A stretch of 64,000 nucleotides of DNA from Fibrobacter succinogenes (GTDB lineage Bacteria; Fibrobacterota; Fibrobacteria; Fibrobacterales; Fibrobacteraceae). The stretch is from NCBI GenBank assembly GCA_902762795.1, contig CACWPM010000007.1, positions 124,001 through 188,000 on the forward strand. Direction: 5' to 3'. A program made the translations under genes and the position numbers. Positions 1 to 64,000 of the stretch are shown one piece after another; the stretch's first letter is position 1, and every line of letters begins with the position of its first letter. The notes beneath the pieces are model-generated. The model saw only the letters and a list, made by a program, of their open reading frames with translations. It ran no database searches and was not told the origin of the DNA.

Positions 1-175
1 ATAAAAACGCAGGAGAAATCGTATTGTCGTTCGCTATTATTTTATAGCCATTAAAGTGCAAATCGCCACTTTGGGTATGTTTTTTTTAACAAAAAATTGA
101 AATTATGATTTTTTCGGTAAAAAAAATGGTATTTTATGGGCGAATATTACGATATCGAATTTTCAGAGGAATTTC

Positions 176-1426
176 ATGAGCTGGTCATACTCAAGAGAAC
201 ATCAGAAAAATATCCTTTGCATGATCATGGCTGGTGGACAAGGGAGCCGTCTACAGCCCCTCACCCGCGACCGTGCAAAACCTGCAGTACACTTTGGCGG
301 AACCTACCGCATTATTGACTTCGTCCTCAACAATTTCATCAATTCTGGAATTTTTAAAATCAAGGTTTTGACGCAGTTCAAGAGCGACTCCCTAAACAAG
401 CATATTTCCGCAGCATGGAATTTAAACGCAAGTCTCGATCAGTATGTAGACTTGGTGCCCGCCCAAATGCGTACCGGAGACGAGTGGTACCGCGGTACGG
501 CCGATGCTATTTTCCAGAATATCAACCTGATTACAGACGAACGCCCGGACCTCGTGGCCATTTTCGGTGGCGACCACATTTACAAGATGGATATCAATCA
601 GATGATTGATTTTCACTTGAGCCGAGCCGCCCTCCTCACGATTGCAGCAATCCCGGTGCCCGTTGAAGAAGCCCGTGAATTCGGCGTTATCGAAATTGAC
701 GCCGACAACCGCATGGTCGGTTTTGAAGAAAAGCCAAAAGAACCGAAGCAGATGCCGAACCGTCCGGGGTGGTGCCTCGCCAGCATGGGCAACTACCTCT
801 TCACGAGCAAGTTCCTCGTACGTGAACTTTTGAAGGGCGCTAACTCTGGCGCTACGGACTTCGGCAAACATATCATTCCGCGCTTGTACAAGGATTACCC
901 GGTTTACGTTTACGATTTCAACACGAATATCGTGCGTGGTGAAAAGGCTTCTACGAAGGGCTATTGGCGCGATGTGGGTACGCTTGATGCCTTCTTCGAA
1001 GCAAACATGGACCTTTGCTCCGAAAATCCGCCGTTCGACCTGTACAACAACTACTGGCCAATCCGTACATACAACTGGAACCAACCGCCAGCACGTTTCT
1101 TTGCGGGCGACAACGAAAGCCATCAGGGCGCAGCCGTCGATTCCATTGTTTCTGCCGGTTGCATTATCGGTGGCGGAACGGTCGTGAAGAGCATTCTCTC
1201 GCCGGGCGTGACCATCCAGAAGGACGCTCTCGTTGAAGAATCTATCCTCTTCCCGAACGTGACGATTGGTCCGGGCGCCAAAGTTCGTCGAGCCATCATC
1301 GAGAAAGGCTTGCACATTCCGGCAGGTTTCCAGATCGGTTACGATTTGGAACGTGACAAGCAGCTTTTCCACGTGACAGAATCCGGCATCGTTGTCCTCG
1401 CCAAGGATACGATAATCAAAGCCTGA
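176..1426 (+). CDS. glgC: Glucose-1-phosphate adenylyltransferase
   Basis: Makes ADP-glucose from glucose-1-phosphate and ATP, the committed step of bacterial glycogen synthesis, in the cytosol. The N-terminal nucleotidyltransferase signature GGQGSRLQPLT is at residues 20-30, followed by the RDRAKPAVHFGG substrate and effector loop and a GGDHIYKMD metal-binding block near residue 130. The C-terminal third has hexapeptide (left-handed beta-helix) character. At 416 residues it is close to the usual family length. The ATG is preceded by AGAGGA five bases upstream; an overlapping frame starting at 136 is not real. It appears monocistronic, with a terminator about 150 bp downstream. Allosteric control by glycolytic intermediates is known for the family, not visible here. 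Confidence 0.96.
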   Translation: MSWSYSREHQKNILCMIMAGGQGSRLQPLTRDRAKPAVHFGGTYRIIDFVLNNFINSGIFKIKVLTQFKSDSLNKHISAAWNLNASLDQYVDLVPAQMRTGDEWYRGTADAIFQNINLITDERPDLVAIFGGDHIYKMDINQMIDFHLSRAALLTIAAIPVPVEEAREFGVIEIDADNRMVGFEEKPKEPKQMPNRPGWCLASMGNYLFTSKFLVRELLKGANSGATDFGKHIIPRLYKDYPVYVYDFNTNIVRGEKASTKGYWRDVGTLDAFFEANMDLCSENPPFDLYNNYWPIRTYNWNQPPARFFAGDNESHQGAAVDSIVSAGCIIGGGTVVKSILSPGVTIQKDALVEESILFPNVTIGPGAKVRRAIIEKGLHIPAGFQIGYDLERDKQLFHVTESGIVVLAKDTIIKA

Positions 1427-1427
1427 T

Positions 1428-1558
1428 AAGGCGAGAGTCGCAGAAAAATGCTTGCATTTTTCTATGACCGAGCCGCTAAGGCTAGCGCTTGAAAAGCGCA
1501 ACGCTTAACAAGGCGAGAGAAGCGCTAGCATGCTTGCAAGCTGGCATTTCCGAGCCGC
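1428..1558. repeat. Pair of hairpin repeats with constant flanks
   Basis: Two copies of a module with constant ends AAGGCGAGAG (1428-1437 and 1510-1519) and CCGAGCCGC (1468-1476 and 1550-1558). Between the ends lie different hairpins: a perfect 22-nt palindrome with arm AGAAAAATGC in copy 1, and an imperfect hairpin built on TAGCATGC/TGCAAGCT in copy 2. Related CGAGCCGC material with another hairpin occurs at about 3210-3255. Confidence 0.6.
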
Positions 1559-1576
1559 GCTCCATCTAAAAAACAA

Positions 1577-1612
1577 AACCCGGTTCAGTTCATCTTCACC
1601 GGGCTTTTTATT
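1577..1612 (+). terminator. Rho-independent terminator after glgC
   Basis: The stem CCCGGT (1579-1584) pairs with ACCGGG (1598-1603) and is followed by a T-rich run. Confidence 0.6.
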
Positions 1613-1670
1613 TGCGTCAAAGAAGTTCGCTATTCGGTAACGGGACCGAAGATATCGGCAGCCCATACGT

Positions 1671-1985
1671 TTACGTACTTTTCTACTGTTTTTTTGCCTT
1701 CTAGTACGTAATGAAAAAACTCATTTTTATACGATTACGTACTTTTACACCATTTTTCAAGCATTTGGTACGTAATTTCGACTTTTAAGGCTTGGAAATT
1801 CTTCGGGATCACTCTTTTTTAAAGTTAAAAAAGTCAAATTTCATGGATTTCAGCTATTTTCAATCATTTTTTTTCACTTTTTTACGTACTTTCCTACTGA
1901 TTTTCTGTATTCCAGTACGTAACACACAAAGTAACTGAATAAAATTACGTACTTTCGAGCCATTTTTCGCACGTTTAGTACGTAA
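1671..1985. repeat. Two copies of a 104-bp TACGTA-array element
   Basis: Four alternating 9-mers TTACGTACT / AGTACGTAA occur at 1671, 1703, 1735 and 1767 (the last is GGTACGTAA), and again at 1882, 1914, 1945 and 1977. Starts are 31-32 bp apart throughout. Each block is 104-105 bp. The block at 1882-1985 shares CAGTACGTAACACACAAA with a third block at 63551-63654. No gene lies here; the sequence is AT-rich. The role is unknown. The spacing of three helical turns suggests binding sites on one face of the DNA (inference). Confidence 0.75.
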
Positions 1986-2011
1986 TTCCGCTTCACTAGC
2001 AAATATTTGTA

Positions 2012-2152
2012 TCACACGTAAATATCCGCATCACAATAAAACAGGAAAATAGGGTTCAGATCTGAGTTTCGCTCCAACAATAATCCGTAGATGAAGCGAA
2101 TCGTCAATGACGAGGCTTGGCTTACACGGACTTCGTTGAGCCGCAACGCCAT
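2012..2152 (-). other. Short open frame, possible gene remnant
   Basis: On the minus strand an uninterrupted frame runs from about 2231 to a TGA at 2012-2014. The only ATG in it, at 2152, would give 46 residues beginning MALRLNEVRVSQ. Composition is more gene-like than the AT-rich repeats beside it, but there is no ribosome site and I recognise no family. It could be a decayed gene end or chance. The rest of the gap up to 2281 shows nothing else. Confidence 0.22.
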
Positions 2153-2281
2153 GACAGACAGAAGGTAGATTAGGTCCGCCAAGACATCGCCATCAACAAG
2201 ACCTCTGGCGATAAGCCCATATTTTCACTAGGCATTGAAAAAGTCTCCCCAAATGGGCAACAAATTTCTAAATTTGCGCAC

Positions 2282-3103
2282 ATGAACGAAGAACAAAGCG
2301 CACAGTTTTCTCAGAAGTTACAAGAAATTGCCAAAGCCCCCAAGTACCGCGGGGCGATTTTCCAGATTGAAGCCGACGAAAAGGGACTCGCCCTCGTAGA
2401 TGTGAAGGAAGCGAGCCTCAAGGTCTATTTGATGATTGACCCGGAATGCGACAAGATTCTGGAGACGAGATTCTTTACGTACGGCGGGCCGCTCTTTACC
2501 GCGCTTGCCGATTCGTTCTGCCGCAAGATCCAGATGGCGACGATTGACGACGCTTGCAAGATTACCGCCGAAAGCCTCGAAGAAGAACTGCGCGACACGC
2601 CGAATGCGCGTGCCATCCCGGAAAACGCCGTGGAAATCAAGCAGATGAACATGCTCATCTCGAAGATTCTGCAGATTTATCCCGAGAAGAAGGCGACCGC
2701 GATTATCGTCCGCGAAAAGATGGAACGCATCAAGTATCGCACGCAGACCGCCGAAGGCCGTGCCGAAGCGGACGCCGAATGGAATGCGCTTACCAAAGTC
2801 CAGAAGATTGAAAAAATTGAACAGTGGCTGCACCAGACCGTTCGCGGAACGCTCCAAGGCGACGGCGGAGACATCGAAATTCTCGACCTCACCGACGATA
2901 ACCGCTTGCAAATCCGTTACCAGGGCGCATGTGCCGGTTGCGGAAGCGCTATGGGCGGAACGCTCTTCTACATCGAAGACGAACTTAAGAACAACGTATA
3001 TTACAATCTTATCGTTGAACCCGAAGATCCGCTTGCAAACCTCCCCCAGGACCCTAACATCCCGGGAATGGACGACAATAACCCGCCTGCTAGTTTGTTT
3101 TAA
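2282..3103 (+). CDS. NifU-like Fe-S scaffold/carrier protein
   Basis: A protein of 273 residues. The C-terminal part (about residues 175-245) is a NifU domain with the GDGGDIE start and the CAGC (CxxC) pair that holds a 4Fe-4S cluster for delivery to target enzymes. The N-terminal part resembles the IscU/NifU scaffold fold (DPECDKI, ADSFCRKIQ, DACKIT), but where IscU has the FGCG cluster-ligand loop this protein has YGGP, so one classic ligand Cys is missing. It probably acts as an Fe-S carrier rather than a full scaffold (inference). No isc or suf genes adjoin it. The start has no clear ribosome site. It is followed by 240 bp of hairpin repeats. Confidence 0.8.
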   Translation: MNEEQSAQFSQKLQEIAKAPKYRGAIFQIEADEKGLALVDVKEASLKVYLMIDPECDKILETRFFTYGGPLFTALADSFCRKIQMATIDDACKITAESLEEELRDTPNARAIPENAVEIKQMNMLISKILQIYPEKKATAIIVREKMERIKYRTQTAEGRAEADAEWNALTKVQKIEKIEQWLHQTVRGTLQGDGGDIEILDLTDDNRLQIRYQGACAGCGSAMGGTLFYIEDELKNNVYYNLIVEPEDPLANLPQDPNIPGMDDNNPPASLF

Positions 3104-3345
3104 CTAGAGGTTAAGTAATTTCCGGCTTCCAACCTAAGCAAGACTCGCCACTTTAGTGGCGTAGCAGAGTTATGCTCTTTGAGTATAATGTGTGCTCATT
3201 TTTATTGACGAGCCGCCGAGTCATGCGCTTGCGCCATGACGCACAAAGCGAGATGTGACAAGTTTCATACATCCACCTACGGTGTCAGGATGATGAGCAT
3301 CGTTTTTTCTATATTTTTTTCGTAAAAATTCACAAAGGAAACGAT

Positions 3346-4398
3346 ATGTCCGAAGAATTGAATCTTAAGTTTGTTGATCCCGTGCCGATGCGTTACGGTG
3401 AAAACTCCCACCAGTCCGCCGTGTTCTACCGCGACCCGACCTGCACCGAAGCAAATCTCGCTTCTGCAAAGCAGCTCTGGGGTAAGGAACTTTCATACAA
3501 CAACATTGTTGACGCTGACGCCGCCCTCGAAATGGCTCGCGAATTCAGCGATGGCAACGCAGTCGTGATCGTGAAGCACATGAACCCGTGCGGTCTTGCT
3601 ACGGGCGAAACGCTCCGCGAAGCTCTGGAAGCCGCTTGGGCAGGTGACCCGGTGTCCGCTTTCGGTTCCGTGATTGCCGTGACCCGCAAGGTCGATCTTA
3701 AGACTGCCGAATTCCTCAAGGGCAAGTTCGTCGAAATCTTGCTCGCTCCGGCATTCGACGATGACGCTCTCGAATTCCTCAAGAACAAGTCCAAGGACAT
3801 CCGCCTCCTCGAAGTTGGCGAAATCAAGAAGGCCGTCGCATGCAAGGTCTATAAGCACGTGATCGGCGGCATGCTCGTCCAGGACCGCGACATCGGTACT
3901 TGGGACAAGTTCGAATGCGTTACGAAGGCCCAGTTCCCGAAGAACAAGGAAGACCTCGCCCGCTTCACTTGGCTCGTCACGAAGCACACGAAGTCCAACG
4001 CCATCGTGATGTGCTACGAATACAAGCCGGGTTATTTCCAGGTGATGGGTCTTGGCCCGGGCCAGCCGAACCGCATCGACTCGAACCTCCGCCTTTGCCA
4101 GCCGCGTGTCCGCGACAACGTCGCTCGCCTCCCGGAAGCAAAGGAATTCTTCGATGAAAACGGCAAGCTCGTGAACGAAGCAGGCCTCAAGGCTCTCGAA
4201 AAGAAGGTCTTCGGCGAAGTCGTGATGGGTTCCGACGCGTTCTTCCCGTTCCCGGACAACGTCGAAGCCGCACACGATGCCGGCGTCCGCTACATCGTCC
4301 AGCCGGGCGGTTCCAAGAAAGATGACCTTTCCATCGAATCTGCGGACAAGTTCGGCATTGCGATGGTGTTCACCGGAATGCGCCATTTCCGCCACTAA
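3346..4398 (+). CDS. Stand-alone AICAR formyltransferase (PurH transformylase domain)
   Basis: Formylates AICAR with 10-formyl-tetrahydrofolate to give FAICAR in purine synthesis. The PurH transformylase signatures are present: RYGENSHQ near residue 17, the catalytic KHMNPCG at about 77-83, [21 protein letters not shown] and SDAFFPFPD towards the end. At 350 residues it lacks the N-terminal IMP cyclohydrolase domain of the usual ~520-residue bifunctional PurH. The missing ring-closing step is probably supplied by the PurO-type gene at 7930-8664. A good ribosome site (AAAGGAA) precedes the ATG. A small unknown gene follows after 17 bp and may be co-transcribed. Confidence 0.93.
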
Positions 4399-4415
4399 TT
4401 TACTATAAGGTAAGA

Positions 4416-4871
4416 ATGATTCCAGTTTCTCAAAAAGAAACAAACCAAAGAGAGAAGGACCTCTACTACGCGGTCCTCTCCTTCTTGAAGTCTGTCAGGA
4501 AGGCCGGTAAGACAACCGCCAAGGAATGGAACGAATACCGCTCCAAGTTGACGGGTATTGCCCCGACGCCCGAAATGAGCAAGGCAACCGACATGTGGAC
4601 GATGGACAACTTGGATCAATTCCAGCCGGACAAGACGCAACTTCCTCCGTTGAATGACATGGAATCTGTTGCAAGAGTTTCGCCCGAGTTTTTGTCTCAA
4701 TTGCTTGAGGCTTTATACTACGGCATGCTGAACTTGACTCAGGCAAATCTTATTTCAGACGAAATTCAGGATGCGGACCCGGAATGCGTAAGCACGGCAT
4801 CCCTTGAAGAATTGTTGGTCAAGCTCTGGATCGGAAACGCCAAGAGCTATAAGAAGATTGTGGTTAACTAG
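4416..4871 (+). CDS. Hypothetical protein (151 aa)
   Basis: I do not recognise this protein. It is soluble, with no signal peptide or membrane segment, and mostly helical by composition, with a Lys/Glu-rich start and a middle rich in Pro and Asp. It begins 17 bp after the formyltransferase with AAGG upstream of the ATG, so the two are likely one transcript. Its last codons run into the TAGACGAAAG end of a hairpin repeat, which supplies its stop codon. Confidence 0.7.
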   Translation: MIPVSQKETNQREKDLYYAVLSFLKSVRKAGKTTAKEWNEYRSKLTGIAPTPEMSKATDMWTMDNLDQFQPDKTQLPPLNDMESVARVSPEFLSQLLEALYYGMLNLTQANLISDEIQDADPECVSTASLEELLVKLWIGNAKSYKKIVVN

Positions 4872-5007
4872 ACGAAAGAACGCTGCTACGCAGCTATAGA
4901 CGAAAGACGAGAGATAGATTGATAAAAAAATTTTTTTATATGGGCGGCGAAGCCGCGATTGTTTCTCTTTCGTCTCTCGTCTACCAGCGAAGCGATCTTT
5001 CGTCTAA
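4869..5007. repeat. MITE-like element with TAGACGAAAGA inverted ends
   Basis: A 139-bp unit bounded by TAGACGAAAGA on the left and the inverted TCTTTCGTCTA on the right. Inside are a hairpin GCTGC-TAC-GCAGC (4882-4894), the motif GACGAAAGACGAGAGA, an AT-rich centre, and a second hairpin GCGGC-GAA-GCCGC near 4943-4955. The same design recurs at 18156-18268 (inside a gene), 19197-19322 (inside a gene), and as single arms at about 11359-11403 and 30856-30897. No coding capacity. Confidence 0.7.
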
Positions 5008-5031
5008 AACAAATCCCTCAGAGCGAATGAA

Positions 5032-6405
5032 ATGAGCGACCTCAGTACTCAAAGGGGCGAAGCCCCGACCTCAACACCCATTAAAGTACGTGTTATCGGT
5101 GGTGGTCTTGCTGGCTGTGAAGCGGCGTTGCAATTGGCAAGCCGTGGTTTTCAAGTGGATTTGTACGAAATGCGCCCCAACAGGCAGACGCCCGCCCACA
5201 AGGACGGACACCTCGCGCAACTCGTCTGTTCTAACAGTTTCAAGGCTTTAGGCGTCACGAGCGCCCATGGTCTTTTAAAAGCGGAACTCACACTGCTCGG
5301 GAGCTTTTTGTTGGAGTGTGCGCGTGAAGCGGCTGTGCCTGCAGGCGATTCCCTCACCGTGAACCGCGATATTTTTAGTGAACTTGTCGAAAAGAAGATT
5401 GCCGAATTCCCGAACATCACGCTCCGCCGCGAAGAAGTGACGAGCCTCGAAGGCGATTGCCCGACGCTTGTTGCCGCGGGTCCTTTGGCAAGTGATGCGC
5501 TCGCCGACGATATTTTCAAGCGCCTCGGCAGTAACCGCCTGCATTTCTTTGATGCGATTGCGCCTGTCGTCGAGACGGACAGCATCGATTTTGACCATGC
5601 GTTCTACATGAACCGCTGGGAAAAAGGCGAAACGGCGGACTTTATCAACTGCCCGCTCGACAAGGAAACTTATACAGAATTTGTGCGCAAGCTCTGCGAA
5701 GCTGAAGCAACTGAACCTCGCCCGTTCGAGAAGAAAGAACTTTTTGAAGGCTGCCTGCCAGTCGAAGAAATGGCGCGCCGTGGCTACGAGACTCTCCGCC
5801 ACGGGCCCATGCGCCCAATCGGGCTTGGGCTTGGAAACAACGGCCATTTATGGTATGCCGTAATCCAGCTCCGAGCCGAAAACAAGCAGAAGACGTTGTT
5901 CAACATGGTCGGTTTCCAGACGCGCCTCAAGTGGGGCACGCAAAAGGAAATCTTCACGATGGTGCCTGCGCTCCGTAATGCGAAATTCGCGCGCCTCGGC
6001 TGCATGCACCGCAACACGTTCATAGAATCGCCCAAATTCCTCGATAAAACGCTCCGCCTTCGCCCGGAACTCGACTGCGCAAAAGATATTCCGCCCACAT
6101 GGTTTGCCGGTCAAATCACAGGCTCCGAAGGCTACACCGAAGCCGTCGCTACAGGCTGGTACGCCGCCTGGAACATGGCCCAGACGATTTTGCACGGGCA
6201 TTCCGACCCGCTCCCGGAAGAAAGCTGTATCGGAGCCCTCATGAACCGTCTTGTCGAAGAGAACGAGGACTTCCAGCCGATGAACTTCAACTTCGGCCTC
6301 CTCCCCCATCAAGAAGGCCTCAAGAAAAAGAACAAAAAGGAAATCCTTGCGGCAAACGCAGAACGCGCCGTCCGCGAATGGATTGCGGCCCGTAACATGG
6401 CATAA
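5032..6405 (+). CDS. trmFO: Folate-dependent tRNA uridine-54 C5-methyltransferase
   Basis: Makes ribothymidine-54 in tRNA using methylene-tetrahydrofolate and FAD. The FAD-binding motif VIGGGLAGCEAA lies at about residues 21-32, followed by YEMRP, SNSFKAL and GLGNNGHLW, and the late GQITGSEGYTE. It has 457 residues, slightly long for the family because the first ~16 residues (MSDLSTQRGEAPTSTP) are encoded by an intergenic repeat (AAAGGGGCGAAGCCCC). No in-frame ATG, GTG or TTG lies between that repeat and the FAD motif, so the start must be inside it. The next gene begins 3 bp after the stop. Confidence 0.95.
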   Translation: MSDLSTQRGEAPTSTPIKVRVIGGGLAGCEAALQLASRGFQVDLYEMRPNRQTPAHKDGHLAQLVCSNSFKALGVTSAHGLLKAELTLLGSFLLECAREAAVPAGDSLTVNRDIFSELVEKKIAEFPNITLRREEVTSLEGDCPTLVAAGPLASDALADDIFKRLGSNRLHFFDAIAPVVETDSIDFDHAFYMNRWEKGETADFINCPLDKETYTEFVRKLCEAEATEPRPFEKKELFEGCLPVEEMARRGYETLRHGPMRPIGLGLGNNGHLWYAVIQLRAENKQKTLFNMVGFQTRLKWGTQKEIFTMVPALRNAKFARLGCMHRNTFIESPKFLDKTLRLRPELDCAKDIPPTWFAGQITGSEGYTEAVATGWYAAWNMAQTILHGHSDPLPEESCIGALMNRLVEENEDFQPMNFNFGLLPHQEGLKKKNKKEILAANAERAVREWIAARNMA

Positions 6406-6408
6406 AAG

Positions 6409-7800
6409 ATGCGTGACGAGATTAAACAAGCGATTTTGCAGCAACAGCTGAAAGACGGGGAAATGCTCCCGTCCGTACGCAAGCTGATGAAAACGTTTGG
6501 AGTCTCGTCGGGAACCATTCAAGGCGTGCTCAAACAACTTGCCGAAGAAGGCCTTGTTTACAGCATACGCGGCAAGGGATTTTTCTGGGGCAAAGCTCCG
6601 GACGCCAACGATCTCGCACAAATGCTATCGAAAACGGTCCACCGCGAAACCGTTCTAGAACGCCTCGAAAAAGAATTTACCACCGACTGGGAAAAAGGCT
6701 TCCTTGACCCGAACGAAAATTTGCCGCTCGCCAAGGAACTCTCCGACCGGTATAATGTTTCGCAGACAATTCTTCGCAAGTTCCTTATACACAAAGTAAA
6801 TCAAGGAATACTCGTTCGCAGGGGTCGCTTGTATGCATTTGCCTCTCCGCACAAGACAAAAACAGTCAAGAATTTCAGCGAGATTTTATTCGTCACGCGA
6901 TGCAATTCATGGGGCGGTTTTACCGCCGAAAGCGAACGAGAACTCGACTTTTTGCGCCTCGTTTACCAAAACGCGGGTGAACAGCATTTCAAGCTTATCT
7001 TGCTCGGTATCAACGAAGAAAGCGGCAAACTCATTGACCGTAGCGGAAAAATCTGTCGCCTCACCGATTATCCAAATGTCATTGGCGCTGTACTTTCGAC
7101 GCTGCTTGTGCAAAAGCCGCTTCCACTTTTACAGCTATTCTACGGTGTAAAATATCCCGTCTCTGTCTGGTGGGAACAACCCCTGCAAGAAATTCCGCCG
7201 CGTTTTTTAAGCAAAAACAATTGGGCTTTTTTCAATTCGACTTTCGGTGAAATTCCTGGTCTGCAACTCGGCAAATACCTTTTGCAAAAAGGGTTCAAGA
7301 AAGTTTGTTACTTTTCGCCCTACCACAACAGTTCCTGGTCCAAGGATCGCTTGACAGGACTCATCAATTCAGGTCTCGAAGTCATCGCATTTACAGACGA
7401 TGAATTTGCAAGCCCGTGGGATTACAAGGAAATCGCAAGAGCCAAAGCACCAAGGCTTTCTGTCGAAATATACGCCCGCAATCTCGTTAAAAAGAAACTT
7501 CTCCAATTTGTCAAAAACGTTCCGAGCGATTGCAATTGCTGGGTATGCGTAAACGATGAAGTTGCAGGCATTTTCTACGAAATCAGTGATGAAGGCAATT
7601 GCGTTTTGCCCGGCGACAAAACCGACCCTAACGTGCTTGGATTCGACAACTCCGCCGAAAGCTACTTGCTACGCATTGCCTCGTACGATTTTAATACGAG
7701 CGCGCTCATCAAACAAATTTTCTACTACATCGAAAATCCCGACGGTTTCGGGAATAAAAAACGCCTGCACCAGATTCTGGGGCAGGTCATTGAGAAATAG
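6409..7800 (+). CDS. GntR-like regulator with two winged-helix segments and a LacI-type effector domain
   Basis: The N-terminus is a GntR winged helix (LPSVRKLMKTFGVSSGTIQGVLKQLAEEGLVYSIRGKG in shape, residues ~20-58). A second GntR-like segment follows at ~85-140 (LPLAKELSDRYNVSQTILRKF). Residues ~155-450 look like a periplasmic-binding-protein/LacI sensor fold, with a late VLGFDNS. It is probably a ligand-responsive repressor or activator of sugar or other catabolic genes; the target is unknown. It starts 3 bp after trmFO and so may be read through from it. The tandem winged helices are less common than a single one. The gap after it (7801-7929) is hairpin repeat. Confidence 0.78.
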   Translation: MRDEIKQAILQQQLKDGEMLPSVRKLMKTFGVSSGTIQGVLKQLAEEGLVYSIRGKGFFWGKAPDANDLAQMLSKTVHRETVLERLEKEFTTDWEKGFLDPNENLPLAKELSDRYNVSQTILRKFLIHKVNQGILVRRGRLYAFASPHKTKTVKNFSEILFVTRCNSWGGFTAESERELDFLRLVYQNAGEQHFKLILLGINEESGKLIDRSGKICRLTDYPNVIGAVLSTLLVQKPLPLLQLFYGVKYPVSVWWEQPLQEIPPRFLSKNNWAFFNSTFGEIPGLQLGKYLLQKGFKKVCYFSPYHNSSWSKDRLTGLINSGLEVIAFTDDEFASPWDYKEIARAKAPRLSVEIYARNLVKKKLLQFVKNVPSDCNCWVCVNDEVAGIFYEISDEGNCVLPGDKTDPNVLGFDNSAESYLLRIASYDFNTSALIKQIFYYIENPDGFGNKKRLHQILGQVIEK

Positions 7801-7929
7801 GTTTGAGCTATGGGGGGATGGGCACGGGTGCTAACGCCCCCTTTGGGCTATGGGCAAATAGCTTCCCCATACCTCAAAGAGAGCCTCCGGCGAACGCGCT
7901 CAAAGCGACCACCGGGAGCGAGCCCATAG

Positions 7930-8664
7930 CTATACGTTCTTATTCACGATAATCGTCTTGGCTTCGAAGGTTTCGCGATCAATCCACTTGACCATCAAGG
8001 ATACCTTGTTGTCTTCGTTGAGAGCGTCCCAGTAAGCCTTGAGCGTTTCTTCGGCGGTAGCGAAAATCGGCATGAGCTTCGGGAAACCGTTGAAAGACGG
8101 AATCGGCTTGCCGTCCGTTTCGTAGGTGCTGATGAAGTGGCCAAGACCCGGGAGAGCCTTCTCGAATTCGAACGTCATGCGTTCGCAGCCGGCGTCTTCG
8201 CTATTGTTACGGCTCTTGAGAATGGAGAGCTTATAGACTGCCGGTTCTGCATTCTTGTAATGGATGCCGGAAATACGCGGCGTGAAATTCGGAGCATCGT
8301 CTTCATATTGGCGAGTGCGGAGAGCACTTTCGAACGTGCCACCGAGATTGATGGCGTTGTAAATCGTGTCCGTCTGGTCGCCGTTCGTAATGATCTGCAC
8401 ATCCTTTGTGTGGCGGGCCGGATAGTAAATGATGAGATGCGGGTCTGTGAGCTTCGATTCGTCGAAAGCCTTGGTCTTCATGAATCCCGTATCGGTTTCG
8501 ATTTCGAACACTCGGTTGCGGCTGTTCACGCTACGGCCCATGATCCAGTAAACCTGCACGTAGGACTTGCCATCGGCGCTTGTGCCAAGCACGATGCCAC
8601 GGCCCGGATACGGGTTCTTGGAAAGGTCGTTAAAATTCTGTTTTGCTTCGTCTGTGTAATTCAT
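7930..8664 (-). CDS. IMP cyclohydrolase, PurO type
   Basis: Closes FAICAR to IMP, the last step of de novo purine synthesis. The family (first known from archaea, also found in some anaerobic bacteria lacking full PurH) has a hallmark start, visible here as YPGRGIVLGTSADG followed by MGRSVNSRNRVF, and later TNGDQTDTIY. At 244 residues the length fits. Its presence explains why the PurH-like protein at 3346-4398 lacks a cyclohydrolase domain. The ATG overlaps the stop of the lipoprotein upstream (ATGA), so translation may be coupled. Confidence 0.85.
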   Translation of the reverse strand: MNYTDEAKQNFNDLSKNPYPGRGIVLGTSADGKSYVQVYWIMGRSVNSRNRVFEIETDTGFMKTKAFDESKLTDPHLIIYYPARHTKDVQIITNGDQTDTIYNAINLGGTFESALRTRQYEDDAPNFTPRISGIHYKNAEPAVYKLSILKSRNNSEDAGCERMTFEFEKALPGLGHFISTYETDGKPIPSFNGFPKLMPIFATAEETLKAYWDALNEDNKVSLMVKWIDRETFEAKTIIVNKNV

Positions 8665-9323
8665 GGCTCCAAATATAGCAAAGAAGCACGCGAAGAGGAG
8701 CTATGCAGACCACAGAGACTCTCCGAACACTTCGAACTATATACTCCAGAAGCAGCCAAATCATAAGTACATATCGTGCAAGTCGTATCATAAACGTCTT
8801 CCACATAACCATTATCCTCTACACGGATAAGATGGAACAATGTATCGGGAGCCTTTTCGGGAGCAGGGCCCGGAACGACATCAAAGACTATTCCATAGAA
8901 CTCGAAATTTTTGATATCCGTTTCTGTTGCCGGAATATTAAACGTATAATATGCATAGCATATCCAATTCAGGCTAATTAAGGTCTCGCTTTCCGGCACG
9001 ACTCGCAGGGTATCCCCCACGCGCTCAATCTGCACTTCGTCGTTATGGTATTCAATGTCCACATCATTGTCCGGAATAACAATTTGGTAACCGACGTTTT
9101 CCGTATTCGTCAGGTAGGCTTTGTTACCGGCATTGGCTTTGTTCATGCTGCAAGGACTTATATTGGCAATGGCGGTCTTGACAGCCTCTTTTTCGCCAAC
9201 GGCACTATTGGCAACGGAGGCCTTGACAACCTCGTTTTCGCCAACGGCACTATTGGCAACTTCGTCCCCGCAAGCTATAAACATAAGTGACAGCATGGCT
9301 GCGCATGCAACGATTTTTTTCAT
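8661..9323 (-). CDS. Predicted lipoprotein with short internal repeat
   Basis: 220 residues with a lipoprotein signal (MKKIVACAAMLSLMFIAC, lipid Cys at 18). After the Cys it carries a 15-residue unit around VANSAVGE(N/K)E twice, then a beta-rich domain with several Cys residues. A strong AGGAGG precedes the ATG. I do not recognise a family. The last ~25 residues are Ser-rich and run to the purO start codon; they may be a frame extended through the former spacer. It is likely in one transcript with the lipoprotein and regulator upstream. Confidence 0.72.
   Translation of the reverse strand: MKKIVACAAMLSLMFIACGDEVANSAVGENEVVKASVANSAVGEKEAVKTAIANISPCSMNKANAGNKAYLTNTENVGYQIVIPDNDVDIEYHNDEVQIERVGDTLRVVPESETLISLNWICYAYYTFNIPATETDIKNFEFYGIVFDVVPGPAPEKAPDTLFHLIRVEDNGYVEDVYDTTCTICTYDLAASGVYSSKCSESLCGLHSSSSRASLLYLEP
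9169..9258. repeat. 45-bp in-frame tandem repeat (2 copies)
   Basis: Two 45-bp copies, both containing the stretch TCGCCAACGGCACTATTGGC, encode the duplicated VANSAVGE segment of the lipoprotein. Confidence 0.7.
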
Positions 9324-9363
9324 ATCATTATCCTCCTATAAATGAAGTCCTTGAATGTATGCC

Positions 9364-9912
9364 TTATTCCACATCGACAATATCCATGATTTTCGGTGCA
9401 AGAGAGCCAAGACCATTATCGAAGTAGAGTAATGTCGCATGAGTGTAGGCATCATCGTTATCTACGGAAAAATCAATCTTGGATTTGCAAATATACCTTA
9501 GTGCATCCGTATAATCGTATTTCGCCTTTACAACAACCGTGTCTCCAGAAACTTGGACTTTAAGAGAGTCGATTTCGATATCGCATGTGAGCAAAATGTT
9601 TTCGATAGAAAAGGTTGTCCGATCGGTACCGACATACCTGTAAGCTAACGGAGGAATGCTTTCTAAATCGACGACAACCAAAGAGTCATCCATTATGCGT
9701 TCGTTTTCATTGGCATCTGTAATGACGAGGCCCGATGAACTCGAAATAGATATGTTCATCCCGTTCTTCGATTCAAGGACGCTACTGCTTGACGAATTCA
9801 ACGAGTTGTCGATTTCTGCAAAGGTATTGGGGTCGACCGTTCCACCACCGGAACACGCTATCACAAACATCAGAAAAAGTGAACCTGAGACAAGAGCAAA
9901 CTTCTTAAACAT
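9364..9912 (-). CDS. Predicted lipoprotein
   Basis: 182 residues with a lipoprotein signal ending FVIAC (Cys 20), then GGG and a Ser-rich stretch, followed by a beta-rich region with one possible disulfide pair (LLTCDIE ... RYICKSK). AGGAGG lies just upstream of the ATG. It overlaps the last codons of the TIGR02147 regulator by 8 bp, an arrangement typical of regulator-lipoprotein pairs in Fibrobacter (recollection of the family). No further function can be assigned. Confidence 0.75.
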   Translation of the reverse strand: MFKKFALVSGSLFLMFVIACSGGGTVDPNTFAEIDNSLNSSSSSVLESKNGMNISISSSSGLVITDANENERIMDDSLVVVDLESIPPLAYRYVGTDRTTFSIENILLTCDIEIDSLKVQVSGDTVVVKAKYDYTDALRYICKSKIDFSVDNDDAYTHATLLYFDNGLGSLAPKIMDIVDVE

Positions 9913-10738
9913 GTTGCTCCTCCTTTATCTTGTCCGTAAACGGGAAAAACTGGAAATTAATTCGACAAACCCGGTTGGAACCTTTGTATTCGTTAACAAT
10001 GGAAAGGATTTTCTTGCTGCAAGTTTCTAGCTCATCGATAATTCTTCGGTTCGCTTCTTCGGTCACGCCAATCGTAAGCCCACTAAAATAACGTTCGTCC
10101 GGAGAATAGCGTTCTACGGCACGAGCCGCCATGTTCGCCATTTCTTTGTGCATGGTACGAATGGCAATGGACAAAGCCTCTTTAGAACCGATAACATTCT
10201 GTTCTGTTTGCAAATAGACTTTGTCCCCGTCTTTTTTCAGGAATCCGGCCTTGACCAAGAAATTTAAAATGTCGCGCACTTCTTCGGCTGACACGTACTC
10301 CTTGCATTTTTCGGCAAGGTCGCGCGGGTTGGCTCCTGGCATCATCGGAGCAAGTTCCCTGAGCACGGGATACTTCCACGATTCATAATACTGGAATGCT
10401 TCGCTGTCAACGACACGCATGCGGTGTTCCAACGCAATCTTCAGCATTTCAAGGAGAGCTGCTTTCTTGATAGAATCTTTTTTGGCATTGCAGAACGTGA
10501 CCATTTCGCGGAAGTAATCTTTCTCGAAACCGACAAGTCCCAAGGCTTTCGCGACATTTTCGATTTTAGGCTTACCTAACCTGCTTTCTCCCTGGCATAC
10601 AAGCTTCAAAAAGTTCGGGGAAGAAAAACCAGCTTTACAGCAGAACTCGCGCCACGAGAACGCACCCAAGCGCTTGCGTTCATCGTAGTAGTCCTGCAAA
10701 TAGAGGCGATAATCCTTATATTCAAGAATCGAATTCAT
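9905..10738 (-). CDS. TIGR02147 family protein (probable transcriptional regulator)
   Basis: About 277 residues. The start SILEYKDYRLYLQDYYDERK and the following FSWREFCCKAGFSSPNFLKLV helix-turn-helix region match the Fibrobacter-rich TIGR02147/DUF4423 family. The family is thought to regulate transcription; its ligand is unknown. I chose the ATG at 10738. A TTG at 10747 is closer to a GGGGAAAAGG ribosome site and is a fair alternative. It heads an apparent operon with two lipoproteins and purO on the same strand. Confidence 0.85.
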   Translation of the reverse strand: MNSILEYKDYRLYLQDYYDERKRLGAFSWREFCCKAGFSSPNFLKLVCQGESRLGKPKIENVAKALGLVGFEKDYFREMVTFCNAKKDSIKKAALLEMLKIALEHRMRVVDSEAFQYYESWKYPVLRELAPMMPGANPRDLAEKCKEYVSAEEVRDILNFLVKAGFLKKDGDKVYLQTEQNVIGSKEALSIAIRTMHKEMANMAARAVERYSPDERYFSGLTIGVTEEANRRIIDELETCSKKILSIVNEYKGSNRVCRINFQFFPFTDKIKEEQHV

Positions 10739-10873
10739 GTATATCAATATACCTTTTCCCCTTTTTTAAGTCAATATAATTCTATACAAAAACAATGATT
10801 TTTAATCAAATTCAAGCATTTTATTACAACTTTTAAAATCTAGAATAAAAATACTATACATCCTGTATAGTAG

Positions 10874-10900
10874 TAAAAAAGCCGCTATAAAAGCGGCTGA
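10874..10900 (-). terminator. Rho-independent terminator
   Basis: AGCCGCT (10880-10886) pairs with AGCGGCT (10892-10898), with a T run on the minus strand. It lies 20 bp downstream of the gene ending at 10922. Confidence 0.7.
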
Positions 10901-10921
10901 AATTTGATGGATTATCTAGAT

Positions 10922-11296
10922 CTACCTTTTTGGATTGTAATTGTTCATCAGGACCATCGCGAGGGCAACACAGAACATCACCACGCTACCGACAACGACT
11001 TGCTGTTTGTGGTCGTATTCGCGCTTGATGTAAGTCGGATTTTCTTCGTTGAGTTCCTGGAGCGTCGGACCTTTGGCAAGAGTTGCCGAATCCACGCCGA
11101 AAACCCGTTCCTTCTGTTCATCGGTCATGTTCAACGTGCTGACGTAGGAACTGTCCGAGCGGTCCATTTTCGCAGAGGCTGAGGTCGGAAAAACAAGAAA
11201 GAGCGCGAACAAAACCACGAGCAACAAGCTGCCGTGGATTGCCACGCCCCTACGGGGCGCGCAATGACGATTTCTCGATTTCGCCGCATTCTTCAT
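10922..11296 (-). CDS. Small membrane protein with repeat-derived N-terminus
   Basis: 124 residues: a hydrophobic segment at ~24-42 resembling a signal peptide with an ASA cleavage site, a charged middle with a conserved-looking TLNMTDEQKERVFG, and a C-terminal membrane segment (VVVGSVVMFCVALAMVLM). Residues ~8-22 (RNRHCAPRRGVAIHG) are encoded by a palindromic GTCATTGCGCGCC...GTGGCAATC repeat, so the present start has been rebuilt from a repeat or the real start is different. Family not recognised. Confidence 0.6.
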   Translation of the reverse strand: MKNAAKSRNRHCAPRRGVAIHGSLLLVVLFALFLVFPTSASAKMDRSDSSYVSTLNMTDEQKERVFGVDSATLAKGPTLQELNEENPTYIKREYDHKQQVVVGSVVMFCVALAMVLMNNYNPKR

Positions 11297-11403
11297 TGTT
11301 CAGTCCTAGATCCTTCGACGGAGTTTACCCTGAGCTTGTCGAAAGGGCTCAGGATGACACCTTTTATCTTTCGTCTGTAGGGCGTAGCCCGTTCTCTCGT
11401 CTA
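11225..11403. repeat. Cluster of three hairpin repeats
   Basis: From left to right: a palindrome of the TTGCCACGCCCC-TACG-GGGCGCGCAA type (family C, about 11229-11266); a CCTTCGACGGAG...CAGGATGAC unit (family B, about 11309-11357); and a TCTTTCGTCTG-TAGGGCGTAGCCC-GTTCTCTCGTCTA unit (family A arm, 11364-11402) with stem GGGC/GCCC. They sit between the small membrane protein and gatB. Confidence 0.6.
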
Positions 11404-12855
11404 CCCCTTAGCGAGCTCGTCGAGAATCTGGTTCACGAGGCCCGGGTTAGCCTTACCGCCGGATTTGCGCATCGTCATACCCACAAGGAAGCCCTTGAGC
11501 GCCACCTTGCCGGCCTTGAATTCGGCGAACTGAGCAGCGTTGGCTTTACATACTTCCTCAACAACCTTTTTAATTTCAGACGTATCGGTCACCTGCACGA
11601 GGCCCTTTTCCTTCACGATCGTTTCCGGATCCTTGCCTGTTTCGAACATCTCGGCGAAGACGGTTTTTGCGATCTTGCCGTTGATGGTGTTGTCTGCAAT
11701 GAGGTTCACGAGAGCGCAAAGCTGTTCCGGCTTGATCTTGAGAGCGGAAAGACCTCCTTCGAGATCCTTCATCTTGGCGAGGAGTTCCGTGATGACCCAG
11801 TTGGCGAGCACCTTGCCGTTCTTGCAGTTCTTGGCGGCGGTGTCGTACCATTCGCTCACGTCGCGGTCTTCGGTAAGCACCTGGGCGTCATATTCAGAAA
11901 CGCCGAAGTCCTTCATGAAGCGTTCGCGGCGGGCATCCGGCAGTTCCGGAAGCGTGCGACGGATTTCATCGACAAATGCCGGATCGGTCACGAGGCGGAC
12001 CATGTCCGGTTCCGGGAAGTACTTGTAGTCGTGAGCGTCTTCCTTGGAGCGGATCACAATCGTCTTGTCGGCGTTGGGATCATAACGCTTGGTGCACTGT
12101 TCAACTTCCTTGCCTGCATCGAGCGTCGATGCCTGGAGGTTCATCTCGCAGTAGAGAGCCTTTTCGAGGTTCGTGAAGCTGTTCAAGTTCTTGATTTCAG
12201 CGCGGATGCCGAACGGAGCGTCTTCGGAAGCGCGGAGAGAAATGTTTCCGTCGCAGCGCATGTTGCCGTTTTCCATGTTGGCGTTGGAAACACGCGTGTA
12301 TTCGAGCGTCTGCTTGATTTTCTTCAATACGAGCACAGCTTCTTCCGGGCTACGGATGTCCGGTTCAGTTACGATCTCGCAAAGCGGCGTGCCGCAGCGG
12401 TTAGCGTCAAAATGGCTCTGGGACGGGCTCATGTCGTGGATGAGCTTACCGGCGTCTTCTTCCATGTGGATACGGGTAATGCCCACGCGCTTCTTGGTGC
12501 CGTCGGCCTTCACAATTTCGAGCCAGCCGTTCTTGCAAATCGGATGGTCATACACCGGAAGTCCACCCGTCTGCGTAATCTGGTAACCCTTAGGAAGGTC
12601 CGGGTAGAAGTAGTTCTTACGAGTCCACATGGCGTTCAAATCAATTTCGCAGTTGAGAGCGAGACCCAGGCGAATGGCGTATTCCACAGCCTTCTTGTTC
12701 GGCACCGGCATGGCACCCGGCATACCGAGGCAAACGGGGCAAACGTGCTTGTTCGGGCTTGTGTTCACTTCAATCTCGCAGCCACAGAACATTTTTGTCT
12801 TAGTGGCAAGCTGGCAATGGATTTCGAGACCAATAACAGGACAGTAATTAGACAT
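11401..12855 (-). CDS. gatB: Asp-tRNA(Asn)/Glu-tRNA(Gln) amidotransferase subunit B
   Basis: The tRNA-binding and kinase subunit of the GatCAB transamidosome, which converts Glu-tRNA(Gln) and/or Asp-tRNA(Asn) to the correct amidated form. The GatB start CPVIGLEIHCQL, the CPVCLGMPGAMPVPN block and the RKNYFYPDLPKGYQIT motif are clear; the YqeY-like C-terminal domain ends with GKANPGLVNQILDEL. It has about 484 residues, the normal length. I use the ATG at 12855, with GGAG 7 bases upstream, rather than the in-frame TTG at 12867. gatA and gatC are not adjacent. Confidence 0.96.
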   Translation of the reverse strand: MSNYCPVIGLEIHCQLATKTKMFCGCEIEVNTSPNKHVCPVCLGMPGAMPVPNKKAVEYAIRLGLALNCEIDLNAMWTRKNYFYPDLPKGYQITQTGGLPVYDHPICKNGWLEIVKADGTKKRVGITRIHMEEDAGKLIHDMSPSQSHFDANRCGTPLCEIVTEPDIRSPEEAVLVLKKIKQTLEYTRVSNANMENGNMRCDGNISLRASEDAPFGIRAEIKNLNSFTNLEKALYCEMNLQASTLDAGKEVEQCTKRYDPNADKTIVIRSKEDAHDYKYFPEPDMVRLVTDPAFVDEIRRTLPELPDARRERFMKDFGVSEYDAQVLTEDRDVSEWYDTAAKNCKNGKVLANWVITELLAKMKDLEGGLSALKIKPEQLCALVNLIADNTINGKIAKTVFAEMFETGKDPETIVKEKGLVQVTDTSEIKKVVEEVCKANAAQFAEFKAGKVALKGFLVGMTMRKSGGKANPGLVNQILDELAKG

Positions 12856-12898
12856 GTTAAACTCCAATAAATTTTACGCGGAAAAGATAGCATTTTAA

Positions 12899-12928
12899 AA
12901 CTTAGAACTTAGAACTTAGAACTTAGAA
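12899..12928. repeat. Heptamer tandem repeat (AACTTAG x4)
   Basis: Four perfect 7-bp units plus two bases, just upstream of gatB. A slippage-prone simple repeat; no function visible. Confidence 0.8.
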
Positions 12929-12965
12929 ATGCAAATAAATCGTGGTTAGGAGTTTAATGTTCTTA

Positions 12966-13112
12966 TTACTGACGGCAATTTTCTAGAGTCTTGGCACGAT
13001 TCTTGTCGTATTCCCTCAATATTTCCGGGCAACGTCTGTTGCGATCAGAACATCTTCTACACTTGATCCTTTTTACGGCTTTATTGAATTTGGCAAAGAC
13101 AACGCAATCCAT
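12966..13112 (-). CDS. Possible small Cys-rich protein (48 aa)
   Basis: A short minus-strand frame in the 450-bp gap between gatB and the patatin gene. It starts MDCVVFAKFNKAVKRIK and carries CRRCSDRNRRC, then ends LENCRQ. Strongly basic, with five Cys residues. The ribosome site is weak. It could be a small zinc-binding protein, the tail of a decayed gene, or chance. The rest of the gap (13113-13315) has AT-rich upstream sequence for the patatin gene and nothing else I can name. Confidence 0.3.
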   Translation of the reverse strand: MDCVVFAKFNKAVKRIKCRRCSDRNRRCPEILREYDKNRAKTLENCRQ

Positions 13113-13315
13113 TCTTTACGCACAACGTCATCGGAGCAGCCGATGATTCGCAGGGCTAATATGGTCCCTTGCAAAACAACTTGTAGTCGACGATTTCGCG
13201 AAACCGATTGTTAAAAAAAAAGTACACTTATTCAAAAGGCGAAAATATTTTTTGTCAAAAAAAAACATATATTACAAAATAATCACAAAAATGTTTTTCA
13301 ACAGAAGGAGAAAAC

Positions 13316-14188
13316 ATGGCCGAATCAATCAGAAAACAATTATGCATCAGTGTTGAAGGTGGTGGAATGCTGGGGATTGGCCCGCTTGCATTCATGTGTA
13401 GATTAGAAGAAGAGTTCGGCAAAAAATTATGCGACCTAACGCATGCTTTTACAGGTACATCTACTGGTGCCATCATTGCGGCTTGTCTAGCAGAAGGAAT
13501 GTCTGCACACGATATTTTTAATCTTTACAAGAGTAATTTAAAAAAAATCTTTACGTTCAACAAATATTATGCTTTCCCCAAACAACCGAAATACGACAAT
13601 ACCAATCTTAAAAAACTCCTCAAGGAAAAACTCAAGGGAAAGGTTTCTGACTGGGAAAAGCCTATCTATATTACCACGACTTTCATGAACGGAAAATCTG
13701 TCGAGAAAGTTTGGGATAAAGGTGATACGACTACGGATAAATGGTTTGCGGTTCTTACCAGTACTGCAGCGCCGACCTATTTTGATGTCATCCTGGACGG
13801 AGATAAATCTTTTTGCGATGGCGGTTTGTGGGCGAACAATCCGGCAAATGTCGTCATTGCGGGTGAATTCAAAAAAGGGAACAGGAACCTCAAACTTCTC
13901 CATTTCAACACATCGATGGACACACCCAATACCGAATCCGGGAACCATACGATGATTGGGTGGGCAGAATACCTCCTCTCCGACTGGATTGCGAGATCTT
14001 CCAAATCTCCTATATTCGTAGCCCAAGCCACTTTGGGAGAAGATTGCGTATTTAACGCATCTCCGGTATGTTCGAAAAAAATAAAGATGGACGATATATC
14101 GGACAGGACCGTAAACGAAGTGATTGAAATATGGGAAAAATATTACGAATCCGTCAGGAACAACATAAAAGCATTCATGGAACGTTAA
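13316..14188 (+). CDS. Patatin-like phospholipase
   Basis: 290 residues. Hydrolyses acyl esters of lipids by a Ser-Asp dyad. The oxyanion motif is GGGMLG (residues ~16-21), the nucleophile is in GTSTG (~47-51), and the aspartate is in DGGLWANNP (~163). There is no signal peptide, so it is probably cytosolic. The sequence after the dyad resembles the CapV-like group seen as an effector in anti-phage systems, but no nucleotide cyclase gene is next to it, so housekeeping lipid turnover is equally possible. GAAGGAG precedes the ATG. Base composition is more AT-rich than neighbouring genes. Confidence 0.85.
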   Translation: MAESIRKQLCISVEGGGMLGIGPLAFMCRLEEEFGKKLCDLTHAFTGTSTGAIIAACLAEGMSAHDIFNLYKSNLKKIFTFNKYYAFPKQPKYDNTNLKKLLKEKLKGKVSDWEKPIYITTTFMNGKSVEKVWDKGDTTTDKWFAVLTSTAAPTYFDVILDGDKSFCDGGLWANNPANVVIAGEFKKGNRNLKLLHFNTSMDTPNTESGNHTMIGWAEYLLSDWIARSSKSPIFVAQATLGEDCVFNASPVCSKKIKMDDISDRTVNEVIEIWEKYYESVRNNIKAFMER

Positions 14189-14278
14189 TTTTTTCACCAA
14201 GAAACGCTCTTGGAAGTTTACCTCTCCAAGGGGCTAAAAATAAGAATACTTCCTTCTCTGTTGACTAACAAACTAAAA

Positions 14279-14315
14279 AAAAGAAACGGGCCTTTTGAAA
14301 AGGCTCGTTTCTTGT
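14279..14315. terminator. Bidirectional terminator between patatin gene and hemL
   Basis: AAGAAACGGGCC (14281-14292) pairs with GGCTCGTTTCTT (14302-14313), with A and T tracts on either side. It serves the converging genes. Confidence 0.8.
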
Positions 14316-14331
14316 ATAATTTCACCATTTT

Positions 14332-15618
14332 TTACAGTTTTTTGAATACGCGTCTTGCTGCATCGACAGTGCGGTCGATTTCGTCTTCGCTGTGGACGGC
14401 GCTCACGAAAATCGCCTCGAACTGGCTTGGCGCAAAGTAGAATCCTTCGTCGAGCATTCCGAGGAAATAGCGGCGGAACAATTCCAAGTCGGATTTTTGC
14501 ACATCGGCAAAGCATGTAACCGGACCTTCCGTAAAGAAGATGCAGCCCATGGAACCCACCTGGTTTGTCGCAAGCGGAATCCCTGCTTCGGTTGCGGCCT
14601 CCTTGAGCCCAGCAATCAAGCGTTTCGTCATCGCTTCGGCATGCACGTAATGCTCGGGATGCGTTGAAAGTTCGCGCATCGTTGCTAGACCCGCCGCCAT
14701 TGCGACCGGATTGCCCGAAAGCGTTCCCGCCTGGTAAATCCCGCCGAGCGGAGCAATTTGCTGCATCACGTCCAAACGACCGCCGTATGCACCCACCGGC
14801 ATACCGCCGCCGATAATCTTGCCAAAAGTCGTGAGATCCGGCTTAATGCCATACAAGCCTTGAGCACAATGAATCCCGACACGGAAACCGGTCATGACTT
14901 CATCGACAATAAGCAAAGCGCCGTGCTTTTTCGTTTCTTCAGAAAGAGTCTGCAAGAACACTGGCTTTGCAGGCACAACGCCCATGTTGCCCGCCACAGG
15001 TTCCACAATCACGCCCGCGATTTCGTCACCAATCTTATCAAAGAGTTCCTTAACGCCCGCCACATCGTTATACTGAAGCGTAAGCGTGTATTTCGCAAGA
15101 TCGGCCGGAACGCCCTTGCTGCTCGGCTTGCCCGTCGTGAGCATTCCCGAGCCCGCCTTGATGAGCAAGCTATCGCTATGGCCATGGTAGCAACCTTCGA
15201 ACTTCACAATCTTATCGCGCCCCGTGAAACCACGAGCCGCACGAATAGCACTCATCGTAGCTTCGGTGCCGCTGTTCACCATGCGAATCATCTCGACGCT
15301 CGGCACAAGGCTCATCACGAGCTTTGCAAGTTCCGATTCAAGACCGCACGGAGCGCCAAAACTAAGGCCGTTCTTTGCCGTCTCGGCAACCGCATTGATG
15401 ACCGCGTCATGCGCATGGCCCAAGAGCATCGGTCCCCAACTGCCCACGTAATCGACATAATCGTTACCATCCACATCATAAATGTGGCTGCCCTTGGCAC
15501 GCTTGATAAACGGAGGCGTCGCCCCCACGTTGCTAAACGCACGAACAGGGCTGTTCACGCCGCCCGGCATGAGCGTCTTCGCTTCCGCAAAAAATTTTTC
15601 ACTTAAAGAATGGTTCAT
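14332..15618 (-). CDS. hemL: Glutamate-1-semialdehyde 2,1-aminomutase
   Basis: A PLP enzyme that converts glutamate-1-semialdehyde to 5-aminolevulinate, the second step of the C5 tetrapyrrole route begun by HemA (22664-23938). The [12 protein letters not shown] start, the [12 protein letters not shown] aspartate block and the [18 protein letters not shown] lysine motif are all present. 428 residues, normal length. It is the last gene of the minus-strand tetrapyrrole run, ending at a strong terminator. Confidence 0.97.
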
Positions 15619-15627
15619 ATAAATTAC

Positions 15628-16440
15628 CTAACCTTCCTTTACGATATGCACCACACGCTGCGGGAACGGGATAGAAATACCGACTTCGTCAAAACGTTCC
15701 TTGACCAGCTTCATGTACTTGCAACGCATATCCCAGTAATCGCACGTTTTCACCCAAGCCCTCATGTTCACGGCAACAGCACTATCATCCAGCGACGAAA
15801 CAAAGAACGACGGAGCCGGATCCTTCAAAATTTTCGAATCGTTTTCTGCAAGTTGTTTCATTTCGGCCATGGCTTTTTCCGCCGAATCCGCATAATCGAT
15901 GCCGAACGACAAATCCAAACGACGCTTGGGATTACGGCTATAATTTATAATGGGAGCCCCCCAAAGCATACTGTTCGGAGCAAAAATGTAAAGACCGTCA
16001 AGCGAAATGAGAATTGTATTGAAAAGCCCCACGCCCACAATTTTGCCCTTCAGGGAACCGCATTCAATATAATCCGATGCGCGGAACGGCTTGAGGAACA
16101 GCAACAAAATTCCCGAAGCGATATTCCCCAGCGTATCCTTCAACGCAAGGCCAATCGCAAGAGAGGCGGCACCGATTACAGTCACAATCCCGGCCGTGTT
16201 CACGCCGAGAATATGCAAGATCATGAGCAAGCCGCAAATATAGACCGCATACGAAAACAACGAATAAAGTAGCGGCTTTACCGATTCATCAGCGCCTTTC
16301 TTAATGGCGAAACTAAGAACAAACCTAATAATCGCCAATATAAGAACGATTGCGATAAGGACGATCGCTATTTCAATAGCATGCTGCAACAAGACATTCT
16401 TTATCCCAATGTTCTTTAAAAACAAGTCAAATTCCTTCAT
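15628..16440 (-). CDS. Small-conductance mechanosensitive channel (MscS family)
   Basis: 270 residues. Three N-terminal hydrophobic helices (about residues 17-40, 58-80 and 85-118) end in the pore-lining GAASLAIGLALKDTLGNIASG, followed by the MscS beta domain (APNSMLWGAPIINYSRNPKRR) and an alpha/beta C-terminal domain. It releases osmolytes upon hypo-osmotic shock (family knowledge). It lies between hemB and hemL with short gaps, so it shares their direction and perhaps transcript without an evident functional link. Confidence 0.93.
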   Translation of the reverse strand: MKEFDLFLKNIGIKNVLLQHAIEIAIVLIAIVLILAIIRFVLSFAIKKGADESVKPLLYSLFSYAVYICGLLMILHILGVNTAGIVTVIGAASLAIGLALKDTLGNIASGILLLFLKPFRASDYIECGSLKGKIVGVGLFNTILISLDGLYIFAPNSMLWGAPIINYSRNPKRRLDLSFGIDYADSAEKAMAEMKQLAENDSKILKDPAPSFFVSSLDDSAVAVNMRAWVKTCDYWDMRCKYMKLVKERFDEVGISIPFPQRVVHIVKEG

Positions 16441-16467
16441 AACTTATCATGCCCGCAGGCATCTCCC

Positions 16468-17433
16468 TTACAGAATTTTATTTTCCAAAACTTCCTTCGC
16501 ATGGTACGTGATGATGATATCTGCACCGGCGCGCTTGAACGCAATCAAGTTCTCGCGGATAATCGCGTTCTCATCAATCCAACCCATCTTTGCCGCAGCC
16601 TTCACCATCGAATATTCGCCACTTACGTTGTACACAGCGACAGGTACATTGCTGATTTCAGCCGTCTCGCGCAACACATCGAGGAACGCAAGGCCAGGCT
16701 TCACCATCACAATATCGGCACCTTCTTCCAAATCGAGTTCCACTTCATGGAGAGCTTCGCGACCATTGCGCACATCCATCTGATAAGATTTGCGGTTGCC
16801 AAAATGCGGGGCAGAATCCGCTGCATCGCGGAACGGACCGTAAAAAGCACTCGCAAACTTCGCGCTGTAAGCCATAATCGGAGTATTCGAAAATCCGTTT
16901 GCGTCCAGCATTTCGCGGATTGCCGCCACACGACCATCCATCATATCACTCGGCGCCACCATATCGGCCCCCGCCTCAACATGCGATAGAGCGGTCTTTG
17001 CCAAAAGTTCAAGCGTCGGATCGTTATCCACATCGCCATCCTTCACGATGCCGCAATGGCCGTGGCTCATGTACTCGCAAAGGCACACATCCGTAATCAC
17101 GTACAAACTCGGGAACTTCGCCTTGATCGCACGCACAGCTCGCTGCACAATGCCATCTTTATCATAAGCCGAAGTCGCCATCTCGTCCTTGTGATCCGGG
17201 ATACCGAACAACAAAATGGACTTGATGCCAAGCGCCACGCAGCTTTCAAGTTCCTTCAAAATTTCATCAACCGAAAAACGGAACTGGTTCGGCATGGACG
17301 GAATTTCATCTTTGACACCCGAACCTTCTACCACGAACATCGGGTAAACGAGGGCATCGGGATTCACGGCAGTTTCCGCAACCATGTTGCGGATAACTTC
17401 ATTTTTACGTAAACGACGAGGACGAATAATCAT
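16468..17433 (-). CDS. hemB: Porphobilinogen synthase (delta-aminolevulinic acid dehydratase)
   Basis: Condenses two 5-aminolevulinates to porphobilinogen. The start [18 protein letters not shown], the metal-site region [14 protein letters not shown], the first lysine in [18 protein letters not shown] and the Schiff-base lysine in MVKPGL are present. 321 residues, normal length. Cys residues in the metal site suggest zinc dependence. Part of the minus-strand tetrapyrrole run. Confidence 0.97.
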
Positions 17434-17530
17434 AACTAGGTATTAGGTTTTAGAAAATTAAACAGTGGTTAGCGATTTGTAATGTCATTCCTGCCACTGA
17501 GCAGGAATCTCCTTTTGCAATTATAGAAAA

Positions 17531-17556
17531 TAAAAGGGGGGAAAAGTCCCCCTCGT
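17531..17556 (-). terminator. Rho-independent terminator after the chelatase-SirC gene
   Basis: AGGGGG and CCCCCT arms around GAAAAG (17535-17553), with T-rich sequence on the minus strand. It implies hemB has its own promoter. Confidence 0.65.
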
Positions 17557-17633
17557 TTCAGCCCCTTCGGGTCTTACACTACCCTCTTTAGCGGGGCCTT
17601 CAGTCGCCAGCCCCGCAACGCCCCCGTCTCAAT

Positions 17634-18614
17634 TTACGATTCAAATTCGCGTTCAGCCTGCTCAAGGCTTTCGGCCCATTCCGCCTGAATTTTCTGCTTG
17701 AGTTTTTTAGCAAGCGAAGGAGCTCGGCCCTGCGTGGATACGGTCACGGCAATGTTTTCGCCAAAATCCATGCGGGCAGGCACAATGAAATCGCCATCAA
17801 GGTAATCGCAGGCGTTGTTCACCAGAATGCGGCGAGCGCGAGCATCGTTAGAAACTTGAGCATTGACTACCGGCTGGTCAGTACAAATGAATACCATGAA
17901 AACGCAACGCAAGTCAAGCGGCTCGTACGGACGCTTTTTTAGAGTGATAGAAGCCTCGGCCCCTCGGCTTAGCTCAGGGACCTTATCTCCAGTCTTGAGC
18001 GTTTCAAATTCAGGGTCGATTTGCGGAGCGACAACAGTAATATGAGCACCGGTCGGGATAAGCGTTTTCACCTTGCGCAGAGCAATGCGGCCACCGCCCA
18101 CCACAAGCACGTTACGCCCTTCGAGATTCAGTTCGATGGAGAAGAGATTTGATGTTTTAGACGAAAGACGAGAGACGAGAGACGAGAGATGGTTTTCTTC
18201 AACAAGGGCATTATTCTCTTTCGTCTTTCGTCTGCAGCTCGCTTCAGCGAGCGTTCTTTCGTCTAACTGCGCATTGCGAATACCGCACACAACCATGCTC
18301 GAAAATTCTTTCCAATCGCCAAGGCAAGGCAAAAGCGTAATCGGGATTTGCGGGAATTCCGCCTGCAATTTTGCAACAACACGCGGCACGTCATTCTTTG
18401 TATGCTGACCATTCAACAGCAAATACGGCAAGAGAGTCACCGATTCCACATCTTCACGCAAAATGGTCCGCAAGTCATTTTCCAAATCCAAAAGACTCGT
18501 GCTCGCCACACGTGTTCCCGGCAAATCATGGTGCAATCGATCGAGAATTTCTTCAAATCCTTTGTACGCACCCGGCAAAATGCAATGATGAGCGATAATA
18601 AGAATGGCTTTCAT
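17634..18614 (-). CDS. Fused sirohydrochlorin chelatase and precorrin-2 dehydrogenase
   Basis: 326 residues. Residues 1-115 form a CbiX/CbiK-like metal chelatase (IIAHHCILPGAY, LLPYLLLNGQHTKNDVP). Residues ~157-326 are a SirC/Met8-type precorrin-2 dehydrogenase (LEGRNVLVVGGGRIALRKV, NNACDYLDGDFIVPAR). Together they would oxidise precorrin-2 and insert iron to give siroheme, completing the pathway begun by CobA in the next gene. Residues ~117-155 (LDERTLAEASCRRKTKENN onward) belong to neither domain: they are translated from a TTAGACGAAAGA-bounded repeat inserted in frame at the domain joint. Confidence 0.88.
   Translation of the reverse strand: MKAILIIAHHCILPGAYKGFEEILDRLHHDLPGTRVASTSLLDLENDLRTILREDVESVTLLPYLLLNGQHTKNDVPRVVAKLQAEFPQIPITLLPCLGDWKEFSSMVVCGIRNAQLDERTLAEASCRRKTKENNALVEENHLSSLVSRLSSKTSNLFSIELNLEGRNVLVVGGGRIALRKVKTLIPTGAHITVVAPQIDPEFETLKTGDKVPELSRGAEASITLKKRPYEPLDLRCVFMVFICTDQPVVNAQVSNDARARRILVNNACDYLDGDFIVPARMDFGENIAVTVSTQGRAPSLAKKLKQKIQAEWAESLEQAEREFES
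18156..18268. repeat. MITE-like repeat inside the chelatase-SirC gene
   Basis: Both ends are intact (TTAGACGAAAGACGAGAGA on the left, TTCTTTCGTCTAA on the right). The right arm hairpin is GCTCGCT/AGCGAGC (about 18238-18254). The length keeps the gene in frame. Confidence 0.75.
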
Positions 18615-18666
18615 ATTTTTAGTAGGAAGTAGACAGTAGGAAGTAGACAGTTAGAAGTGTTGGTGG

Positions 18667-20604
18667 TTAGGATTCTTTTGTATAATATTCCACGATTTTT
18701 TTCACGAGAGAATCCATCGTTGTTTCGTCAGAAGTAATCGTTTCAAAGCCATGGTTACGTGCTGCGGATTCTGTCATGCGACCGATACAGAAAGATGTTT
18801 GAGGGCAAAAAGCATTATTGTCATTCTGAGCGAAGCCTGTCATTCTGGAGCCAAAGGCGATAGAATCAGGCGTAGTCGAAGAATCTCTATTAAGATCCTT
18901 CGATTCCGTGCTTCGCACTCCACTCAGGATGACTCTGCAAAAATTCTCGACCGCGCTAGAGCTAGCGAAAACGATTGCATCAGCGGAGGTAACGGCTTCG
19001 CGTTTCCATTCCGGGAGTTCAGCCACCGGGAGTGTTTCGTAGACAATCCAACGGGTCGCCTTAGGCAAGTGTCTCAAAAGCGTGTCGTCGGCAAGGTTAC
19101 CCTGGAGGAGGAGGATGCGGGATTCATCCAAATTCGTGAATTCAGTTCCCTTCGACAAGCTTAGGGAACTTGCTAAAGTCTGCGAAATTGTTGAGCATCT
19201 TTCGTCTTTGTTCTCCGAACCTAGACTAGTCGGCTCAGCTATGAGCCTGCAAGCAGTCTCGCAGCATTCGCCTCTTTCGTCTTTCGTCTGTAGCGAGTTT
19301 ACGAGCGTTCTTTCGTCTAAAATGCTTCGAAGAAGCATCCCCAGGCCTTCGCCGGTGTGGTCTTCGGGAACGTAATCGCAGCGGATGCCATATTCGAGCA
19401 ACTTCTTTTCGGTAATTTTCCCAACGCTTGCAATTTTCTTGCCGGCTAAAACACGCACATCATAGCCAGCAGCGAACAACTGCTTAAAGAAACTTTCCAC
19501 ACCGTTCGTACTCGTGAAGGCAAGGATATCGAAGTTCGCGAGGGAAGCCCAATCAAATGTTCCCTCTACCGCGCGGGTTTCGATCATCGGGGTTTCGATG
19601 ACTTCGGCACCGAGAGCAGTAAGGCGAGCGCTAATTCCACTAGACTGTTTTGCGGCACGCGTCACAACCAAGCGTTTGCCCGAAAGCGGCAAGTTCTTTT
19701 TCCATGCAAGCGTCTTGCCAAGTTCAACAACACCACCCATAATCGTAATCGCGGGAGCGGTCACATGTTCGCGGACAATCGTCTCCCCCGCGGTTTCAAG
19801 CGTTGCCATCACAGTACGCTGGTTCGGGGTCGTGCCTTTTTCGATAAACGCAAGCGGAGTCTTCGGATCTTTGCCACATTCCATCAAGCGTCGAGCAATA
19901 AAATCCATATTGCCGATGCCCATCAAAAAGATGAGCGTTCCCTGGCACTTCGCGAGATTTTCAAAGTCTAGCGAGAGATTCTGGCTTGGATCCTTCGACT
20001 TCGTACTACGCACTTCGCTCAGGATGACAGAATCACTTCCTACTTGAATGGATCCCAAATGCTGATTTCGGTCATATCCATGCAAGCATGGATGCGACTC
20101 TCGATTTTCGCATTTGTCCGACTTCCTACTGTCTACTTCTTTCTCATGCCCCGTGATGATATGGAAACTCGTTGCAATTCCACGGTGGCTCACGGGGATG
20201 CCCGCATAGGCAGGCACAGCGATTGCAGAGGTCACGCCCGGCACAATTTCAAATTCGACGCCAGCAGCCACGAGCTCCAACGCTTCTTCGCCACCACGAC
20301 CGAACACAAACGGGTCACCGCCTTTGAGACGTGCAATAGTCGCTCCCGACATTTCACAGGCAAACTTTACCAGAAGCTTGTTAATTTCGGACTGTTTTAC
20401 TTTGTGGTGCGTTGGCATCTTGCCCACATCCACCATCTTAGCTTTTGTATTGCACATTCCAAGAATTGCTGGTGAAACAAGACGGTCGTAAACAACGACA
20501 TCCGCCTTTTCCAAAATCGCATGGGCACGCAATGTCAAGAGTCCCGGATCGCCAGGACCTGCGCCAATCAGATAAACCTTTCCGAAATTATTTGTTCTTT
20601 TCAT
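18667..20604 (-). CDS. Fused uroporphyrinogen-III methyltransferase and uroporphyrinogen-III synthase with repeat-derived insertions
   Basis: About 645 residues. The N-terminal half is CobA/SUMT (YLIGAGPGDPGLLTLRA, RLKGGDPFVFGRGGEE, VPGVTSAIAVPAYAGIP), which makes precorrin-2. The C-terminal half, from about residue 310, is HemD (LVVTRAAKQSSGIS, FTSTNGVESFF, FASSSAVENF, FCIGRMTESAARNHGF), which makes uroporphyrinogen III. Counting from an in-frame TTG at 20613, three stretches are foreign: ~157-214, splitting TGHE from the FENLAKCQGTLIF strand; ~432-497; and ~562-605. They contain VILSEVRSTKSKDP, LDERTL and VILSGVRSTESKDL, translations of dispersed repeats. All core motifs survive, so it is probably functional. 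Start ATG 20604. Confidence 0.9.
   Translation of the reverse strand: MKRTNNFGKVYLIGAGPGDPGLLTLRAHAILEKADVVVYDRLVSPAILGMCNTKAKMVDVGKMPTHHKVKQSEINKLLVKFACEMSGATIARLKGGDPFVFGRGGEEALELVAAGVEFEIVPGVTSAIAVPAYAGIPVSHRGIATSFHIITGHEKEVDSRKSDKCENRESHPCLHGYDRNQHLGSIQVGSDSVILSEVRSTKSKDPSQNLSLDFENLAKCQGTLIFLMGIGNMDFIARRLMECGKDPKTPLAFIEKGTTPNQRTVMATLETAGETIVREHVTAPAITIMGGVVELGKTLAWKKNLPLSGKRLVVTRAAKQSSGISARLTALGAEVIETPMIETRAVEGTFDWASLANFDILAFTSTNGVESFFKQLFAAGYDVRVLAGKKIASVGKITEKKLLEYGIRCDYVPEDHTGEGLGMLLRSILDERTLVNSLQTKDERGECCETACRLIAEPTSLGSENKDERCSTISQTLASSLSLSKGTEFTNLDESRILLLQGNLADDTLLRHLPKATRWIVYETLPVAELPEWKREAVTSADAIVFASSSAVENFCRVILSGVRSTESKDLNRDSSTTPDSIAFGSRMTGFAQNDNNAFCPQTSFCIGRMTESAARNHGFETITSDETTMDSLVKKIVEYYTKES
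18818..18935. repeat. Family B repeat within cobA-hemD (HemD C-terminal part)
   Basis: GTCATTCTGAGCGAAG on the left and ATCCTTCGATTCCGTG...CTCAGGATGAC on the right form an imperfect inverted pair. It encodes the VILSGVRSTESKDL block. Confidence 0.65.
19197..19322. repeat. Family A repeat within cobA-hemD
   Basis: Starts TCTTTCGTCTTTG and ends CTCTTTCGTCTTTCGTC, a degenerate hairpin, then GTTCTTTCGTCTAAAA. It encodes the LDERTLVNSLQTKDERGE block and what follows it. Confidence 0.65.
19983..20140. repeat. Composite repeat block within cobA-hemD (CobA part)
   Basis: Contains ATCCTTCGACTTCGTACTAC...CGCTCAGGATGAC (family B), then a hairpin around CATGCAAGCATG, then CTTCCTACTGTCTACTTC, a unit also seen in gaps at 18620-18655, 51490-51535 and 52970-52990. 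It splits the CobA domain between TGHE and the next conserved strand. Confidence 0.65.
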
Positions 20605-20874
20605 CAAAATCAAATTTAGAAAAACTTCGGCTCACCGCTAAAAAACTTGCAGGATGGGTCCCTCCCTGCACCCTCCCCATTCTGGCGCAATCGTCAACCC
20701 CTATTTTTTAGACTTTTCATCTAAACCTATGCATAAATTTTTTCTATTTGCAAAAAACTAGAAAAACTTTTGAAGTTTTCTTACACAGTTACGGTTTGTA
20801 CAGAATATGTAAATTCATGGACATTATCCAATAATCCAAAACTTCCTGATTAAATTTTGCCTATATTTTTTAGC

Positions 20875-21432
20875 ATGAATAATTCTAGAGCAAAGCTTCG
20901 CGACGAAGTCTATACACAGATGATGTGTGCACAGGCTCGTCTTTCCAAAGATCAGAATACCCAGATGGGCGCAGTTCTCGTCAGCGCAGACGGACGCGTT
21001 ATCAGCACAGGTTACAATGGCGCTCCTGCCGGATTCGACGACGAGACCGTTCCGTACACCCGCGAGAAACAACTCCTCGCCTACGACCTTTTAGACGCCG
21101 ACACGGGCAATCTCATCAGCCATCACGAATTCGAAGCGAACAAGTATCCGTTCATGGTCCATGCCGAAATCAATGCGCTCCATTACGCCCGCGGAAAAGT
21201 TCCCGCCGGTTCAAAGCTCTACGTGATCGGATTTCCCTGCGAACGCTGCTCCTTGGACATCAGCCTTTCCGGCGTTGCCGAAGTGTTCGTGACCAAAGAT
21301 GATTACGACCCCAAATCTACACTGAACAACAGCCGCGACACGGCCTACTACATGTTCGCCCAAGCAGGAATCATCGTGACACTTTGCGGCAAACGTATCC
21401 GTCCGATTGTTTCAAGGCCCGAAAAGAAATAA
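20875..21432 (+). CDS. Deoxycytidylate (dCMP) deaminase family protein
   Basis: 185 residues from the ATG at 20875. A zinc-dependent deaminase with the catalytic HAEINAL and the metal motif PCERC; it probably converts dCMP to dUMP for thymidylate synthesis. The ATG lies about 9 bp after a TATATT box (20861-20866) with no ribosome site, which suggests a very short or absent leader (inference). It is the only plus-strand gene in the tetrapyrrole block. A terminator follows. Confidence 0.88.
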   Translation: MNNSRAKLRDEVYTQMMCAQARLSKDQNTQMGAVLVSADGRVISTGYNGAPAGFDDETVPYTREKQLLAYDLLDADTGNLISHHEFEANKYPFMVHAEINALHYARGKVPAGSKLYVIGFPCERCSLDISLSGVAEVFVTKDDYDPKSTLNNSRDTAYYMFAQAGIIVTLCGKRIRPIVSRPEKK

Positions 21433-21436
21433 TGTA

Positions 21437-21472
21437 TAGATTGCCACGTCGCTCCGCGACTTGCAATGACGA
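21437..21472. repeat. Family C repeat copy
   Basis: GATTGCCACGTCGCTCCGCGACTTGCAATGACG type palindrome with stem GTCGC/GCGAC. The same family as the insertion inside ahbA-ahbB. Confidence 0.65.
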
Positions 21473-21496
21473 AAAGCTTTGACAACATAAAGTTAT

Positions 21497-21527
21497 TCCC
21501 GCTCACTAAAGTGTGCGGGATTTTTTA
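21497..21527 (+). terminator. Rho-independent terminator after dCMP deaminase
   Basis: TCCCGCTCAC pairs with GTGTGCGGGA (one mismatch), followed by six T. Confidence 0.75.
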
Positions 21528-21576
21528 GCGGTACAAGATGGCGATTCCCGAACGGAGTCGGGAAAGACAATGCAAG

Positions 21577-22671
21577 TTACAGTTGTTTTTGTATTTCTTG
21601 CGCAAGTTCAACGCCCAAATTCTTGGCTTGTTGAACGCAATCCGCAGATTTCAAATCGACCGAACCGGAACATTCTACGCGAAGCAATTTTTCAGATTTT
21701 TCATCCCAGTAAATTCCGCGAATTTTCAAAGTCTGCGCAATTCGAATAGTACTATTTTTGCAAGCGCCGGATTCGTGCAGGGCGGAGTCACAAGCGCCGC
21801 GATTTCTAGCACCGTCATCACTAACAAATTCAGCAAAGCTTGCCACCGGGAATTGGCAACCAGCGTTGAGAGCCTTCAAATAAGCCATTTCGGCAGATGC
21901 AATGCAGAATGTCGCGACATCGTTCACGCGAGCGAGAATCTGCGCAAGGGTCGCAAGACCAGTGCAACGCGCTTCCTGAGGCGTTGCATCATTCAATGTT
22001 TCAACCGCCAAAATTCCCTGACCGCTGGCGGGGAGCATCTGTTCGGTGCTAAAGTATTCCGTCACCTGGTTAGCAAGGCCCATGCGCTTGAGGCCGGCCG
22101 CCGCAAGCACAACGCCATCGAGTTCCGCAAGTTTGCCAATACGCGTCTGGATGTTCCCGCGAATCGGCACATATTCCAAATCCGGACGGAGCGCTTTCAG
22201 CTGCACCACACGGCGAATGCTTCCCGTTCCGACGCGGGCACCAGCAGGCAAATCCATAAAGCGAACGCCAGCAGCTCCACCGCGCGCAAGGAATGCATCA
22301 CGCGGGTCTTCACGTTTCAAGACTGCAGCAAGCTTGAACTGCGGCAGCACTTCGGCAGGCATATCCTTCAAGCTGTGGATAGCAATATCCGCACGACCTT
22401 CAAGGAGCGCGATTTCCAATTCCTTGATGAACACGCCCTTGCCACCAAAACTCGCAAGCGACTTGTCCAAACGGCGGTCGCCTTCGGTTGTCATGGAAAC
22501 AAGTTCATACATCAGTGCATCGCGAACATTACAAGTATCGACGGCATTTTCAACAACAGAATTTGATGCGACAATCGCGTCTGCGGCCATTGTCGTCTGG
22601 GCCAGAGCCAAAGCGCTTTTACGGGTCGCGATACGTAGTGGGCGTTCTTTAGTAAAAAAAATATCAGCCAT
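21577..22671 (-). CDS. hemC: Hydroxymethylbilane synthase (porphobilinogen deaminase)
   Basis: Polymerises four porphobilinogens to hydroxymethylbilane. The start RPLRIATRKSALALAQT, the LKDMPAE active-site loop, GTGSIRRVVQLKALRPDLE and RGNIQTRIGKL are diagnostic. A late LNAGCQFPVASFAE holds the dipyrromethane-cofactor cysteine. 364 residues, somewhat longer than the ~310 typical, mainly in the C-terminal domain after the cofactor Cys (SDDGARNRGACDSALHES), which may be repeat-derived too. Overlaps hemA by 8 bp, so translation is probably coupled. Confidence 0.96.
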   Translation of the reverse strand: MADIFFTKERPLRIATRKSALALAQTTMAADAIVASNSVVENAVDTCNVRDALMYELVSMTTEGDRRLDKSLASFGGKGVFIKELEIALLEGRADIAIHSLKDMPAEVLPQFKLAAVLKREDPRDAFLARGGAAGVRFMDLPAGARVGTGSIRRVVQLKALRPDLEYVPIRGNIQTRIGKLAELDGVVLAAAGLKRMGLANQVTEYFSTEQMLPASGQGILAVETLNDATPQEARCTGLATLAQILARVNDVATFCIASAEMAYLKALNAGCQFPVASFAEFVSDDGARNRGACDSALHESGACKNSTIRIAQTLKIRGIYWDEKSEKLLRVECSGSVDLKSADCVQQAKNLGVELAQEIQKQL

Positions 22672-23938
22672 TACATGCTCCCAAGCACTTTAAAAAAACA
22701 TGAACATCTTCAGGCGAATTTTCAGCCTTGACTTTATACAAAAAATCATTGGCCATTTTCTTCGCAAAACGTTCATACATCATCTGGATGCGGTGGCGGT
22801 CATCTTCAGAAAGCTCCGGCATGGAACGCAACAATTTATCCGATTCTTCATTTGCCGTCGTGAGCATTTTTTCGGCATGCAAATGAATTTGCTTGGAAAC
22901 CTCGTCCATGCGGTTCCAATGCAAGAATTCATCAAGACCTTCTTTCAGAATTTTCTGTGCGGCATCAAGTTCAATCATGCGCAAGCGGCGATTTTCAGAA
23001 ACGATTTTTTCAAGGTCATCGACACAAACGTATTGTACACCGGAGAGTTCGCCAATAGAAGGTTCCGCATTGCGCGGGCTACCGAGATCGATAATCAAGC
23101 GCTTTGAAAGTGCCGTTGCAGAGGATTCCGCACCCTTATTGAAACAACGTTCATCCTGTGACAGAGCCTTGACAAATTCATCTTTCGTAACAATAGGTTC
23201 CTGGCAAGCGCTGCAGAGAATCACGACATCGCACTTGCCGAGGACATCGTAGCGGTCTTCAAACTTCACGGGTGTGAGCACGTCTGCAAATTTTTCGGCA
23301 TTGGCAAAGGTCTTGCTGCTTGCAAAAATCTTGGTCGTATTCTCTTGTACGTACTTGAGCATCAGTGATCCCATCTCGCCAAGCCCGACGATATACACGG
23401 TACGATTTTCAAGATCTTCAAAAGTCTTCTGTACCTGTTTCATCGCCAAAAACGGAATGTTGCAACTGAGCTTGCTCAAGTTCGTCTCGGTCTTGATGCG
23501 TTTAGTCGTGTGGATTGCACTCTGGAAAAGCTTGTTCAGAGTATTTTCCGTTGCATTCAAATGGTGAGCCGTTTCGTACGCACGACCAATCTGGTGCAAG
23601 ATTTGATCTTCGCCCATCGCAACAGAATCAAGCCCGGCACATACATTCATCACATGATGAGCGACATCATCACCCGACTTAAAATAAAAGAATTTCGAAA
23701 AACTATTGTAATCTTGACGGGCAAGTCCACACACATAGCGAACGAGTTCACCCTCCGTGATTTCACGATCACTCGCCACATAGACTTCCGTGCGGTTACA
23801 CGTTGCCAAAATTAAAAGTTCATCAAACGGGGAATGACTCAACGCATCCGTCTTTACATCCATCGGGATATAAAACTTTTCGCGAATTGCGATTTCAGCC
23901 ACCTTGTGGCTCATGCCGGCCATGTAAATATTGCGCAT
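22664..23938 (-). CDS. hemA: Glutamyl-tRNA reductase
   Basis: First step of the C5 pathway: reduces Glu-tRNA to glutamate-1-semialdehyde. The catalytic cysteine lies in LILATCNRTEVY (~42-53), GLDSVAMGEDQILHQIGRAY follows, and the NADPH domain has VYIVGLGEMGSLM. 424 residues, normal length. A Ser/Ala-rich stretch before KRLIIDLGSPRN (SQDERCFNKGAESSATALS) looks out of place and may be a decayed repeat insertion. It lies between ahbA-ahbB and hemC in the same direction. Confidence 0.96.
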   Translation of the reverse strand: MRNIYMAGMSHKVAEIAIREKFYIPMDVKTDALSHSPFDELLILATCNRTEVYVASDREITEGELVRYVCGLARQDYNSFSKFFYFKSGDDVAHHVMNVCAGLDSVAMGEDQILHQIGRAYETAHHLNATENTLNKLFQSAIHTTKRIKTETNLSKLSCNIPFLAMKQVQKTFEDLENRTVYIVGLGEMGSLMLKYVQENTTKIFASSKTFANAEKFADVLTPVKFEDRYDVLGKCDVVILCSACQEPIVTKDEFVKALSQDERCFNKGAESSATALSKRLIIDLGSPRNAEPSIGELSGVQYVCVDDLEKIVSENRRLRMIELDAAQKILKEGLDEFLHWNRMDEVSKQIHLHAEKMLTTANEESDKLLRSMPELSEDDRHRIQMMYERFAKKMANDFLYKVKAENSPEDVHVFLKCLGACNG

Positions 23939-23962
23939 AATCCAAAGATAGAAAAGATTGGA

Positions 23963-25114
23963 CTATGCAAAAAATCTAAAGCTCGTTTTCTTGAGTTCCT
24001 TGAGGGAATGGAGAACGACGTATTCCGGATTATCAAGCAAAGACACGGATTCCTTGATGTAACCGTATAATTCTTCGGGAGTCTGCGCATGAATCATTGC
24101 ATACAAGTTGTACGGAAAATTTTCAAAAAACGGACGCTCGTAACAGTGCGAAACAAAATGCTTTTTCGCTAGAGATTTAATTTTACTGGATTCTTCGTCC
24201 CTTCGGTCCTCAGAATGACGAGATTCCGCAAGCATTTCATTCAATTCACATTCGCCACTCGTCATTCGTTTTTCGTCTAATCTAAAACAAACCATCGCAT
24301 TGCAGGGGAAGCCGGCATCTTGATGACGGAGGATTGCTCCAAAGCGGCGCATACGTTTTGTAGCAAGGTCTTCGCGAAGTTCATCGCAAGAAACGTCCCA
24401 ATCCTTGAACGGAGTGAGCGTATGCGGGATGTCATCACAAGCAATGTGGATTCGATTTCGGTCAGAATCAGTTAATGCGTCCGCTGGAGATTGCCTCGCC
24501 AGCCTCCCACGCTGTCGCTCGGAGCAAGAGTCGCTCGCAATGACGTTACTAACCACTAGTGCGTCAGCACCCCCCATCACTGTATTGATTTTGTACTTCT
24601 TGGTAGCAGTAAGAATATGAACATCGTGCAATTCCGTTTGCAAACATACGCGGTCCACAACAGCCTGGATTGCAGATTCATTTTCGGCAATGACAGTAAA
24701 CCAAACATTGAATTCGTGACTGCGAATGTAATTGTGCGTAATTGCGGGCTCGACCATCACGACTGCCGCGAACTTTTCCATCGGCGTTACATCGTGCGGT
24801 TCCGCCGAAAAGTCAAGCGACGAAACCGGAACCTTCCCCGCACAAAGTCTCGAAATAAAGCCGAGTTTCTTGGAATCGTAGACGCCACCGATACGGCGAA
24901 TTACGCCAGAAGCTCGCATTTTCTCAACTTCATCAAAAATTTCTTGTTCTGAAATGGCTGAATTTGCAGCGCACTCGCTATCACAATTCAGCATTTCCGC
25001 AAGAGCCTTATACGGGCGTTCCACCAATGGAAAGCCGTCTTGAATAATCGCGAGAAGTTTTTGACTCAGCATTTGCGGCACATCGCGAGAGGCGTTACAG
25101 CCCGATTTCTTCAT
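23963..25114 (-). CDS. Fused siroheme decarboxylase (AhbA-AhbB)
   Basis: Siroheme decarboxylase removes two carboxyls to give 12,18-didecarboxysiroheme, the first dedicated step of the alternative heme pathway. Usually AhbA and AhbB are separate Lrp/AsnC-like proteins of ~150-170 residues; here both are in 383 residues. The first half has an HTH-like start (IIQDGFPLVERPYKALAE), then GVIRRIGGVYDSKKLGF. The second has MRRFGAILRHQDAGFPCNAMV and VSHCYERPFFENFPYNLYAMIH. Residues ~189-212 (VIASDSCSERQRGRLARQSP) and ~280-312 (EKRMTSGE, SRHSEDRRDEESS) are translated repeats. Overlaps the upstream radical SAM gene by 20 bp. Confidence 0.87.
   Translation of the reverse strand: MKKSGCNASRDVPQMLSQKLLAIIQDGFPLVERPYKALAEMLNCDSECAANSAISEQEIFDEVEKMRASGVIRRIGGVYDSKKLGFISRLCAGKVPVSSLDFSAEPHDVTPMEKFAAVVMVEPAITHNYIRSHEFNVWFTVIAENESAIQAVVDRVCLQTELHDVHILTATKKYKINTVMGGADALVVSNVIASDSCSERQRGRLARQSPADALTDSDRNRIHIACDDIPHTLTPFKDWDVSCDELREDLATKRMRRFGAILRHQDAGFPCNAMVCFRLDEKRMTSGECELNEMLAESRHSEDRRDEESSKIKSLAKKHFVSHCYERPFFENFPYNLYAMIHAQTPEELYGYIKESVSLLDNPEYVVLHSLKELKKTSFRFFA
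24195..24283. repeat. Family B and A fragments inside ahbA-ahbB
   Basis: GATTCTTCGTCCCTTCGGTCCTCAGAATGACGAGATTCC type repeat (arms CTTCG/ CAGAATGACG), then CTCGTCATTCGTTTTTCGTCTAA. In frame between two conserved strands of the AhbB-like half. Confidence 0.6.
24476..24543. repeat. Family C repeat at the AhbA/AhbB joint
   Basis: GGAGATTGCCTCGCCAGCC ... GAGTCGCTCGCAATGACG. Flank sequence matches intergenic copies near 21437 and 11229. It encodes the VIASDSCSERQRG linker. Confidence 0.65.
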
Positions 25115-26267
25115 CCGTCAAATAGCAAGCCGGATCTTCAGCCCAGAAGTCACCAGTAACGGCTTCGGCACGCGTACGGAAATTGCCGTTGCACAAATTC
25201 AAGTAAGCACACTTCGGACAACGCCCCTTCAAAAGCGGTTTGCGGTTCTTGAGGCCAGCCATAATCGGGTTCGATTCGTCCGTCCAAATGTCGCCAAAGT
25301 TGCGTTCGCGAACGTTACCAAGCGTGATATATTGCGTAAACTGATCCGGATGCACATTACCGATGCTATCGATATTGCCAAATGCCATACCACTGCGGTT
25401 ACCGCCATTACGCTTAATCAAATCCAAAATCTTTTCGGCGCGTTCCGGGTCTTCGCGCTTCATGCGCTGGTACAGATAAACGGCATCCGCATGGTTGTCG
25501 ACCGTCAAGATTTCCTTGTTCACGCCACGCTTCTTAAAGTCCAAAGTCCGATCAATGATGAGGTCCATCGCCTTGCGGCTTTCTTCATGATTCAAGTCAT
25601 TCTCGACCATCGCACTTCCACGACCGCTATACACCAAGTGATAGAAGCACACGCGATCAATGTTTTCGGCTTCGAGCAAATCAAAAATCGCATTCAGGTC
25701 CTGCACATTGTAACGCGTAATCGTAAAGCGGAGTCCAACCTTCTGGCCCGTCGCCACACAGTTACGGATCCCGCGCAAAGCCATCTGGTAAGCACCCTGC
25801 TTGCCACGGAACTTGTCATGAGTTTCTTCGCAACCATCCAAGCTGATGCCCACATAGCCCACGCCCATCGCCTTGAGCTTCTGCGCCACATCCGGCGTGA
25901 TGCAAGTGCCGTTCGTCGAAATCGTCGGACGGATGCCCTTGCTGGCCGCATAGTTCGCGAGTTCAAAAAAATCCGGGCGCAAGAGCGGCTCGCCACCGCT
26001 GAACAAAATCACCGGTACATGGAAATCTGCAAGCTGATCAATAAGCTTGATTCCCTCTTCGTGCGTAAGTTCGTTCTGGTACTTGATGGCCTCGGAACGC
26101 GCATAGCAATGCACGCATTTCAAGTTGCAAGTCTTGGTGCAGTTCCACACCACCACCGGACCACGGCCCGGGCCCACACCGTTCTTGGATTCGTGGGCAC
26201 GTGGTTCGTAACGAAGGGAATCCCCAAAGTTCGGGGAATCCATCAAAAGCTTAGTAATACTGATCAT
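25095..26267 (-). CDS. AhbC-like radical SAM heme-biosynthesis protein
   Basis: 390 residues. The radical SAM motif CNLKCVHC lies in PVVVWNCTKTCNLKCVHCYARSEA-like sequence at about residues 41-64, followed by FSGGEPLLRPDFFELA, and a Cys-rich C-terminal SPASM-type site (GRCPKCAYLNLCNGNFR ... DPACYL). This layout and its place next to ahbA-ahbB fit AhbC (12,18-didecarboxysiroheme deacetylase); related NirJ and AhbD proteins are alternatives. It would yield Fe-coproporphyrin III; AhbD for the final step is not in this window. First gene of the minus-strand operon. Confidence 0.82.
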   Translation of the reverse strand: MISITKLLMDSPNFGDSLRYEPRAHESKNGVGPGRGPVVVWNCTKTCNLKCVHCYARSEAIKYQNELTHEEGIKLIDQLADFHVPVILFSGGEPLLRPDFFELANYAASKGIRPTISTNGTCITPDVAQKLKAMGVGYVGISLDGCEETHDKFRGKQGAYQMALRGIRNCVATGQKVGLRFTITRYNVQDLNAIFDLLEAENIDRVCFYHLVYSGRGSAMVENDLNHEESRKAMDLIIDRTLDFKKRGVNKEILTVDNHADAVYLYQRMKREDPERAEKILDLIKRNGGNRSGMAFGNIDSIGNVHPDQFTQYITLGNVRERNFGDIWTDESNPIMAGLKNRKPLLKGRCPKCAYLNLCNGNFRTRAEAVTGDFWAEDPACYLTDEEIGL

Positions 26268-26368
26268 GATGCGCCAAATTTAGAAATTTAGTCAATAGTT
26301 ATTCGATATTGGTCAGTAGTCATTAGCGGTTAGTGGGCTGTAGTCGCCACACACGCGATTGACTTTTA

Positions 26369-26878
26369 TCACCCGATAATCGGAAAGCCTTCGCGATATT
26401 CCTTGATAATGTAGGGATGCGTTTTGGCATACTCGTATATTTTTTCACCGAGACCTGTTTTCACGAGTTCCGCAAGATTTTTGTCCGGCGTAGCCCCGAT
26501 TGTCGGGCACGTAGGCGTAAGCGCAATAACGAGTTCACCATTCCGGTCCATGATTCTAAGTGGCCAAATACTACAATCAAACGGTTTATCTTCGCCTTTC
26601 AAGATGCAACCTTTTTGCGGATCCAGGAACGTGCAAGGAACTTCTTCTTCGGGATCATCCGTGCGATAATTACCTTCAAGCACCAAGCGGCCAAAGCTCT
26701 GCCCCTGCGCGGTTTGAAACATACGGAACTCGCCCACCACGCCATACTCATTTTCACGACTTAATTTATCTACAGTTTCATACGAAAAAAGCGGCGTTTC
26801 CCATAGGCTTTTCCGTCTAAAGGAACAACAAAACTTGCATGCAGCACAAGAATTTTTTGAGAGTACTTTTGAAAGCAT
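26369..26878 (-). CDS. YkgJ-type Cys-cluster protein
   Basis: 169 residues. Starts with the metal-binding CAACKFCC motif (CxxCxxCC, residues 11-18), later CTFLDPQKGCIL, DCSIWPLR and TPTCPTIG, matching the YkgJ family of predicted zinc- or iron-chelating domain proteins. Role unknown. The ATG shares one base with the stop of the DUF2156 gene (TAATG), so translation is probably coupled. Confidence 0.8.
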   Translation of the reverse strand: MLSKVLSKNSCAACKFCCSFRRKSLWETPLFSYETVDKLSRENEYGVVGEFRMFQTAQGQSFGRLVLEGNYRTDDPEEEVPCTFLDPQKGCILKGEDKPFDCSIWPLRIMDRNGELVIALTPTCPTIGATPDKNLAELVKTGLGEKIYEYAKTHPYIIKEYREGFPIIG

Positions 26879-27882
26879 TACACATCTCCCAGCACATCTG
26901 CATCACGTTCGGCGACAGTCCTATCAAGGGAAACAGTCGCATGGCATTTGTCCAAAATAATGAGCGGGTAATACGAAAGTTTAGCCTTGCGTAGCCCTTC
27001 GATATTGATATCTTCTTCGCGATTGATGAGCTTTGCACCCGCAAGCGTTTCTGCAAACATTTTATTGATGATTGCATAGCCTCCGTTATCCGCATACTCT
27101 CCAATGATCTTTTCGAAATGGATATCCCAGACACCCGCTGTAATTTCAGAAGCTATCGTCATGCCGACGGGTACGTTTTCTACATAAAGTATAGCGCCTT
27201 TCATGCCTAGAGTATCAAAATTTTTCAACGTTTCTTCGATTGCACAAAATTCAGCCATACGCGATGTTTCATCTGTAGACAGTTCCGCCCAGGCAGCTTC
27301 TTCGCATTCGCAGGTCGGTTCGCCAGGGAACTCGCCCGACATAGAATTTTGCAGCCACTTTTTCTCGATTTCGAGTGCATCCGCAAAGTTATCAGCGGTA
27401 ATTTCGCGCAGTTCATAATGTTCGTACGAGCGGTTGAATTTCGAGATGTGGTTCCGCTTTTTGCGATACGTATTTCCAGCAAGAGTCGCAAGACTTTCCG
27501 CAGAATAAATGTAGTCGCTATCGCCACGGTCATTTACAAATTGAATGGACTTCTTAAAATAATCCAGGAGGATATGCGCACGAGTCTCATCGACCAAGCA
27601 GAATTCCAACGGACGGCCCGATTCTTTCGAATCAAGAACAATCGCTTCTAGCGATTCGCGCGGATCTTCAGCCCCAAGCGGGAACGTGTAACCGCGACGG
27701 CTCCCCTCGCCTTGATAATAGCGGAAGAGGAATCCATTTTGCAGCGCCATAAGCGTGCCGTATTTTTTGCGCCACAAGAAAAGGCTTGCAAACGCAGCGT
27801 CGCTCCCGATATAACCGGATTCCGCCACCGCCTTCGCCACATTTTCCCGGTCTGAAAGTTCTGGAATTCGAAATTCTAGCAT
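26878..27882 (-). CDS. DUF2156 protein (phosphatidylglycerol lysyltransferase C-terminal-like)
   Basis: 334 residues. It resembles the tandem GNAT-like domain that in MprF transfers aminoacyl groups from tRNA to lipid (FLWRKKYGTLMALQNGFLFRYY, RKKRNHISKFNR, VWDIHFEKIIGEYADNGGYAIINKMFAE, LRKAKLSYYPLIILDK). No membrane helices, so this is the soluble stand-alone form; the acceptor is unknown. Paired with the YkgJ-type gene. Confidence 0.78.
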   Translation of the reverse strand: MLEFRIPELSDRENVAKAVAESGYIGSDAAFASLFLWRKKYGTLMALQNGFLFRYYQGEGSRRGYTFPLGAEDPRESLEAIVLDSKESGRPLEFCLVDETRAHILLDYFKKSIQFVNDRGDSDYIYSAESLATLAGNTYRKKRNHISKFNRSYEHYELREITADNFADALEIEKKWLQNSMSGEFPGEPTCECEEAAWAELSTDETSRMAEFCAIEETLKNFDTLGMKGAILYVENVPVGMTIASEITAGVWDIHFEKIIGEYADNGGYAIINKMFAETLAGAKLINREEDINIEGLRKAKLSYYPLIILDKCHATVSLDRTVAERDADVLGDV

Positions 27883-27902
27883 ACTTTCAATTTAAAAAAA
27901 TT

Positions 27903-29412
<1,510 letters not shown>

Positions 29413-29441
29413 TTGTCAACGCAAATTCGATTTAATATAAT
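29413..29441 (+). promoter_or_regulatory. Sigma-70-type promoter of trpB2
   Basis: TTGTCA (29413-29418), a 17-bp spacer, then a perfect TATAAT (29436-29441). Transcription would start near 29448, leaving a leader of about 27 nt with the AAAGGA ribosome site. There is no room for a trp leader peptide or riboswitch. Confidence 0.7.
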
Positions 29442-29474
29442 TGGATGCGATTACACAAAATTAAAGGAATACTT

Positions 29475-30857
29475 ATGAGAAACTCGCTCAAGATCGAAGG
29501 TCAGGTCAAGACTTATCTTAAAGAAGAAGAACTTCCGAAGGCATGGTACAACGTCCGTGCCGACATGAAGAAGAAGCCCGCTCCGCTCCTGAACCCCGGT
29601 ACCGGCAAGCCGGTGACTTTCGAAGACCTGCAACCCGTGTTCTGCGACGAACTTATCAAGCAGGAACTCGATAACGACACCGCTTACATTGAAATTCCTG
29701 AAGATATCCGTACGTTCTACAAGATGTACCGCCCCTCCCCGCTCGTTCGCGCCTACTTCCTCGAACAGGCCCTCGGCACTCCGGCCCACATCTACTACAA
29801 GTTTGAAGGCAACAACACCTCGGGTTCTCACAAGCTCAACTCCGCTATCGCTCAGGCCTACTACGCCAAGAAGCAGGGCCTCAAGGGCGTGACGACCGAA
29901 ACGGGTGCTGGCCAGTGGGGCACGGCACTTTCGATGTCCAGCGCCTTCTTCGGACTGGACTGCCAGGTTTACATGGTGAAGGTTTCTTATGAACAGAAGC
30001 CGTTCCGCCGCGAAGTGATGCGCACCTACGGTGCCTCCGTGACGCCGTCCCCGTCCATGACGACCGACATTGGCCGCAAGATCAACGCCGAATTCCCGGG
30101 CACCACCGGTAGCCTCGGTTGCGCTATTTCCGAAGCCGTGGAAGCCGCCGTGAAGCAGCCGGGTTACCGCTACGTTCTCGGTTCCGTGCTGAACCAGGTG
30201 CTCCTCCACCAGTCCGTGATCGGTCTCGAAACCAAGGCCGCTCTCGACAAGCTCGGCGTGAAGGCCGACCTCATCATCGGTTGCGCTGGCGGCGGTTCTA
30301 ACCTCGGCGGTCTCGTGAGCCCGTTCATCGGTGAAAAGCTCCGTGGCGAAGCCGACTACGATATTCTCGCTGTGGAACCGGCAAGCTGCCCGAGCTTCAC
30401 TCGCGGTAAGTACGCTTACGACTTCTGCGATACCGGTAAGGTTTGCCCGCTCGCCAAGATGTACACTCTCGGTTCCAGCTTTATTCCGTCTGCCAACCAC
30501 GCCGGTGGCCTCCGCTACCACGGCATGAGCAGCATTCTCTCTGAACTTTACGATCAGGGCCTTATGCGTGCAACGTCTGTGGAACAGACCAAGGTGTTCG
30601 AAGCCGCCAAGCTCTTCGCACAGACCGAAGGTATCCTCCCGGCTCCGGAATCCAGCCACGCTATCCGTGCCACCATCGACGAAGCTCTCAAGTGCAAGGA
30701 ATCCGGTCAGGCAAAGAACATCGTGTTCGGACTCACCGGTACGGGTTACTTCGACATGGTTGCCTACCAGAAGTTCAACGACGGCGAAATGAGCGACTAC
30801 ATCCCGACGGATGAAGACATCGCCAAGAGCCTCGCCCAGCTTCCAAAAATAGACTAA
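29475..30857 (+). CDS. trpB: Tryptophan synthase beta chain, TrpB2 type
   Basis: Joins indole and serine to tryptophan with PLP. The PLP lysine is in NNTSGSHKLNSA, preceded by YRPSPLVRA; the later GCAGGGSNLGG phosphate loop and a long N-terminal extension mark the TrpB2 branch, which often acts outside a trp operon, perhaps salvaging free indole. 460 residues from the ATG at 29475, chosen because AAAGGA sits 6 bases upstream; an in-frame start at 29445 would fall inside the core promoter leader. No trpA adjoins it. GC-rich and strongly codon-biased compared with the gene that follows. Confidence 0.95.
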   Translation: MRNSLKIEGQVKTYLKEEELPKAWYNVRADMKKKPAPLLNPGTGKPVTFEDLQPVFCDELIKQELDNDTAYIEIPEDIRTFYKMYRPSPLVRAYFLEQALGTPAHIYYKFEGNNTSGSHKLNSAIAQAYYAKKQGLKGVTTETGAGQWGTALSMSSAFFGLDCQVYMVKVSYEQKPFRREVMRTYGASVTPSPSMTTDIGRKINAEFPGTTGSLGCAISEAVEAAVKQPGYRYVLGSVLNQVLLHQSVIGLETKAALDKLGVKADLIIGCAGGGSNLGGLVSPFIGEKLRGEADYDILAVEPASCPSFTRGKYAYDFCDTGKVCPLAKMYTLGSSFIPSANHAGGLRYHGMSSILSELYDQGLMRATSVEQTKVFEAAKLFAQTEGILPAPESSHAIRATIDEALKCKESGQAKNIVFGLTGTGYFDMVAYQKFNDGEMSDYIPTDEDIAKSLAQLPKID

Positions 30858-30897
30858 AGAACGCCACTACGTGGCTACAGACGAAAGACGAAAGAAT
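30856..30897. repeat. Family A repeat arm after trpB2
   Basis: TAAAGAACGCCAC-TAC-GTGGC-TACAGACGAAAGACGAAAGA: stem GCCAC/GTGGC in the position of GCTGC/GCAGC of the 4869 copy. Confidence 0.65.
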
Positions 30898-30906
30898 ATT
30901 TCGTAG

Positions 30907-30936
30907 AAACGTCCAGCATTCGCTGGACGTTTTTCT
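30907..30936 (+). terminator. Rho-independent terminator of trpB2
   Basis: ACGTCCAGC-ATTC-GCTGGACGT followed by five T. Confidence 0.9.
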
Positions 30937-30946
30937 GTTTACGATT

Positions 30947-33166
30947 TTATCGTTTTAAATCCATCGTCAATTCAAGCAATACGTTTCCATCTGCATCGAC
31001 ATGGGCTTTGCCATCTGATGAAAATTCAGCCAATTGCTCGTTCAGCATTTCTACGAGAACCGGATCAATATTTGCGCCAAAATTAAAAACAAATTTTATA
31101 CATGCCACTTTGGCGGCTGTTCCGTCCGTAATTTCATTTTTCTTTACATCGAGATACTTGACTTCACAAGGTTTTTCAAGCGAATCTCCTTTGAATACAA
31201 TTTTCCATGCTTCATTATACTTTTTCGCAAAATCAAATAAATCGCTATAGCGTTTTTTATAGACAAACTGTTTACGCTGTTTATCATAACCTTGTTCAAT
31301 AAGACCATACTTGCATTGTTCCGTGCCATTTCCATAAACAACTTGTTCAAACTTTTCAACAAAACCAGGAACATTTTTGGCGGTTTCTGCCGAAAATTCA
31401 TTTGATTCTTTTTCAGTACGCTCTCGCAAATTTCGCAATAAATTCACAATAAAATAAGTCTTGGACAAAAGTTCATCCGAGAAAAAGATATTTGTTTCTA
31501 AAGAACTAGGAATCTTCCAATTTTCTTTTTCAAAATCATAGACAAATTGATCTTTCCCGAATTTTCCATTCAACGGAAACGTGCCATACTTTAGCGATAA
31601 AGCATCATAATCAACAACCATAGCGGGATTTTGAACTTCTACGGAATCATGCAATAAAACGGATTCTAGATTGATACGAACTGAATAACGGAACTTGCCA
31701 TATTTTTTTGACAATCCATCATAAAATACAGCCTTAAGCGGTGGAATATTTAAATCCTTTACATCTGATAAAATTCTCAAATCAATCTTTTCAATATCAC
31801 AAGACTCCATAATAATAAAGCCGTTAAATATGGAAAAAGCGAGTTTAATATAGGCATCAATACTAGCGTTTAAGCCATTCCCATTTATTGGACTCGAAGC
31901 AACATCATTGGCAAAATCAAGAGAATCTAAAGTTATTTTATATACAATCGTATTTGACTGATTGTGCAATTTGGCTTTTTTTATTTTACTCAAATTTTTT
32001 GAATTATGCATATCATAAAAATTGCTTTCATCATATTTATCAAACATGTATTTCAAAGACTCGTTCAATATCGCTATATGACCTTCTGGTAAAATTTTTC
32101 TAGCGAATGGGGCTAATTTTTTCTTTACCTTGTTAAGGGTTAAAGTTCCTTCATTACCGCCTTTATCAAGGTCAATGCCATAATCCAATGCATATTGCGT
32201 ATATACATTGAGCATTCTAATCCTTTCAACAATTTCTTCTAGCGACAAAGTCGTCTTTCCACTTGAAAAAGCAAGTTTTCCAAAAACGGGTATTCGTACA
32301 TCTTTCAATTTATCAAGTTCTACATCCATCCAAAGAGACTCTTCGCGAATGTTAGTCTTCATCTCTTTTTTCGTTACAAAAATTTTCAAATTTCCCTCTT
32401 CAACGAAATAAGGCCCAGGTAACGAGAACGTATTCTCCCTTGTTATACCAGGAACATCCATCGTAAAAAAGTCAAATTTAGCACCAAGGGAATATCCGTC
32501 TTTTTCTTTGGCAAACACAAAATCAGCCCCAAACGTAGCCGTAATTTGCGATTTTGCTTTAATAGTTTCAAAACTTACATTCTGTCGGTCTGTTTTTAGA
32601 ACAAATTCAATTTTCAAAGAATCTTTGGAATTCCACAAAAAATATTCTTTGTCGTATTTTAAAAGATTAATCGTGTCTATAGGCGTACCCAAATAAGAGT
32701 TTTTCTTCATTTTTAGATTTATTGCAGAGAATGGAATACTTTTTTTCTTCAACGAATCAACAACAGCCTTTACCCCCCGCATGTCCATGCGAAGCCTTAT
32801 ACCACGTTCCGCCTGAACTCGCAAAGACCGCATAATATCCGCTCTAGCATTATCGATTTTTTTAATTATTTCATAAGCACTATAAACATTTCCTGCTATT
32901 TTCAGATTTTTTCCGACATACGGGATTATATAATTTTCGCTTATTGCAGGTAACGAATCTAAAGTATCAACGTTCAACTTTACAATAGGATTTCCTTCTA
33001 CCGGCATTCTATAATCATCAAGATCCTCATCGCAACAATCAACTAAATTTTGTTTTTTGGGGGATGCGTTCGTTTTCGCATCGTTAATGCCAACCATTAG
33101 CAAAATAGTCATCACAAAAACAACGCACCAACATTTTTTTCTTTTAGAGAATCCAGAATAATGCAT
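30947..33166 (-). CDS. Large secreted or membrane-anchored protein of unknown function
   Basis: 739 residues. An N-terminal signal or anchor (KKCWCVVFVMTILLMVG) precedes a long, Lys- and Asp-rich, beta-dominated body with no Cys-rich or repeat region, ending in a lipid-binding-like pattern of alternating residues (HVDADGNVLLELTMDLKR). I recognise no family. The gene is clearly more AT-rich than trpB2 beside it, with AT-ending codons, which suggests horizontal origin or relaxed selection. It stands alone between trpB2 and the esterase gene. Confidence 0.75.
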   Translation of the reverse strand: MHYSGFSKRKKCWCVVFVMTILLMVGINDAKTNASPKKQNLVDCCDEDLDDYRMPVEGNPIVKLNVDTLDSLPAISENYIIPYVGKNLKIAGNVYSAYEIIKKIDNARADIMRSLRVQAERGIRLRMDMRGVKAVVDSLKKKSIPFSAINLKMKKNSYLGTPIDTINLLKYDKEYFLWNSKDSLKIEFVLKTDRQNVSFETIKAKSQITATFGADFVFAKEKDGYSLGAKFDFFTMDVPGITRENTFSLPGPYFVEEGNLKIFVTKKEMKTNIREESLWMDVELDKLKDVRIPVFGKLAFSSGKTTLSLEEIVERIRMLNVYTQYALDYGIDLDKGGNEGTLTLNKVKKKLAPFARKILPEGHIAILNESLKYMFDKYDESNFYDMHNSKNLSKIKKAKLHNQSNTIVYKITLDSLDFANDVASSPINGNGLNASIDAYIKLAFSIFNGFIIMESCDIEKIDLRILSDVKDLNIPPLKAVFYDGLSKKYGKFRYSVRINLESVLLHDSVEVQNPAMVVDYDALSLKYGTFPLNGKFGKDQFVYDFEKENWKIPSSLETNIFFSDELLSKTYFIVNLLRNLRERTEKESNEFSAETAKNVPGFVEKFEQVVYGNGTEQCKYGLIEQGYDKQRKQFVYKKRYSDLFDFAKKYNEAWKIVFKGDSLEKPCEVKYLDVKKNEITDGTAAKVACIKFVFNFGANIDPVLVEMLNEQLAEFSSDGKAHVDADGNVLLELTMDLKR

Positions 33167-33281
33167 ATTTATTACCGCATAAATTTATAATAAGGTTCAA
33201 CTCGCCCACAAAATACAAAAAATTTGGAGATTTCATGAATTTATTTTATTGCAAAAGCAACAAAAGAGTCTCTCATTTTAC

Positions 33282-33308
33282 AAAAAAAGCGGACAAAAGC
33301 CCGCTTTG
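33282..33308 (-). terminator. Rho-independent terminator of the esterase gene
   Basis: AAAGCGG pairs with CCGCTTT around ACAAAAGC, with a T run on the minus strand. Confidence 0.65.
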
Positions 33309-33375
33309 AACTGCAGTCAATACACCAAGACGTTGCGACCGGTATGCCAAGACGCAGTCACAACGATATAATAAA

Positions 33376-34446
33376 CTACTCTTTCCGCCCGGTCAAGCGG
33401 TAACGATATTCTACGCCGTTTTTCTTGAAACGCACGAACAAACTTTGTTCGCGAGCATCGTAGAAAAGCCTCGGCGATTGCGATTCCACGGCACGTATGC
33501 CCGGTAAATTTCGAATGGCATTCGTGCTATCCTGAGCAGTTGTATCCGTTTTTGACGTATCAATCTTGGACGTGTCCGTCACGACGGTATCTTTCTTGCC
33601 CGTATCAGGAGGCGGTTCCTGCGACTTGAGGATTTCGAGCATTTTTTCGGCATAGCGTTCGCCAAATTTTTCATACCCTTCACGAGTAAAATGTAGCGTG
33701 TAGCTCGCTTCCTTAAGTGCGGGGCAGCCCTGTGCAGAAATCAAGTGCCCGTTCGGAATGAGGTCTGCCGCCTGTTTTACGGCATCGTTTCGCCAGCCAA
33801 GATCACCCGTCGGAGCAAGTTCACCAATGAGGATAGGGGTCTTTTCCGGGTCCAGTTCCAGTTCCTTGATCAAGTCGTCATAAACTTTCTTGACGCGTTT
33901 CGGCCAGTCGTTCATCTGGTAGTCCGCTTCGCCCTGATGGAACAAAAATCCCTTGATAACGCCTTTCTGCTTCGCGATTTTACCCATTTCGACAATGCGT
34001 TTGTACAAATCGCCTCCATATTCGTCCAGATACTGGATCCACCACGTATCGCCCTTGTTCTTTGCACTCTGCACATAGGACTTGTTGCGGTCCTTGTCAA
34101 ACAGGTCAATGCTCTGCCCGCCAATCGCCACGTTCGCGACGGCAATTTTGATGCTATCTGGGAGTTCCTTGACCATTTTGCGACCAAAAATATCGACAAT
34201 GCCCACCTTAGATTGGCTGTGCCCCATCGGAGGTGCCGCCGGATAAAACTCGCCCACCTTCTGGTTTGAATGATTGGCTGCCCGCAATACCAAGAAACGC
34301 GGGTCCTGCACGCGGTCCTTGTCCGTCACGGTGGCTTGCCCGGACATATTCGACTGCCCGTAAGCAAGGTAAATATGCAGGTTTTTGTCCTGCGCAAAGC
34401 TTACCGCGCCAAGCACGGCAAGCGACATGAGGATTTTTTTAATCAT
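33376..34446 (-). CDS. Secreted SASA-type carbohydrate esterase
   Basis: 356 residues. Signal peptide (MIKKILMSLAVLGAVSFAQ), then a sialate O-acetylesterase/SASA-like SGNH hydrolase: nucleophile in YGQSNMSG, FLFHQGEADYQ, and LHFTREGYEKFG towards the domain end. It likely deacetylates plant cell-wall polysaccharides such as xylan. A Thr/Asp-rich linker (TDTSKIDTSKTDTT) leads to a ~45-residue basic C-terminal domain of the kind found on Fibrobacter wall-degrading enzymes (recollection). GGAG precedes the ATG. Confidence 0.85.
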   Translation of the reverse strand: MIKKILMSLAVLGAVSFAQDKNLHIYLAYGQSNMSGQATVTDKDRVQDPRFLVLRAANHSNQKVGEFYPAAPPMGHSQSKVGIVDIFGRKMVKELPDSIKIAVANVAIGGQSIDLFDKDRNKSYVQSAKNKGDTWWIQYLDEYGGDLYKRIVEMGKIAKQKGVIKGFLFHQGEADYQMNDWPKRVKKVYDDLIKELELDPEKTPILIGELAPTGDLGWRNDAVKQAADLIPNGHLISAQGCPALKEASYTLHFTREGYEKFGERYAEKMLEILKSQEPPPDTGKKDTVVTDTSKIDTSKTDTTAQDSTNAIRNLPGIRAVESQSPRLFYDAREQSLFVRFKKNGVEYRYRLTGRKE

Positions 34447-34510
34447 GATTTCTCCAAAGCATAAAACGGTCGCAAAACGGCGTTCTACAACCCTTGTTTT
34501 TTATTATAAA

Positions 34511-34541
34511 TAAAAAGAAACCCCATTTCGAGGTTTCTTGA
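34511..34541 (-). terminator. Rho-independent terminator
   Basis: AAGAAACC pairs with GGTTTCTT (34515-34539), downstream of the metallopeptidase-like gene. Confidence 0.7.
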
Positions 34542-34588
34542 ATTTATTCTATTGCCAAAATGGCAATGCATCCAGAGATTTTCACAAA

Positions 34589-36868
34589 TTATCGCACGTC
34601 CACGCGAAGCATCTTGCGGCTATTTTGACCGCGAACAAAATACATGCCAGAATTGAAACCGGACGCACGGAGATTGGCCTTGAGTAATCCCACATCAGGC
34701 ATCGAAGCTTTCACATTTCCAAGATACTTGCCGTTCAAATCGTAAACGCCAAACACATCGTTTGTTTCCACCGGCTTGAACGGATAGGGTAAAACAGGCG
34801 TTGTATTTTCATCCGTATTCCTGGAAATCACCGGATAAATAACACTGTCCCATTGAGGGTTGTAAACAATCTGCGTTGCATCGACCGGAGGGATTGTATA
34901 GTTCGGATTGTAATTACGGTTATTCAAGACACTCGTATCCACTTTGCCGTAAAAAATTCCTTCTGTGAGCACTTGTGTAAAATCAGTCTCAATATCGCCC
35001 CGTAATTGCGCATACCCGCCAATAACCTTATCCCGGATTGGCAAAAAGACCGTATATACTTGGGCGTATTCCTCGATATCGCTATTGCGAATAACTGAAA
35101 GAGCACCGACCTTGGCATAATCGCGAATAGTTCCTTCCACAAGCCATGCGTCATCTTCGAGCAAGGCATTATCGCGAACCGTTCCTCCCGACACGAATGC
35201 ACGGTCACGCACCAAAGCGTTCCCGGTAACGACTCCGTTATCGATTACGGCAAAATCTTCAATGCGGGCATAACCAGAAACTGTACCACCGTTCACGACA
35301 GCATTCGGCCCCACGTATGCCGTAGTTGATACATTTGCGGAATTGCTGACCCAACCGCCGCCATTGCTATGCCTGTGATAACGACTCGTATTTGCGGGTT
35401 CCCAGAATCCATTGTTATAACCTTCCGGGTTTCCGTTATTTACTTCAATCATGTACGGATAACGGTAAATGCTATAGTAATACTGGTTATCCAAGACAGT
35501 CTGCATTTCCGTCGGAGTCGCAACGACAACAAGCCACAAGGCTTTATCGAATCGTCTCGTTTCGATTTCGAGTTCGAAATTGGAACCGCGTTTCATTTCG
35601 CTATAACGCGGCGTACCATTCATACTTTCGGCAACAAGCGCTGCGCGCCAACCCGATGCCGGATTAGACAACTGGCGTGGTGCGTTATGGCACCAGTGTT
35701 TCGGATCATTCACGTACATCGGATCCGGACAAACGTATCCATTGATCGAAGGATAGTCCTGAACAAGGCCACGGAACTTGACCTTCACCTTCCCCGCTTG
35801 TTTTGGATAAATTCGAACAAGATTGTAACCAAAGCGCTGCGGCGCCCAATAAGATGGCGAGACATAGCGGTTATTCACCGAATCTATCCTATCGAGCATC
35901 GTGACTCGCGTATGGGCTCCATAAGGCCTTTCGCTATATTCCCTACTATCGCGACGCGTGGCAAAATCATAATCGCCCCATTTTTCGCGATAGATAGCCT
36001 TGTGAGACGGCTCGTATTCGAGAGTCGCCTGCTTCATGGCAAATCGGCCAAACTCATCATTCAACGTTTCGAGCGACCAATTGAAAACTCTCATCATCGC
36101 GGTAAACGGAGTTTGTTCACTCCAACCGTAATCATCTTGGTGCAGGCCATCCGTCCAAATGCGGTTCACCTGTTTTGCGCCTTCAATGCCACCTCCAAAT
36201 TTTTCCTTCAAATGTTCAAGGAAATGCCAGCTAACATAATTTAAACGAGTTGACCCATAGTACAAATAAGGAAAATCAATCAAGTCTTCGCCACCATCGG
36301 GAACTTCGTTCGGAATATACTGATGTGCGACCCAGTTCGCATGCGTTTCGCTAATCCAACTAGCATGACGGTCATCTCCAATATTACCCGTAAAGCTTTG
36401 CAAACCATGAGTGTATTCATGGGCAAGAATCCATCGGTTATTCAACCAGCTTTTGCCGATCAAAATAAAAGCCGAGCAGTCATTCGGAGTAACGCAGCCT
36501 TCAGGGTAGTTTTTACCCCCTATCGGGTAAGGCATTTTATTGTCATTATAAACGTAAACAACATTTTTTAATTTCTTTTGAGGATTGTTCGGTTGTGGCA
36601 GCATCCATTCCAAAGTACCATGATAAAACGCAAAAATATCCTCCAGAATGTTTAGGGATTGCTGCGCAAGACTATAATCAACCTGGACTGTATTAGAACC
36701 CCCACCATATTCCGCATAATTCGAATTTGATTTGCAAATTTCGAAATGTTCCGATGCACGAATCAACTTATTCGTACTGAACTTTTCGCAAACCGGTTCC
36801 CATTCAATGGCATTCGAATAAACAAAACCGCCTAACAAAGCGACACCCATCGCCCATATTTTATTCAT
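34589..36868 (-). CDS. Secreted putative metallopeptidase with beta-helix domain (paralog 1)
   Basis: 759 residues. Signal peptide, then a domain with HEYTHGLQS (HExxH zinc motif) and, 20 residues on, a Glu in WISETHANW, which would serve as third ligand as in gluzincins. Middle beta-sandwich-like region (RYVSPSYWAPQRFGYNLVRIYP). Residues ~510-620 are hexapeptide-like repeats (GGTVSGYARIEDFAVIDNG) forming a left-handed beta-helix. The C-terminus (FGVYDLNGKYLG ... GMYFVRG) resembles a sorting-type tail. Substrate unknown; an extracellular role on plant or mucosal glycoprotein is a guess. Colinear with the next gene. Confidence 0.8.
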   Translation of the reverse strand: MNKIWAMGVALLGGFVYSNAIEWEPVCEKFSTNKLIRASEHFEICKSNSNYAEYGGGSNTVQVDYSLAQQSLNILEDIFAFYHGTLEWMLPQPNNPQKKLKNVVYVYNDNKMPYPIGGKNYPEGCVTPNDCSAFILIGKSWLNNRWILAHEYTHGLQSFTGNIGDDRHASWISETHANWVAHQYIPNEVPDGGEDLIDFPYLYYGSTRLNYVSWHFLEHLKEKFGGGIEGAKQVNRIWTDGLHQDDYGWSEQTPFTAMMRVFNWSLETLNDEFGRFAMKQATLEYEPSHKAIYREKWGDYDFATRRDSREYSERPYGAHTRVTMLDRIDSVNNRYVSPSYWAPQRFGYNLVRIYPKQAGKVKVKFRGLVQDYPSINGYVCPDPMYVNDPKHWCHNAPRQLSNPASGWRAALVAESMNGTPRYSEMKRGSNFELEIETRRFDKALWLVVVATPTEMQTVLDNQYYYSIYRYPYMIEVNNGNPEGYNNGFWEPANTSRYHRHSNGGGWVSNSANVSTTAYVGPNAVVNGGTVSGYARIEDFAVIDNGVVTGNALVRDRAFVSGGTVRDNALLEDDAWLVEGTIRDYAKVGALSVIRNSDIEEYAQVYTVFLPIRDKVIGGYAQLRGDIETDFTQVLTEGIFYGKVDTSVLNNRNYNPNYTIPPVDATQIVYNPQWDSVIYPVISRNTDENTTPVLPYPFKPVETNDVFGVYDLNGKYLGNVKASMPDVGLLKANLRASGFNSGMYFVRGQNSRKMLRVDVR

Positions 36869-37085
36869 AACGTACTCCGTTGTATTGTTTGTTATGTTTT
36901 AAAAGAACTTGAATGAATATATCCATTTTCAAAGAATTTTAGAATAGCGCTAACAATAGAACAAATAAAAAAACTTAAATTGTATTAAAAAAGTTATTTT
37001 ATTTAAAGTTTATTGTATATAGCGCTATATTCATCTGAATATTTCAAGCACACATGTTCCCCAAAGGAGGACATGGAAGCTACAT

Positions 37086-39431
37086 TCATTTAACAAAACG
37101 TTTGCTGATAGAGCCGTGTATTGTCCGCACGACAGCGAGATACATTCCTCGCGGAAGCGAAGCAATGGAAACTGCCGAGGGGCTTCCCTGCAGCTGCATA
37201 TGGACATGCCCACGAATGTCCGTAATCGTCACGCCACTCGTTGCTTGCGGGAGATCCAACAAAAGATCGTCACCGGCTTTTCGTATTTTGAATACCGCCG
37301 GAATATTCTGCGTAATCGCAATAGACGTCGTCGGTCCAGGATCAATCGAGGTCGAATCGTCCTTGACGGCATACCACTTGGCGTTATCGATACTCGCAGT
37401 CGCTTCGGTCGGAGGCGTAGTGAGGTTCGCGCCAAAATTTGCATTGCCAAGCATGGCGTCTTCGACCATGCCAAAGAACACACCCTTCGAGAGTTCCTTG
37501 GAGAAGTTGTTTTCGAGGTCACCGCGCAGTTGCGCCGTACCTCCGACGGTCCTATATTCAACAGGCCACATCACTCCATAAATTTGCGCATTGTCCTTGA
37601 TTGTACTTTCCAAGATGACCGAGAGCGCGCCGACTTTTGCCTTGCCGCTAATTGAGCCGCTTACAAGCCAAGCATCTTCTTCGAGCACGGCGTCATCGCC
37701 AATCGTTCCTGCCGAAACAAGCGCGCGCCCACGCACCACGGCGTTTCCGCTGATGTTGCCGCCGTCTACGACGGCGAAATCTTCGATGCGGGCGTTGCCA
37801 GAAACAGTTCCGCCGTTCACGACCGCATTCGGCCCGACATATGCCGTGGCGGCCACCCTCGCCTTGGAGCTCACGAGCCCGCCACCGTTGCCATGCTTGG
37901 CATAACCGCTCGCATTCGCTGGTGCCCAGAAGCCTTCGTTGAAGCCTTCCGGCGCTCCGTTTTCGACCTCGATCATATACGGGTAACGGTAAATGCTGTA
38001 GTAGAACTGATCCCAAAGAACAGTGTGCATCTCGGTCGGCGTTGCCGTCACGGCCAGCCATAACGCCTTGTCGCTATCCTTCGTATCGATTTCGAGATTG
38101 AAGCCCGTACCATGTTTCATTTCGCTATAGCGCGGAGTGCCATCGGCGCCTTCCGCGACAAGCCCGACCGTCCAGCCCGAGGCCGGATTCGGCAACGCGT
38201 CAGGAGCATAATTGCACCAATGGTATTTTTTTCCCATGTAATCGTCTTCGTTATCGCCAAAACAGGTGTAGCCATTGACGGTCTTTTTATCCTGCACGAT
38301 GCCGCGGAACTTGACCGTCACCTTCCCCGCTTTTTCCGGATAAATGCGCACCAGGTTGTATCCCCAGCGCTGCGGAGCCCAGTAGCTAGGCGAAATATAA
38401 CGGTCCGCACATTTTCCATCGACAGACGCTGCACTTGCACTAGCGTCTTCATCACACTTCATCTTGTCGAGCATCGTTACGCGACCATGACTGCTGTAAT
38501 GATAGCCAGGGCCTACGCTGCGGCGCGTTTTGAATTCGTAATCGCCCCAAGCCTTTTTATACAAATTCTTTTTCTCGGGAACATATTCAAACGTTGCATG
38601 CTTCATCGTCATGCGCCCGAATTTTTCGTTCAAGCTATCAAGCGTCCACCCGTAAATCATCATCATGGCGCTAAAAGGCGTCTGGTCCATCAACCCCTCT
38701 TCACCATTGCGTATCGATTCCGTCCAGATGCGGTTCACCTCCATGGCCCCCTTGATGCCTCCGCCAAATTCTTCCTTGAGGTGCTCCATGAAATGCCAGT
38801 TGCAATAACGATCTCGCGTTGAACCGTAATACAGGTAGGGGAAATTGATCAAATATTCAGAGCATCCCGGAGCCTCGTTCGGAATATACTGGTGCATCAT
38901 CCAGTTCGCATGGGATTCGCAGACCCAACCCGTATGGCTGTTGTTGCCCATCCACCCGGAAAGGCTCTGCATACCATGAGCGTATTCGTGCGCCAATCCC
39001 GAGCGGTCGCTCAAAGAACCCTTGCCTAGCCAAATTCCCGGCGAGCAACCCGCACTGCTGCAGCCTTCAGAGTTATCGCCGCCATAGAGCGCGCCCATTT
39101 TTGCGTCTTCAAAAACATAGACCGCAATTTTCATCTTGTTATCAGGATCGCCCGGCTGCGGGAGCGACCATTTCAGAGAATCATGATAAAAAACGAAAAT
39201 ATCTTCTAGAATGTCCAATCCGCGTTGGGCTTCGTCCCTATAGACGCCCACATTGTTCGGTGAACCATCGTCGTATTTCGCTTTTCGGCAAATTTCAAAG
39301 TGCTCGGAAGCAAGAATAAGCGTATGCCCGTGAGTTTCGCATACAGGTTTCCACGTGGCAGCCTCGGCACTGGCAAAACAGCCCAAAACAGCAGTGCACG
39401 AAACAACACCCATAGCCCGTTTCATTCTCAT
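37086..39431 (-). CDS. Secreted putative metallopeptidase with beta-helix domain (paralog 2)
   Basis: About 781 residues and alike along its whole length to paralog 1: HEYAHGMQS with downstream CESHANWMMHQYIPNE, RYISPSYWAPQRWGYNLVRIYP, the NGGTVSGNARIEDFAVVDGG beta-helix, and a C-terminal domain with VTITDIRGHVHMQLQG. More GC-rich than paralog 1 and with extra Cys pairs (SEGCSSAGCSPG). The start is uncertain among GTG 39437, ATG 39431 and ATG 39425; GGAG spacing favours 39431. Separate upstream region from paralog 1, so it is not necessarily one operon. Confidence 0.8.
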   Translation of the reverse strand: MRMKRAMGVVSCTAVLGCFASAEAATWKPVCETHGHTLILASEHFEICRKAKYDDGSPNNVGVYRDEAQRGLDILEDIFVFYHDSLKWSLPQPGDPDNKMKIAVYVFEDAKMGALYGGDNSEGCSSAGCSPGIWLGKGSLSDRSGLAHEYAHGMQSLSGWMGNNSHTGWVCESHANWMMHQYIPNEAPGCSEYLINFPYLYYGSTRDRYCNWHFMEHLKEEFGGGIKGAMEVNRIWTESIRNGEEGLMDQTPFSAMMMIYGWTLDSLNEKFGRMTMKHATFEYVPEKKNLYKKAWGDYEFKTRRSVGPGYHYSSHGRVTMLDKMKCDEDASASAASVDGKCADRYISPSYWAPQRWGYNLVRIYPEKAGKVTVKFRGIVQDKKTVNGYTCFGDNEDDYMGKKYHWCNYAPDALPNPASGWTVGLVAEGADGTPRYSEMKHGTGFNLEIDTKDSDKALWLAVTATPTEMHTVLWDQFYYSIYRYPYMIEVENGAPEGFNEGFWAPANASGYAKHGNGGGLVSSKARVAATAYVGPNAVVNGGTVSGNARIEDFAVVDGGNISGNAVVRGRALVSAGTIGDDAVLEEDAWLVSGSISGKAKVGALSVILESTIKDNAQIYGVMWPVEYRTVGGTAQLRGDLENNFSKELSKGVFFGMVEDAMLGNANFGANLTTPPTEATASIDNAKWYAVKDDSTSIDPGPTTSIAITQNIPAVFKIRKAGDDLLLDLPQATSGVTITDIRGHVHMQLQGSPSAVSIASLPRGMYLAVVRTIHGSISKRFVK

Positions 39432-39594
39432 ATACACTCCAATCCGCTTAGTTGTACTCCATAGCGGGTATAAAGGAAAACTCTAAAATGCGATATTTTC
39501 AAAAATCAGCGCGATGTATCGCCGCCAAAAAAAACTCACTTTTCCGAGGTGACCTGAAATGAATATATCCTTTTTTGAGAATTATGGGATGCTA

Positions 39595-40536
39595 TTATTT
39601 TCTTCCCAAATGTTTGAAATCAGGGGCGATGACGGTACAGTTCGTATCCTTTGGAGCCACACGTGAAAGCACGAGATCAACGCTAAAGAACCCCTTAGTC
39701 GAAGCAGCCACCATCCATCGACTGCCGGCAAGGCAATCCTTGACATCCCTATTTAATGTCGCAGTGAAACGGCTTCCAGTCACACGGTAAGTAAAGAAAT
39801 CTGTCGTGAGAGAATCCTGCATATGGAGAGCCTTAGGGCCACCCACGGCGTTATTCTTAGCGAAATAAGCCTTTTGCGCCTTTATGTAAAATAGCGTTTG
39901 TTCCGTAAGGTCGTCGGTCACCGCCTGCGTACCGCCAAAGACGCTGCCTGTTGTGCAGCCGCGAACGCCAAACACAAGTACGAGTACAAATACAAGCGAA
40001 CATCCAATAAAAATCCAATATTTAAGTTGGACTTTTTTTAACGTTTTAAATGCTTTTTTGAAAAATGCAGCGACTTTGTTGCGAATTTTTCCGAGTTTTT
40101 TCGCAACTTCCATGTTTTCAATCGAAGCACTACCGGAATGCGACTCTGCCAACGGCAAGATTCCGCCTTGCCACTTGAGCAGTTTCATCGCCACGAGCAT
40201 ACGACAGAACGGCTTCGGAAACGCAAGCCCGAAGGCAGCCACTATAAAAAGAACAATGCTCAGGACAAACAAAATAAGCAATGCGTTTTCCGCAGTCGGG
40301 AGCAAAGCCTTCGCATTTCGAAGAACTTCCAAAAGTTTCTTGTCATCCGAAAAATTCTCGGCGGCAAAACGTCCCGTGAAGGAGTTCGAATAACGATTGA
40401 GCCCCATCTGTACGCCGCTTTTGGCCATGATACAGACTTTAGTGAGCACACGCTCGACGGCAAGGACGAACATGCCAAAGATCGCAATCATCGACGCAAT
40501 CAAGCGCGTGGTACGTACAGGGGTGAGACTCTTCAT
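39595..40536 (-). CDS. Membrane protein of unknown function
   Basis: 313 residues. Membrane segments near 12-30, 80-108 and 172-192; a basic helix (KKLGKIRNKVAAFFKKAFKTLKK) lies just before the last. The C-terminal ~110 residues are soluble and pilin-like in flavour (TLFYIKAQKAYFAKNN ... TNCTVIAPDF), as in type IV pilin-type globular domains. TAGGAG precedes the ATG. No firm family. Confidence 0.65.
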   Translation of the reverse strand: MKSLTPVRTTRLIASMIAIFGMFVLAVERVLTKVCIMAKSGVQMGLNRYSNSFTGRFAAENFSDDKKLLEVLRNAKALLPTAENALLILFVLSIVLFIVAAFGLAFPKPFCRMLVAMKLLKWQGGILPLAESHSGSASIENMEVAKKLGKIRNKVAAFFKKAFKTLKKVQLKYWIFIGCSLVFVLVLVFGVRGCTTGSVFGGTQAVTDDLTEQTLFYIKAQKAYFAKNNAVGGPKALHMQDSLTTDFFTYRVTGSRFTATLNRDVKDCLAGSRWMVAASTKGFFSVDLVLSRVAPKDTNCTVIAPDFKHLGRK

Positions 40537-40656
40537 TTTTTTCTCCTAGTCATCGGTCATTAGTCAATAGTCATCAGGCTTAATCATTGCGGCGTAGCCG
40601 CCAAACTTTAATCTAACAACTACCGACTAATAGCTTAGTAACTGCGGCTCCGCCGC

Positions 40657-43600
40657 TTACTTTTTCTCCATCAGTTCCTTCGCCATTTTCTTTGCGGTCA
40701 CAAAGTCGGCCTTGCCAGAGCCGAGCTTCGGCATCACCTCGACATTGAACGCTGCGGACGGGAGCATCAAAGGAGGCATTCCGCTTGCTCGCAGTTCCGA
40801 GAGCACATCCTTCGGATCTTTCTCGCCTTGGTACAAAAGAACAATCTTTTCGCCTTTGGTCGCATCCGGGATAGCCGTAACAACGTAATCGCAACCCTGC
40901 AAAACAGGCGTATCCTGAATTTTCTTTTCGACTGCGCCAAGGCTAATCATTTCACCGCCAAGCTTTGCAAAACGACTGTAGCGGTCCACGATCGTAAGGA
41001 AACCGTCTTCGTCGAGGAAACCCTTGTCGCCCGTACGGTAATAGCGAACGCCGTCCTTCTGCACAATCACGCTCTTCGTGCGGTCTTCATCCTTGAGGTA
41101 GCCTCTCATCACTTGGCAACCGCCGATGAGAATCATGCCCGCCTCGCCCGTCGGCAAAGGTTCGTTCGTTTCAGGGTCCACAATCAAGAACTGCGTACCC
41201 GGAAGCGCAGGGCCCACCGTACCCGGCTTGTTGTTCACCTGCAACGTGGTGTAGTCATCGAACAACGTATTTTCAGTATTGACCGATGCGACCGGTGCTG
41301 TTTCCGTACAGCCGTAGCCTTCGTAAATTTCCTTACCGAACTTGAGGCGGAACGCCGTCGCAAGTTCTGGGCGCAAAGCTTCTGCACCGGCGATAATGAT
41401 GCGCACGGACTTGAACATCAACGGATGCACGTAGCGGCTCACCGTGAACGCACGCAAGAACGTCGGAGTCGCCACCATGATCGTCACCTTGAATTCCGCA
41501 CAAACACGGGACATCGTCTTCACGTCCGTCGGGTCGGCCACAGCCACAATCGGGCAGCCTTCCGTGAGGTTCAAAAGCGTTGTCACCGTAAGGCCAAAGC
41601 TATGGAACAACGGCAGTTCCGAGAGCATCACATCGCCACGGCTCACGTTCATGATACAGGCGAGCTGCTGGATGTTGCCCATCATGTTGCGCTGAGTCAG
41701 TTCCACACCCTTCGGTGTTCCTTCAGAACCGGAACTGAACACAATCACCGCATTGTCGTCCATGGAACGATGTTTCACAAACAAGAGACGGATAAGCCAA
41801 CTCGGCATGACCATGCAAAGCACAAGGAACGCAACCTTGTCCGATGCCACCTGGGAGTAGTCGTTTCCGCGGCCTTTTAACTTCTGGACAAACTGGCGAC
41901 TCGTGATGACCGTAGAGCATTCCGCGCGTTCGCAGCAGAACTTCACGTTATCGACAGATGACGTATAGTTCAAGTTCACGTTAGTCTTGCCAATCACCCA
42001 GAGAGCAAGGTTCACAATCACACCGGCCGGACTCGGCGGGAGCATAATGCCCACGTTCTGCTCATGCTTTCCAAGCGTGTTCTTCAGGTAACCACGGAAC
42101 GCCATCACAGCGCCCATCAGCTTGTAACCCGAGAAATGAGCCCCATCCGGACTGTAAATAGCAGGTCCGTTCTTGATGTACTTCTTGTAAGTGCGGATCC
42201 AGCTATCGGCAATCGGATGAACAAACGAGACGGCATAGTTCCAAGCATCGATGGAAATACGGCGGAGGACAGCCCTGATTTCATTCGGATGAGTATTTGC
42301 CGGGAGTGCTTCACCAAAAGCAACCGTCACGGAGCGTTCCGCAGAAGCACCGAACATATTCGAAGAGCTGTAGCTATAGTTACTGCCCCACAAGCCCTGG
42401 ATGTAGAACGGAATGACCTGAGCCTTCGTCCCATCGACCGCAGAGGAATAGTCAATCGTAAACGGTTCCACGTGCGGAGACTTGGACACTTCGCCCGACG
42501 GGAAAATCACGACAGCCTTACCAGCGAGAAGCGCATCGTGAATCTTGTCCATCGCAATTTTCGGGTTGCGGCTATCGATGCGGATCATACCCAAGCGCTT
42601 GAGCACTGCACGCAAATACCACTTGTCGAAATGGTCCTTGTTGCTTGCAATGCAAAGCGGACGCGGCGATGCCATCTGCACCATAGCCCAGTCAATGAAG
42701 CTGTGGTGATTACCCACGAGGAGGATCGGACCTTCGTTCGGGATGTTCTGAACATTCAAGACACGGATCCTGTAGCGGCTGAAAACAAAACGGAGTAGCG
42801 TACGCAACATCGCCTGCGGCAAGTTGTAAATCGACCAAAGAAACACACCGACAGAAATAACAGCAAGGCCAATAAAGTAGTTCTGCGGACGGATATCCGT
42901 AGAGCGAACCAACATCGTAAACGCGAACAAGAACACCACAAGCACAACAGCCTGGATCAAGTTTGCAAGCGCAATCACGGAACCGGAGTTATTCGGACGC
43001 GTGTTATACTGCAACAGCGCATTGACCGGCACCAAGATGAGACCGCCAAAGAAACCGGTCATGGAATAAAGCACAACGAGAGCAACCGGGTGCACAAGGA
43101 ACGGCACGAGGAACATGCAAATCGAAGCGCCAAACATGCCTAGAGGCACAAAACCCGATTCAATAAAGTCCTTGGAGAAATGTGCAGCCACAATCGTACC
43201 GACCATAAGACCAATAATCGCAAACGACATATAGTCCTGCATCATGTTCACGGTCGAAGAACCGGAAACGTCCTGATACACAAGAACAAACACCTGAGCC
43301 AAAGCCCAGAACATCGAAAGGGCGATGATAGAAGCACGGAGCGTAGGCACGCGGAAACCGAGACTTAAATGGCGTTTAACCTTATCAATGCTTACGTTCG
43401 GGTCTTGGTACTTCACGCGAGGAATCATGAAATTCACCACCGTACCGAGCACGCTCACCGCAGTCAAGATCCACGGAATCACGACCGACTTCGACGTAAT
43501 GCGACGCACAGCTTCGTAAGACACAAGCTGGTCGAGGTTAATGAGGTTCACCCCGACAATTGCAAGCCACGACGCCGCAATAATACCGCCAATACTAAAG

Positions 43601-44028
43601 ATTTGGAGGAATGCGTTTGCATAGCTCAATCTCCGCACTCCAAACATTTCCTTCACAATGGCATACTTTGCCGCACTGTGGATTGCAAAACCGCAGCTAA
43701 GCCCAATCGAGAGCCAGAAAGCTATTCGCGGGTAATCGACCGTCACCAAGACCGACTGCGCTATCACAAATAGCGTCATCATGAGTGAAGACCATGCCAT
43801 CACCTTGTTCTTCGAGAACTTATTGGTGAAGAACCCGGCAAAGAACACCATCAACACGTATGGTGCAAGGAAGAAAATTTGGAGCATGAAGCTCTGCCAG
43901 ATAATACCATCCTTCGCAAAGAACGATCCGGAGAGAATCTTTTGAGCGTAAATAAATACACCCGCCTGGACAAAAACAGTAGCAAGGACAGATAAGAAGA
44001 ATCTTATAGCACCTTTAACTTTCCACAT
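40657..44028 (-). CDS. Fused LplT transporter, PlsC acyltransferase and acyl-ACP synthetase
   Basis: 1123 residues in three parts. ~1-410: 12-helix major facilitator domain (LplT-like, lysophospholipid flipping). ~430-620: 1-acyl-glycerophosphate-type acyltransferase with VGNHHSFIDW (HX4D) and FPSGE. ~640-1123: AMP-binding acyl-ACP synthetase with the loop IVFSSGSEGTPKGVE, GYGCTETAP and a late RTGDKGFLDEDGF. This equals E. coli LplT plus Aas in one chain and would import and reacylate lysophospholipids at the inner membrane. Flanked by repeats on its 3' side. Confidence 0.9.
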   Translation of the reverse strand: MWKVKGAIRFFLSVLATVFVQAGVFIYAQKILSGSFFAKDGIIWQSFMLQIFFLAPYVLMVFFAGFFTNKFSKNKVMAWSSLMMTLFVIAQSVLVTVDYPRIAFWLSIGLSCGFAIHSAAKYAIVKEMFGVRRLSYANAFLQIFSIGGIIAASWLAIVGVNLINLDQLVSYEAVRRITSKSVVIPWILTAVSVLGTVVNFMIPRVKYQDPNVSIDKVKRHLSLGFRVPTLRASIIALSMFWALAQVFVLVYQDVSGSSTVNMMQDYMSFAIIGLMVGTIVAAHFSKDFIESGFVPLGMFGASICMFLVPFLVHPVALVVLYSMTGFFGGLILVPVNALLQYNTRPNNSGSVIALANLIQAVVLVVFLFAFTMLVRSTDIRPQNYFIGLAVISVGVFLWSIYNLPQAMLRTLLRFVFSRYRIRVLNVQNIPNEGPILLVGNHHSFIDWAMVQMASPRPLCIASNKDHFDKWYLRAVLKRLGMIRIDSRNPKIAMDKIHDALLAGKAVVIFPSGEVSKSPHVEPFTIDYSSAVDGTKAQVIPFYIQGLWGSNYSYSSSNMFGASAERSVTVAFGEALPANTHPNEIRAVLRRISIDAWNYAVSFVHPIADSWIRTYKKYIKNGPAIYSPDGAHFSGYKLMGAVMAFRGYLKNTLGKHEQNVGIMLPPSPAGVIVNLALWVIGKTNVNLNYTSSVDNVKFCCERAECSTVITSRQFVQKLKGRGNDYSQVASDKVAFLVLCMVMPSWLIRLLFVKHRSMDDNAVIVFSSGSEGTPKGVELTQRNMMGNIQQLACIMNVSRGDVMLSELPLFHSFGLTVTTLLNLTEGCPIVAVADPTDVKTMSRVCAEFKVTIMVATPTFLRAFTVSRYVHPLMFKSVRIIIAGAEALRPELATAFRLKFGKEIYEGYGCTETAPVASVNTENTLFDDYTTLQVNNKPGTVGPALPGTQFLIVDPETNEPLPTGEAGMILIGGCQVMRGYLKDEDRTKSVIVQKDGVRYYRTGDKGFLDEDGFLTIVDRYSRFAKLGGEMISLGAVEKKIQDTPVLQGCDYVVTAIPDATKGEKIVLLYQGEKDPKDVLSELRASGMPPLMLPSAAFNVEVMPKLGSGKADFVTAKKMAKELMEKK

Positions 44029-44082
44029 TTACAAAATCCTCATTTTTTTTGCAAAATGTTATATAGTCAAAAGATAGAAAAA

Positions 44083-45459
44083 TCACCCCATAAGCGCTTC
44101 TATATCCTCGACTGTTCGCGGAATATGCTCCGAAATATTTTCAAAACCATTTTTCGTAATAATTAAATCATCTTCTATGCGGATTCCGATACTTTCGCGA
44201 TAGCGCTTGCCGTCAATTGTCGCACTGAATTCTCCGTACAGCCCCGGTTCACAAGAGATGAGCATACCCGGTTTCAAAACGACGTCGAGCGAGCGGGAAC
44301 CCGGATCACCTTCATGGATATGTTCCCCGATAAAGTGGCTCACCCCATGCGGACGCTTTTCGTAGAGGAGCTTGAACGAGCCCTTCGCTCCCTTTACAAG
44401 ACGGCTGTCAAGCGCCATCATGATGAATTCCCAGCAAATCATGCCGATTTCCTTGAGAGAAACTCCCGGACGAACTACGCGCTGGTACACTTTCGCCGAC
44501 TCCAGCACGATTTCGTACAACATTTTTTGAAGCGGGTCGAACTTACCATTGACAGGGATTGTACGCGAGATATCGCTGTGGAGCGTCCCGAACCGCACAC
44601 CAAAGTCAAAGAGCACAAGTTCACCTCTCCGCAAAGGCTCGTCATTTTTCACGTAATGCAAACAGCAGGCATTCTTGCCACCCGCAATAATCGTCGGGAA
44701 AGCGAGGTCGCCATCGCCACGGCGCTGCATCTCGTAATTGAGATAGAGAGCCACATCGCGTTCGGTCTTCAAATTTTTCATCTCGGGCAAAAGCGCCCGG
44801 AAAGCCTCGTCCGTGATTTTCTGCGCCACGCGGGCATCAAGGATGCGCTCCGGTTCGAGCACCAAGCGGTCTTCAAAGTGCAAGCCAGCGCAACTTTTCA
44901 CGCCCATCTTGTAGCGGCGGAGCACTTTCTTCAAATCGTTCTTGAGCTTTTCGTTGTGATCGCCCTTGTACTTTTCGTAATAGAACGCATACGCATGATC
45001 TACAGCGTTGTCACCTCTCCCGTAAACCTCAGCGAGTTCTTCGACAAAGGGCCACAGTTCGTCAATCGGTCGAACATCCTCCACGCCGGTCAAACGAGCC
45101 ACGACATTTTCTCCATCCACAAAGCCAAGGCGTTTACCGTTCCAAAATTCCTTGAACGGATCCTTTCGCGGCACAAAGAGCGTAGAACGCAACGCTCGCG
45201 GGTCCAAGACTAAATAGCATCCCGCCTGGTTCACGCCCGTCATGTACAAAAAAGCAGGGTCTTGCACAAAACGAGTCCAAGTTTGAACAAAGGCTTCCTC
45301 GCCCCCCGGTTCAACGGGCATTCCGGCAAAGACGCAAAAAGAATCCAGCTTTTTCATCAAGGACTGGCGTCTTTTCGCATAAATTTTCTTCGAATCGTAA
45401 TTTTTAGACGATAAATAAACCTGAGAATAGGCCTGAATGTCGGTTTTTCGTGATTGCAT
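44083..45459 (-). CDS. pepP: Xaa-Pro aminopeptidase (M24B)
   Basis: Cuts N-terminal residues before proline; two-metal pita-bread fold. Metal ligands are in FDFGVRFGTLHSDISRT (two Asp), HGVSHFIGEHIHE (His), SCEPGLY (Glu) and IRIEDDL (Glu). The N-terminal AMP_N domain (RRQSLMKKLDSFCVFAGMP) is complete. About 458 residues, normal. I use ATG 45459; an in-frame TTG at 45465 is possible. It diverges from the lipoprotein-phoH operon. Confidence 0.93.
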   Translation of the reverse strand: MQSRKTDIQAYSQVYLSSKNYDSKKIYAKRRQSLMKKLDSFCVFAGMPVEPGGEEAFVQTWTRFVQDPAFLYMTGVNQAGCYLVLDPRALRSTLFVPRKDPFKEFWNGKRLGFVDGENVVARLTGVEDVRPIDELWPFVEELAEVYGRGDNAVDHAYAFYYEKYKGDHNEKLKNDLKKVLRRYKMGVKSCAGLHFEDRLVLEPERILDARVAQKITDEAFRALLPEMKNLKTERDVALYLNYEMQRRGDGDLAFPTIIAGGKNACCLHYVKNDEPLRRGELVLFDFGVRFGTLHSDISRTIPVNGKFDPLQKMLYEIVLESAKVYQRVVRPGVSLKEIGMICWEFIMMALDSRLVKGAKGSFKLLYEKRPHGVSHFIGEHIHEGDPGSRSLDVVLKPGMLISCEPGLYGEFSATIDGKRYRESIGIRIEDDLIITKNGFENISEHIPRTVEDIEALMG

Positions 45460-45542
45460 ACTCAATTTTTACCTTTTTTAACATTTTTTCTGCCACAACT
45501 ATATATATTTTAGCCATCAAAGACTAGAATGGAGCTTAAATA

Positions 45543-45902
45543 ATGTCTCTCAAAAAATGGAAATTAGTTCTCGCTTCTGTTTCTGTAGCACTTTTCACGG
45601 CTTGCGCTGGATCTTCTAACTCCGGCAGCAGCGATACGGGCTATACGGGAAGCAACGAAGCCGCCTCTGACAACTCATCTTCTTACACGGGGTACACCGA
45701 TAACCAAACTGAAGCTGCCAAGCCGGCAGTTCAACCGAAAAAGGAACCTCCTAAGGAAGTCATCAACGAAAAGACCCTGAAGAAGACCCAGGAAGAAGCC
45801 GCAGCTGCAAACGAAGACAACCACAAGCTCCGCAAGGAAATCTTCGAAGCAAGGACCAAGCTCGGTCTCCCAATTCAGCAACCCTCTACAGATGCAGAGT
45901 AA
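45543..45902 (+). CDS. Small lipoprotein
   Basis: 119 residues. Lipoprotein signal with lipobox FTAC (Cys 21), a Ser/Gly/Tyr-rich stretch with TGYTGS repeats, a Pro/Lys segment and a C-terminal helix (KKTQEEAAAANEDNHKLRKEIFEART) of coiled-coil type, as in wall-tethering lipoproteins. Function unknown. It overlaps phoH by 11 bp, which ties it to the phoH-pgpH operon. Confidence 0.8.
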   Translation: MSLKKWKLVLASVSVALFTACAGSSNSGSSDTGYTGSNEAASDNSSSYTGYTDNQTEAAKPAVQPKKEPPKEVINEKTLKKTQEEAAAANEDNHKLRKEIFEARTKLGLPIQQPSTDAE

Positions 45903-46845
45903 TATAAGGCATTACTCACTGTCTGACAACCTGAAACGAGTCATTTCAGGCGAACGTGAAACGGTTTTCCGGTTACTGGAGAGCCGTTTTTGCGTAGAGA
46001 TACGCACCCGTCTCCCAGGACTCGACATAGTCCCGCTGGAAGACGCCGACATGTCAGGCATACTGGCCATCCTCGACCAGCTTAAAATCGCCGCGCGCAA
46101 CGGCGAAATTTTGGACGCTACTCAGCTCGAACGAATGCTGGGTCCAAAAGAGAATCCCTTTACCGAAGCCATCCCCGAAAATCCCGTCTTCAGGAACAGG
46201 TTCGGGATAAGCGTTTCCGCCAAAACCCCCGCACAGGCAGCACTGGTCAAGGCTGTCGAAACAAACGACATCATCTTCGCAAAGGGGCCTGCCGGTACAG
46301 GCAAGACATTCCTCGCCGTAACGCTTGCAGTCGCAAGCCTCGAACGCGGCGAAGCCGAACGCATTTGCCTTGTGCGCCCCGCCGTCGAAGCAGGCGAATC
46401 GCTCGGGTTCCTGCCCGGCGACCTCAAGGAAAAAATAGCCCCCTATCTGCGTCCCATCCACGACAGCCTTTCCGAACTCCTTTCGTCCGAAAAGCTGCAC
46501 CGCTACGAAGAAACGGGCGCCATCGAAGTTGCCCCCCTCGCCTACATGCGCGGGCGCACTTTGAAACGGGCGTTTATCATCCTGGACGAAGCCCAGAACA
46601 CGACGACCGCCCAAATGAAGATGTTCCTCACCCGACTCGGTCCCCACAGCAAGGCTATTATCACAGGCGACACAAGCCAAATCGACCTCGCCAAAGGACA
46701 GGTTTCCGGTCTCGAACACGCCATGAAAATACTCAAGGGAATCCGGGGGATTGCCGAAGTCGAATTTAGCGCCACCGACGTTCTCCGGCATCATTTAGTC
46801 AAAGACATTTTGCTAGCTTACGAACAGAACGAGCTTAAAAAATAG
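45892..46845 (+). CDS. ybeZ: PhoH-like ATPase (YbeZ)
   Basis: 317 residues. P-loop GPAGTGKTFLA (~136-146) and Walker B IILDEAQNTT, with an N-terminal KH-like region. In other bacteria it works with the YbeY nuclease in rRNA processing (family knowledge). Here the order is lipoprotein, phoH, pgpH, but ybeY does not follow within the window. Confidence 0.93.
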   Translation: MQSNIRHYSLSDNLKRVISGERETVFRLLESRFCVEIRTRLPGLDIVPLEDADMSGILAILDQLKIAARNGEILDATQLERMLGPKENPFTEAIPENPVFRNRFGISVSAKTPAQAALVKAVETNDIIFAKGPAGTGKTFLAVTLAVASLERGEAERICLVRPAVEAGESLGFLPGDLKEKIAPYLRPIHDSLSELLSSEKLHRYEETGAIEVAPLAYMRGRTLKRAFIILDEAQNTTTAQMKMFLTRLGPHSKAIITGDTSQIDLAKGQVSGLEHAMKILKGIRGIAEVEFSATDVLRHHLVKDILLAYEQNELKK

Positions 46846-46856
46846 AAGAGCATTAA

Positions 46857-49133
46857 ATGAACAAGAAAGAGAAAAAGATTCATCTGATTATCGGCTGGGT
46901 TATCTTAATCCTCATCGCCATTCTCTTATTCCCGGACAAAAATATTGCCCTCCGCGCCGAGCGGCCGCACCTAGGTCAGCTAAGCACGAGGACTATTGTC
47001 GCCCCGTTCAAGTTCGAAGTCCCGAAGACCGAGCAGGAAATCCAAAACGAAAAAGCCCGCGCGTCCGAGAAAGTGCCGGCTATTTTCGAATTCAATGCCG
47101 ACGAAACGATGCGTCTTCTTCGCGAACTGGACCAATATCTCAAGAAACTCGAACAGTACGGCAAGATGCAAACCGCTATCAGCGCAAGCAAGGATGACGG
47201 CAGCGAGTCCATGCAGACCAAAATTCAGGAAGCGTCGCGCATTTATGACCAATTGAAACAGCGCCTATCCATTACCGCCATCAAGCCGCTCAGCACAAAT
47301 TCAGCCGCCCGCGAAGCTTTGATGTCCGTCTATTCCCAGATGATGCAAAAAGGCGTCTCAAACACGCTACTCGCCAAGACAGAAACAGAAGTCACGCTCT
47401 TCTGCAACAGCTACAACATTAAGGATATCAAAAACCTCATCTACAACAAATCCACAATCTCCCTGATCAAGGAAAATAAGGAAAATTCCATCGAAATTGG
47501 CGAAATCCAGCCCATGCAGCGCCGTATTGACGAAGCGTTCGGTCAATTGCAGAGCTCGTTCTCCGCAGAGCAGGGTCTGCAAAGCGCCTTCTACGAAGCC
47601 CTCTACGTGTTTACGAGTCCCAATATTTTCTATCTCGAAAAAGAAACCGAAGCCCGCAAGCAAGACGCAAGAAACAAAGTAACACTCATCAAGGGCATGG
47701 TCCCCCGTGGCATGGAAATCGTAGCGCAGGGCGCCCCTATCACCAAGGAGATTCTTGAAAAAATCGACGCCCTCCAAATGGCTCAGCAGAACGAAGAAAA
47801 CTCGAAGACTCTCACCGCCCCATACGGAAACGTTCTAGTCTTTGTCATCCTCATTACGCTCCTCATCATGTTCTGCCTCTATGTACCGACGCGCACCATG
47901 TTCAAGACGCCGCGCCAACTGTGGAGTTTAGTGTTCTTGACCGTACTGCAGCTTCTTGCCTTCTGGGTCATCCACAACCTTTCGGGTGTACTCAACAAGC
48001 CCGACAGCATTCTCCCGGAAGCGATAGACTTCATGTGGCTTTACCCGATTACATTTACGCCCGTGATTGCAGTCGTTCTCTATGATGCTCGCATGGGACT
48101 TGCATTTGCAACGTTCTCCGCCGGATTTTACGGAATCTTAAACGGATACGATCTTGCTGCAACGCTCACGAGCTTGCTCGTGAACATAGCGGTGATTACA
48201 CCGCTATTCCGCATGCGATACCGCGTCCAGTTCGCCTGGAGCATGATCGCAGGCGTCGTTGCAGCAGCAGCAGCCATCAGCATCATGCTGCTCTTGCGTA
48301 ACAGATTTCATTTCGCAACATTCTACCAGACTCTCATCGCCGCAAGCGCAAACATCATCATCTTTACCGCAGTCGCGTCAGTGCTCTTGATCCATGTCGT
48401 CGAGAGAGTCTTCAGCATCACGACCGTACTCACGCTCATGGAAATGTCGGACTTCAACAGGCCTGCGCTCAAGCGCATCTCGGAACTCGCTCCCGGCACG
48501 TTCCACCACAGCATTCAAGTTTCGAACCTCGCCGAAAGCGTTGCCGAGACCATCGGTGCAAACTCGCTCCTCGTGCGCGTAATGGCGCTCTACCATGACC
48601 TCGGCAAGACTATGCGCCCAGAATACTTCACCGAAAATCAGAAGCAAGGAGTGAATCCGCACAACAGCCTGGATCCGTACCAGTCCGTCAAGATTCTCAC
48701 GGGGCACGTTTCGCAGGGCATCTTGCTTGCAAAGGAATACAAGATTCCGGAACTGGTCGCGACAGGCATCCAAGAGCACCATGGCACAACACTTATCAAG
48801 TTTTTCCATCACAAGGCTATGGAACTCGCCAAGGAAACCGGAAAAGAAGTCAAGGAAGAAGATTTCCGTTACAAGGGGCCTCGTCCGCAGAGCATGGAAA
48901 CAGCTATTCTCATGCTTGCCGACGTCATCGAAGCAACAAGCCGTTCCATGACAGACACCTCCTCTGAAGCGCTCATATCCATGATCCACAAGACCATTCT
49001 TGACAAATTCATGGACGGGCAGTTCAACGAAAGCAATTTATCCGTAAGGGAACTGTCCAAGCTCGAAGAAGCGTTCCTCCATAGCCTCGACGGGACATAC
49101 CATACACGAGTGAAGTATCCGGGACAGCGTTAA
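46857..49133 (+). CDS. 7TM-HD cyclic-di-AMP phosphodiesterase (PgpH-like)
   Basis: 758 residues. N-terminal membrane helix, a large extracytoplasmic 7TMR-HDED domain (~30-300), seven-helix bundle (~320-520), and a cytoplasmic HD domain with [29 protein letters not shown] and the second HH in GIQEHHGT. The family breaks down c-di-AMP. It begins 11 bp after phoH, the usual association in many phyla. Confidence 0.9.
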
Positions 49134-49193
49134 ACAGAAAAAAGACAACCTTCTGAATAGAGACTGTCTTGAAACAAGTTTAACAAGATTTTT

Positions 49194-49700
49194 CTATTTA
49201 AGTTTGAAAACCACATTTCCGTCATCGTCTTGCGAGACAACGAGGTACTGACTGCCGCCTTCGAAGTCGAGGGTTGTTTCAGAATATACCATATGAACAC
49301 GCCCTTCCTGACTGCAACCATAATCATCTGTTATAATTACGTTAGGCTCACTTTTTTTGGCTAAACTTTTTACCACAACTTGAGGCCTAACTTTTACATC
49401 TATTTCTTTAGCGCAATACGTTGCATTAGCGATACCATTCCACTTGTCAAAGCGCACGCGGACCCTAAACGTTCCGACCCAGTCTTCTTCGACAACGCGG
49501 CTCTTTTCGCCCGGTTCAATAGCATCACGAATCCACGGCTGCACAGATTTTCCATCTTCGGAAATAATATCGACTCCCAAAATCGTGACATCCGTCTTAT
49601 TTTGGACCTGAAGCCTAGTCGTCGTATCCGTAAACACATGGCTCACGCAAGCGGTGAGCGACAACGCCACCAAACAAAGAAACATGCGTAAATACTTCAT
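49194..49700 (-). CDS. Predicted lipoprotein
   Basis: 168 residues. Lipobox LTAC (Cys 18), then a compact beta-rich domain (TTTRLQVQNKTDVTILGVDI) with one likely disulfide. GAGGA lies upstream. Its ATG shares a base with the stop of the barrel-type gene upstream (TAATG), so both are probably made together at the outer membrane. Family not recognised. Confidence 0.75.
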   Translation of the reverse strand: MKYLRMFLCLVALSLTACVSHVFTDTTTRLQVQNKTDVTILGVDIISEDGKSVQPWIRDAIEPGEKSRVVEEDWVGTFRVRVRFDKWNGIANATYCAKEIDVKVRPQVVVKSLAKKSEPNVIITDDYGCSQEGRVHMVYSETTLDFEGGSQYLVVSQDDDGNVVFKLK

Positions 49701-50932
49701 TAGCGTCCTCCCTGAGTTGCATCAACTTTTTCGTAGCGAATACCCTTCGCTTCAATCACCTTATTGCCTTGAGCATCGACTGTCGGAGTTCCGGTATTCC
49801 GCAATTCCGAACGATAATACAAGCCTTTGTTCGGGTCTCTGCTCTTCTGTGTCGTTTCCATGGGAGCAGCCTTTGCCGCGCCTCGACCAAAGAACTGGCC
49901 GCCAATAGAACCCAAATCTAGATGAATTTCGGCAATTAACGTCCCCTTTGCACCAAACATGTTATCATAATCAAAGGCTGAATTGTAGGCCAGGCGAAGA
50001 ATTAAAATATCAATAGCCCCGCCCCAAAGCAATTTTCTAGAACCTCCGATTTCATTACGGCGTAAGCAAGAGGCTTCAAAGCCCACCATACGAGACAGTT
50101 GGTCCGGGTAATATTTCAAAATAGCCGAATGGAAACCGCCCTTCGGGAAATCATACGACACATCGGCATAAAGCATTTGCTTATAAAGATTTTGTTCTAA
50201 ATTCAACCGAACAAAGTTATCATCATCCCCATTATTTTTTCGGCGATAAATCGTCGCGTTCAGGTTCGGCAAATACGTTTTGAAACCATGCCCCGTTCCA
50301 CCATAAAGTTCACGAGACTCCAGGTCCAAAGAAAGACGAATCGTCTGGAACGTATTGCGGTAGAAACTCGCCTGCAAACTCACATTCTTATAACGAGCAT
50401 GAGCCCAGTAAAATAGCAACGAATCGCTTTCGTCAGGGTAAACTTTTTGGCTCGCTAATTCAAGATTCTGATGCTGCAACCCCAAGGCGACCGTCGCATC
50501 GTATGCCGTATTCGTGTAAGAAAAGCCCCACGTAAAAGCCGAAGAAATATGGGCAAACTCACCGTAATGCGGAAAGAAGAAAAAGTCCTGAGAATCCCAA
50601 CCAGCGCGGTCGAACCAAGTGAGGAAACCCAAATGCGAAACGGAATCCAGCACCCAACTTCCAAAAATTCCGTAATGGTGCCTAAAAGCAAAACCGTCAT
50701 GATCACCGTACTTGCTCTTGAGCTGCAACTGTTCCGACGATGGCGTATAAGTGTAGCCAATATCGATAAAACCACCTCGCCCGCCACGCATCACAAGACC
50801 GATGTCGCGAAGTTGACGGTCTCGCATAACAAGGCCACCCTGAGTCAGCGCTTCGGTCGGAATTGGATCAGCAAAGGCAACACCCGTTGCTAATGCCAGT
50901 AAGAAGAATATTTTATTTAAACCTGTTTTCAT
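49700..50932 (-). CDS. Predicted outer-membrane beta-barrel protein
   Basis: About 410 residues from ATG 50932 (MKTGLNKIFFLLALATGVAFA signal). The body has many alternating amphipathic strands rich in Tyr, Phe and Asp (SAFTWGFSYTNTAYDATVALG, MLYADVSYDFPKGGFHSAIL), as expected of an outer-membrane barrel. After ~360 a short polar tail (QKSRDPNKGLYYRSELRN) probably faces the periplasm. No named family. A longer frame from 50980 is discarded because it would bury the signal peptide. Confidence 0.7.
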   Translation of the reverse strand: MKTGLNKIFFLLALATGVAFADPIPTEALTQGGLVMRDRQLRDIGLVMRGGRGGFIDIGYTYTPSSEQLQLKSKYGDHDGFAFRHHYGIFGSWVLDSVSHLGFLTWFDRAGWDSQDFFFFPHYGEFAHISSAFTWGFSYTNTAYDATVALGLQHQNLELASQKVYPDESDSLLFYWAHARYKNVSLQASFYRNTFQTIRLSLDLESRELYGGTGHGFKTYLPNLNATIYRRKNNGDDDNFVRLNLEQNLYKQMLYADVSYDFPKGGFHSAILKYYPDQLSRMVGFEASCLRRNEIGGSRKLLWGGAIDILILRLAYNSAFDYDNMFGAKGTLIAEIHLDLGSIGGQFFGRGAAKAAPMETTQKSRDPNKGLYYRSELRNTGTPTVDAQGNKVIEAKGIRYEKVDATQGGR

Positions 50933-50980
50933 AATCATCATTTCCAAATAAACTGCATTCGTCATTCCGACCCCTGTCAT

Positions 50981-51540
50981 CCTCGAACGAAGTGAGGGGA
51001 ACCATTATTTCTTGAATGACATTTGGGAAAGAATCCAGCCATATTTATGAATGATAATATAGTAAAGGATTTGTAAAGCTATGGGCTCGGGCCTTCGGCC
51101 CTTTGGGGTATGGGGTTTGAGGTATGAGCGTAATGTAATAAGAAATGCAAGTGGTTAGTGATTACCTTTGACCACTTAGTGCTTCAGCACTTATGTGGGC
51201 ATGGCCACCTTTAGGTGGGTGGTTAGTAAACAGTAGGCAGTACGAAGAAAGTCATGCTCGAAGCGAAGCGTAGAGGATCCATACTATTCTGAATACGCTT
51301 GTATATTCTTTGAACCGAGCCAAAGAGGTTGGGGCTAACCCATCCATACAGTTCTAACCACGATTACAAGATGTATGGATTGTCTTATAACCGCATGACA
51401 GATACTATAAGATTGTAAATTATTTAATTGCCGTCTCTATAATAATTAATGATTAGGATTGCAATTAAAACGTTCCTTCTACATCCCTGTTTACTAACCA
51501 CTGCCTACAGTCTACTACCTACTGTCTACTGCTAACTGCG
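50981..51540. other. 560-bp gap of hairpin repeats and AT-rich sequence
   Basis: Family B pieces (about 50968-51005 and 51252-51282), a CTCGGGCCTTCGGCCC hairpin with TTTGGGGTATGGGG (51085-51120), stacked hairpins around CACTTAGTG and CCACCTTTAGGTGG (51172-51225), then the CTACCTACTGTCTACTGC unit at 51510-51530. No coding frame. Confidence 0.55.
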
Positions 51541-51549
51541 GCTTCGCCG

Positions 51550-52968
51550 CTAGAACTGGAAATAAAGGAACGGGTTATAGCTTTGCGTAAAGAGAGCAAG
51601 TGACGCCAGGATGAACAATCCGAGCGCAATGAACGCCTTTTTGAAAGAAATGTTGTCGCACCAGTCAAAGCTACGGAATTTCCAGAAGGCAAGCATCCAC
51701 GCAAGAAGCATGAACACGATGCAGCTCGGCGTAAATATCTCAGCTGATAAAATAGCATCAGATGCAGCGACAGCATTCAAGCCGAGCATATTCTTCCACA
51801 TCCGCCACGCATCGCCAATAGAATCCGCACGGAACAGCACCCAGCCAAAAAGCACAATCACCTGCGTAATCGCAAGCTGAACAACCTTCGGCGCCTTGTA
51901 ATAAAAAGCATTCTTGTTGTTCGCACGTTCGACAATCATAAAGAACGCATGGTAAAGTCCCCAGCACACGAACGTCCAGTTCGCGCCATGCCAAACACCG
52001 CTCACGAACATGACCATGAACAAATTAAAATACAGACGGGTTTTGCCAACGCGGTTTCCGCCTAGCGGGATGTACAGGTAATCGCGGAACCAGCTCGTGA
52101 GTGAAATGTGCCAGCGCTTCCAGAACTCGGTAATGCTCTTGGAACGGTACGGACCGTTGAAATTGCGTGGAAAATGAAATCCGAGCATGAGCCCAAGCCC
52201 GATTGCCATGTTCGAGTACGCCGAGAAATCAAAGTAAATCTGGAACATGTACGCAAGCGAACCCCACCAGCTATTGATGACGCCCGGAGCATCCGCCGCA
52301 AAGACGCGGTCCGCGATAATGCCCACCTGGTTTGCAAGGAATATTTTTTCGGCAAATCCGAAGCAGAAAAAGACGATACCGCGAACAAAATTTTCGAGCG
52401 TATGCGTACGGGTTTCAAGTTCTTCGGCAACCGTATTGTAACGCACGATCGGCCCTGCCACAAGCTGCGGGAAAAGCGCCACGTAACATGCGAATGTCGC
52501 AAAATTCTTGACCGGAGGAGCGGTTCCGCGCCACACGTCAATGGCGTAACTCATGGACTGGAACGAGTAGAACGAAATACCCACTGGCAAAAGGACCGTC
52601 ATGATTGAGAACGGTTCGCAACCGAGCATCGTCGCAAAATCGTTCACGATTCCCATGCCAAACATGTAGTACTTGAAAAAGCCGAGTGCACCGAGGTTCA
52701 CCGCAATCGCCGTACCGAGCGCAAAATTACGCTGGAACTGGCTCGCACCCGGCGCCGAAATGAACCGCCCCGCCACATAGACTACAAGCGTACAGCCGAA
52801 CATGAGAAACACGAGCCACGGTTCGAGCCAGCCGTAAAAAATGTAACTGAAAATGGTGATGAACAAGTTCAGAAGCGAATGCTTCGCCCCGAGCTTGAAA
52901 AGCACGAAATAGCCAACCAGGAACGTCGGCAAAAAATAGAAAAGGAAAATCTGGGAAGAGAAAACCAT
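51550..52968 (-). CDS. MBOAT-family O-acyltransferase
   Basis: 472 residues, about ten membrane helices. AlgI/DltB-like: WKRWHISLTSWFRDYLYIPLGGNR followed by the catalytic His in SGVWHGANWTFVCWGLYHAFF. It moves acyl (often acetyl) groups across the inner membrane to a polymer such as a polysaccharide. The usual SGNH partner (AlgJ-type) is not adjacent, so the acceptor is unknown. Confidence 0.93.
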   Translation of the reverse strand: MVFSSQIFLFYFLPTFLVGYFVLFKLGAKHSLLNLFITIFSYIFYGWLEPWLVFLMFGCTLVVYVAGRFISAPGASQFQRNFALGTAIAVNLGALGFFKYYMFGMGIVNDFATMLGCEPFSIMTVLLPVGISFYSFQSMSYAIDVWRGTAPPVKNFATFACYVALFPQLVAGPIVRYNTVAEELETRTHTLENFVRGIVFFCFGFAEKIFLANQVGIIADRVFAADAPGVINSWWGSLAYMFQIYFDFSAYSNMAIGLGLMLGFHFPRNFNGPYRSKSITEFWKRWHISLTSWFRDYLYIPLGGNRVGKTRLYFNLFMVMFVSGVWHGANWTFVCWGLYHAFFMIVERANNKNAFYYKAPKVVQLAITQVIVLFGWVLFRADSIGDAWRMWKNMLGLNAVAASDAILSAEIFTPSCIVFMLLAWMLAFWKFRSFDWCDNISFKKAFIALGLFILASLALFTQSYNPFLYFQF

Positions 52969-53130
52969 GGATTAGTAGGAAGTAGGCTGTGAGGTTTGAG
53001 CTCGGGGCTTTCGCCCCTTTGGGGTATGGGGTTATTGTAATTAGAAAAGCTCAGAGCGAAGCGACCTCATAGGAGCTTTAGCTCCGTGCCCATAGCCCAA
53101 AGCGAGTAAAACGAGCGACCTCATAGCCAA

Positions 53131-53532
53131 TCATTCATTCACTTCAATTGCCAAATATCTTGGACCTTCATCGTCAAAGTATTCGTCTTCGACGGCACCG
53201 TCCCAGTTGCCTTCAAGCGGGACAATCTTGAGCGTGTGCTTGGCCTTTGCCTTGAATTCACTCACATTGCCCTTCGCCTTGTCGGCCATCTTGTCCTTGA
53301 CTTTGCCGCGAGCAATAAGCGGATTATAGACGCCCACGAGAACTTCCTTGGCATCAAGCTTGCCCGAAACAACTTTCGAGACCTTGTACTTGAAAACATA
53401 AACGTAACTGTACAAGTCATTGCTAGGCATTTTTCCAGGAATCTCAGTCAAACGCCCCTCAATAGTGACAGGATCAGCGGCGAACACGAAGGCAACCGCA
53501 AGGAACAGCGAAAGGATAATCTTTTTAATCAT
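53131..53532 (-). CDS. Small secreted protein
   Basis: About 133 residues from ATG 53532 (MIKKIILSLFLAVAFVFAAD signal). A beta-rich, Lys-rich body (VTIEGRLTEIPGKMPSNDLY, VFKYKVSKVVSGKLDAKEVL, ARGKVKDKMADKAKGN). Probably periplasmic; no family recognised. The 5' extension to 53589 is rejected. The 160 bp downstream is hairpin repeats ending CGAGCGACCTCATAGCC. Confidence 0.7.
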   Translation of the reverse strand: MIKKIILSLFLAVAFVFAADPVTIEGRLTEIPGKMPSNDLYSYVYVFKYKVSKVVSGKLDAKEVLVGVYNPLIARGKVKDKMADKAKGNVSEFKAKAKHTLKIVPLEGNWDGAVEDEYFDDEGPRYLAIEVNE

Positions 53533-53999
53533 AATCGCAAAATAGAAAATTTTCGAATATAAGCCCAAAAACAATTTGTTTTTTATCACTATAAATAAAA
53601 CATCGCATTCAATTGCCAGACCGTTTCAGAACGACATGCCCACCATAGGGAGGACAACATTTTCTTTTATTCCATCGAGAACGAAATGGTCTATCGATTA
53701 CGGGGCGACAAGAAGCGAATCAAACCTACAAATTCCAATTATTTTCACAGACGACATCCATTTTCAACAATTTTAGTCCATTTTTCATTAACTTTTATTT
53801 TATATAAAATCAATTTTTTCAAAGTTTTATAAAAAATTTTCAATTTTCGAACAAAAAGTCGTCGTTTTAAAATAAAATTTCATTAAAATTTCAAAAAATT
53901 TAACAAAAGCCGGAACAAACCTCTTGCCATCGTCAAAAAATACTCCTATATTTCATCCTATCTAAATTTTCATCTATTCTTTAAAAGACAGGAAAAATT
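53533..53999. other. AT-rich gap upstream of ilvB
   Basis: 467 bp. From 53770 on it is strongly AT-rich with runs of T and A. A CTATATTTCATCC stretch (53946-53958) resembles the CTATATT boxes seen before other genes here and may be the -10 of ilvB. No leader peptide with branched-chain codons and no attenuator hairpin is evident. Confidence 0.4.
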
Positions 54000-55718
54000 A
54001 TGGCAAACAAGACCTTAAGTGGTGCCGAAGTGATTATCGAATGCCTCAAGCGTGAAGGCGTCGACACAATTTTCGGCTATCCTGGTGGATCGGCCATTCC
54101 GATGTTCGATGCCATCCTCGACTCCAGCATCAAAGTTGTGCTCAGCCGTCATGAACAGGGCGCAACCCACATGGCTGACGGTTATGCCCGCCAGACCGGC
54201 AAGGTCGGCGTAGCTCTTGTCACTAGCGGTCCGGGTGCAACGAACACGTTTACTGGTATTTATACAGCTCTCATGGATTCCAGCCCGATTGTCGTGCTCA
54301 CGGCTCAGACGACGACTCCGAACTTGGGCAAGGACGCCTTCCAGGAATGCGATACGAGCGGTATGACTTTTGCAACCGTGAAGCATTCATACTTGGTCAA
54401 AGACACGAACGACCTTCCGCGCGTGATGAAGGAAGCTTTCCACATCGCACGTTCCGGCCGTCCGGGCCCGGTGCTTATCGACCTTCCGAAGGACGTGACC
54501 GCAGGCCCCTGCACCGCCCCGTTCACTGACCAGATGGATTTGCCCGGCTACAAGATTCCGACTTATGCTTCTGCTGAAAGCGTTGAAAAGGCCGCCGACT
54601 ACATCAAGAACGCCAAGAAGCCGCTCTTGCTCGTGGGCCACGGCGCAATGATTTCCGGCGCATCCCGCCAGGTGAAGGAACTCGCCGAAAAACTCGGCGC
54701 TCCGGTTTGCTGCACCATGCTCGGCCTCGGCGCTTTCCCGACCGACCACGAACTTTCGCTCGGCATGCTCGGCATGCACGGCACGATCTACGCCAACAAG
54801 GCCGTGCTCGAATGCGACTTGATTCTCTCCATTGGCAGCCGCTGGGACGACCGCATTACCGGTAAGCTCAGCGAATTCTGCAAGAACGCCGTGAAGATGC
54901 ACATCGACATCGACCCTGCCGAAGAAGGCAAGGTGTTACAGCCGGATGTGTTCATGTGCGGTGACGCGAAGCTCGTCTTGGAACAGCTCCTCCCGATGGT
55001 GAACAAGCTCGACACCGCCGACTGGGTGAAGACCTGCCAGACCTGGAAGAAGCGCTACCCGCTCACTTACGCGAAGCAGGGCGGCCTCCGTATGCAGCAC
55101 ATCATCGCAACCGTGAGCGAACTTACCCACGGCAAGGCAATCGTCACGACGGACGTGGGCCAGCACCAGATGTGGGTTGCACAGTTCTTCCATATCAACT
55201 ATCCGCGTCAGCTCCACTCCAGCGGTGGTGCGGGCACGATGGGCTTTGGCTTCCCGGCTGCTATCGGTGCCGCATTCGGCAACGAAACCGGTTGGCCGGT
55301 TTGCAGCTTCAGCGGTGACGGTGGTTTCCAGATGACCGAAGCAGAACTCGCAACGGCAGCCATCCACAAGCTCCCCATCAAGATTTTCGTGATGGACAAC
55401 AAGTACTTAGGCATGGTGCGCCAGTGGCAGGAACTCTTCTATGACCACCGCTATTCCAGCGTGGACATGAGAGGCAACCCGGACTTCGTGAAGCTCGCCG
55501 AAGCTTACGGCATCCCGGGGCTGCGTATCAAGCGCCCGGCAGATGCTGAACGCGTAATCCAGAAGGCTTTGGACTACAACGACGGTCCGATCCTCATCCA
55601 TTGCGAATGCGAGAAGGAAGACAACGTGTTCCCGATGATTCCGGCAGGCGCTCCGATTACGAGCATGATCACCGAACAGCCGAAGACGCAGCTCGAAAAA
55701 CCCACCGGATCGACGTAA
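54000..55718 (+). CDS. ilvB: Acetolactate synthase, large subunit
   Basis: 572 residues. The ThDP enzyme that opens branched-chain amino-acid synthesis. Glu and cofactor region in SRHEQGATHMADGYAR, FAD region around GLGAFP and LGMLGMHG, and the ThDP/Mg motif SGDGGFQM ... VMDNKYLGMVRQWQ. Full length. The small subunit follows 22 bp later. Confidence 0.97.
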   Translation: MANKTLSGAEVIIECLKREGVDTIFGYPGGSAIPMFDAILDSSIKVVLSRHEQGATHMADGYARQTGKVGVALVTSGPGATNTFTGIYTALMDSSPIVVLTAQTTTPNLGKDAFQECDTSGMTFATVKHSYLVKDTNDLPRVMKEAFHIARSGRPGPVLIDLPKDVTAGPCTAPFTDQMDLPGYKIPTYASAESVEKAADYIKNAKKPLLLVGHGAMISGASRQVKELAEKLGAPVCCTMLGLGAFPTDHELSLGMLGMHGTIYANKAVLECDLILSIGSRWDDRITGKLSEFCKNAVKMHIDIDPAEEGKVLQPDVFMCGDAKLVLEQLLPMVNKLDTADWVKTCQTWKKRYPLTYAKQGGLRMQHIIATVSELTHGKAIVTTDVGQHQMWVAQFFHINYPRQLHSSGGAGTMGFGFPAAIGAAFGNETGWPVCSFSGDGGFQMTEAELATAAIHKLPIKIFVMDNKYLGMVRQWQELFYDHRYSSVDMRGNPDFVKLAEAYGIPGLRIKRPADAERVIQKALDYNDGPILIHCECEKEDNVFPMIPAGAPITSMITEQPKTQLEKPTGST

Positions 55719-55740
55719 TAGGTAACAGGAGAATTTGAAA

Positions 55741-56235
55741 ATGAAAGATATAGCTCATTCCATCAGCTTGTTAGTCGCAAACCGCCCAGGCGTGCTCGTG
55801 CGCATTGCACTCGTGTTCTCCCGCCGTGGCTACAACATCGATTCTCTCGTCGTCTCCCCCACGCTCGACCCGAATTTCAGCCGCATGAACATCATCGCTC
55901 ACGGCAATCCCGAAATCTTGATGCAGATCATCAAGCAGCTCGAAAAGCTCGTGGACGTGGTTCAGGCCAAGGACCATACCGGCACGGACGCCGTCGAAAA
56001 GGAACTCGCCCTCATCAAGGTTCGTTGCACTGCAGAACAGCGCACCGAAATCTTGCAGCTTTGCGACCATTTCCATGCCAACACCGTGGACATGACGATG
56101 ACTTCCATGATCATCCAGATCACGGGCAACAGCGTCAAGGTCGATACGCTCAAGAGCTTGTTGCAGAAGTTCGAAATCGTCGAATACATCCGCACGGGCA
56201 AGGTCATCATGCTCCGCGGCGAAGACAAGACGTAG
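55741..56235 (+). CDS. ilvN: Acetolactate synthase, small subunit
   Basis: 164 residues. ACT domain at the N-terminus (HSISLLVANRPGVLVRIALVFSRRGYNIDSL in shape) followed by the family's C-terminal regulatory domain; it gives valine feedback control to IlvB. AGGAG at 55727-55731 is 9 bases before the ATG at 55741, which I prefer over an in-frame TTG at 55735. Confidence 0.95.
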   Translation: MKDIAHSISLLVANRPGVLVRIALVFSRRGYNIDSLVVSPTLDPNFSRMNIIAHGNPEILMQIIKQLEKLVDVVQAKDHTGTDAVEKELALIKVRCTAEQRTEILQLCDHFHANTVDMTMTSMIIQITGNSVKVDTLKSLLQKFEIVEYIRTGKVIMLRGEDKT

Positions 56236-56277
56236 TTCGCGACTTCATCGCAGTTACTAATTAAGAGAACTTAGAGA

Positions 56278-56308
56278 AATGCATTCGGGTTTCCGGATGC
56301 ATTTTTTC
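56278..56308 (+). terminator. Rho-independent terminator of ilvBN
   Basis: AATGCATTCGG pairs with CCGGATGCATT, loop GTTT, followed by six T. Confidence 0.9.
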
Positions 56309-56396
56309 ATATTCTACATTCCGCCAACAAAATTCTACCAACTACATTCCGCCAACCAAGTTCAGCCAACAGCGGCACAACTTATAGTTACTAGAG

Positions 56397-56422
56397 ACGC
56401 CTGGGAAACCGGGCGTTTTTCC
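56397..56422 (+). terminator. Second terminator-like hairpin
   Basis: ACGCCTGG-GAAA-CCGGGCGT followed by five T. It lies after two direct copies of CTACATTCCGCCAAC. Confidence 0.6.
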
Positions 56423-56480
56423 AGTATTTTAAACAAAATAAATGTCTGTTTGGGGATGAAATTTCAAAATTCAGCATTTT

Positions 56481-56780
56481 TTACGTAAGAATGGTCTGAA
56501 AAAGGCATATTTTTACGTAATTTTGCATACAAAGAAACAATTTTTCAATGAAGAAAGAGTAAAATTTGAGTTTTAGCCCCCATTTTTTGGTTCAAACGCC
56601 ATTTTTTCAGCTTCTTGTCATAGGAACTGAGTCAAAAAAGCCGTAAAAGTTACAAACAACATCAAAAATTTACGTAAAAAAGTTAGGATTTCATTAATTT
56701 TTTACGTAAATTTAGGCTTTTTCGCAAAAAGCACGTTGTCGCCGTAAATTCAAACAAACTAATATCGTTTACAAATCCTC
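56481..56780. repeat. TTACGTAA site group upstream of the radical SAM cassettes
   Basis: TTACGTAA at 56481, 56513, 56670 and 56702: two pairs each 32 bp apart, with 157 bp (about 15 turns) between pairs. Looser CGTAAA copies lie at about 56642, 56741 and 56772. It shares the TACGTA core and the 32-bp step of the elements at 1671-1985 and 63551-63654 but not their other bases. Confidence 0.55.
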
Positions 56781-56797
56781 AACGTAAAAAATATTTA
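56768..56797 (+). promoter_or_regulatory. Candidate promoter of cassette 1
   Basis: TTTACA (56768-56773), 18-bp spacer, TATTTA (56792-56797). Would start transcription near 56804, about 68 nt before the TTG start codon. Confidence 0.35.
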
Positions 56798-56871
56798 AAG
56801 CGAAAAAAAAACTCTTGTATAAGCAAAACAAAGTATTTTATAGAGAGTGTGGTGGGAGAAGGAGTTTTCTT

Positions 56872-57624
56872 TTGAAAATCGAAAAGAAAAAAGCCGATAA
56901 TCGCACAAAATTCTCTTATGTTGCAAAGACAGCTATTGCAACGACTCTAGGAATATCTACATCGATATCATTCGTCGCTTGCGATGAAGACGTTTCGGTC
57001 AATCCTAAATCAGATGTTCAACCGGACACTACAACCCCCAAAAGTTCCGATAGCAACGAAGAATCGTCCAGCAGCAAGTACCTAGACATTCCGCAAAGCC
57101 ACGAAGCCATCAGCAGCGAAGTCCTCGAAGCACTTTCTTCGGCAGCTCATTCAGCAACATCAGCAGTCCAAGCCAAATCCAGCTCTGATGCACAAAAAAT
57201 TTCCTCCAGCGAACAGTCCCCGAGAAGCTCTTCAACTCAGCTAAATTCTTCAGCGGAACAACCGTCCTCCAGCACAACCGCCATCGAGACAAGTTCTTCA
57301 ACCGAAGTAACATCCTCGGCAGCGCAACCACGCTCCTCCAGCGAACAGCCGGCAAACAGTTCCGCATCCCAGCCCACATCATCAGAGCCTCAATCTTCGA
57401 GCAGCTCAGAAACCTCACCCGCCTCATCCGCAGCGCAACCAACAAGTTCTTCATACAATCCTTGGGGCATGGACTACCCCAATCCCTGCGTGGGCCTTCC
57501 TGCAGGAACCACCATAGAAACAGATTTTCAGGTCATCATTTGCCCCGATTCGTCAAACTCAAACTGGCCCTCTCATGGATTCAGCATGGTTACCACGTTC
57601 GAAAGGGATGACATCGAAGTTTAA
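56872..57624 (+). CDS. Lipoprotein-like precursor 1 of a radical SAM cassette
   Basis: 250 residues, starting at TTG 56872 with GAAGGAG 7 bases upstream. I chose this start because the other three precursors begin M(K/N)IEK(K/R)K and this one reads LKIEKKK at the same distance from the lipobox. Parts: basic N-region; hydrophobic stretch and FVAC (Cys 37); SHEAISSEVLEALSS motif (~77-90); long Ser/Gln/Pro linker; CVGLPAG ... IICPDS Cys pair; C-terminal SMVTTFERDDIEV. I infer that the tail is the modified core, exported and lipid-anchored. Precursor 2 begins 9 bp later. Confidence 0.82.
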   Translation: MKIEKKKADNRTKFSYVAKTAIATTLGISTSISFVACDEDVSVNPKSDVQPDTTTPKSSDSNEESSSSKYLDIPQSHEAISSEVLEALSSAAHSATSAVQAKSSSDAQKISSSEQSPRSSSTQLNSSAEQPSSSTTAIETSSSTEVTSSAAQPRSSSEQPANSSASQPTSSEPQSSSSSETSPASSAAQPTSSSYNPWGMDYPNPCVGLPAGTTIETDFQVIICPDSSNSNWPSHGFSMVTTFERDDIEV

Positions 57625-57633
57625 GGAATAAAA

Positions 57634-58386
57634 ATGAAAATCGAGAAAAGGAAAATTACAAATACAACGATAGTTTCCTTCGCCAAAAAGAGCGCTATTG
57701 CAGCCGTTCTCGGTATGGCGGCGGTATTTTCACTGAACGCCTGCGACGACAGTACCTCGGCATCTGACAACAACTCGAATCAGACGACGGGTCCGGAATC
57801 CAGCGATGCCACCGTCCCCACCAGCAGCACCGACGAAGCAACTCCCGCAAGCAGCGAAAATGCCTCCGCCGCATCAAACCAGGAGCAGCCTCCTGCCAGC
57901 TCTAGTCAGGAACAAGCGCCTGTCAGTTCAAGCCAAGAAAAAGCACCCGAGACATCTAGCCCGCAGCAATCTCCGGTAAGCAGTTCCAACGAGGTGGTTG
58001 TCGATATTCCCCTGAGCCACGAGTCTATCAGCAGTTCCGTCATGGAAGCGCTATCGGCTGCCGCTGAAGCAAGCTGTTCCTCTACTGCCCCTACCCCAGC
58101 CAGCGCAGCAGACACGACAACAAGTTCCTCGGCCGACACAACCAGTTCCGCAGCCGGTCCGGAGTCTTCAAGCGAAACCGTACAACCGGAATCTTCGAGC
58201 GAAGCCGTCAACCCAGCAAGTTCGTCCAGCCAACCCTCCATCTGGGATATCTACGACGCGTGCGAAGGGCTTCCTAGAGGCTCTTCCGTAAACATTGGCG
58301 GCAATGTGTACCTCTGCCCCGATGGCATCGGCGGAGGGATGGGCAGCATGGTCACCACCTTCGAACGCGACGACATCGAGGTATGA
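57634..58386 (+). CDS. Lipoprotein-like precursor 2 of a radical SAM cassette
   Basis: 250 residues. Same plan as precursor 1: MKIEKRK start, lipobox SLNAC (Cys 37), very long Ser/Ala/Gln-rich linker, DIPLSHESISSSVMEALS at 124-141, Cys pair CEGLPRG ... YLCPDG, and tail SMVTTFERDDIEV (238-250). The stop codon overlaps the ATG of the radical SAM gene (ATGA), strong evidence for coupled translation and a joint role. Confidence 0.85.
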   Translation: MKIEKRKITNTTIVSFAKKSAIAAVLGMAAVFSLNACDDSTSASDNNSNQTTGPESSDATVPTSSTDEATPASSENASAASNQEQPPASSSQEQAPVSSSQEKAPETSSPQQSPVSSSNEVVVDIPLSHESISSSVMEALSAAAEASCSSTAPTPASAADTTTSSSADTTSSAAGPESSSETVQPESSSEAVNPASSSSQPSIWDIYDACEGLPRGSSVNIGGNVYLCPDGIGGGMGSMVTTFERDDIEV

Positions 58387-59477
58387 ACCTGATTCTATGC
58401 CTTACGGAACAGTGCAACCTGCGCTGCTCCTACTGCTATTACAAAGACACGCAGGCCGCCCGACATGCAGTCATGGACAATGCGACCCTTGAGCAAGCCA
58501 TCCGCGTAGGCCTCGAACGAACGCACTCCTTCGGCCAAAACCTCCTGATTGTCTCTTTTTTCGGCGGGGAGCCGCTCCTGCGCAAAGACGCCATCTACCA
58601 CGCCGTAGGGTTTGCCAAGGCTCTTGTCGCCGAAGCCATTGACAAGGGAACCGTCGGCAAGGACTTCCATCTGGAATTCACGATAAACACGAACGGCACC
58701 CTTTTCGACGATGAATTTTTCGACTTCTGCGAAAGGGAGAAATTCACCCTATTCCTCTCGCTCGACGGTCCGGAACACCACCAGAACATCGCGCGCCGCA
58801 CAGTCGACAATACCGGCAGTTTCGGCGCAATCGTAAAGAACATCCCACGTTTCGTGAAACTCAATGCGACCGCCCTCAGCACGATAACACGCGCCCACAT
58901 CGATACGCTCGCCGAGAGCGCCAAGTGGCTACACGAACAGGGCTTCCGCAGCATGACGACCAGCGTGGATTTCGACGGGAAGTGGACCAGCGAAGACTTC
59001 GAAAGGCTCGCCCGGCAATACCGCGAAATGGCTCAATACTGGTTTGAATGCCGCAAGAACGGAGACAAATTCTATCTCGGGACTATTCAGGATAAAATAA
59101 AACTGATGCTATCCGGGCGACGCTTCCGCAACTATTCCTGCCACGTGTTTTCCGGAACCATCGGGATTGCGACAAACGGAAATATATTCCCCTGCTCACG
59201 CTTCATTACCTCCAATGAAAGCGCTCCCTACAAGCAGGGCAACGTCTTTACCGGGTTCGACGAGATTGCCTGTGCCGAGTTGCACGCTTTCCTCGAAAGC
59301 GACAAGCAGGAATGCGAAGGCTGCGACATCCGTTACCGCTGCTGCGCACACGAATGCGCCTGTACCTCTTTTTACACCACCGGACGCATCGAAAGCATAT
59401 CGCCCGAAGTCTGCACGCACGAAAGAATGCTCACAGAAATTTGCGATGATTGCGCCGCAAGAGCCATTAGCGGCTAG
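58383..59477 (+). CDS. Radical SAM/SPASM peptide-modifying enzyme 1
   Basis: 364 residues. The 4Fe-4S motif CNLRCSYC (Cys 11, 15, 18) stands at the very start, so there is no N-terminal recognition (RRE) domain. Then FFGGEPLLRKDA and a C-terminal SPASM region: NYSCHVFSGTIGIATNGNIFPC, then CEGCDIRYRCCAHECACTSF and PEVCTHE, enough Cys for two auxiliary clusters. Radical SAM/SPASM enzymes of this size commonly crosslink or otherwise modify ribosomal peptides. Its ATG overlaps the stop of precursor 2. The most likely substrate is the shared C-terminal tail of the precursors. Confidence 0.88.
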   Translation: MNLILCLTEQCNLRCSYCYYKDTQAARHAVMDNATLEQAIRVGLERTHSFGQNLLIVSFFGGEPLLRKDAIYHAVGFAKALVAEAIDKGTVGKDFHLEFTINTNGTLFDDEFFDFCEREKFTLFLSLDGPEHHQNIARRTVDNTGSFGAIVKNIPRFVKLNATALSTITRAHIDTLAESAKWLHEQGFRSMTTSVDFDGKWTSEDFERLARQYREMAQYWFECRKNGDKFYLGTIQDKIKLMLSGRRFRNYSCHVFSGTIGIATNGNIFPCSRFITSNESAPYKQGNVFTGFDEIACAELHAFLESDKQECEGCDIRYRCCAHECACTSFYTTGRIESISPEVCTHERMLTEICDDCAARAISG

Positions 59478-59650
59478 TTTCCGTTTTTATTCATCTATCT
59501 TTAAGTATTGATTTTGGGCTATGGTCAGTGACCATATGCAACGAATGCAACAAAAAATTAAAGCCGAAATCGCAAAAACAGCCCAAAATGGCATTGATGG
59601 CTCCAAAACAAACTATATTAGTATTTGTTGTTACGGATTAAGGAGGATTT

Positions 59651-60202
59651 ATGAACATCGAGAAGAAAAAGGTCGCAGGAAAAACGCCTCTGTCCAATGC
59701 GGCAAAAACAGGATTCGCCTCTTTATTGGGAATGACCTCCATTTTCATGACCGCATGTCTCGACGAATCCGAGAACAATAACGCTATGGGTCCGGCTGGC
59801 CCCAACAACAGCGATGATTCCACACCCCCCGAAGCATGGTCCAGCTCATCCATCGATATCCCACTGAGCCATGAACGCCTTAGCAGCGAAGCCATTGAAG
59901 CACTTTCTTCTTCGTCTGTACAAAAACCGAGCAGCTCGTCATTCATCCCGGGCAGTTCTTCAGGGGGGCACCATGCGTTTTCCAGTTCTTCAATACCTTC
60001 ACTAAAATCAGAAAGCAGTTCTTCGAGCGTCAAAGAAGAACCGAGCAGTTATCCAGACAGCATAATGCACCCGAGGATTGATCTGGAACGCAATTGCGAT
60101 ACAATAGATTCCATGGGCGTCAATGTCATCATGTGCCATGATTATATCGAAGTTCCGATGGTGAGCATGGTTTCTACATACAACATGTACGACATCACGT
60201 AA
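59651..60202 (+). CDS. Lipoprotein-like precursor 3 of a radical SAM cassette
   Basis: 183 residues, the shortest precursor. MNIEKKK start with a strong AGGAGG ribosome site, lipobox MTAC (Cys 36), DIPLSHERLSSEAIEALSS at 69-87, a short Ser linker, a Cys pair (RNCDTID ... IMCHDY), and tail SMVSTYNMYDIT (172-183). The tail keeps SMVxT-aromatic-xxx-DI but replaces the FERD core by YNMY. First gene of cassette 2, 173 bp after the first radical SAM gene; the gap has no obvious terminator. Confidence 0.8.
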   Translation: MNIEKKKVAGKTPLSNAAKTGFASLLGMTSIFMTACLDESENNNAMGPAGPNNSDDSTPPEAWSSSSIDIPLSHERLSSEAIEALSSSSVQKPSSSSFIPGSSSGGHHAFSSSSIPSLKSESSSSSVKEEPSSYPDSIMHPRIDLERNCDTIDSMGVNVIMCHDYIEVPMVSMVSTYNMYDIT

Positions 60203-60223
60203 TAAAAAAATGTAGGGAACAAT

Positions 60224-60916
60224 ATGAAAATTGAAAAGAAAAAAGTTGTCAAGAGCACATTAAGTTCTTTCACCAAAAGGACGGTTGCGGCCGCTCTCGG
60301 AATTTCAGCATCCATCGGTTTAGGAGCCTGTGAAGATATCACCGGATCAACAATCGAGAAACAAAAACCGCAAGAACCAGAACCTTTGTGCGGCATCCAA
60401 GAATGCGGCAACCAATTAAGCAGTTCCAGCTACACCGACATTTCTTCTAGCGGAGAACGCCTCAGCAGTTCTGCCATAGAAGCTCTTTCTTCTGCAATCA
60501 AGCCAAAAAGCAGCTCTTCATTTGTCCCTCCTCCCCAAGCAGGGATTCTCCCGCCATACGAAAACGATTATCCAAGAGAGCACAAATCTTCGTCAAGTGA
60601 AGTTCCACTGAGCAGTTCATCCGAAGTGTCCGAACCGCTAGCCGGCGATCCAATTTTCACCGCAAGCAGTTCGAGCGAAAGTACGCCAAGCACAAAATCT
60701 AGCAACAGCAACGTCGAAATAAAAATTATAGAAATTGATCCAGATAGCTTAAAACAGGAAAAAAAGGACACAATTATTGATATCGATCCTAAAAAACCGT
60801 TCTGCGAAGATTCTAGCAGCGACCCAAGATGTCGAGTCAATATCTGCAAAGATTCTGACGGTTGCATGATATTCAGCATGGTGACCACGTTCGAACGAGA
60901 CGACATCCAAGCATGA
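60224..60916 (+). CDS. Lipoprotein-like precursor 4 of a radical SAM cassette
   Basis: 230 residues. MKIEKKK start, lipobox GLGAC (Cys 36), SGERLSSSAIEALSS at ~76-90, a Ser/Pro/acidic linker with KIIEIDPDSLKQEKKDTIID, a Cys-rich stretch (FCEDSSSDPRCRVNICKDSDGC) and tail SMVTTFERDDIQA (218-230). The stop overlaps the ATG of the second radical SAM gene (ATGA), copying the precursor 2 arrangement. Confidence 0.85.
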   Translation: MKIEKKKVVKSTLSSFTKRTVAAALGISASIGLGACEDITGSTIEKQKPQEPEPLCGIQECGNQLSSSSYTDISSSGERLSSSAIEALSSAIKPKSSSSFVPPPQAGILPPYENDYPREHKSSSSEVPLSSSSEVSEPLAGDPIFTASSSSESTPSTKSSNSNVEIKIIEIDPDSLKQEKKDTIIDIDPKKPFCEDSSSDPRCRVNICKDSDGCMIFSMVTTFERDDIQA

Positions 60917-61998
60917 ATTTAGTCCTTTGCCTTACAGAACGATGCAATCTACGTTGTTCTTACTGCTATTACAAAGAATCACAGGCCGACCGCAAAACGG
61001 TCATGGACGACGAGACCCTCGAACAAGCCATTCGCATTGCGCTTGAACGCACGATTTTCTTTAAGCAGATATACTTGAACATCACATTTTTTGGGGGCGA
61101 GCCGCTTTTGCGAAGAGATGCCATTTATAAAGGTGTCGCATTCGCAAAGGCGGTTATCGATGACGCTATAGACAACGGCAGAATTCCAAACAATTTCAAA
61201 TTGAATTTCGCAGTCAACACGAACGGCACGCTGTTCGATGATGAATTTTTCGATTTTTGCGAAAAAGAACATTTCCGCATTTATCTTTCACTTGACGGCC
61301 CCCAATACCATCACGATATCGCACGACGCACAGTGAATAACACGGGGAGTTTCAAAGCGATAGAAAAGAACATCCCGAGATTTGCAAAGTACGGAGCCGT
61401 TGCATTAAGTACCGTAACAAGAGCGCATGTCCAGACGCTTTTCGAAAGCGTCAAGTGGCTGCATGAACAAGGTTTCCAGAGTCTCACCACAAGCGTTGAT
61501 TTTGACGGTAAATGGAGCGGCGAAGAATTTGAAAAACTTGCCATTCAATACAAAAAAATGGCCCAGTACTGGAAAGAATGCCGTGAAAAAGGCGATAAAT
61601 TTTTTCTAGGCACAATTCATGATAAAATAAAAATAGCACTAACAAATTCTCGATACAGACTTTATTCGTGCCACGTGTATAATGGGGCAATCGGAGTTGC
61701 TACTAACGGAAATATGTTCCCCTGCACACGATTCATAACATCAAACCCAGACACCCTTTATGTGCAGGGGAACGTTTTCACAGGCTTCGATGAAAAAGCC
61801 TGCGAAGAAATTCGCGAGTTTCTCGATAACGACAAGAAGGAATGCGAAGGCTGCGACATCCGCTATCGTTGCTGCGCACATGAATGCGCCTGCACCAGTT
61901 TTTACACGACAGGAAGCATCGAAGGCGTTTCGCCTGAAGTCTGCACGCACGAAAGAATGCTCACAGAAATTTGCGATGAATTAATCAATAGTCATTAG
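60913..61998 (+). CDS. Radical SAM/SPASM peptide-modifying enzyme 2
   Basis: 361 residues from ATG 60913. Alike to enzyme 1 along the whole length: CNLRCSYC at the start, FFGGEPLLRRDA, LYSCHVYNGAIGVATNGNMFPC, CEGCDIRYRCCAHECACTSF. A longer frame from 60862 is rejected because it would read through the end of precursor 4 and add residues absent from enzyme 1. It carries more AT-rich codons than enzyme 1, so the duplication is not recent. Confidence 0.88.
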   Translation: MNLVLCLTERCNLRCSYCYYKESQADRKTVMDDETLEQAIRIALERTIFFKQIYLNITFFGGEPLLRRDAIYKGVAFAKAVIDDAIDNGRIPNNFKLNFAVNTNGTLFDDEFFDFCEKEHFRIYLSLDGPQYHHDIARRTVNNTGSFKAIEKNIPRFAKYGAVALSTVTRAHVQTLFESVKWLHEQGFQSLTTSVDFDGKWSGEEFEKLAIQYKKMAQYWKECREKGDKFFLGTIHDKIKIALTNSRYRLYSCHVYNGAIGVATNGNMFPCTRFITSNPDTLYVQGNVFTGFDEKACEEIREFLDNDKKECEGCDIRYRCCAHECACTSFYTTGSIEGVSPEVCTHERMLTEICDELINSH

Positions 61999-62072
61999 AA
62001 GTTTGTCTCTGATAAAACAGTCGCACAACACTGCCATTCTTAAGCCGATGACCATTGACGGATGACAAGATT

Positions 62073-62486
62073 CTAAAATCCGAGCACGGCCTCAGAGATT
62101 TCATTAGCTTCATCGGAACCGTCATCAGCTCGATCAATGTTGAATTCCCCCCAGCCTTCGCTTGTGCCACAGCCAATCCCAACTTCCATCGTAGACCACT
62201 TGAACACCGCATAAACGCGTTCAAAGCATTCCAAAATTTCTGTCAGGACATCCTCAGGCGGTTCGTTTTCAACGATGAACGATCCGTCAACCGCCAGTAA
62301 TTCAGATTCCGGCAATTCCTCGAATCGGCATTCGTATTCATCTGTCATGTAATCTTCGACAGAATACCACTCCCCGGAATCTACGCCCGGAAGTTCTGCT
62401 TCCGGAAAATGCTCCATGAACTCATTCCACAATGATTCCAAATCTTGCTGGATTCCAATGAAACGTACTAAGATTCTGCAATCCAT
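62073..62486 (-). CDS. Acidic hypothetical protein (137 aa)
   Basis: Soluble, strongly acidic (many Glu/Asp) with three Trp. MDCRILVRFIGIQQDLESLW start; ESELLAVDGSFIVENEPPED in the middle. AGGAGG precedes the ATG. No signal peptide. Converges on cassette 2. No family recognised. Confidence 0.7.
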   Translation of the reverse strand: MDCRILVRFIGIQQDLESLWNEFMEHFPEAELPGVDSGEWYSVEDYMTDEYECRFEELPESELLAVDGSFIVENEPPEDVLTEILECFERVYAVFKWSTMEVGIGCGTSEGWGEFNIDRADDGSDEANEISEAVLGF

Positions 62487-62685
62487 ACAACCTCCTTTTG
62501 TTTTTTAATTTAGAAAGATTTTCAGAATGTGAACGATAAGCGCCCCGTATCAACGGGTCGTGTTTACAACCCTTGGCCACTTAGTGGTTGACGTTTCCAG
62601 CGTCAGCATTTCTGCTCGACCATGCCCAAAAGAAAGCTTTTGGGCGCAGCACTCGCCTTGAATCAAACAATTCTTATAGAACGCA

Positions 62686-62721
62686 AAAACAAAAGGCTCT
62701 CTTTGAGAGCCTTTTGTTTTT
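62686..62721 (-). terminator. Terminator of ssrA
   Basis: A long stem: AAAACAAAAGGCTCTC pairs with GAGAGCCTTTTGTTTT. It begins 2 bp after the tmRNA 3' end. Confidence 0.9.
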
Positions 62722-62722
62722 C

Positions 62723-63080
62723 TGGAGGTGAGGGGAGTCGAACCCCTGTCCAAAATCACGTCCATGTACGTTCCTACAAGCATTCCCTTCGCATTTAAGA
62801 TCTCGCCTTATCCACGCCCAAGAAGGTCGGCGCGGAGTTTGACCAGCCTAGTAAATCTCGGGAGATGCCCCCAGGCATGACACTTCCCTATCCCATATTG
62901 CGTCCGGACGTACACCCCGATGGGAGCGGAATGAGGCCCGGCGTTGCCGTTAATTAGGCAGCGAGTGCGTAGTTTTCGTCAGCACTTATTTTTTTTCAGA
63001 CTTTTTAACGAGTTGCCCTCGTCTGAGACCTCGACTTGCAACTAACACTTCGGTAACCCTGTCGAAACCAGAGCACCCCC
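62723..63080 (-). ncRNA. ssrA: Transfer-messenger RNA
   Basis: On the minus strand the 5' end GGGGGTG pairs with CACCTCC at the 3' end, with discriminator A at 62723; CCA is not encoded. The 5' CTCTGGTTTCGACAGG and the 3' GGGGTTCGACTCCCC T-arm are the tRNA-like halves. The tag reading frame lies at 62954-62983 (minus) and encodes ADENYALAA followed by a TAA stop. About 358 nt. It frees stalled ribosomes and tags the unfinished protein for proteolysis. An apparent protein frame across it (62550-62783) is spurious. Confidence 0.97.
62954..62983 (-). other. tmRNA proteolysis-tag frame
   Basis: GCT GAC GAA AAC TAC GCA CTC GCT GCC TAA on the minus strand: tag ADENYALAA. The AAATAAGT run just before it is the usual A-rich resume context. 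Confidence 0.92.
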
Positions 63081-63235
63081 TTGTGTTCTACACAAGGGTG
63101 CTCGGTTGAGACAGGCCTGTCGATTAAATGCGAGCTAGCGAGCATTTAAGCTCTTGAGAACGCATGCGTTCGAAAGACCCGAAGGGCAAAATTGCTGCGA
63201 GTAGCAGGAATTTTGGCAAACCAGAGCACCCCCGT
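63065..63235. repeat. Duplicated tmRNA 5' end
   Basis: AAACCAGAGCACCCCC occurs at 63065-63080 (true 5' end) and again at 63218-63233, 153 bp upstream of it, in the same orientation. The distal copy is followed by different sequence (a hairpin from CAAAATT/AATTTTG), so it is a fragment. It sits next to the best promoter candidate. Confidence 0.75.
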
Positions 63236-63379
63236 ATATTAGAGGTTGAACACAAATATAATAAACATCTGATTAAAATGCAAAGGCATATTCAATTTGT
63301 GTTCTGGTTGAGACCTGTCGATTAAACGCGACCTTAAGGAGCGTTTAAGCCTTTGAGAGCGCAAGCTCGAAAAGCCCGA
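63104..63379. repeat. Two copies of a structured repeat with covarying stems
   Basis: Copies at 63104-63182 and 63306-63379 share GGTTGAGAC, CCTGTCGATTAAA, TTTAAGC, TTGAGA and CGAAA. Between the constants are hairpins: TTAAATGC/GCATTTAA in copy 1 and TTAAACGC/GCGTTTAA in copy 2; then GAACGC/GCGTTC versus GAGC/GCTC. Stems change on both sides together, so base-pairing itself is conserved. Confidence 0.65.
63255..63283 (-). promoter_or_regulatory. Candidate ssrA promoter
   Basis: On the minus strand TTGCAT (63283-63278), 17-bp spacer, TATATT (63260-63255). Transcription would start near 63248, about 167 nt before the mature tmRNA 5' end. I see no AT-rich -10 box right next to the 5' end, so a processed leader is plausible. 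A TAATAT at 63236-63241 is a weaker option. Confidence 0.4.
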
Positions 63380-63447
63380 TGCAAATCCGTCAAAAAAAAG
63401 CGATAATTCGTCTATTTACATACTTCAAAGGATACAAAAGAGCACAT

Positions 63448-63654
63448 AGTACGTAAAAATCGAAAAAAATAAATAAAAAAAGCAATTCTGCCGTCCAAAA
63501 AGCAGGATAAAAGAGTATTTTCCACTTCTTTTATACAAAAAAACGTAAAATTACGTACTTAAAACAGGAATTTACAATCCACAGTACGTAACACACAAAC
63601 TAAGTATCTTTCAATTACGTACTAAAGCACATTTTTTAATCATTTAGTACGTAA
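63448..63654. repeat. Third TACGTA-array element
   Basis: The 104-bp unit at 63551-63654 carries TTACGTACT/AGTACGTAA at 63551, 63583, 63615 and 63646 (steps 32, 32, 31) and shares CAGTACGTAACACACAAA (63582-63599) with the copy at 1913-1930. A lone AGTACGTAA lies at 63448. No gene here. Confidence 0.75.
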
Positions 63655-63722
63655 AATTGACTTCCACATTAAACTAGAGGCATTATTTTCGGTTACGGCG
63701 TAACAAAAAACTTGAGCTCGAA

Positions 63723-64000
63723 TTAAAACTTGACTTTATAAATCTGCGGCCAGAGCTTACCGGTAATCCAAAAATTCTTACCATCGTAGGCGATGCCGTT
63801 CAGAACATCTACGCCGGGATACCGGTCACGAATCTCCCCCGCTTTTTTCGAGAAATCTATATAACGTAACACATTCCCGCTTGGAAGTTCTATTACAGCG
63901 ATTAAATCCGTCTGCCAAATATTTGCATACAAGATATTACCGACAACTTCAAGTTCATTCAAAAGCTTAATCGAATAGCGACCATCGCGAACTTTAATGT
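63723..64000 (-). CDS. Glutaminyl-peptide cyclotransferase, C-terminal part (cut by window edge)
   Basis: The frame is open through the end of the window. The visible ~92 residues have the family's LLNELEVVGNILYANIWQTDLI, VDVLNGIAYD and the closing ITGKLWPQIYKVKF. The plant- and bacteria-type glutamine cyclotransferase forms N-terminal pyroglutamate, usually on secreted proteins. The N-terminus and any signal peptide lie beyond base 64000. Confidence 0.88.
   Translation of the reverse strand, partial: IKVRDGRYSIKLLNELEVVGNILYANIWQTDLIAVIELPSGNVLRYIDFSKKAGEIRDRYPGVDVLNGIAYDGKNFWITGKLWPQIYKVKF

Follow-up and report, generated by a model that had tools for sequence, protein, structure and literature searches.

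RiPP-lipoprotein hybrids have been described in a 2025 preprint as DAG-RiPPs, which acquire their modification in the cytoplasm, within a conserved motif at the C-terminus, and are then lipidated via signal peptidase II (SPII) (PMC12636315). Their modifying enzyme is an MNIO, the precursors are leaderless and recognized via the C-terminal motif, and precursor mining covered a range of 50–160 aa; radical SAM enzymes and Fibrobacter are unmentioned in the text (PMC12636315). The candidate precursors in this study were similar to those of DAG-RiPPs in possessing an SPII signal and a lipobox (e.g., LNAC/LSAC/LTAC at positions 36–37), which was assigned by motif alone. Different from DAG-RiPPs, however, their sole linked enzyme was a radical SAM protein and not an MNIO, their lengths exceeded 50–160 aa and they carried a conserved N-terminus. 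A search of the open-licence literature yielded no paper on a system of this type in Fibrobacter.

The TIGR04133/TIGR04134 rSAM/lipoprotein system rests on the same idea, a radical SAM gene beside lipoproteins with Ser-rich linkers. This Bacteroidetes family, to which the earlier note had pointed, proved to be a different system that exists separately in the same genome, where two true TIGR04133 members were found on contigs C12 and C1. The enzymes analyzed here scored 29.2 and 22.4 bits against the TIGR04133 cut-off of 425, and membership was rejected. The partner lipoproteins of TIGR04133 had short signal peptides (MYKHWKK..C), with the lipobox Cys at about position 20, and were without the SM..T tail described below. 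For TIGR04134, no lipoprotein of this genome scored above the cut-off and no match was found at the locus.

Among peptide maturases, the SPASM-type PapB family (NF047865) was the top NCBIfam match, with scores of 206.2 and 207.5 bits over nearly the whole profile. However, these scores were below the cut-off of 340 and CX3D/E sites were inconsistent in the precursors, so that PapB membership was rejected; the enzymes moreover began at barrel strand 1 without an RRE, and the precursors were lipoproteins. The nearest solved structure in both sequence and fold was the SCIFF maturase CteB (PDB 5wgg/5why). The match started at CteB residue 99, and the enzymes had no N-terminal domain before the barrel; their TIGR03974 scores of about 122 bits (cut-off 425) ruled out a SCIFF identity, and the precursors were not SCIFF-type. 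ChlB, whose structure was determined together with its precursor's leader region (PDB 9gm3/9gmc), is likewise a radical SAM enzyme of the SPASM type and matched in fold (E 3e-16), but was only 18% identical to the enzyme and acts with a different precursor. To our knowledge, ChlB has no link to lipoproteins. A title within the reference list of PMC12636437 calls it a multiple cyclophane synthase.

The locus spans positions 56872–61998 of the window, the 64,000-nucleotide stretch of Fibrobacter DNA that was analyzed. It contains six genes in two cassettes, each of which consists of two genes for Ser-rich SPII lipoproteins and one radical SAM/SPASM gene:

56872..57624, + strand: lipoprotein precursor 1, 250 aa, TTG start, lipobox VAC37
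57085..57141, + strand: central motif of precursor 1, DIPQSHEAISSEVLEALSS
57583..57621, + strand: C-terminal tail of precursor 1, SMVTTFERDDIEV
57634..58386, + strand: lipoprotein precursor 2, 250 aa, lipobox LNAC37
58003..58059, + strand: central motif of precursor 2, DIPLSHESISSSVMEALSA
58345..58383, + strand: C-terminal tail of precursor 2, SMVTTFERDDIEV
58383..59477, + strand: radical SAM/SPASM enzyme 1 (rSAM1), 364 aa, CNLRCSYC, ATGA overlap with precursor 2
59651..60202, + strand: lipoprotein precursor 3, 183 aa, lipobox TAC36
59855..59911, + strand: central motif of precursor 3, DIPLSHERLSSEAIEALSS
60164-60199, + strand: tail of precursor 3, SMVSTYNMYDIT, deviating from the other three tails
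60224..60916, + strand: lipoprotein precursor 4, 230 aa, lipobox GAC36
60437..60493, + strand: central motif of precursor 4, DISSSGERLSSSAIEALSS
60875-60913, + strand: tail of precursor 4, SMVTTFERDDIQA
60913..61998, + strand: radical SAM/SPASM enzyme 2 (rSAM2), 361 aa, ATGA overlap with precursor 4

The earlier note had placed all six genes correctly, including the two ATGA-joined enzymes, and its common start, lipobox position, central motif and tail were confirmed in the precursors, with the deviating tail of precursor 3. Its "duplicated" cassette holds as a tandem but not as a recent duplication, which was ruled out by the 70–71% identity between rSAM1 and rSAM2 and by their positions in different, separately supported subclades of the enzyme tree. 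The same two-cassette tandem was also present at another locus (L008). Judged by identity and tree position, the cassettes are an old tandem of paralogues and no recent copy. The TTG start of precursor 1 is preceded by AAGGAG and precursor 3 by AAGGAGG, and each enzyme is probably translationally coupled to the lipoprotein gene that it overlaps. Promoter and terminator scans gave matches no commoner than in shuffled sequences. No conserved protease or transporter was seen downstream, where the neighbors varied from locus to locus. Profile searches with precursor 1 yielded no family match above cut-off.

The PF04055 radical SAM domain was above cut-off in the window enzymes, and PF13186 scored 21.4 and 14.7 bits, just below its cut-off of 21.5. 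In an alignment of 40 enzymes, the CX3CX2C cysteines C11, C15 and C18 as well as the SPASM cysteines C253, C271, C311, C314, C320, C325, C327 and C344 were invariant. Barrel strand 1 comprised residues 2–6 (model pLDDT 90), with no RRE domain in cis and no Pfam domain N-terminal to the barrel. The best PDB folds for the enzyme model were CteB (5wgg, E 1e-23), anSME and ChlB (9gm3). The nearest NCBIfam models all scored below cut-off, so that no match to a well-known maturase, as would have gone against the earlier note, was found at this level. The enzymes were found in 64 of 168 genomes of the phylum, all of them Fibrobacteraceae and none beyond that family. By these profile and genome searches, they are a previously unnamed family confined to Fibrobacteraceae.

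A candidate precursor adjoined every distinct enzyme copy (95/95), across several deep clades and varied genomic contexts. In the first set, the partner was an upstream lipoprotein for 62 and a downstream small ORF for 18 of 80 copies; among held-out new copies, the predicted partner was found in 15 of 15. The search patterns were drafted after some loci had been seen, a bias that the hold-out set lessens, though not fully. The co-occurrence that the earlier note had proposed was borne out by the hold-outs and by the lipoprotein-type clades, in which 71/71 distinct enzyme copies had, directly upstream, a lipoprotein gene with this type of start. Sister clade D was arranged differently, in that 24/24 copies had a Lys/Arg-rich small ORF just downstream instead. 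These clade D partners had no signal peptide and were mostly without a clear M-x-I-x-K start. In the scanned genomes, lipoproteins with the precursor-type start occurred only at these loci, except for a single orphan candidate near a contig end (L125 in G019); most of the remaining MKIEK-type matches lay in ORFs that were unrelated or very short. Moreover, enzyme distances correlated with those of the precursor N-terminus (r 0.85) more strongly than with those of the tail (0.73) or the middle (0.61), and none of these correlations was reached in 500 permutations. As related genomes share history, the conservation and permutation tests overstate independence. In these comparisons, lipoprotein and enzyme are linked far beyond chance. 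It is very improbable that the enzyme acts elsewhere and that the lipoproteins are merely co-members of the operon. Such a lack of functional pairing would agree with the clade D enzymes, which are without lipoproteins, and with a link that is drawn from sequence; however, the adjacency in 95/95 copies across these clades and contexts, the gene overlap, the covariation of N-terminus and enzyme, and downstream neighbors that are not common to the loci all argue against it. We infer that the enzyme modifies the precursor.

The four window lipoproteins begin with (M/L)(K/N)IEK and have their lipobox Cys at 36/37. M(K/N)IEK was kept at positions 1–5 in all 69 distinct type-A precursors, and the Cys was at 36/37 in 66 of them. 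I3, E4 and K5 were invariant in 74/74 type-A and type-B precursors, residues 9–14 varied, and the dN/dS of the signal region was 0.18. As this invariance exceeds what a plain signal peptide needs, it was counted in favor of a leader role; conserved and covarying with the enzyme, M(K/N)IEK may serve as a leader or recognition sequence.

The tails of three window precursors are SMVTTFERDDI(E/Q)(V/A). At DNA level, with up to 3 mismatches, this pattern had 3 matches in the 3.93-Mb genome, all at this locus, and its reversed control had none. All 69 distinct type-A precursors ended with SM(V/I/A)xT(F/Y/L)xxx(D/E), of which S, M and T(+4) were found in 69/69, D(+9) in 68/69 and E(+6) in 66/69. The linkers, by comparison, had a dN/dS of 0.30 and 16 gaps per 100 codons vs. 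0–0.4 in the conserved blocks, and the drift of linkers around a fixed tail pattern that the earlier note had described was found throughout type A. Its proposal of the tail as the core that is modified is tenable in clades A and B only, because the SMxTT-type tail is confined to them and the partners in clades C, C' and D lack it. The common substrate feature of the family may therefore lie elsewhere. In the AlphaFold model of precursor 2, a low-confidence stalk is followed by a small confident domain at about residues 200–230 and a low-confidence tail; the precursor, tail included, is predicted to be mostly disordered.

The aromatic residue at tail +5 (67/69 type A) and the ChlB-like fold of the enzyme would suit a 3-CyFE-like three-residue cyclophane on the F/Y-E-x tripeptide. 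We consider this quite unlikely, as Leu occupies +5 in the other two type-A tails, type-B tails have no aromatic residue at the equivalent place (0/5), clade C has no such tail, and the GrrM, FxsB, XyeB and YhhB models scored far below cut-off. A Cys precedes SM in every type-A tail, which, together with NF047865 rSAM_PapB as top NCBIfam match (206–207 bits) and CteB as best PDB match, might suggest thioethers of the ranthipeptide/sactipeptide type in a C-terminal Cys module. This is at least as improbable: the PapB score is under 340, and C-x3-(D/E) occurred in the last 60 residues of only 28/69 type-A, 2/5 type-B, 0/24 clade C and 0/18 clade D partners. Moreover, the Cys count in this region was even in 69/69 type-A (2, 4 or 6) and 5/5 type-B precursors (0 or 2), as for disulfides, and most clade C and many clade D partners had no available Cys. 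Cys is thus unlikely to be a general target. Another candidate, an (A/G/S)G(D/I/V/M/E/L)(P/I/V) motif, was found in 24/24 clade C proteins (96 seen vs. 8 expected); as a site common to all clades it was rejected, since it was present in only 26/69 type-A precursors and barely enriched in clade D.

The window precursors also share a central DI(P/S)xSxExxSSxxxEALS motif. Its family-wide dN/dS of 0.06 was the lowest of all blocks, vs. 0.18 for the tail, so that the strongest constraint does not fall on the tail. The enzyme might accordingly act on the precursor at its Ser/Thr-rich stalk or at DIPxSHExxSSxxxEALSS in the center, e.g., by Ser oxidation or epimerization, with the tail conserved for a function of its own as a tip that binds a receptor or partner. 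The rank of anSME, which oxidizes Ser, among the best structural matches and the presence of Ser-rich stalks in every lipoprotein clade, with the SMxTT-type tail in just A and B, point in this direction. We nevertheless regard it as unlikely, because clades B and C lack the central motif, Ser-rich linkers are unspecific and the sulfatase maturase model TIGR03942 gave 93–95 bits, far below its cut-off of 349. Ser-rich linkers were also observed in unrelated lipoproteins of this genome.

The preferred reading, to which we give about an even chance, is a two-gene system of leader-like docking, radical tail modification and surface display. The enzyme would dock on the conserved M(K/N)IEK(K/R)x(V/I) start, where the over-long n-region of the signal peptide would double as a RiPP-type leader, and would perform radical chemistry on the disordered C-terminal 12–13-mer SMV(T/S)T(F/Y)ExxD, with an intramolecular cross-link as the likeliest outcome. 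The tail would be modified before export; Sec would then export the protein, which would be lipidated at Cys36/37, and cleavage by signal peptidase II would also remove the leader. The Ser-rich stalk would hold the product at the cell envelope with the modified tip at its end. Clade C enzymes may do a similar job on lipoproteins with repeated (A/S)G(D/E/I/V)(P/I/V) motifs, and clade D enzymes on the Lys/Arg-rich small proteins encoded downstream. A more far-reaching version remains doubtful: that a signal-peptide n-region serves as the RiPP leader for an RRE-free family, that the tip modification is novel, and that substrates were switched within one bacterial family, from upstream-encoded exported lipoproteins to downstream-encoded Lys/Arg-rich cytosolic proteins or the reverse.

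Fibrobacter, which lives in gut and rumen, is a major fiber-degrading genus of herbivores, and how it adheres to cellulose is poorly understood. The enzyme-substrate pair occurs in most Fibrobacter genomes, and current collections name neither side of it: the enzymes reach the cut-off of no NCBIfam model, and the substrates have no family. The results point to a modified peptide, anchored in the membrane, of a kind that has yet to be described. As the system is minimal, with two genes, it is easily testable. Should the modification prove real, RiPP-lipoprotein hybrids would have a radical SAM route in which the signal peptide contains the leader, and peptide chemistry would be directly linked to display at the surface, where the product might function in contact signaling, as a toxin or as an adhesion tip.

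The six-gene layout proposed in the earlier note, including the ATGA joins, was borne out, with four lipoprotein genes and two radical SAM/SPASM genes at the following window positions:

56872-57624, lipoprotein gene 1
57634-58386, lipoprotein gene 2
58383-59477, radical SAM/SPASM gene 1, with an ATGA junction to lipoprotein gene 2
59651-60202, lipoprotein gene 3
60224-60916, lipoprotein gene 4
60913-61998, radical SAM/SPASM gene 2, with an ATGA junction to lipoprotein gene 4

The two enzymes were 70-71% identical and were placed in separate supported parts of the family tree. Thus, the two cassettes are a tandem of old paralogues. The identical tandem arrangement was also found at a second locus, L008. 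The window (G000:C7:124001-188000) belongs to a genome from Fibrobacter or a very near relative of that genus, and all named relatives that were found are Fibrobacter or Fibrobacterota. In the window genome (3.93 Mb, 89 contigs), the DNA pattern coding for the conserved C-terminal tail had three matches, all at this locus, and the reversed control had none.

The top NCBIfam match of the window enzymes was rSAM_PapB, whose scores of 206-207 bits were below the cut-off of 340 and spoke against PapB membership. The nif11, QhpD, SCIFF and sulfatase maturase models ranked next, all far under their cut-offs, and membership in SCIFF was likewise rejected. The window system also failed the tests for TIGR04133. 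In both sequence and fold, the closest solved relative was CteB (5wgg); the other best ones were anSME and ChlB, the structure of which includes the leader region of its precursor. The AlphaFold model of the enzyme was confident (pLDDT 90, pTM 0.89). Because this model begins at the first barrel strand, the enzyme has no N-terminal RRE. The family tree divides into clade A, to which the two window enzymes belong, and clades B, C, C' and D. Among 40 enzymes drawn from all of these clades, the cysteines of the radical SAM motif were invariant, as were eight cysteines in the C-terminal part. Of 168 genomes from the phylum, 64 carried the family at E <= 1e-50; 60 of them, including the window genome, belonged to the genus and four to three sister genera. 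All were within one bacterial family, outside which no member was found among these genomes.

A lipoprotein gene ended no more than 60 nt upstream of the enzyme gene in 61 of 80 distinct copies, and 81 nt upstream in one more. All 18 clade D copies among the 80 were without such a lipoprotein, and each was followed by a Lys/Arg-rich ORF of 72-168 codons that began 14-38 nt downstream. Over the clade D loci as a whole (L029, L031, L033, L050, L080, L133, L134, L135, L137, L141, L143-L150, L181, L182 and L186-L188), which likewise had no lipoprotein, this small ORF lay 11-38 nt downstream and was 72-172 aa long; many of the ORFs contained GG motifs (for example, SPIGGKTPVGVDV or GGMPAEKALF). From their position, these ORFs are candidate substrates and look like a separate substrate class. 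Among loci found later and used as a hold-out set, all 15 enzyme sequences absent from the earlier copies had a predicted partner (nine lipoproteins and six downstream ORFs). Neither the lipoproteins nor the scanned clade D partners had an NCBIfam or Pfam match over cut-off.

Other peptide and radical SAM loci were also observed. At L141 (1-2400, minus strand), the clade D copy adjoins a second radical SAM gene, whose product has an N-terminus resembling an RRE. Upstream of this second gene lies a precursor with CK..WCKFSDPEHIK repeats (CX3D sites); the two are likely a ranthipeptide system. L097 and L100, which come from two Fibrobacter genomes, contain very short ORFs that start with MNIEKKQKKDYAAPEMIEVELV and end with CGEECGPYN or CGEDCGPFG, which look like precursors of another peptide system. 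Finally, a minus-strand haem synthesis cluster at window 21577-26267 contains hydroxymethylbilane synthase, glutamyl-tRNA reductase, a fused siroheme decarboxylase AhbA/AhbB-like protein and a radical SAM protein of the NirJ1 type, and probably represents a siroheme-dependent haem route.

All 69 distinct clade A-associated (type-A) precursors started with M(K/N)IEK, followed by K/R at position 6 and mostly V/I at position 8, with residues 9-14 variable. In 66 of them the lipobox Cys was at position 36 or 37, and in 66 an Asp or Glu, a possible sorting signal, lay within four residues past it. In the genomes scanned, lipoproteins with this type of start occurred only beside these enzymes, except for one near a contig end; most of the remaining matches were ORFs that were unrelated or very short. 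The type-A ending SM(V/I/A)(T/S/I)T(F/Y/L)(E/D/N)xx(D/E), plus 1-4 residues, was present in 69 of 69. Clade B precursors ended in SM(P/A)(T/S)(P/S/T)(V/I)GH(I/V) plus a few residues. Clade C precursors had no SM-type tail and carried repeated (A/G/S)G(D/E/I/V/M/L)(P/I/V) motifs (96 observed vs. 8 in shuffles). In cassettes akin to the second window cassette, the distal precursor usually ended in an SMVSTYEM.D-type tail and the proximal precursor in an SMVTTFEQDD-type tail. This order, which was constant at L016, L018, L020, L021, L053, L055, L169 and L174-L177, hints that the product has two components. The Cys count of the last 60 residues was even in 69/69 type-A and 5/5 type-B precursors, as expected for disulfides. 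In the AlphaFold model of precursor 2, a small helix-hairpin around residues 200-230 was predicted with confidence, and the rest of the chain had low confidence.

Over 119 precursor pairs, dN/dS was 0.06 in the central motif. Signal and tail both gave 0.18, linkers gave 0.30, and the 30 residues preceding the tail gave 0.45. Gaps were nearly nil in the first three regions and frequent in the last two. Enzyme distances tracked the precursor N-terminus best (r 0.85); r was 0.73 for the last 14 residues and 0.61 for the middle. None of 500 permutations was as high, but relatedness contributes to r.

The two-gene system behaves like a RiPP pathway in which a radical SAM enzyme acts on a lipoprotein as its precursor, the modification being presumed. 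Gene pairing and overlap, conserved N-terminus and tail, and lack of an RRE are seen in the sequences and model; beyond these, the M(K/N)IEK segment may be the docking leader for the enzyme, which would react with the unfolded tail before export. By analogy with the nearest characterised relatives, this reaction is most likely a cross-link. The protein would then be exported, lipidated and cleaved, losing the leader together with the signal peptide, and its tip would be presented on the Ser-rich stalk. Because the leader would leave with the signal peptide, a dedicated protease or transporter would be unnecessary, in agreement with the lack of accessory genes at the loci.

RiPP-lipoprotein hybrids have been demonstrated for MNIO enzymes, in a study that mentions neither radical SAM enzymes nor Fibrobacter (PMC12636315). 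Different from those hybrids, which are recognised via a C-terminal motif, an N-terminal leader is proposed here. In a 2014 survey of anaerobes, none of the RiPP classes covered was listed for the single Fibrobacteres genome (PMC4289311). The window genome also encodes two true TIGR04133 enzymes (L167, G000:C12:73500-81500; L168, C1:3500-11500), with several adjoining lipoproteins, many of them Ser-rich or Cys-rich, that start with MYKHWKK or MNIRKH and have the lipobox Cys near position 20, rather than 36/37 as in type-A precursors. Thus, the window genome has two unrelated radical SAM/lipoprotein systems.
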